From positions 1 through 21,092 of the IMG/VR virus record IMGVR_UViG_3300021963_000775: a stretch of DNA of 21,092 bases; one strand, written 5' to 3'. Each line of letters starts with the position of its first letter. Position 1 is the first letter of the stretch. Source of the DNA: a virus. The notes under the pieces are model-generated. The model saw only the letters and a list, made by a program, of their open reading frames with translations, searched no databases and was not told where the DNA came from. The position numbers and the translations under genes were made by a program. Shown piece after piece: positions 1 to 21,092 of this stretch.

Positions 1-832
1 TCTGCTGAACGTAATGGTGTCCCATACGATTCTTTACAACCTGGCATCTTACTTTGATACCAACAATTCTATCGTTACCATTTTCTTTCGCCTTAATTGT
101 TCCCATACTCTTTAATCTTAAACGAACCGATGCATGGAAAGCGATTGCTTTACCACCAGAAGTTGTCCAAGGGTCAGAGAATGGCATTGCGTTCATCTTT
201 TGTCTTAATTGGTTTGTGAAAACTAGAGTGATTTTCTGTCTACCAATAAGGTTTGTGATTTTACGCATTGCTTTGGAAATGATAATTGCTTTATCCGTAG
301 CGTAACCATCTTTACCATAATCAGCTTCCATCTCCTTTTCAGTTGATGCTGCTGCTACTGAATCCACAACGATTGTTACATACTTATCTTTCGATGAAAC
401 TCTTACCTTTTCGATAATTGTTTCCGTATATTCAAAACATTGTTCAACAGTCTCAGCTGCTACATAAAGTAATTTGGTTGTATCTACTCCAATGGCTTCT
501 AAGAATTCTCTACTTACGGCGTTCTCCGTATCAATCAATACAGCGATACCACCTAACTTTTGTGTTTCGGCAAGTAAGTGAGCTGATACTAACGATTTAC
601 CACTTTGTTCTAATCCCGTAATTTCGGTAATTCTGCCAACAGGCAAACCTCCATAAGGTCTATTAGAGATTGCCACATCCAACATTGATGCTCCGGTTGA
701 TACCCAACCTTCTACGTTTGTGGGGGAGTCATTGTTGTCCAAAAAGAATGCTACTTTCTGGTCTTTCGCTTGTTTGTTTAGGGAGTCCGCTAGCACTTCT
801 GCTAAGTCTACCTCTTTCGTTGCTTTCGCCAT
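1..832 (-). CDS. recA: RecA/UvsX-family recombinase (3' end outside window)
   Basis: This is an ATP-dependent strand-exchange recombinase that coats single-stranded DNA during phage recombination and repair. The frame is open from the ATG at 832 to the window edge, giving 276 complete codons, so the C-terminus is missing. Visible RecA landmarks are the Walker A motif GLEQSGKS (residues 73-80), the IDTENA segment with the catalytic-type Glu at about 103, Walker B IVVDSVAAAS (about 154-163), and the L2-region run FTNQLRQKM followed by TTSGGKAIAFHASVRLRL (about 205-240). The L2 region looks closer to bacterial RecA than to T4 UvsX. It follows the gp32-like gene by 15 nt with no terminator, so the two are probably co-transcribed, as suits proteins that compete for and share ssDNA. 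Family assignment is firm; RecA versus UvsX naming is a judgement. Confidence 0.95.
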   Translation of the reverse strand, partial: MAKATKEVDLAEVLADSLNKQAKDQKVAFFLDNNDSPTNVEGWVSTGASMLDVAISNRPYGGLPVGRITEITGLEQSGKSLVSAHLLAETQKLGGIAVLIDTENAVSREFLEAIGVDTTKLLYVAAETVEQCFEYTETIIEKVRVSSKDKYVTIVVDSVAAASTEKEMEADYGKDGYATDKAIIISKAMRKITNLIGRQKITLVFTNQLRQKMNAMPFSDPWTTSGGKAIAFHASVRLRLKSMGTIKAKENGNDRIVGIKVRCQVVKNRMGHHYVQQ

Positions 833-847
833 GTTGTTACTTATTTA

Positions 848-1669
848 CTATGAATTGAAAAGGTCATCAAATGCTGATGCTACATCATCGATTTTCTTCG
901 GTGATTCTTTTGGAGCTGATTTTACTTCATCAACCTCAAATGGTGCTTCATCATTTTTTGCGGTAGATGCTAACGTTTCTACTGCTGCAGTAGATGTATC
1001 TTCATCACCATTAGCGGATGGGTTTAACCAACCTTCTAATACATTTTTCAATTCCGAATAAGTCAACTCTTGGTAAAGGTCTGTGATTTCGGTTTGTCCA
1101 TTAATAAACTTGTCAGTTTCTTCTTTAGTTGCTGCTAAAGGAGTTTCCTTTGGTTTAACACGGATTGTTGTTACAGGGTAAGAAGTACCACTGTCTTCTG
1201 CTGATACTACTTCAACAGTAATATCTCTACCTTCATTTGGGTCAGTAATATCACCATAATCTGGGTCAGCGATATAACCTAAGATTTCCTGATAAACTGT
1301 CTTTCCAAAGCCCCAGAATCTTACACCTTCACCTTCTTCACCTCTTACCAATACTGGTACGAATGTTCTAAGTTTCGGCTCCATTTTCTTAGCAGCTTTC
1401 CAATCTTCTTTATCACCCATTCTTTTCAACTTATCAGCGAACTCAACGATAGGGTCAGGTCTGCCAAAAGAAGATGGAGATAGATAAGATTTGTTGTTAA
1501 TGTTGTAGTGGAAAAATAATTCAATAAAAGGATTCTCTTTGTTGAATTTGTAAGGGACTAAACGAATAGTGTGTTTGCCCGGAGCAGGTTTCCAAAGTTC
1601 TACTTTCTTTGAAGTTGTGCTTTGTAGTTTGTTCAGTCTACCTCTGATTGCGTCTAAGTTAATAGCCAT
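848..1669 (-). CDS. 32: gp32-like single-stranded DNA-binding protein
   Basis: This is probably the phage replication and recombination ssDNA-binding protein. The 273-residue protein starts MAINLDAIRGRLNKL. It has the gp32 core pattern: IRLVPYK, then FIELFFHYNI, then the later RFWGFGKTVYQEI segment, which parallels the T4 FRFGKKIWDKI region. It ends in an acidic tail, DDVASAFDDLF, typical of gp32 and SSB partner-binding tips. I chose the ATG at 1669; a longer frame reaching 1726 would start inside a leader hairpin and adds a lysine-rich stretch without family support. The zinc ligands of T4 gp32 are not conserved: the His is present, but the expected Cys positions are Ser or Pro. It is the first gene of a unit with the RecA-like gene and is served by two host-type promoters. 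Confidence 0.85.
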   Translation of the reverse strand: MAINLDAIRGRLNKLQSTTSKKVELWKPAPGKHTIRLVPYKFNKENPFIELFFHYNINNKSYLSPSSFGRPDPIVEFADKLKRMGDKEDWKAAKKMEPKLRTFVPVLVRGEEGEGVRFWGFGKTVYQEILGYIADPDYGDITDPNEGRDITVEVVSAEDSGTSYPVTTIRVKPKETPLAATKEETDKFINGQTEITDLYQELTYSELKNVLEGWLNPSANGDEDTSTAAVETLASTAKNDEAPFEVDEVKSAPKESPKKIDDVASAFDDLFNS

Positions 1670-1727
1670 TTTTTTACGTTTTAAGAGTTTATGTTTTATG
1701 GTTTTATTTAGGTGAGTGTCCTTCACC
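1670..1727 (-). promoter_or_regulatory. Possible autogenous leader of the gp32-like mRNA
   Basis: On the coding strand a hairpin (GGTGA at 1727-1723 paired with TCACC at 1715-1711, 7-nt loop) is followed by about 41 nt that are almost pure A, T and C with a single G, running straight into the ATG at 1669. A 5' structure plus an unstructured A-rich tract over the start is the layout of the T4 gene 32 translational operator, where gp32 represses its own mRNA. The function here is inferred by analogy. Confidence 0.4.
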
Positions 1728-1736
1728 CTCTATGTA

Positions 1737-1744
1737 TATAAATA
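1737..1744 (-). promoter_or_regulatory. TATTTATA motif (putative late promoter) before gp32-like gene
   Basis: The coding strand reads TATTTATA here, 67 nt upstream of the gp32-like ATG, which is farther than at the structural genes. It lies just downstream of a host-type promoter, so the gene may be transcribed both early and late. The motif is the shared octamer seen in the other gene gaps. Confidence 0.35.
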
Positions 1745-1755
1745 TAAAGAGATTA

Positions 1756-1787
1756 CAAATATACAACAATTTATCGGACTTTCCAAA
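1756..1787 (-). promoter_or_regulatory. Bacteroidetes-type promoter P1 for gp32-recA unit
   Basis: The coding strand has TTTG (1787-1784), a 20-nt spacer, then TATATTTG (1763-1756). This matches the Bacteroidetes vegetative sigma consensus TTTG / TAnnTTTG exactly. Transcription would start near 1750, leaving a leader of about 80 nt that includes the hairpin and A-rich tract. Confidence 0.75.
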
Positions 1788-1846
1788 TCTTTTTTGAAGT
1801 ATATTTTATAACCAAATTAAGCATGTATATATGTTTGAGATTTACT

Positions 1847-1878
1847 CAAAGATACGAAAAATACCTGATACTGCCAAA
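1847..1878 (-). promoter_or_regulatory. Bacteroidetes-type promoter P2 for gp32-recA unit
   Basis: The coding strand has TTTG (1878-1875), a 20-nt spacer, then TATCTTTG (1854-1847). It lies directly behind the endolysin terminator and about 90 nt upstream of P1, in tandem. The spacing is identical to P1 and to the polymerase and tmRNA promoters. Confidence 0.75.
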
Positions 1879-1881
1879 TAA

Positions 1882-1911
1882 AAAAGGGAGAATTTTTAGT
1901 TTCTCCCTTTT
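1882..1911 (-). terminator. Rho-independent terminator after endolysin
   Basis: There is a perfect 11-bp inverted repeat (arms 1911-1901 and 1892-1882, containing GGGAGAA / TTCTCCC) with an 8-nt loop and a T-rich run on the coding-strand 3' side. It begins 4 nt after the endolysin stop and separates the lysis unit from the gp32 promoters. Confidence 0.9.
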
Positions 1912-1915
1912 GTTA

Positions 1916-2758
1916 TTATGCTAATAAATGGTAATATTCTTTAAAGTGTTTGATTCTGTCCGGCAATCCAATTGTACCTCCGTTTACTCTTTTAGTAATC
2001 TTTGTTACAACTAAATCACTAGCTCCTTCATCAGCCATCTTATGTAATCCATTTTTAGAAAAGAACCAAGCTGCTGATAATAAAGCGTAAGATGATGCTA
2101 CCTTATCAGGGTTTGCTGTCATATCTTCACCAATTGATTTACCAAATGCAGTATAATTTTCTTTACCCGTCAATTGAATATATCCCCTACCTCTGAATTT
2201 GTAGCCTTCACCACTTGCTTCAGTTCCGTTACCCATTCTATTTGCATATACTTTGGATGCAATCTTTTGTGGTTGTCTAGCATATGGAGTTGCAGCTGCT
2301 TCAGTTGGGAAGTATTTCTTAAAGATACCAGCCAATCCTTTTGCTGAATAGTTTAAGTTTTCTTGAGTTGCTCTAAATCCACCACTTTCATGTCCACATT
2401 GTGCTAAGAAGTGTGCTAATCTTAATGGAGTATTAATTTGGAACTTAGCTGCCGTATCAGGAATCATTGCGATAACCGCATCAGGAATATGTCCTCTTAA
2501 TTTATCTAATTTCAATCCACCTACTGGTGCTATTGGTGCTGGTGCAACTGGTGTTGGTACGGATGTTGTTGTTTCACCCATAATCTTTGCCCAAGTTGAT
2601 GGTCCTACAATACCATCTGCAGTTAAACCATTCTTTGCCTGCCATTCTTTTACAGCTGCTTCGGTTTTAGGTCCAAAGTTAGTTACAGCCGGTTCGATAC
2701 CAAGCTTTTGTTGCATTAACTTTACGTTTTCGTTATTGTCTCCTTTTTTTAATAACAT
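1916..2758 (-). CDS. Endolysin: peptidoglycan-binding domain plus GH19 glycosidase
   Basis: This lytic enzyme cleaves the glycan strands of host peptidoglycan for progeny release. The 280-residue protein has an N-terminal PG_binding_1 domain (about 1-62: KKGDNNENVKLMQQKLG, FGPKTEAAVKEWQ, GLTADGIVGPSTW), a Pro/Thr-rich linker (about 63-80), and a GH19 chitinase/lysozyme domain (about 82-280). The GH19 signature is clear: the general-acid Glu in CGHESGGF (E124), ENLNYSAKGL (133-142), and GRGYIQLTGKENY (190-202). There is no signal peptide or membrane segment, so export must depend on a holin or other protein not recognised here. It begins 5 nt after the preceding stop, is co-transcribed with that gene, and is closed by a strong terminator. 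Confidence 0.93.
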   Translation of the reverse strand: MLLKKGDNNENVKLMQQKLGIEPAVTNFGPKTEAAVKEWQAKNGLTADGIVGPSTWAKIMGETTTSVPTPVAPAPIAPVGGLKLDKLRGHIPDAVIAMIPDTAAKFQINTPLRLAHFLAQCGHESGGFRATQENLNYSAKGLAGIFKKYFPTEAAATPYARQPQKIASKVYANRMGNGTEASGEGYKFRGRGYIQLTGKENYTAFGKSIGEDMTANPDKVASSYALLSAAWFFSKNGLHKMADEGASDLVVTKITKRVNGGTIGLPDRIKHFKEYYHLLA

Positions 2759-2763
2759 GATAC

Positions 2764-3534
2764 TTAATATTTTTTAATTTCTTTATATGTTATAACTTCT
2801 TCAGGTTTTATTACTATTTCATTCCATAAAGATGTTTTATTATCTCTACAGTCCTCTATATTTCTACAAAGGTTACTTTCATTATCAGGATATGATAATC
2901 TGAACATATTAACTGCCTTATTACCTCTATCAGTTGCGAATGTTTTTGCATCTGATTTAAATGCTGCTACTAATAAACCTTTTACTTTTACTAAAAAATT
3001 AGCTTCAGATACAAAAAATTTTTTAGCTTGTGTTGTAAATGTGGATATTGAAAATTTATATCCGTTCTTAGTTGAATCTATTAAATTAATCAATCCTTCT
3101 TTAGATGTCCAATGTAGTGTAGTTACTTCCTCATCAACAGTACCATAGGTATCCATTGTGAATTGTTCATCTAATAATAAATAAGGTTCTATTGCTCCTC
3201 TACTATTGAAGAAAGCAATCTTATCATTATCTATATTAACTATATAATCTTTGTAATCGTTTTTTAAAGACCAAACTCTATGGTTTACAAAATCTTCTAT
3301 GAAATCTAATACTTTTTTTCTTGTCAAATCAGGAAATTGTTCAGTCTCTATGTATAACTGATGTGAAAAGTATTTGTTGATTAAATCTATGAGTTGAGGA
3401 CTATAATCGATAGTTCCACCTCTAGTATCAAATCCATCTTGCTCTAACGCAAGAAATTCGTTACATATGGCTTCCCATTCTGCGATTGTGTGAAATGAAC
3501 TTTCTGGTTTAAAATATCCTCTAACTGCATACAT
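2764..3534 (-). CDS. Unknown protein, C-terminal half possibly ADP-ribosyltransferase-like
   Basis: I do not recognise this 256-residue protein with certainty. The N-terminal half (MYAVRGYF, then EWEAICNEFLALEQDGFDTRGG) looks helical and unfamiliar. The C-terminal half has an ordered run, LHWTSKEGLINLID, then FSISTFT, then VKVKGLLVAAFKSDAKTF, ending in LWNEIVIKPEEV. The spacing of an H-x-T start, a serine/threonine strand and a late NEIVI strand recalls ADP-ribosyltransferase-like folds carried by some phages. This is a weak, motif-level inference. It has no signal peptide or membrane segment. It sits directly upstream of the endolysin (5-nt gap) and is preceded by a TATTTATA motif only 6 nt before its ATG, so it is likely expressed late with lysis or virion genes. 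Confidence 0.55.
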   Translation of the reverse strand: MYAVRGYFKPESSFHTIAEWEAICNEFLALEQDGFDTRGGTIDYSPQLIDLINKYFSHQLYIETEQFPDLTRKKVLDFIEDFVNHRVWSLKNDYKDYIVNIDNDKIAFFNSRGAIEPYLLLDEQFTMDTYGTVDEEVTTLHWTSKEGLINLIDSTKNGYKFSISTFTTQAKKFFVSEANFLVKVKGLLVAAFKSDAKTFATDRGNKAVNMFRLSYPDNESNLCRNIEDCRDNKTSLWNEIVIKPEEVITYKEIKKY

Positions 3535-3540
3535 AGTAAC

Positions 3541-3548
3541 TATAAATA
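3541..3548 (-). promoter_or_regulatory. TATTTATA motif in 14-nt gap before the gene at 3534
   Basis: The octamer fills most of the 14-nt gap, ending 6 nt before the ATG at 3534. It is flanked by a 5-bp inverted repeat (AGTAA at 3553-3549, TTACT at 3539-3535). If it is a promoter, the mRNA would be nearly leaderless. Confidence 0.4.
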
Positions 3549-3962
3549 TTACTCTGATTTATTTCCCTCACCAAAATCAATTACTTCGAAAACTCTTGTC
3601 TGAATCTTCTTAGTACCTTCCGCGTTTGTTAAGATAATAGAGTTTTTAAACTTTTGCCAATTGATGACAAACGATGTATCTAATACTCCACCATTTTCCT
3701 CTTTAACTAATTCGTTAAGAGCATTAATAGTATAAAGTGAATTAGATTCTTTCTTTCTATGTATTAAGATTGTGTTTTCTAACGGGACTTCGGGTTGAAA
3801 TGCCGTATCTATGTTATATGTAATAAACAATTCCTCTAAATTGGACTTGTTTTGTAGTATATAAATATAGTTGTAGACTATGTGATAAGTCTCTCTTATT
3901 TGTTGTAGAGTATTTTGCAACTCCTCTTTTGTTGTAAATGTACAAAGTAACTGTGTCTTCAT
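3549..3962 (-). CDS. Conserved-looking small phage protein of unknown function
   Basis: This is a 137-residue protein without a recognised domain, starting MKTQLLCTFTTKEELQNTL. It is soluble in character, mixed alpha/beta by appearance, with no signal peptide, membrane segment or cysteine-rich site. The middle part, YNIDTAFQPEVPLENTILIHRKKESNSLYTINALNELV, reads like a compact folded domain. The start is unusually well marked for this genome, with AGAGGAAGG immediately before the ATG. That region can fold into a 13-bp hairpin covering the start codon, and a TATTTATA motif lies in its loop. Expression therefore appears to be deliberately limited to transcripts starting at that motif. The function is unknown; the neighbouring genes suggest a late role. 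Confidence 0.6.
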   Translation of the reverse strand: MKTQLLCTFTTKEELQNTLQQIRETYHIVYNYIYILQNKSNLEELFITYNIDTAFQPEVPLENTILIHRKKESNSLYTINALNELVKEENGGVLDTSFVINWQKFKNSIILTNAEGTKKIQTRVFEVIDFGEGNKSE

Positions 3963-4017
3963 CCTTCCTCTTGTGTCTTTTTATTATCTATAAATATCAA
4001 AAACCAAAAGGAAGGAT
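3961..4017 (-). promoter_or_regulatory. Start-codon-sequestering hairpin with promoter motif in the loop
   Basis: On the coding strand, 4017-4005 (ATCCTTCCTTTTG) pairs with 3973-3961 (CAAGAGGAAGGAT), giving 13 bp with one G-U and a 31-nt loop. The 3' arm contains the purine-rich ribosome-binding region and the first two bases of the ATG at 3962. TATTTATA (3996-3989) lies in the loop. Read-through mRNA would hide the start, whereas mRNA starting at the motif would lack the 5' arm. Confidence 0.6.
3989..3996 (-). promoter_or_regulatory. TATTTATA motif before the gene at 3962
   Basis: The octamer lies 26 nt upstream of the ATG, the same spacing as at the tail genes. It is the only candidate promoter between the large multidomain gene and this one. 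Confidence 0.5.
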
Positions 4018-4033
4018 AAAAACGGGTTATTTT

Positions 4034-7000
4034 TTAAGCACCATATACATTTTTATTAGCTTGCTCTAAAATCTTAGCAAATCTCTTATCTAATTGCATT
4101 TCAAATTTAATCTGTCCGCCATATCCAACACCATCTTCTCTAGCAACAATAGTGGCAATAGGAATTACTCTACCTTTCTTACCAGCCTTATATGCTAAGT
4201 ATGGGGGTTCTTCATCCGTTACAGCGAACAAACCTTGCTTTATTTCTTCAAAATCTGATGTTTGGAATATATTTTGTAAAATTGCTCTATCCAATGAATT
4301 AGCACCAATTGCCATAAATTCCTCACCTTCTCCAACTGCCTTTAATGGAAATTCTTCTCTAATGGCAGCTAACATACCTTGCTTTAATTTAGGATTAGTA
4401 CCCAATGCACTGATTACTGCTTTTTGATGTGCTTTGTGAGTATCTTGTACATCTTGTAGGTATTTCAATGCGCCTTTATCTCCTTTTTTAGCTAATACAG
4501 TGATTGCAGATAACATTACCTTATTAATATCTCTACTTCCTTTACCGGCTTGTAATTTATCTAATGCAGTTGGTAAATCTATGTTTTTAGATTTAACAAT
4601 TGCTTGAAATTCTGGGTCATTAGCTACCGCTGCTTGTAGTTTTTTAATATTAGCTGCACCAAAGGTTGCTAAAGCTTTTCTTTGATTTTTTGAATATACA
4701 TTTGGATTAATATCATCAGGAATATTCGGGTCCCACTCAAATAACTTTCCAGTTCCAGAGTTTAAGAAATTTACTGCAGTTGATTTTTTTAAAGATACTT
4801 CCGATAAAATCTCTTGCCCATCTTTAGTTTTTATTTTAAAATAGGCATCTGTTGAAAATCCTTTATTCTTTTTATAATCAGCCAATCCCATAGCTTCAAC
4901 TTCACCTTCAGTATCCCAACTACCGGCTTCGATTGTTGAACCAGGATATTCTCTTTGTATTGTATTTAAAATAGCTTTTCTATTATTCATAGCTGCTTTA
5001 ATCCAACTAGTACCTACAACTCTCTTACCTTCTGATTTTAAATCAGAATTTGCTGCTATTTGCTGCTTCTCATGTTCTAATAAAGAATTATAAAATATTT
5101 CAGCTTGTTTATCATCCAATGTAGTACCAATCATAGTCATCAATTCACCCGCTTGTGCCGAAATCTGCCCAGCTCCACCTGGCAAATCAGAGAAGTGTGA
5201 CCATTTTGCTGTTTGCGTATTTGCTTTAGTATTCATCATTCTTTCCAAAGCTTTTAAGTGTCTTGGTGGAACTTTTGAACCAGCAAATAATTCTTTTGGC
5301 AATTTATATGGTTTAGGTGGAGGTCCTATTTGGAATTTTTTATTTTTTTCTTCAAATTTAGAATCATCTGGTTGTTGCTTTTGAGTAAACTCTTTTGATT
5401 TCAAGGTATCTACCTTAGCAAGTGTTTTATCTTTACCACCGATTATTCTAGAACCTTTAGCTGGTTTAGTGGTTGTTGGTACTGGTTCTACTTTTGGTTG
5501 TGGTTTTTCTTTTCCTAATCTTTTTTGATATTCCGCATCGCCTGTAAACATATTCTGCGTTGATGCTTGCGGTTTAGTTTGTACTTTTTTAGCTTTAGGG
5601 TCTATGTGAGTACCGCCTTTTATAGCTTTATCTCTTGCTTGCTTAGTTTTAAAGTAAACAATTTTACCACTATCTTTAGCTCTTGCTGCTAGCTTAGGGT
5701 CACCCGTTGCTTCATCTATAAAGCCATAAATCATTTCTAACATTAACTCATCCGCTAATTGTAAATTTTCTTCTTTCATTTTTGGTTCTATTGGGGTTTC
5801 AATATTATCAGTTTCACCACTTTCTTTTTTCTTATTATATGAATCAACCATTTGCTCCATCATTTCAGGAGTGATTTCCATTTCTTCAATTCCTTTGGCA
5901 ATCATTTCAGCAAATTTTTCCATATTTGCATCCATTTCAGCTTCACCTTCCATATCAGCGAATAGTGCTGCTTTACCAGCTCCCTTTAAGATTGTTTCAC
6001 CAACAACGTGTGGTATAAACTCCATTGCTACGTGCTTACCAAATGCTGCCACACCATGCGATAATCCACCAAATGCTGCTCCAAAAACTGCCGTAGTTAC
6101 TACTTTAATAGCAACTGCTTTAAGTGCTTTCTTTTCGTGGCCTGTTAATTGTTCTCCTTTAAAGAATTTACCAACACCTTCCCCAGCTGCTTTGAATTCT
6201 TCAACTTCATGCTTAGCTCCTTTCTTAATTGCTTTCCAAGCCCCAGCTGCTTTATCTTTCAAAGCCTGTCCTAAACTTCTACGAGTTTCTGAACCAGGTG
6301 CTCCTTCGTTTTTCTCAAAGAATGCTTTTTCTTCCTTAGTCCAATTAGCTATTTTTTGTTTTACCTTATCAGTTAATTTTGGTGCTGATGTTGGTGTTGA
6401 TGGCGTTTCTTTATTTGCATCTGCTTTCTTAGCTGCAATACCCATATCTTCTGCAAACTTATTCGCCATTGGGATTGCATCTTTGATGTCTTGGTCCAAT
6501 ACCGTTGTTTTCATTTGGATTTGTTTGTCTGGGTTTTGTGCATTATATGCTACCACAGCTGCCCAACGATGATGTCCATCAATTACATATCCATCTCTAC
6601 TCACATATATTGGTGCGGTAATTTTTGGATGATTAGGGTCTTTCTCTAAAGCTCCCATCATACCAACTACCTTTGCCCCAACTAAATCTTTTTGTGTTGC
6701 TTTTAATTTATCAGCAGGTACTTCAGTTTGTAAAGTTTTAATACCTTTTTGTTTCAACATTTCTCTGAATACAGGCTCAGTATCAACTTCACCACTAGCA
6801 TCAGCATCCATTCCTGCCGCTTTACTGCCAGGTGCCGCATTTCCTTTGAATTGTGGCATCTCATCTCTTGGTATTCCTAAGTTATCATCACAATATAAGT
6901 TAGTACCCGGCACAGTCACATCACATAAGTTGATGTTTGGTGCAGGTTCTCCTTTAGCCTTTGCATCAGCTACTTGCTTTGCAACTTTATTAATATCAGT

Positions 7001-7753
7001 ATTGAATTGTTCTAACTCTTTTGGGTCTATTGCATCTGGAATATCACTTCCGCCACTAAATGTATCCGTATCAGCTTGTGGTATTTCCTTTGCAACATCT
7101 TTTACATCAATTGGATTAAATTTTGCATCTAATGGATTTGGTTCTTCTTTTGATTTCTCAGCAGTATCTTCTTTATCCTTTTGTGCTATCTTATCATTTG
7201 CTGCTTTCTCTCTATCCATTCTTGCTCCCATAGCAGGGTCTGCTTTTGGGTCAAACATTGGTGCTGCTTTTTTAATTGGGTCTTCTTTTGGTGCACCATC
7301 TTCAGCTCCACCAGCCGCTTTTGGGTCTTCACCTTTACCTGGTTGGTTTTCACCACCTAATTCTTGATTTAACTTTTCTCTTTCTGGAGAACCTTCTGGT
7401 GGTAACATTTTCTCAGCTGCCGTTCTAGCAGGACTTCCTTCAGGTTGTCTTAATAGGTTTCCAACAATACCTTCCTTATCACTACCATCCTTTGCCTTAT
7501 AATTTACTTTTTTATTTAATATAGGATTAGTAAAGTTTTTATCTGCTTCTTCAATTTCTTCAGGAGTCTTTCCTTTTTCAGTTAAAAGATTTTCAATTAG
7601 AGTATCTTTAATATGAGATAATCCCATTTCATTAAGTATAATACTCAACTCCTTTAAATGAGTTGGGTTTTTCACATCAGGCATACCATCGTTTACTCTA
7701 TAAGCCCAATCTGATACTATTTCGTTTATTAATTCAGTTATATTCATATTCAT
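4034..7753 (-). CDS. Large multidomain phage protein with ParB-like domain
   Basis: This 1239-residue protein is probably packaged in or attached to the virion. Residues about 4-58 (INEIVSDWAYRVNDGMPDV) form a helical segment that resembles an adaptor at the start of several T4-like phage proteins. Next comes a long disordered region rich in Pro, Gly, Lys and Glu with repeated PEGSP units. A ParB/sulfiredoxin-type fold follows at about 330-430, with the hallmark VIDGHHRWAA near 390. An Ala/Gly/Val-rich hydrophobic stretch lies at about 545-585, followed by Lys/Pro-rich linkers. A C-terminal domain (about 920-1239) contains ST-D-AYFKI and ILSEVSLKKS (about 980), a D...E-x-S-x-K spacing like PD-(D/E)XK nucleases. 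Its ATG overlaps the stop of the upstream nuclease gene (TAATG), implying coupled translation. Domain calls are from motifs only; the overall role is inferred. Confidence 0.7.
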   Translation of the reverse strand: MNMNITELINEIVSDWAYRVNDGMPDVKNPTHLKELSIILNEMGLSHIKDTLIENLLTEKGKTPEEIEEADKNFTNPILNKKVNYKAKDGSDKEGIVGNLLRQPEGSPARTAAEKMLPPEGSPEREKLNQELGGENQPGKGEDPKAAGGAEDGAPKEDPIKKAAPMFDPKADPAMGARMDREKAANDKIAQKDKEDTAEKSKEEPNPLDAKFNPIDVKDVAKEIPQADTDTFSGGSDIPDAIDPKELEQFNTDINKVAKQVADAKAKGEPAPNINLCDVTVPGTNLYCDDNLGIPRDEMPQFKGNAAPGSKAAGMDADASGEVDTEPVFREMLKQKGIKTLQTEVPADKLKATQKDLVGAKVVGMMGALEKDPNHPKITAPIYVSRDGYVIDGHHRWAAVVAYNAQNPDKQIQMKTTVLDQDIKDAIPMANKFAEDMGIAAKKADANKETPSTPTSAPKLTDKVKQKIANWTKEEKAFFEKNEGAPGSETRRSLGQALKDKAAGAWKAIKKGAKHEVEEFKAAGEGVGKFFKGEQLTGHEKKALKAVAIKVVTTAVFGAAFGGLSHGVAAFGKHVAMEFIPHVVGETILKGAGKAALFADMEGEAEMDANMEKFAEMIAKGIEEMEITPEMMEQMVDSYNKKKESGETDNIETPIEPKMKEENLQLADELMLEMIYGFIDEATGDPKLAARAKDSGKIVYFKTKQARDKAIKGGTHIDPKAKKVQTKPQASTQNMFTGDAEYQKRLGKEKPQPKVEPVPTTTKPAKGSRIIGGKDKTLAKVDTLKSKEFTQKQQPDDSKFEEKNKKFQIGPPPKPYKLPKELFAGSKVPPRHLKALERMMNTKANTQTAKWSHFSDLPGGAGQISAQAGELMTMIGTTLDDKQAEIFYNSLLEHEKQQIAANSDLKSEGKRVVGTSWIKAAMNNRKAILNTIQREYPGSTIEAGSWDTEGEVEAMGLADYKKNKGFSTDAYFKIKTKDGQEILSEVSLKKSTAVNFLNSGTGKLFEWDPNIPDDINPNVYSKNQRKALATFGAANIKKLQAAVANDPEFQAIVKSKNIDLPTALDKLQAGKGSRDINKVMLSAITVLAKKGDKGALKYLQDVQDTHKAHQKAVISALGTNPKLKQGMLAAIREEFPLKAVGEGEEFMAIGANSLDRAILQNIFQTSDFEEIKQGLFAVTDEEPPYLAYKAGKKGRVIPIATIVAREDGVGYGGQIKFEMQLDKRFAKILEQANKNVYGA

Positions 7754-8355
7754 TAAAATTTGTGGTCAGCTGGGTCACATACCATTTCTAACTCATCCCA
7801 TTTGAATTTTGGTTTTTCATTTAGAAATACATAACACTTCCATTTCTTTTGTTTTTCAAAATAGATGTGTTTTTGTAAGTGGGATGGGATTGCTGCTCCA
7901 GTTGCTACTCGTTTTGCAGGAGTATCAAAGAATGTTTTTATTAAAACAGTAATATTTTCAGTATCATCCCATTTACGAATTTGTTCTTCTAACATTCTCC
8001 ATTCACCTCTATTAAGATATTTATCCTGCATTATGCAATTTAAGTAAGAAAATGTTTGTTTTAGATTTACCATATTATCAGAAAATGTTGCAGCTGGTGC
8101 GCCATGTCCTTTATCGTATATGTTTGCTTTGTAATCATCCGCATCTGATGTTTTGATATTTGCTTCTTTATAAAAATCCATAGCCCCTCTATTCACATTT
8201 GTAGGTCTATTAGTTGAACGATACTTAATCACTAAGGGTTGTTCTAATGATTGTGAATAAAGTACATCAAATACTTCATTCTTTATTCTTACATCTTGTC
8301 CAAAGGAAACCAAAGAAACAATTAAGAAACTAATAAGGATACCGATTTTTTTCAT
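7753..8355 (-). CDS. Secreted DNA/RNA non-specific endonuclease
   Basis: This is probably a metal-dependent sugar-non-specific nuclease of the NUC1/EndoG family, directed out of the cytoplasm. The 200-residue protein begins with a signal peptide, MKK plus the hydrophobic core IGILISFLIVSLVSF, with a likely cleavage near FGQ-D (about 20-21). The active-site motif is YDKGHGAPAA (80-89), a DRGH variant with Lys for Arg that keeps the catalytic His84. The downstream metal-binding helix is recognisable as LNRGEWRMLEEQIR (114-127, Asn115). The end, AIPSHLQKHIYFE (155-167), matches the family's terminal strand. It is slightly shorter than usual. It heads a unit with the 1239-residue protein (1-nt overlap) and is preceded by a TATTTATA motif, so it is likely late. 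It could degrade host or competitor nucleic acid, or be acquired host cargo. Confidence 0.85.
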   Translation of the reverse strand: MKKIGILISFLIVSLVSFGQDVRIKNEVFDVLYSQSLEQPLVIKYRSTNRPTNVNRGAMDFYKEANIKTSDADDYKANIYDKGHGAPAATFSDNMVNLKQTFSYLNCIMQDKYLNRGEWRMLEEQIRKWDDTENITVLIKTFFDTPAKRVATGAAIPSHLQKHIYFEKQKKWKCYVFLNEKPKFKWDELEMVCDPADHKF

Positions 8356-8379
8356 ATTATAGCATGTTTTCGTATATAC

Positions 8380-8387
8380 TATAAATA
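8380..8387 (-). promoter_or_regulatory. TATTTATA motif before the secreted nuclease gene
   Basis: The octamer lies 24 nt upstream of the ATG at 8355, inside the 39-nt gap after the polymerase gene. No TTTG element is seen at the host-promoter spacing. Confidence 0.5.
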
Positions 8388-8394
8388 TGGGTTC

Positions 8395-9681
8395 TTATAG
8401 TTTTCCGTAATCTAAACCCCAACTAGCCTTAACAGGAAACCCACTCCCTTCAATGATTTCTTTCAATCCCTTAATCAGATTCTTATCAATATCAGTCGGA
8501 ACATCAAAAAGGAACGAGTCATATGTGTATAAACAAAAGTTAATACCACTTCCCTTTATGTAATCTAATATCTTTCTCATAACCTCAATGTTCATCTCAG
8601 TCTCAACGGCTTGTAATAAGTAGTTGAATACCTTTTGTGCGTTTGGTTGTTCTATCCACTCCAAAGGAATCTCTCTATGTGGTGTTTGTAAGTAACCTTG
8701 CTTTTGTGTTTCAGCCCATAACTCATCAATGTAATCAGCCACCGCATTGAAATATGGTATCTTACGGAAATCATCATCGATACCACCATAAAGTAATTGG
8801 AACGTAATTCCCTTTGATTCATCCACACCACATCCATATTGTTCAGCTAACCATTCATGCACCGAAGTTGTTGGGAGTTCGAAGTTTACCAACTTACCAA
8901 TTAAACGAGGGTGATATGCATTATAATCCATTTGTAGGAATATCCCATCGGAAACGAAACACTCTCTACTACCATCGGTTTTGTTTAGGGCGGCATAGTT
9001 CACACCACCATGTCTATTGGATGGTCTACCTGTCACCGTAAATGGATTGTATTCCGTAAACACTAAGTTATCGGATGAAAGCTGTTTAGAGGCTTGAGGC
9101 CATCTATCAATAAATTTTTTCCCATCGACACGGATTCCGAATTGTTCAATATCTGAAAGGGTAGGTATAAACACTTCGTTGTACCACTTAAGAGTAGTAG
9201 TGTAAGGTTCATTATGGAAGTACTTACGAAATTGTGGTTCTATAACCTCTACAATCTTCATTAGAGGTAGGGATTGTATCAAGTCATCTCTATACCCTTT
9301 GTGAGTCAACGTTGAAAGGAGAGGATTTAAGGGGGCTTCATAGTCAATTACCTTAGCTTCCTTTCTAAAGTATGCCGAATCTACATCATATAAATTTACT
9401 GAAATATTAAGAGTATGTAATATCTTTTTCTTTTGGAATACCCACTTCTGTCCGTTTGTATTTATGATAGATTCCATTTGCTCATTACTTAGCGATAGAG
9501 CGTCTGTATGTTTATGAGGTAGAATGTGTAATCCATCGGAACATCGTACAACTATGAGCGAAAGAGGGGTGTTTAACGGATGCTTACTATTATCTACCCA
9601 CAATGGATACCAAATAGATACTTCCGTTTCCAGCTTTTCTTTTAATTGATTAATTTCCTCAATAGACTCGATAATCTTCAT
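8395..9681 (-). CDS. Divergent short family A DNA polymerase
   Basis: This 428-residue phage replicative or repair polymerase has the family A palm and fingers motifs. There is a TVTGRPSNRHGGVNYAALN block (about 215-233). Motif A is QMDYNAYHPRLIG, with the first metal-binding Asp at 252. Motif B is SKGITFQLLYGG, with Lys290, Phe294 and Tyr298. Motif C is YTYDSFLFD, with Asp388. Compared with T7 polymerase, the motif A Glu is His, the motif B Arg is Val, and the motif C HDE is YDS. The O-helix aromatic is Phe, as in E. coli Pol I. The N-terminal 180 residues resemble a shrunken 3'-5' exonuclease domain without clear acidic catalytic motifs. I chose the ATG at 9681, because the longer frame to 9717 runs through a promoter. 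T4 itself uses a family B enzyme. Confidence 0.88.
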   Translation of the reverse strand: MKIIESIEEINQLKEKLETEVSIWYPLWVDNSKHPLNTPLSLIVVRCSDGLHILPHKHTDALSLSNEQMESIINTNGQKWVFQKKKILHTLNISVNLYDVDSAYFRKEAKVIDYEAPLNPLLSTLTHKGYRDDLIQSLPLMKIVEVIEPQFRKYFHNEPYTTTLKWYNEVFIPTLSDIEQFGIRVDGKKFIDRWPQASKQLSSDNLVFTEYNPFTVTGRPSNRHGGVNYAALNKTDGSRECFVSDGIFLQMDYNAYHPRLIGKLVNFELPTTSVHEWLAEQYGCGVDESKGITFQLLYGGIDDDFRKIPYFNAVADYIDELWAETQKQGYLQTPHREIPLEWIEQPNAQKVFNYLLQAVETEMNIEVMRKILDYIKGSGINFCLYTYDSFLFDVPTDIDKNLIKGLKEIIEGSGFPVKASWGLDYGKL

Positions 9682-9686
9682 AGGTA

Positions 9687-9718
9687 CAAAGATACAAAAA
9701 AAATCCCAAACTACCAAA
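9687..9718 (-). promoter_or_regulatory. Bacteroidetes-type promoter for the DNA polymerase gene
   Basis: TTTG (9718-9715), a 20-nt spacer and TATCTTTG (9694-9687) match the host consensus exactly. The -7 box ends 5 nt before the ATG at 9681, so the transcript is leaderless or nearly so. The TTTG element is in the loop of the tmRNA terminator, and the spacer is its 3' arm and T-run. Confidence 0.8.
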
Positions 9719-9732
9719 TATAGTTCGGGATT
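9695..9732 (-). terminator. Rho-independent terminator of the tmRNA gene
   Basis: A 12-bp stem (9732-9721 with 9713-9702, one G-U pair) with a 7-nt loop is followed on the coding strand by eight T residues. It starts within a few nucleotides of the mature tmRNA 3' end and overlaps the polymerase promoter. Confidence 0.9.
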
Positions 9733-9733
9733 A

Positions 9734-10121
9734 TTGTGGAGGTGATGGGATTCGAACCCATGTCTTGCAAAGTAATCGTAATACCAACGAATTACACGTT
9801 TAGGATAAAGTTTAATCTTATTAACTTTCCAAAATAATTGGGGCCGAATGGTTAGTTCAGCGATTCCACCAACATATCAGATTTAGGGAGCCGATATGTA
9901 GAACTCCGTTTTGTTCACTTCTTTTTTAAACCCCACGAGTGATGCGGGAGGTGATTAGGCTGCTACAGCTAAATCAGCACCCATAAAAGACATTAAGTCT
10001 TCGTAGGTCCAAGTAGATAATTCTACGTCAGTTATTGTTTTGTACAGATTTAAAGACATCTAGCACTTCTGTCTACGTGTGATACTACCATTCTCATCAC
10101 AATCAATTCCAAGGCACCCCC
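9734..10121 (-). ncRNA. ssrA: Phage-encoded tmRNA (transfer-messenger RNA)
   Basis: tmRNA rescues ribosomes stalled on broken mRNA and tags the product for proteolysis. The 5' end GGGGGTG (10121-10115) pairs with CACCTCC (9744-9738) to form a 7-bp acceptor stem whose third pair is G-U, the alanine identity element. The T arm is ATGGG-TTCGAAT-CCCAT, just inside the 3' end. A helix 2-like pairing joins GTGAT near the 5' end to ATTAC near the 3' end. A pseudoknot-like stem GTA(G)ACAGA/TCTGTAC precedes the tag frame, and a CCCGC/GTGGG hairpin follows the tag stop, as in helix 5. The gene encodes ACAA rather than ACCA at the 3' end, so CCA must be completed by the host. Length is about 385 nt, normal for one-piece tmRNA. 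It has its own promoter and terminator. Exact ends are inferred. Confidence 0.9.
9955..10029 (-). other. tmRNA proteolysis-tag reading frame
   Basis: Beginning at the probable resume codon GAC (10029) there are 24 sense codons and then TAA. The peptide starts DVELSTW and ends GADLAVAA. The AVAA terminus is a typical ClpXP-type degron ending. The resume codon is placed by analogy to the UA-rich pentamer before the E. coli resume codon, so the N-terminal end is uncertain; the frame and stop are clear. Confidence 0.65.
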
Positions 10122-10134
10122 AAGTTTGTTTATG

Positions 10135-10166
10135 TAAATATACGAATAATAATTTAGATTACCAAA
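10135..10166 (-). promoter_or_regulatory. Bacteroidetes-type promoter of the tmRNA gene
   Basis: TTTG (10166-10163), a 20-nt spacer and TATATTTA (10142-10135, one mismatch to TAnnTTTG) lie upstream of the mature 5' end at 10121. Transcription from about 10130 would leave a short 5' trailer for RNase P to remove. The TTTG is directly after the stop of the gene at 10167. Confidence 0.7.
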
Positions 10167-10526
10167 TTATTGTTTAGAAAATTGTAAATAGTTTGGTAAA
10201 TATAAATGTAAAGATGAAATTGTTTTCATTCCTATTTTTATTGAATTAAAATTAGATTCCTTTATTTCCTCAGCACTTCCAGTTATTCTCCAACGTATAA
10301 TTACAACATTGAAAAATGGACTTATTTTAAAATTTAAAAATGATAATGAATCAATTTCATATATGTATCCAGTAGCATCATTTGCTTTTTGAATGAAATA
10401 TCTTTTTATAAATCCTCTTTTATAATCATCCGTCAATGGCGATGGGACATGAGTAATTATTTCCGGAAGTTCATATTCCGATAAATTATTATTAATGTTT
10501 TCGTATCTGTATTTGTTTACTGACAT
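10167..10526 (-). CDS. Unknown 119-residue protein of the tail module
   Basis: I do not recognise this gene. The protein begins MSVNKYRYENINNN and continues ELPEIITHVPSPLTDDYKRGFIKRYF, then DATGYIYEIDSLSFLNFKISPFFNVVIIRWRITG. This looks like a small beta-rich domain without membrane segments or signal peptide. It starts 1 nt after the stop of the large hub protein, so it is translated from the same mRNA and most likely encodes a baseplate component or assembly factor. No strong terminator follows. An AT-only 8-bp inverted repeat (about 10146-10170) overlaps its end and the tmRNA promoter. Confidence 0.65.
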   Translation of the reverse strand: MSVNKYRYENINNNLSEYELPEIITHVPSPLTDDYKRGFIKRYFIQKANDATGYIYEIDSLSFLNFKISPFFNVVIIRWRITGSAEEIKESNFNSIKIGMKTISSLHLYLPNYLQFSKQ

Positions 10527-10527
10527 T

Positions 10528-13209
10528 TTATTGTTTTTGTCTATATTCTCCAGTCACATTTGTTGTCCACATCATACCTTCTAAACTTTGCTCTATTTGT
10601 GTAACTTGAAATAAACCATGCTTAGCATACTTAGCTGGTATTCCATCTATATTAAATGTATCTCCTCTACGAATACCACTTGTTCCCATTATTTTAAAAT
10701 TATACTTTATTGGTAGTGGATGTGATAATGTACCATTACCTTTCTTAGCAGTAAATGAATCATTTTTCATTCTATCAAAAAATGGTTCATCGTTTAAGCA
10801 ATATATAACGAATAATTTCTTTAAAGCTTCTGGGTCTTTTAAACCAGTAATTTTATCAGGATTTAATGATGCCCATTCTGGCAGTGGTAATACATCGATT
10901 TTAGCTAAATTATTTGAAAGGGCTGTTTTTTTATTTTGTTCAGCATCCGCTTCATCTTTTTTCTTTTGCTCGTCTACTTCATCTTTTTTCTTTTCAATCT
11001 CTTTATTAATATCTGATATAGTCTTATCCAATGCATCAATTTCAGCTTTTTTAGCTTTGATTTTATCTTCGTATTCTTTCTTTTTTGCTACATTTAATTT
11101 CTCATCGCTATAGAAAGGACTTTCGTTTCCATCAACTTTATCAAGAGCAGCTTTTAAATTATCTAGCTCCTCTTTTTTAGCTTTTTTATTGTTTCTTGCT
11201 GTTTCTATTGCTCCCTCATTTTTTACAATATCTTCTTGTATCTTTTCATGTGGTTGTTTATCCGCTTCTTTTTGTTGTTCTTTTTGTGCTAAATCTTGAG
11301 CATCCTTTTCAGCTTGAGTTAATTTTTTTCTTTTATTACCATTTGAATCAGTAACACTATCTAAAAATAAATCAGTTTGTGAATTAAAAAATCCACCTAC
11401 ACCTACAATTGGTTCATCCGGATTATTTGCTAATGCTAATCTTCTACTAATAATTTGATTTGTCATTTCAGATGGAACTGATATATCAATGTTAGCATCT
11501 AAAAATATAGATTTAGGCCCACTGTGATAAAATACCTTTGTTTTATCATCGGGATTACTGCCAACCCAATTCTCATCTATTACAGTAATTATAATTTTAC
11601 TAGGTGTTGGTTGTCCCTTTACAGCAGGACCAGTATTTACTATTTCTTCAACTATCTGAAAATTCCAAAATGAATTTACTGCGGATGACATCTCATTCAA
11701 CATATCAACAAAAACCTCTCTTATGTTTTTATTTTTTTGTGTCAATTTTTCAACAAATAAATCAAAATTTATATATAAGTTTTTTAAATATCCCCAATAT
11801 CCCGCTTTTTCAACATACCCATCTTCTTTCAAATCAGTTTGTTCAACAAATTGTATTGGTTGACCAGGAATTGAATTTCGAACTATTCCATACTCTTTAC
11901 CACCACTTCTTAATATACCACCTTTTAATTGGTCTACTTGCCCTTCATTTAAGAAATAAACAGAAAAATCAGGCATAAACCCTGGTATTACTAATTTAGA
12001 TGCCTTAGTTGAAAACATATTTGGAAATGCTCCAATTTTTGCTTTACTAATATCAAATTCAACACTAAGTTTTTTACTACCCATTGTGTACGCAGTAAAT
12101 TCACTATTTGAATTTAATATTTTCACCGCCAAATCAAATCGTATATACTTATTTTTTGAAAATAATTTTTCTTTTTCGATTGTAGATTTTCCAACTTTTA
12201 TTTCACTGGATTTGCCACCAAAAATTTTAGCCATATATCCAGGATTTGCATATGTTGTAATACTTTTATTAACAGCAGCATCTAAATTTAAATAAGAATC
12301 CCAATCGGTTGTGGTCATTAATTTTCGTACTTGTTCAGTTTGCCTTTGAGATGGTAACTGATTAAACATATTTTTGAATCTTCTATCTCTACGAATTTCA
12401 CCACTACCCGCTTCTTCTGTTTCGGATACCCCATAAGGTTTCGGTTCTCCGGGTTTATCAACTATATCGCCATTTTTATCTATCTCTAATGATTTATTTT
12501 GAGTTTGTAAAAATGTTGGTAATCCAGGAGCTCCTCTAAGTCTAACAGAAATATCCCATTTATCCCCATCAGATGATACCGTACCACCAACTATAAATCC
12601 CAAAAAAGAATCATAATCTCCAGCAGAATTTACACGTATTGAATGTAATTTGTTATAATCTAAATTTATATTTACAGCTTGGGATAATATATTTTGTGTT
12701 TTATTTTCTTTAAGATTTGTTTTAATTGCACTTTTTACACCATTCACACTATTCCAACCATACTCAATACATAAAGAATATCCGGGTTCTAAAAAATAAG
12801 TCTGCATTAACTCTACTTGAGCTAATGTAAATGCTTTCATTGTTAGTGTACATTCTCTTGATATTTGGTCTTTACCTTCCTTTAATTCTAAAGCAGTTAC
12901 AATTGGAGATGGTCTTAATGGTGCACCTATTCCAGATGTTAATGTCCCACCTTCCCAAGTAACACCCATATCACCACTACTAACACTATCACCATATGTG
13001 GATGGTTTAAATTCACTAGTAGATTTAAATACATCAGATGAATTTACAGATGATAATATAAGCCCATTTGATTTTCCTACTTTAGCTCCAGAAAAAACCC
13101 TAACCCAAGCCATTCTTTGACTTGCATTAAATCCGACTTTACTACTAGATACTTCCGATGTTAAATTTTTATAAATATTGTTTTCAATATTGGTTAGCTT
13201 AGGCCACAT
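10528..13209 (-). CDS. Baseplate hub-type structural protein with coiled-coil insertion
   Basis: This 893-residue protein is probably the central baseplate hub or tail-tube initiator. The N-terminal part has ASQRMAWVRVFSGA (about 29-42) and the LEPGYSLCIEYGWNS block (about 137-151), seen in hub-like proteins that nucleate the tail tube. The C-terminus (IRRGDTFNIDGIP, then GLFQVTQIEQSLEGMMWTTNVTGEYR) resembles the end of phage hub domains where a beta domain closes the ring. Between them, residues about 640-770 form a very charged Lys/Glu heptad-rich coiled coil. No lysozyme motif was found, unlike T4 gp5. It follows the LysM-like wedge gene by 12 nt and precedes the 119-residue gene by 1 nt. 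Role is inferred from position and motif resemblance. Confidence 0.7.
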   Translation of the reverse strand: MWPKLTNIENNIYKNLTSEVSSSKVGFNASQRMAWVRVFSGAKVGKSNGLILSSVNSSDVFKSTSEFKPSTYGDSVSSGDMGVTWEGGTLTSGIGAPLRPSPIVTALELKEGKDQISRECTLTMKAFTLAQVELMQTYFLEPGYSLCIEYGWNSVNGVKSAIKTNLKENKTQNILSQAVNINLDYNKLHSIRVNSAGDYDSFLGFIVGGTVSSDGDKWDISVRLRGAPGLPTFLQTQNKSLEIDKNGDIVDKPGEPKPYGVSETEEAGSGEIRRDRRFKNMFNQLPSQRQTEQVRKLMTTTDWDSYLNLDAAVNKSITTYANPGYMAKIFGGKSSEIKVGKSTIEKEKLFSKNKYIRFDLAVKILNSNSEFTAYTMGSKKLSVEFDISKAKIGAFPNMFSTKASKLVIPGFMPDFSVYFLNEGQVDQLKGGILRSGGKEYGIVRNSIPGQPIQFVEQTDLKEDGYVEKAGYWGYLKNLYINFDLFVEKLTQKNKNIREVFVDMLNEMSSAVNSFWNFQIVEEIVNTGPAVKGQPTPSKIIITVIDENWVGSNPDDKTKVFYHSGPKSIFLDANIDISVPSEMTNQIISRRLALANNPDEPIVGVGGFFNSQTDLFLDSVTDSNGNKRKKLTQAEKDAQDLAQKEQQKEADKQPHEKIQEDIVKNEGAIETARNNKKAKKEELDNLKAALDKVDGNESPFYSDEKLNVAKKKEYEDKIKAKKAEIDALDKTISDINKEIEKKKDEVDEQKKKDEADAEQNKKTALSNNLAKIDVLPLPEWASLNPDKITGLKDPEALKKLFVIYCLNDEPFFDRMKNDSFTAKKGNGTLSHPLPIKYNFKIMGTSGIRRGDTFNIDGIPAKYAKHGLFQVTQIEQSLEGMMWTTNVTGEYRQKQ

Positions 13210-13221
13210 ATATGTAAATTA

Positions 13222-13512
13222 TTATTGTTCAAAATCACGCAAAACATCGATGTAATTTTGTGGTATTCTTAAAATTGTTCCTTCTTTTATTCCAATATTT
13301 GCATTATGAATATTATTAGCACAAGCAATTATCCACCATAAAGTAGAGTCTTTATAAAATTGATATGCCAATGTATCAAATCTATCACCAGTTTCAGTTG
13401 CAACATATATATCATCATCCGTTTTTGGGATATTAGGATATATTTTAGATTGTAGTACTTCCCTACCATCTATTGTGTTTTTGAATCTACTATTTTTATA
13501 TCTACTTTGCAT
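13222..13512 (-). CDS. LysM-like baseplate wedge protein (T4 gp53 / tail protein X type)
   Basis: This 96-residue protein has a single LysM-like fold: TETGDRFDTLAYQFYKDSTLWWIIACANNI (about 41-70), then GTILRIP near the C-terminus. This pattern is shared by T4 gp53 and gpX-family tail proteins, which help lock wedges or the tube in the baseplate. It lacks a signal peptide and is too short to be a wall hydrolase, so a structural role is favoured over peptidoglycan binding. It lies between the tube-end protein (35-nt gap) and the large hub gene (12-nt gap) in one operon. Confidence 0.8.
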   Translation of the reverse strand: MQSRYKNSRFKNTIDGREVLQSKIYPNIPKTDDDIYVATETGDRFDTLAYQFYKDSTLWWIIACANNIHNANIGIKEGTILRIPQNYIDVLRDFEQ

Positions 13513-13547
13513 ATTTTATTTACAATTGTTATATCTTTTAGATTGGT

Positions 13548-15413
13548 TTATTTTCCAAGTGGACCAGTAAAATTATCAATCCACTTTCTTTCATATGCAA
13601 GTAACTCATCTTCTCGCCTACCTTCGGGACCTGCATGTAGTGGTTGTTCTCCATCTCTTGTAATATATACAAAATTTGGTAGTTTTTCTTTTTTGTATAT
13701 ATTGAAATCTTTGTATTTTTCTACAAATATACCATTTGGATTTTTTGGTGGTTTTGGTTTTTCTTCGGATGGGTTTTGTGCTGTTGATTCTTTTTTTACA
13801 TCATTCTGAGTGCCATCTTCTTTCTTTTTAGGAGAACCATCCGCATTTAATTCTTTGTTACCATCTTGCTTAATTGAAACATTAGCAGGAACATCACCAT
13901 ATCCATATAATCTTTTTTGGTATGTACTACCAATAGTTTCTACTAATTTAAGAGTAATATCAACATTTACAATTTTTGGTAATTTCCAATCTTTAGTTTC
14001 TGTATCAAGACCAATCTCCCAAGGTGAATTATCATCAATTGTATATGTTAATGAATCGATATATGCTTCTTTATTTCTAAACATATCACCCAATGTAAAT
14101 CTAATAAAAGGTGGATATACTGCGTTTTGCGAATATCCCTGCGGATAAGTAAGACTTGTTAAAAAGTTCAATCTTTGCCAAGCTGCTATATGCTCATCAT
14201 ATGATAAAGAATATACTTTAAAACTAAATGTTAGACTCCTCTCAATACCATTGTATGTATAAAAATTAAATGGATTTCCAATAAATTTGTTAGTATCCCA
14301 AGAAGGAGTTAATGTTTCAGATAATCCACTTATAGTTGCTCTAAAATTTACAGCTGCTTTTTTAACAACAGACCAAAATTTTAAAGTTACAAAATCATAA
14401 TCATCTAATTGTTTTTCAGTATCTTTAATTAAATCATTTTTTAATCCAGTTGCTGATGGATATGAGACCTGTTTATTTAAGTAATCTGATGTTGTAAACA
14501 TCGCTCTGACTCTTTCAATACTATTATTACGTTGTATTTCATTTCTACTAAATTTTGTTTTTGGTGTTTTTATTACATTTGGTATTGCTATATGATTTGT
14601 TAAAGGTAATTTTGGTACTGTAGGTTCTACATATGAATTATACTTAGATGATAAATCTTTTCGCATATCAATCATATCTTCTGGTAAATACTGCGCTGCA
14701 TTCATTACCTTACCATACGCCGATATACTATCATATAAAACACCACCAGCCTTTGCAAAATTAACTGCTGCTTGGGATGGAGAACCTAATAATAAATTGT
14801 TTAATTTCTTTTTACCTAATTCTATTGCAGAACCAATTATTTGATTTTCATTTGGTCTTCCTGATAAATTATTTTTAATAAGATTACCAAGTAAATTACC
14901 GCCAGATTGTGATTTTAAATTAGCCAAAGTTACCATAGTATTATACTCACCACCCTCTCTAATAAAATCTTTATCTAATACAATTCTACTTGGTATCATT
15001 TGTTGAGGTAATTTAATACCTAATTTTGATAATAAATTTGTACCAAAGTTTTCTGCTTTGTTTAAAAATGTACCTAATATTCCAGAATTACTAACACCTT
15101 TAGCACCACCCTTCATATCATCTACAATACCTCTAGTCTTTGTAGTAAATTTAATTATATCAGTTCCATATAAAAATGGACTTGTTGTTTTTGATAATAT
15201 ACGCAATCCAGTTACTTCTTCTTCTAATCTTCTTTCTCTTGTTCGGATTGATAAATTTCTTCTACCAATTTCAGCAATTCTAAAAGATGGTGTCATTAAA
15301 ATATTATATGGATTTCTTCGCAAATCAGCAGTATTACGAATATCATATTGTTGTTCAGCAGTTTGCCCACTAACTAATTTTTTACTTTTAAATAATTCTT
15401 CTATCGTTGGCAT
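13548..15413 (-). CDS. Baseplate/tail-tube junction structural protein
   Basis: This 621-residue protein lies immediately after the tape measure gene (11-nt gap), the position of T4 gp48/gp54, which cap the baseplate and start the tube. The most recognisable part is residues about 388-505: SLTFSFKVYSLSYDEHIAAWQRLNFL, SLTYPQGY, YPPFIRFTLGDMF, then a beta-rich run ending PKIVNVDITLKLVET. This pattern is common in phage baseplate-tube proteins. The remainder is a poorly conserved helical N-terminal half and a Lys/Pro/Glu-rich linker (about 520-560), ending in a short domain with FNIYKKEKLPNFVYITRDGE. No enzymatic motif was seen. The gp48/gp54 equivalence is positional inference. Confidence 0.7.
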   Translation of the reverse strand: MPTIEELFKSKKLVSGQTAEQQYDIRNTADLRRNPYNILMTPSFRIAEIGRRNLSIRTRERRLEEEVTGLRILSKTTSPFLYGTDIIKFTTKTRGIVDDMKGGAKGVSNSGILGTFLNKAENFGTNLLSKLGIKLPQQMIPSRIVLDKDFIREGGEYNTMVTLANLKSQSGGNLLGNLIKNNLSGRPNENQIIGSAIELGKKKLNNLLLGSPSQAAVNFAKAGGVLYDSISAYGKVMNAAQYLPEDMIDMRKDLSSKYNSYVEPTVPKLPLTNHIAIPNVIKTPKTKFSRNEIQRNNSIERVRAMFTTSDYLNKQVSYPSATGLKNDLIKDTEKQLDDYDFVTLKFWSVVKKAAVNFRATISGLSETLTPSWDTNKFIGNPFNFYTYNGIERSLTFSFKVYSLSYDEHIAAWQRLNFLTSLTYPQGYSQNAVYPPFIRFTLGDMFRNKEAYIDSLTYTIDDNSPWEIGLDTETKDWKLPKIVNVDITLKLVETIGSTYQKRLYGYGDVPANVSIKQDGNKELNADGSPKKKEDGTQNDVKKESTAQNPSEEKPKPPKNPNGIFVEKYKDFNIYKKEKLPNFVYITRDGEQPLHAGPEGRREDELLAYERKWIDNFTGPLGK

Positions 15414-15424
15414 TTACTTATATT

Positions 15425-17803
15425 TTATGCTATTGCAAAGTTATTTCGTGTACTCTTATTAACCTGATTTGATACACCTGCTGTAACTTTTGCACCATCC
15501 ATATTTACTCCAATTTTACCACCAGCCATATCAGCTCTCAATCCTTTTAGTTCTGCTATTAATTGATTTATACCATTTGCATTAATTCCAGAATTACCAG
15601 CTCCCATCATACTACCAACTGCGTTAGCTGCCATACCAATTGGTGTCATTGATAACACATTTGATAATAATTCACTAGGAGATTTTGTTGCTATAAGTGT
15701 ATCAGCTGGATTTGTTGAAACTATTTTTCCATCTTGTACAACACCATCGTTAATGCTACCTGCATTTGATGATGCATCGGTTGCGCTTTTCAATCCACCT
15801 TTTTCTAATGAAGATACTGAGAAGTTGGTAACCGCCGCATCTGCTTGGCCTGCAAAATCAGAAACCGTATCAACTAAACTACTAACACCAGGTATTTTTT
15901 TCAATAACCACATAATACCATCAATAATAAATTGAATTGCTTTAGCTGCTATTTTTAATGGGAAGAATGCAAATTGTAATACAGGACCCAACATTTGAAA
16001 TATAGGAAGTAATGAACCACCAACAGATGCTAAAATACCTTTGAATGTATTTTCCATATCTGATATAGTAGATGCCATTTCTTTTTGAGCTGCTGCTTTT
16101 TGAACTTCCTGCATCAATTGTTCATCATTAATATTAGTTATATCTAAACCAGCATCTATTGCATCTTGCGCCTTCTTTTGTTCTTCTGTTGATAATTTAC
16201 TTAATTTTTCTTGAGTATTTAATTGCTTATTAATTTCCTCCACACTCATACCTGCTGCTTTAGCTAATTGCTGTTGTGTGAAATAATCTTTTTTACGGAA
16301 ATCACCACTTCTTTGAATTTGTGTAAGTGTTTCTTTATTAGCATCTGCAAGTTTACCCTCCATTGCTAATGCTCTTGCTCTACTTAAATTGAATTGACCA
16401 CCAACAAATGTTGCTGCTACCAATTCTTCTTCTATACCACCTTCAAAATCTAATAATTTTTCTGCTAAAGATACTTGTTGCTTTAACGAAGTACCCATTC
16501 TTTGAGCTTGTACTGCATTTTTTGTTAATGCAGTTAAATCTCCTTTAAAGAATGTTGATGCTGCTTCTGCATTTTCTGCAATATCTTTAATTACCTTTTT
16601 AGGAGCAACACCTGCTAACTTAGCCATATTTGCAGCTTGTTGTTGAACACTAGCCGCAGTTTGCTCTGATAAACCACCTACACTTTCAAATATATTTTGA
16701 ACTTTAGCTGCTTCTTCTGCACTAACTCCAAAATTTGTTTTCATTAGTGTAAGACTTGCAACAGTTGCTTCTGAATAGTTAGCTACTTCTCCAATTTCAT
16801 CTCTAAGTGCTTTCATTGTGTCGTATGCATCTTCCATAGATACACCAACAGTTCCAAAATTTTTAGCAATATTACTTGCCTTTTCATTCATGTCACCCAT
16901 CATTGAATTGGTGACACCAGTTTCTTTTCTAAAATCTTCACCTGCTTGCTCTAAATCCATAAAGTATTTAAGGCCAGCTACAATTGCACCAACTACTAAA
17001 GTTAAACCAGCAGTTGCTATTGCTGCTTGTAATCCGAATGCTCGGATTCCCATTATCATATTTTTGATACCACCAACTACACTTTGTAATCCAGAAGGAA
17101 GCATACCAACAATACCATTAGCTTGTTCAGATAACATATTATATCTCTCCTGCTGAGCTCTTATGTTTTCTCTCTGATTAAATAGTTGAGTTGCTAATTC
17201 TATTTCATCTTCTGCAAGTCCATTTAATGAATTTTGAAATTCAATTCTTCTTTGTTCAGATTCTGCAATTCCAAACATATTCATTCTAGCAGTATCTAAT
17301 GATTGAGCTTCTTCTAAATAAGAATCTTGAATTGCAGTTAAACTAGCAATTTTTTGGTCATTTATTACTCTATCTGCTTCTGATAAATTTAATTCATTTT
17401 CTTTTAAATCTAATATTTTTTGATTAAGAGATACTAATGTAGAGCCTCCACTTGCTTCAGCTCCAATCATTTCTTTCATTTTAGGGCTCAATTTAGATAT
17501 TGATGTTGCAAACCCTTCTTGAAGTTCTTTGTATTCGTCAGCTAATGTATTTCTTTGTTCTTCTAAAGCGTTAATTCTAGCTTGTCTTCTTTCATTATTT
17601 GCCAACGCCCTTTCTCTAACTTTGGCTTCTTGTTCAATAATCCCAAGAGCTATTTTACTACTAGCAACTCTATCTTCCATATCTTGCAATTCTTGACCAC
17701 TAAGAACTGCAGCAGCCTTTATCTGCTCGTTTAAACGAGTTTGTATTTCAGCTTGCTGTTGGAGTAATTGATTTAATTCTCTTTGATTTTTAGAATCCGC
17801 CAT
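15425..17803 (-). CDS. Tail tape measure protein
   Basis: This 792-residue protein sets tail length and is threaded inside the tube. The first 230 residues are glutamine/glutamate-rich coiled coil (ELNQLLQQQAEIQTRLNEQI). A hydrophobic segment lies at about 250-284 (AIATAGLTLVVGAIVAGL) and a longer one at about 598-640 (LPIFQMLGPVLQFAFFPLKI), as is typical of tape measures that enter the host membrane. In between is alanine-rich helix with many KLA and AQ repeats. At roughly 0.15 nm per residue the length predicts a tail near 120 nm, an inference from the helix rule. It lies between the 80-residue gene and the tube-end protein, as expected. Confidence 0.9.
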   Translation of the reverse strand: MADSKNQRELNQLLQQQAEIQTRLNEQIKAAAVLSGQELQDMEDRVASSKIALGIIEQEAKVRERALANNERRQARINALEEQRNTLADEYKELQEGFATSISKLSPKMKEMIGAEASGGSTLVSLNQKILDLKENELNLSEADRVINDQKIASLTAIQDSYLEEAQSLDTARMNMFGIAESEQRRIEFQNSLNGLAEDEIELATQLFNQRENIRAQQERYNMLSEQANGIVGMLPSGLQSVVGGIKNMIMGIRAFGLQAAIATAGLTLVVGAIVAGLKYFMDLEQAGEDFRKETGVTNSMMGDMNEKASNIAKNFGTVGVSMEDAYDTMKALRDEIGEVANYSEATVASLTLMKTNFGVSAEEAAKVQNIFESVGGLSEQTAASVQQQAANMAKLAGVAPKKVIKDIAENAEAASTFFKGDLTALTKNAVQAQRMGTSLKQQVSLAEKLLDFEGGIEEELVAATFVGGQFNLSRARALAMEGKLADANKETLTQIQRSGDFRKKDYFTQQQLAKAAGMSVEEINKQLNTQEKLSKLSTEEQKKAQDAIDAGLDITNINDEQLMQEVQKAAAQKEMASTISDMENTFKGILASVGGSLLPIFQMLGPVLQFAFFPLKIAAKAIQFIIDGIMWLLKKIPGVSSLVDTVSDFAGQADAAVTNFSVSSLEKGGLKSATDASSNAGSINDGVVQDGKIVSTNPADTLIATKSPSELLSNVLSMTPIGMAANAVGSMMGAGNSGINANGINQLIAELKGLRADMAGGKIGVNMDGAKVTAGVSNQVNKSTRNNFAIA

Positions 17804-17814
17804 TATTTAATTTA

Positions 17815-18057
17815 TTAATAATCTTTAGAAATTAACCCTAATGATTGATACCATTTGAATTTATCCGGCTTTTCTGACTTCATTTTTTGAATGTCACCCG
17901 CATATTTATTATTCATTTTTTTGAAATCTGCTTGTAATTTTTGCAATACCGGGTCATTATCTATTATATTTTGTATTTTTTCCGGAGTTCTTTTTACACC
18001 AAAAAAACTAAAAAATTCTTTAATATTACCTTTCGATATTTTATATTTTTTTGCCAT
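17815..18057 (-). CDS. Small lysine-rich protein between chaperone and tape measure genes
   Basis: This 80-residue basic protein starts MAKKYKISKGNIKEFFSFFGVKRTPEKIQNII and ends WYQSLGLISKDY. It has no signal peptide or membrane helix and looks helical. I do not recognise a family. It heads the operon that runs through the tape measure and baseplate genes to 10167, 27 nt behind a TATTTATA motif, and is separated from the tape measure by 11 nt. A tail assembly or tape-measure-coating role is plausible from position only. Confidence 0.65.
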   Translation of the reverse strand: MAKKYKISKGNIKEFFSFFGVKRTPEKIQNIIDNDPVLQKLQADFKKMNNKYAGDIQKMKSEKPDKFKWYQSLGLISKDY

Positions 18058-18084
18058 CTTATAATTGTTTATATCTATTCAATG

Positions 18085-18092
18085 TATAAATA
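18085..18092 (-). promoter_or_regulatory. TATTTATA motif heading the tape measure-baseplate operon
   Basis: The octamer lies 27 nt upstream of the ATG at 18057 and just beyond the terminator of the preceding unit. It is the only promoter candidate for roughly 8 kb of downstream baseplate genes. Confidence 0.55.
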
Positions 18093-18104
18093 TCGTATAA
18101 AATA

Positions 18105-18149
18105 AAAAGTTAGGATTGTACCAGTATTTATCGGTTAATCCTAACTTTT
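18105..18149 (-). terminator. Terminator overlapping the end of the frameshift partner ORF
   Basis: A 13-bp stem (18149-18137 with 18117-18105, containing AGTTAGGATT) with a 19-nt loop is followed by a T-rich coding-strand run. The 5' arm encodes the last residues of the ORF and the stop codon (18130-18128) is in the loop. Confidence 0.8.
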
Positions 18150-18340
18150 GGTGATTTTTGAGTTGATGATTTTTTTACCTGCTCAGATTCACTTTTTTTA
18201 GCTTCTACTAACTTATTATAGTAAAAATTTCTTAAATATGTTGGCATTCGATATAAATCATATTGATTAAATCCGTTGCCATAGTAGCACATTTCAAATA
18301 TTTGATTGTGCAACGTTTTACTATGATTTGCTGCTAGGCC
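18128..18340 (-). CDS. Short second chaperone domain, probably made as a frameshift fusion
   Basis: From the T7 run onward this frame encodes about 70 residues (GLAANHSKTLHNQIFEMCYYGNG, split here as GLAANHSKTL then HNQIFEMCYYGNG). It continues FNQYDLYRMPTYLRNFYYNKLVEAKK and ends in a Lys/Ser-rich basic tail. The YYG...YDLYRMP...LRNFYYNKL pattern resembles the T-domain of phage tail assembly chaperones (lambda gpG-gpGT style). As a separate gene it would need a TTG start at 18313 or an ATG at 18292, with no ribosome-binding sequence. The frame has a TAA directly before the T7 run and stays open through the upstream gene's stop. Translation as a fusion to the gp26-type protein is therefore favoured. 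A homopolymer sequencing error is the alternative. Confidence 0.65.
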   Translation of the reverse strand, partial: GLAANHSKTLHNQIFEMCYYGNGFNQYDLYRMPTYLRNFYYNKLVEAKKSESEQVKKSSTQKSPKVRINR

Positions 18341-19079
18341 AAAAAAAGTTTACGGTCATACCGATAGGTGCCTCCTCCACCTCACCATCTTCGTGAGTAT
18401 AAGTGAATTTCATATCAACATCGGGAGATATACTTTTAACATATTCTCTGAATGCTCTACTATCTCTAGCCAACATACCATTTATGTATTTATTGATTGC
18501 CGATACAGTATTATCTCCGTTTACAGACGTAATCATATATCTTAATCTAGTTGTAATATCATATGATACATCTTTACTTAATTTTTCCAAAGCAGTTATA
18601 TCTCTTTCTATTGCTTTTTCATCACCATGTGTTAATAACTTAAATGTAAGTTTTGCACCACTTGGTGTTGTAAATTCAAATTCATTTTTATTTTTAAAAA
18701 TAGATAAATCTACTTCTTTTATTTGAACTTTTGATAAATCAACTACTGAATTTATACTTTTTCCTGCTTTTGATGAATAAAATGATATTTCATATTCAGG
18801 CCCATATCCTAAAAGACGTGTTGCCAATACTATTGCATTTTTATCACCTAAAATAATATCATCAGGATTGATTGAATCTAATATAATTGATTCAAATAAT
18901 TTATCCAATACGATACCTTTTTTAATAAGATTTTGTGATGCTAAAATATCCTCCTCTTTAGCAGTCATATGTTTAATTGTAATTTGCCCAGAAGATAATG
19001 GGTGTTCTTTTGGATATGCCAATCCTTTTGATGGTAAATCCAATACTTCCGTTGGGAAATCATATTGTTTTTCGTTCAT
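18321..19079 (-). CDS. T4 gp26-type baseplate hub / tail assembly chaperone protein
   Basis: This 252-residue protein has the hallmark opening of the T4 baseplate gp26 family: YDFPTEVLDLPSKGLAYPKEHPL (read as YDFPTEVLDLPSKG, LAYPKEHPL), followed by ITIKHMTAKEEDILASQNLI, then GDKNAIVLATRLLGYGPEYE. Family knowledge places these proteins in hub assembly beside the tube and tape measure genes, as here. The C-terminus reads GMTVNFFWPSSKS before TAG, and the FFW codons lie on the T7 run where a +1 or -2 slip would extend the protein into the next frame. It is preceded by a TATTTATA motif (27 nt) and follows the tail tube terminator. Confidence 0.85.
   Translation of the reverse strand: MNEKQYDFPTEVLDLPSKGLAYPKEHPLSSGQITIKHMTAKEEDILASQNLIKKGIVLDKLFESIILDSINPDDIILGDKNAIVLATRLLGYGPEYEISFYSSKAGKSINSVVDLSKVQIKEVDLSIFKNKNEFEFTTPSGAKLTFKLLTHGDEKAIERDITALEKLSKDVSYDITTRLRYMITSVNGDNTVSAINKYINGMLARDSRAFREYVKSISPDVDMKFTYTHEDGEVEEAPIGMTVNFFWPSSKS
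18341..18347 (-). promoter_or_regulatory. Candidate programmed frameshift site (T7 run)
   Basis: The coding strand is AAC TTT TTT TGG in the gp26-type frame, with seven T residues. The +1 frame has its last stop (TAA, 18352-18350) immediately upstream and remains open past the zero-frame TAG (18323-18321). The slip must therefore occur in a window of about 26 nt, and the T run is its only homopolymer of that length. Confidence 0.55.
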
Positions 19080-19106
19080 AACTTTAATTGTTTTTAAGTT
19101 TGTATA

Positions 19107-19114
19107 TATAAATA
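19107..19114 (-). promoter_or_regulatory. TATTTATA motif before the gp26-type gene
   Basis: The octamer lies 27 nt upstream of the ATG at 19079, between that gene and the tail tube terminator. Confidence 0.5.
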
Positions 19115-19141
19115 CATAGAAATTGAAAAATTAGAAAGCAC

Positions 19142-19170
19142 AAAAAAGGGGATTCTTTTGAAATCCCCTT
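19142..19170 (-). terminator. Rho-independent terminator after the tail tube gene
   Basis: A 9-bp stem (19170-19162 with 19154-19146, AAGGGGATT / AATCCCCTT) with a 7-nt loop is followed by six T residues on the coding strand. It begins 18 nt after the tube stop. Confidence 0.9.
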
Positions 19171-19188
19171 AATTTTATATACTTTTGA

Positions 19189-19677
19189 TTAGAATTCTAA
19201 GATTGCGTAATCGTAAGTTAATGTTAATTCTATTGTTGCAGGTTCATTAGAATCAAACGATAAATCACCAAAGTTAGCCTGACCTATATATGCACCTTTT
19301 AAAGTCCATTGTTCAATCTTATCACCAACAGGTCCTAACATATAGAATGTGATATCTTTCTTATAGAAGTCAGCGTATCCATCTCTACCAGTTATTGATT
19401 CATGTCCTAAACGAATCCAGTCCATTACCGCTTGTGCTGCTGAAGGAACAATTGGGTCATAAAGCGTAATTGTAATATCTTGCCAATCTCCTTTTCCTTT
19501 CAACTTTCTTTTAACGTTGATGTGGTCTAATACAATAGGTTCAAATTGAATTGAAGGTCTATTTGCTGCCTTTACAAGATATGAAGGGATATTTTCAATC
19601 TCCATCACATATCTATTTTTCATCTTCGGTTCGAAGTTCGTATAGAACATCTTATCAAACTCTAATATTTCTGCCAT
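19189..19677 (-). CDS. 19: Tail tube protein (T4 gp19 family)
   Basis: This 162-residue protein forms the inner tube inside the sheath. It shows the gp19 pattern throughout: FEPKMKNRYVMEIENIPSYL (about 15-34), ANRPSIQFEPIVLDHINVKRKLKGK (38-62, written as ANRPSIQFEP then IVLDHINVKRKLKGK), WQDITITLYDPI (65-76), VMDWIRLGHE (84-93), and the C-terminal beta strands GAYIGQANFGDLSFD and IELTLTYDYAIL. The length is typical (T4 gp19 is 163 residues). It has its own TATTTATA motif 22 nt upstream, an AAGGA sequence before the ATG, and a strong terminator behind, so it can be made in large amounts independently of the sheath. Confidence 0.95.
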   Translation of the reverse strand: MAEILEFDKMFYTNFEPKMKNRYVMEIENIPSYLVKAANRPSIQFEPIVLDHINVKRKLKGKGDWQDITITLYDPIVPSAAQAVMDWIRLGHESITGRDGYADFYKKDITFYMLGPVGDKIEQWTLKGAYIGQANFGDLSFDSNEPATIELTLTYDYAILEF

Positions 19678-19699
19678 TTTTATTCCTTTTTATTATATT

Positions 19700-19707
19700 A
19701 ATAAATA
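19700..19707 (-). promoter_or_regulatory. TATTTATT variant motif before the tail tube gene
   Basis: One mismatch to the TATTTATA octamer, 22 nt upstream of the ATG at 19677, in the 51-nt gap between sheath and tube. No terminator is seen in that gap, so the tube may also be read from the sheath transcript. Confidence 0.45.
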
Positions 19708-19728
19708 TCTACTTTGTTTATTTTCATA

Positions 19729-21092
19729 TTATGCTGTGAAACTTGCTCCAGTTGGTAAGATGTTGAAATCAATTACGATGAATTCAGCCGTCTTAGCCGG
19801 TTGTAAGAAAATTTGTCCTGCTAATATGTTTCTATCAATCACATCAGGTGTGTTGTTTGTTTCATCCATTACAACTTTGAATGTGTAAAGACCTTGTCTT
19901 TGTTGTACAGACTCTAAATAAGGATTAACAGTATTTAAGAATCTATTTCTAGTCGTAGATGTGTTTTGTTCGAACACTAAGAAACGAGATGTTGAAGCGA
20001 TGAACTTCTTAAGAGTGATAAGTAATCTTCTAACATTGATTCTATCTAAAGCAGATGCCTTATCTTGCAATGTCTTCTGTCCGAATGCTACAATACCTTG
20101 TCCAGGGAATGCTGCGATTGGGTTTACTTTGTTCTCATATAAAGTATCTCTTTCAGCGTGCGTTAATCTATTTAATACACTAACTGCTCCAGTGATACCA
20201 CCTCTATTCAAACCAGCAGGTGCGAACCATTCAGCTGCTAATCTATCATTAGAAGCGAATACAGCCGGCATCAATACTGATGGTGGAACTGAAGTTAATT
20301 TATTTGTATTACTATCGATAGTCTTAACCCAAGGATAGTAAGTTGCTACATAGTTTGAATCTACTGAATTTGCTTGCTCAGTTGCGTCAGTAATTGTATC
20401 AGCGTAATCGTTGAAATCAGCGATGTAGAAACAATCTTGTCTATCTTCAACCATATCAATTACTTTAGAAGTAATAGCCGGATGTAATTGTCTTACAATA
20501 CCAGGAGTTACTACCATATTGATATCGTACTCATCAGGATTAGATACAGCGTTGATTGCCTTTGTATATGCTACTGAACCAGAAGATACAGAAGTTGCGC
20601 AATTGAATCCTTGCGTATTTGCGTTACCCCAATCTGCATCACCAGCCTTAGCTATCTTTACAGTTGGGTTAGTACCATCAAATCCAAATTGGAATCCTAA
20701 TAAGAATTGTCTTTTAACCATATCAGTTGATGCTGAACCGGTCATTGTGTAGTTTAATTGAGAATCAAATGCGAATGCTACGTTTGCCCCAGCTGCTGCG
20801 TTTGCAGGTATTGGTGCTAAGTACTGAGCGTTATCCATTTTTACACCAGCAGTTTCAAAATCAAAACCAGCATAATATACAGGAGATGATGATGTGTTGT
20901 TTGCTGAACCAGTTTGGTAAACCACTGCAGGTACTCTACTTTCAGTACCACCTAAATAAACAGGGTTAGTGTATGCTGCGTGTCCGAATGGTGCTGCTGA
21001 TATTGGATAAGAACCAGGTCCTAAAATATTAGCGTTTGCATCCTGAACTACAACTCTTACATATTTTGATTTTGAAGTATAATCACCATATT
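19729..21092 (-). CDS. 18: Tail sheath protein (T4 gp18 family; 5' end outside window)
   Basis: This is the contractile sheath subunit. The frame is open to the right window edge (454 codons visible), so apparent starts inside it, such as the GTG at 20925, are not the real start. The C-terminal domain carries the conserved features: GIVAFGQKTLQDKASALDRINVRRLLITLKK (read as GIVAFGQKTL, QDKASALDRINVRRLL), FEQNTSTTRNRFLNTVNPYL, and the terminal strand LAGQIFLQPAKTAEFIVIDFNI that interlocks neighbouring subunits. The upstream portion is a variable beta-rich domain with an Ala/Gly/Ser-rich surface. It precedes the tail tube gene by 51 nt, the standard sheath-tube order. Confidence 0.95.
   Translation of the reverse strand, partial: YGDYTSKSKYVRVVVQDANANILGPGSYPISAAPFGHAAYTNPVYLGGTESRVPAVVYQTGSANNTSSSPVYYAGFDFETAGVKMDNAQYLAPIPANAAAGANVAFAFDSQLNYTMTGSASTDMVKRQFLLGFQFGFDGTNPTVKIAKAGDADWGNANTQGFNCATSVSSGSVAYTKAINAVSNPDEYDINMVVTPGIVRQLHPAITSKVIDMVEDRQDCFYIADFNDYADTITDATEQANSVDSNYVATYYPWVKTIDSNTNKLTSVPPSVLMPAVFASNDRLAAEWFAPAGLNRGGITGAVSVLNRLTHAERDTLYENKVNPIAAFPGQGIVAFGQKTLQDKASALDRINVRRLLITLKKFIASTSRFLVFEQNTSTTRNRFLNTVNPYLESVQQRQGLYTFKVVMDETNNTPDVIDRNILAGQIFLQPAKTAEFIVIDFNILPTGASFTA

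Follow-up and report, generated by a model that had tools for sequence, protein, structure and literature searches.

A start-codon hairpin around a putative promoter box in T4-like phages points to a probable translational lock of the T4 gene e type

In phage T4, the start region of a late gene can be hidden in one transcript and exposed in another. The long early RNA of gene e is folded and yields about 100-fold less lysozyme, whereas RNA from the late promoters, which begins in the 5' strand of the structure, is free (PMC3014915). The same source names soc and gene 49 together with e and I-TevI as genes with inhibitory start-region structures; e and soc were the precedent given in the original prediction for the locus studied here. 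In I-TevI, I-TevII, I-TevIII, segB and Aeh1 mobE, a late promoter lies within or beside a hairpin by which the start region is sequestered in polycistronic RNA of the early or middle phase (PMC2988022). Here we consider a conserved gene of 137 residues whose start region is covered by a long hairpin with the box TATTTATA between its arms. We propose, with a probability of about 0.77, that it carries a translational lock of the gene e/I-TevI type that is released by promoter choice.

The window, that is, the whole stretch of 21,092 nucleotides that was analysed, is a fragment of a T4-like phage, a 21-kb viral contig with T4-type tail sheath, tail tube and baseplate proteins encoded upstream. 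The genes on the minus strand are, in order, a 1239-residue ORF, the 137-residue ORF, a 256-residue ORF, a GH19-type endolysin, an SSB-like gene and a RecA-like gene, the last label being based on sequence and on synteny with Flavobacterium phage immuto. The 1239-residue gene stops 71 bases ahead of the ATG of the 137-residue gene, and no terminator-like site was found between the two. As far as can be read from the sequence, the 137-residue gene sits inside a longer same-strand unit without a terminator. The hairpin itself was also considered as an intrinsic terminator and rejected, as the stem is not followed by a T-run and no such terminator was found in 3400-4300. The endolysin, two genes downstream, could share an mRNA with the 137-residue gene; it was not adopted as the true target of the lock, since in the relative L248 it has its own TATTTATA. 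Farther upstream, between a polymerase-like gene and the tail genes, the window encodes a phage tmRNA (9734-10121, minus strand; Rfam RF00023, 73.9 bits) with the tag DVELSTWTYEDLMSFMGADLAVAA according to ARAGORN. The features relevant to the lock are collected in Table 1.

Table 1. Features of the proposed lock and its surroundings (window positions unless a contig is named)
Feature	Position	Strand	Basis or remark
5' arm, GTTTTTATCCTTCCTTTTGGTTTTT	3999..4023	-	Fold, arm shuffle, arm-swap covariation; only in RNA begun upstream
Putative late-type promoter box, TATTTATA	3989..3996	-	Motif position; enrichment before starts in a relative
Predicted transcription start region	3981..3984	-	T4 late promoter geometry (PMC2988020); opening cost 1.7 kcal/mol
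3' arm	3955..3980 (3980-3975 and 3973-3955, bulge at 3974)	-	Fold; leader purine tract, start codon, first codons
Start codon ATG of the 137-residue gene	3960..3962	-	Fold; paired in read-through RNA
Controlled gene, 137 residues	3549..3962	-	Conserved; high-confidence predicted fold
Upstream 1239-residue gene	4034..7753	-	Same strand; source of read-through RNA
Nuclease gene	7753-8355	-	Preceded by TATTTATA
Further TATTTATA	8380..8387	-	Before the nuclease gene
Further TATTTATA	3541..3548	-	Directly before the 256-residue gene
GH19-type endolysin	1916..2758	-	Two genes downstream of the 137-residue gene
gp55-like protein	L371:1465-2187; L374:1453-2175 (L374 on the minus strand)		Remote assignment; missed by present PHROG and Pfam models

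Hundreds of relatives of the 137-residue protein are found in IMG/VR, and its homologues in GenBank phages come from Flavobacterium phage immuto, Microcystis phage Mel-JY01 and one uncultured phage. It matched no Pfam or PHROG family. Its structure is predicted with a pLDDT of 92 when 31 homologues are supplied (38 without an alignment), and the invariant residues include HRKK..N..Y..N..N. A fold search of the PDB gave a best Z of 6.1 over 64 residues, which is not meaningful, and the sole match in BFVD was an uncharacterised phage protein. Kinship with RegA received an hhalign probability of 0.3% against a single T4 sequence, and no RegA was among the fold matches listed. In immuto and Mel-JY01 the homologue lies beside polymerase, SSB and recombinase genes, and these neighbours hint at a possible role in replication or recombination.

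The hairpin is real and stronger than first noted. The sense-strand fold of 4033-3945 contains a hairpin at 3955-4023 (minus strand) with 25 pairs, of which 19 are continuous and 6 more follow a one-base bulge. The original prediction of a 13-bp stem over the start was correct as to the stem and too modest as to its length, since the pairing runs through the ATG into codon 3 and the positions given there, 3961-4017, cover just the inner part of the stem; the inner TTTTT/AAAAA pairing that it mentioned is also present in the fold. With -32.7 kcal/mol, compared with -11.2 on average for shuffled sequences (z -8.5), its MFE is equalled by 0 of 200 shuffles. Folding without the 5' arm had been suggested as a check, and RNA that starts downstream of this arm folds in the same region with only -0.4 to 0 kcal/mol. 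No Rfam family matched the hairpin above its gathering score; there were only chance matches of long hairpins far below it.

The cost of opening the start was computed as the ensemble cost of freeing positions -15 to +12 around it. With 200 upstream bases this cost is 25.3 kcal/mol, and it falls to 1.7 kcal/mol if the RNA begins 5-7 bases below the box, which is in line with the claim that RNA begun at the motif would be free. When the 5' arm alone was shuffled, the cost was 10.5 +/- 3.3 kcal/mol on average and 19.4 at most. Over 62 close relatives the median is 12.8 kcal/mol for the long RNA and 1.3 kcal/mol for the short one, with more than 3 kcal/mol between them in 59 of the 62. The same pipeline gives the expected folds for gene e and gene 49 of T4; for gene e the duplex has -11.9 kcal/mol and the opening cost, taken over a slightly narrower region than for the window gene, is 16.0 kcal/mol against 1.5-4.3 from the late promoters.

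It was proposed that a late promoter motif occupies the loop of the hairpin. TATTTATA does lie between the arms, but part of it falls within a weak inner stem. The window holds eight copies, all on the gene strand, and six of them stand shortly before a gene start. With 4.8 copies expected, a total of 8 is within chance (9 of 100 shuffles), whereas the one-sidedness has a chance probability of about 0.008; for TATTTATA in the window it is the strand bias and the position that matter, not the total count. In a 274-kb relative (G001), TATTTATA is found at most 70 bases before 27 of 347 starts and its reverse complement before 4, while the scrambled controls TTATATTA and TTATTATA precede 6 and 3 starts. 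Of the copies in the same genome, 48 are on the gene-rich strand and 14 on its complement.

A test for the T4 box TATAAATA failed, as the sense strand has TATTTATA and only 4 starts in G001 are preceded by TATAAATA, compared with 27 for TATTTATA. An antisense promoter reading TATAAATA on the plus strand was ruled out too, because strand bias and enrichment before starts are seen only for TATTTATA. What remains of the T4-like late promoter motif of the original prediction is the behaviour of a promoter box, with a sequence different from that of T4. We regard TATTTATA as a likely promoter box of these phages, its presumed activity being read from this distribution. By the geometry of T4 late promoters (PMC2988020), transcription would begin about one helical turn below the box, and the leader, about 20 bases long, would not include the 5' arm. 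Some copies are placed closer to a gene. The one before the 256-residue gene ends just 6 bases before its ATG (3534), and four genes of G001 have comparably short spacing, with the box at -11 to -13. If such boxes fire, the mRNAs would be nearly leaderless.

The pairing of the arms can be followed across relatives. In the near clade, with at least 90% protein identity, a hairpin whose arms enclose the box is found in almost all distinct leaders. The arms themselves vary in sequence (ATCCTTCC/GGAAGGAT, TTTCATCCG/CGGATGAAA, TTCATCGG/CCGATGAA, ATTTGTAATT/AATTACAAA), the core ATATTTAT between them is invariant, and the complementary segment moves by about nine bases between groups. Because the arms shift register, column covariation on a MAFFT alignment is unusable, and an arm-swap test was employed instead, in which the 45 bases upstream of the box, taken as the 5' segment, were matched with the start region of their own or of another cluster, with 5000 permutations. 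Allowing that shared ancestry inflates these results and is not fully removed, own arms gave -11.0 kcal/mol and swapped arms -7.5 over all 41 clusters (0/5000 permutations as good), -15.6 and -11.5 in 18 near-clade clusters (0/5000), and -7.2 and -5.9 in 20 clusters of a clade of 73-82% identity (5/5000).

In every one of 62 distinct near relatives, 5 or more of the bases -12 to -1 pair with sequence 5' of the motif, and 2 or more bases of the ATG do so in 54; these counts lean towards pairing because the partner was picked by the best duplex. The stem is not uniform. It is shorter and interrupted in several relatives, several of its positions are G.U pairs, and a common variant has two C.A mismatches at the start codon inside the stem. 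In part of the 73-82% clade the motif is kept and pairing of the ATG is weak, and in several members the lock is weak or missing. Pairing broken without compensation in related phages had been named as the observation that would speak against the idea; instead, the lock is kept in the 62 near relatives and own arms win against all 5000 swaps. Sequence variation of this kind indicates that the hairpin is kept by selection among near relatives, and not in most of the distant homologues. Separately, the leaders of L150, L197, L175 and L107 have a different conserved small hairpin (TTCTC..GAGAA) between the box and the ATG, which would persist in the short RNA.

The strong pairing is specific to this gene. 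At other TATTTATA sites before ORFs on the same contigs the median duplex is -5.4 kcal/mol, compared with -10.0 kcal/mol at the 137-residue gene (P 9e-6), and a duplex of -12 or stronger occurs in 2 of 45 clusters of other sites against 14 of 34 clusters of the 137-residue gene. In G001, which has 24 genes with a box at most 60 bases upstream, the only strong lock is at the 137-residue gene (-20.5 versus -12.1 or weaker). The enrichment in this genome and its single strong lock make it likely that TATTTATA is a promoter box and that the hairpin is peculiar to the 137-residue gene.

The presence of the lock can be set beside the upstream junction. Wherever the gene upstream could be assigned in the close clade and in that of 73-82% identity, it belongs to the 1239-residue family, and its end is 52-97 bases from the start. 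Distant homologues mostly come after a PolA-type polymerase gene, or they touch or overlap a gene that is of the 1239 type or unassigned, and most of them lack the box as well as the hairpin. Phage immuto, too, is without the hairpin. Box-flanking hairpins of other sequences are nevertheless found in L103 and L291 (43% identity to the window protein) and in L359 and L368 (44-45% to the L103 protein). The hairpin of L359 and L368, of the AAGAGTTGAT/ATCGACTCTT type, overlaps the box itself, and it is apparently an independent version of the lock. It is attractive to suppose that such a lock emerges where a longer transcription unit includes a promoter dedicated to this gene.

A T4-type late promoter requires gp55. 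Searches of the relatives with the single T4 gp55 sequence, PHROG and Pfam mostly miss a gp55-like protein, which was found with an immuto query. With hhalign, the 240-residue immuto protein is aligned to T4-type gp55 over the N-terminal part of the latter at a probability of 93% and E 4e-7, and it has homologues in G001, G002, G009 and Mel-JY01 with E values of 1e-46 to 4e-39. The candidate late sigma of the relatives is a remote assignment by sequence, and it is not encoded in the 21-kb window fragment.

The context of translation differs from that of T4. In G001, SD-like four-base words precede 14 of 252 starts and are found in 27 of 252 upstream controls, so they are not enriched, and its leaders have 49% A. 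In Bacteroidota, the SD is unused, and initiation is tuned by start-region structure and upstream adenines (PMC6847099). As G001 makes no use of the SD, what the hairpin hides is the start region as such, not an SD; the burial of a ribosome-binding region, as originally worded, holds for the start region and not for the SD. Relatives and Mel-JY01 also encode bS21 (Pfam PF01165; G001:C1:120216-120359, which is L400, and L398, L399 and L397), a protein that, in one account of Bacteroidia ribosomes, belongs to the pocket by which recognition of the SD is blocked (PMC9976891).

We suggest the following scheme. Read-through RNA from the 1239-residue gene would hold both arms and form the long hairpin, which would bury the leader, the AUG and the first codons, and the 137-residue gene would not be translated from the polycistronic mRNA. 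The putative TATTTATA promoter between the arms would produce an RNA with only about 20 bases ahead of the AUG; as the 5' arm is missing from it, this RNA would remain open and could be translated. The gene would then stay silent until its own promoter fires, most likely late and by way of the gp55-like sigma. RNA from the TATTTATA copy before the nuclease gene would cross the 1239-residue gene into the lock, which would also shut this late RNA; the lock may discriminate by promoter of origin and not strictly by time. The original interpretation is supported by these data, from which we infer promoter function, late timing and the translational block.

Other readings of the hairpin can be considered. 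A variant of the same lock, in which a trans-acting protein or terminating upstream ribosomes sometimes open the read-through RNA, is unlikely: the upstream stop is 10 bases before the 5' arm, and the junction lengths of the close and 73-82% clades would likewise bring a terminating ribosome near enough to touch the base of the stem, but the opening cost is very high and there is no conserved loop or protein-binding sequence besides the DNA box. The hairpin might also be a processing or stability element at the junction, such as a substrate for a double-strand RNase, with start masking as a secondary effect. Its 25 pairs are long enough for such an enzyme and it stands exactly at a gene boundary; this reading does not account, however, for an ATG covered by the 3' arm in 54 of 62 relatives or for a promoter box that is always between the arms, and it does not fit well with the shorter and interrupted stems of several relatives. 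We therefore consider it quite improbable.

It is slightly harder still to see the inverted repeat as acting in the form of DNA, that is, as a palindromic operator or cruciform that binds a regulator, with the RNA fold as a by-product. The repeat does bracket the promoter box, and I-TevI is known to repress itself at its own late promoter through an operator that overlaps the promoter (PMC2988022). A conserved operator site, however, would not be expected to vary in sequence and register while its halves stay complementary, and the G.U pairs in the stem fit RNA rather than DNA. That a pyrimidine-rich sequence upstream of the promoter simply pairs with a purine-rich leader through composition is hardly credible. 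Swapped arms of the close clade do pair somewhat by shared composition (the mean of -11.5 kcal/mol given above), yet the z of the window hairpin is far from the shuffles, own arms beat every permutation, and the other motif promoters of these phages are without the pairing.

A translational lock released by promoter choice would extend a T4 regulatory trick to distant and environmentally abundant phages whose late box is a different one and whose translation apparently does not depend on the SD. Selection on it is visible as arms that change sequence and register while they remain complementary. Mistimed synthesis of the conserved 137-residue protein is apparently worth preventing, and TATTTATA together with the gp55-like protein offers a testable handle on late transcription in these phages. 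More tentatively, arm-shifting start hairpins with TATTTATA in the loop could be a general insulation device of Bacteroidota-type T4-like phages, gained when a gene of the replication cluster lost its tight upstream junction and got its own late promoter, in hosts that ignore the SD; we hold this to be possible, though doubtful.

The mechanism is already known from T4, and what is new is probably its occurrence on an uncharacterised gene of a distant, water-dwelling T4-like group. As in T4 gene e, RNA from upstream would hide the start region, and the putative promoter is placed so that its own RNA would lack the 5' arm. Gene e, however, is a known gene with an SD, the TATAAATA box and two late promoters, whereas the window lock has the TATTTATA box, a longer stem that reaches into codon 3, and no SD usage in G001. 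I-TevI, I-TevII, I-TevIII, segB and Aeh1 mobE are homing endonucleases, while nothing marks the 137-residue protein as a nuclease. Finally, soc and gene 49 were described in T4, whereas the lock of the window could be followed across many relatives in which the arms have been re-registered.

Follow-up and report, generated by a model that had tools for sequence, protein, structure and literature searches.

A T4-type tail assembly chaperone gene of a contractile-tail phage very probably produces a short and a long protein by means of a conserved, programmed +1 frameshift. The gene lies on the minus strand of a 21,092-base IMG/VR virus record, referred to here as the window. Its 252-codon, gp26-family open reading frame (ORF; 19079-18321) reads in frame through a run of seven Ts as TTT TTT TGG and stops shortly afterward (5'-ATG ACC GTA AAC TTT TTT TGG CCT AGC AGC AAA TCA TAG-3'). 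An initial annotation of this DNA had described the same reading through FFW to a stop, but it gave the distance as 18 nt; in fact 17 nt separate the T7 run (18347-18341) from the 0-frame TAG (18323-18321). It had also described the +1 frame as shut by a TAA just before the run and open after it, and this is what we find: the TAA is at 18352-18350, and beyond the run the frame is open until the stop at 18130-18128. Past the slip Phe it encodes GLAANHSKTLHNQIFEMCYYGNGFNQYDLYRMPTYLRNFYYNKL..., 70 codons in total. Because the TAA closes the +1 frame, the T domain cannot start upstream in its own frame. The sole start-like codon ahead of the conserved block of the T segment is TTG at 18313-18311, for which no ribosome-binding site was seen in the window sequence, in agreement with the earlier view that the downstream ORF lacks a credible start. 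The features of the locus, with the evidence for each, are as follows.

18321-19079, minus strand: gp26-family ORF encoding the short form (TAC-N), 252 aa (PF12322, phrog_150, AlphaFold2 model)
18341-18347, minus strand: T7 run; the proposed slip codon is the second TTT (18344-18342) and the next codon is TGG (sequence; UUU-Y in 106/106 relatives)
18128-18340, minus strand: T domain, 70 codons in the +1 frame plus the stop, which would complete a 316-aa long form (TAC-NC) (reading frames, dN/dS)
18321-18323, minus strand: TAG, the 0-frame stop (sequence)
18350-18352, minus strand: TAA closing the +1 frame before the T7 run (sequence)
18371-18383, minus strand: purine block GAGGTGGAGGAGG, upstream of the slip codon (SD-like 5-mers in relatives, codon simulation, GAG bias)
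18348-18350, minus strand: AAC codon preceding the T7 run (third base C or G in 92% of relatives)
19189-19677, minus strand: tail tube gene (gp19 family), the upstream neighbor (phrog_4542, 6e-30; PF06841, 2e-7)
15425-17803, minus strand: 792-aa ORF in the tape measure position, the downstream neighbor (position and length, as for the annotated tape measure genes of immuto and SP-15)

The gp26-family ORF matches PF12322 (T4_baseplate) with 28.2 bits (cutoff 24.5) and phrog_150 at 6.4e-9. It is placed between the tail tube gene (phrog_4542, PF06841) and the 792-aa ORF in tape measure place, which had no significant family match of its own. In Flavobacterium phage immuto and Bacillus phage SP-15 the homologue likewise has an annotated tape measure gene on one side and, on the other, an annotated tube gene (labeled "tail completion" in immuto). 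The slot between tube and tape measure genes is the usual site of a tail assembly chaperone. We infer that the gene most likely encodes a tail assembly chaperone of the gp26/gp51 family. This description is preferred to the earlier label of a T4-type baseplate gene. An 80-aa ORF that separates the T domain from the tape measure ORF (17815-18057) had no family match.

Structures were predicted by folding the short form and gp51. When the AlphaFold2 model of the short form (pLDDT 89) was compared with a library of solved structures, the top row was the HK97 tail assembly chaperone 2ob9, a weak match (Z 4.9, 79 residues, rmsd 4.4); by Foldseek the match to the HK97 chaperone was also weak (E 0.54). 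VIA-align of the gp51 model listed no chaperone, and no match to solved structures was found by sequence. The short-form and gp51 models have predicted helices and strands in similar order, the gp51 model has three extra helices at its end, and both models match the same predicted baseplate hub assembly proteins.

The T4 proteins gp26 (208 aa) and gp51 (249 aa) match PF12322 at 8.8e-64 and 3.9e-52, respectively, and their families align over the core at 99.4% probability. By sequence they are paralogues, with gp51 carrying a C-terminal extension of ~47 extra residues. Coverage of phrog_150 extends to position 235 for gp26 and to 280 for gp51. When the +1 segment was added to three of the relatives (L140, L164 and L167), the end of their phrog_150 match moved from 226-233 to 274-279, with a gain of 3-5 bits. 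The T domain of another relative (L231) alone matches phrog_634 (E 4.8e-4), which gp51 matches at 1.2e-23. The window's own T domain alone gave no significant family match, a result counted against the model, and its probable correspondence to the gp51 extension rests on these relatives. By hhalign, the T domain and the gp51 C-terminus were collinear but weakly aligned (P 0.01), and direct comparison of the fusion profile with T4-like gp51 and gp26 alignments returned nothing; the link to T4 therefore rests on PF12322, phrog_150 and phrog_634. Together with the models, this family evidence suggests that the short form corresponds to gp26 and the fusion, with its extra C-terminal helices, to gp51. 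The two systems differ in that T4 uses no frameshift and has its two paralogous genes on opposite strands, whereas here a single gene would serve through a +1 shift.

Relatives of the gene were collected by scanning IMG/VR with the window protein (80 loci) and by an alignment-based scan (80 loci, identity down to 46%); these loci, cultured phages and other phage records gave a set of 106 sequences that are over 5% apart in DNA. Every one of these 106 non-redundant relatives carries the T domain in the +1 frame. The same +1 layout was present in 10 of 10 metagenome-bin loci that were found later and collected after the pattern was fixed. The initial proposal of a probable programmed frameshift, from a gp26-type ORF into one resembling a T domain, is supported by this layout. 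The relatives were also checked for one continuous gene and for a second ORF with an ATG and ribosome-binding site of its own, either of which had been named beforehand as speaking against that proposal, and neither was seen. Past the site, the +1 frame stays open for a median of 73 codons, versus 3 and 5 for the other two frames; given this difference and the uniform layout, the arrangement exceeds chance. Most of the named metagenome bins are Bacteroidota (Flavobacteriales, Saprospiraceae, Winogradskyella) and two are archaeal, bin names being merely suggestive of hosts; the host of immuto is Flavobacterium. A scan of viral contigs with the SP-15 protein returned SP-15 alone.

The T domain is under purifying selection in the +1 frame only. 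With the first ten codons left out, its median pairwise dN/dS is 0.19 in this frame and 1.0 and 1.8 in the others, and the corresponding values for the clade with TTT TTT TAC sites are 0.25 versus 0.97 and 1.33; these figures are descriptive, being drawn from related sequences rather than from independent tests.

All 106 sites contain an in-frame UUU followed by U or C, so that, by standard pairing, tRNA-Phe can move forward by one base onto UUU or UUC. The site codons are TTT TTT TGG in 74 relatives, TTT TTT TAC in 22 and TTT CTT TGG in 4, with one case each of TTC TTT TAC, TTC TTT CGT, TTT CTA TTC, TTT TTT AGT, TTT TTT CAC and TTT TTT TTC. At the TTT CTT TGG sites the slip codon may be either UUU-C or CUU-U. 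The codon in the A site is TGG or TAC in 101 of 106 relatives, as a rule a sense codon, which was counted against the model. Of the two Phe codons at the site, one is TTT in 47/47 alignment rows and the other in 45/47, the rest being CTT; at other conserved Phe columns of the gene, TTT is mixed with TTC or Tyr codons.

The initial annotation had left the direction of the slip as +1 or -2. A programmed -2 shift at the T7 run, of the kind known in phage Mu (PMC5009743), would move the P-site tRNA-Phe back two bases, reach the same frame and give a product one residue longer. The predicted tryptic ends at the junction of the window, within the peptide after SISPDVDMK, are NFFWPSSK in the 0 frame, NFFGLAANHSK after a +1 shift and NFFFGLAANHSK after a -2 shift; those of immuto are VSFLGLTPEYR (+1 on CUU), VSFFGLTPEYR (+1 on UUU-C) and VSFLFGLTPEYR (-2). 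Strict -2 re-pairing is possible at 99 of the 106 sites, including that of the window, but fails at seven (the four TTT CTT TGG sites, TTC TTT TAC, TTC TTT CGT and TTT CTA TTC), each of which keeps a T domain in the +1 frame. A first-position G-U pair could still permit a -2 shift at the four TTT CTT TGG sites. T runs at the site reach 7 in 94 relatives, 8 in 3, 6 in 2, 4 in 1 and 3 in 6, and none of the seven sites that fail strict -2 pairing has a run longer than 4; the homopolymer is therefore dispensable. Together, the pairing failures and the short runs argue against both -2 shifting and polymerase slippage. The natural site variants thus favor +1 over -2 and point to programmed +1 frameshifting, and we regard a -2 shift as improbable.

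Alternatively, the T domain could be a separate small protein, with a start of its own or made by re-initiation after the gp26 stop. Small hypothetical CDSs are indeed annotated over the T stretch in immuto, SP-15 and Mel-JY01, and in the huge phage LR756511 (L087, around 3760), a distant relative, the T domain occupies the -1 frame and the gp26 stop is overlapped by an ATG, an arrangement in which the domain may be a separate, coupled gene. Against this, the first +1-frame ATG in most relatives is at least 16 codons past the slip, inside the conserved domain and at a variable position, and the immuto sequence has no ATG, GTG or TTG ahead of the conserved block. A separate start would also leave the conservation of UUU-Y at the end of gp26 unexplained, and in T4 gp51 the short-form core and the T part are made as one protein. 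In the absence of a consistent start among the relatives, an independent start for the T ORF was rejected, and we consider a separate protein highly improbable. The records of immuto, Mel-JY01, RM378, SP-15, LIS04 and GXN1 have no joined feature at this gene. The records examined name the gene a baseplate hub and either omit the T part or enter it as a small hypothetical protein, an annotation that a +1 frameshift would correct.

Least probable of all is that RNA polymerase slips on the T7 run or that the run is a sequencing error, in which case some or all mRNA would carry T6 and encode one continuous protein: the run is a homopolymer and T6 would yield exactly the +1 product, but the same T7 occurs in many independent metagenomes and in cultured phages, the 106 and 10 relatives with the same domain in the +1 frame exclude an error, and the seven relatives that retain the +1 layout with no T run above 4 led us to reject transcriptional slippage as a general mechanism.

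In the programmed +1 frameshift that we propose, most ribosomes would make the 252-aa, gp26-like short form. Some would pause while their P-site tRNA-Phe is on UUU and the following codon (UGG here) has yet to be decoded; the tRNA would then re-pair one base forward, from UUU to UUU, and translation would continue in the +1 frame through the helical T domain, giving the 316-aa long form. We infer both the ribosomal shift and its rate. If lambda G/GT is a guide, the tape measure protein would be coated by the short form, and the long form, the rarer of the two, would use its T domain to recruit tail tube subunits.

Nucleotide signals were also found near the site. C or G immediately precedes the T run in 92% of relatives, in a gene whose third positions are ~18% GC. 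Where the codon before the run encodes Gly, it is GGG in 29 relatives and GGC in 5, versus 6% for each elsewhere. A C or G at this position possibly avoids T8, which would create the -1 heptamer U UUU UUU. Some 26-30 nt upstream of the slip codon is a GAGGAGG-like purine block, which in the window reads GAGGTGGAGGAGG (18383-18371). This block contains SD-like 5-mers in 85/106 relatives versus 2.6% of other sequence windows, and a synonymous-codon simulation that held the amino acids gave a mean of 12.6 and a maximum of 22. Glu at codon -11 is GAG in 82/89 cases versus 17% elsewhere. In the immuto-like phages the block is GGAGGGG and encodes other amino acids; it therefore seems that the nucleotides of the block are selected. 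Its distance is outside that of known SD-like stimulators, being too far upstream. We tentatively suggest, as a rather doubtful possibility, that the purine block and the C or G before the run form a long-distance +1 stimulator of a new kind, acting perhaps through the anti-SD of either the shifting ribosome or one that trails it in Bacteroidota. Bacteroidota ribosomes normally rely little on SD pairing. No classical frameshift stimulator was found, which was counted against the model; RNAalifold, which covered pseudoknot-free folds, gave no conserved downstream fold among the relatives. A small upstream hairpin (AUCCC-N4-GGGAU) is confined to the TTT TTT TAC clade and may follow from coding.

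The expression logic foreseen in the initial annotation, that of lambda G/GT, would hold except for its direction. As in the tail assembly chaperone frameshift of lambda (Xu, Hendrix and Duda 2004; reviewed in PMC5009743), a single gene, located between the tube and tape measure genes and with its T domain out of frame, would yield both a short and a long form. The second ORF overlaps out of frame, lacks its own start and is conserved as protein, and the slippery site is conserved within the overlap. Lambda shifts by -1 and its protein has no detectable sequence similarity, whereas here the shift would be +1 at UUU-Y in a contractile-tail phage. The lambda-type arrangement places the T domain in the -1 frame behind an X XXY YYZ heptamer; in the window and its 106 relatives the domain is in the +1 frame instead.

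In bacterial prfB, a +1 frameshift occurs at CUU UGA, where a stop codon occupies the A site and an SD element lies 3 nt ahead of the slip codon. The present sites would share +1 re-pairing of the P-site tRNA, and the immuto-type site has CUU U; they are not of the prfB type, having a sense codon in the A site and the SD-like block 26-30 nt upstream. Influenza A PA-X also arises by a +1 shift on UUU followed by C (UCC UUU CGU; PMC3498833), although on a eukaryotic ribosome and in an unrelated gene. In Streptococcus phage vB_SagM-GXN1 (L084), the gp26 ORF ends near 4690-4720 with the site TTC TTT CGT, and its UUC UUU CGU contains the UUU CGU of PA-X.

Shifts of -1, -2 or +1 have precedents in tail genes, including a likely +1 shift in a tail gene of another myovirus, the haloarchaeal HSTV-2 (PMC5009743). 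In T4-like phages, the gp26/gp51 chaperone pair has been published as two paralogous genes (Vladimirov, Gautam and Davidson 2022, as cited in PMC10885494 and PMC12846349), and poly-T -1 signals are known in their TAC-N genes (PMC12846349, citing Vladimirov et al. 2022). We found no gp26-family chaperone made by +1 frameshifting in the literature searched; Vladimirov et al. 2022 may already describe some. On sequence grounds, +1 shifting at UUU-Y would be a new variation on the known G/GT mechanism, and one family joins that mechanism with the T4-type chaperone pair. More than 100 natural sites are thereby available for +1 frameshifting at UUU-Y, which is far less studied than -1 shifting.

The gp26-family gene of the distantly related Agrobacterium phage Atu_ph07 (L235, around 2780) carries its T-like domain in the -1 frame, next to TTT TTC, and the direction of the shift thus seems to vary among lineages of the family. 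The two forms would arise by a +1 shift here, probably by a -1 shift in Atu_ph07, and from two paralogous genes in T4. Elsewhere in the window, a 280-aa ORF (1916-2758) has, by reading, the look of a chitinase-like endolysin with a peptidoglycan-binding domain.
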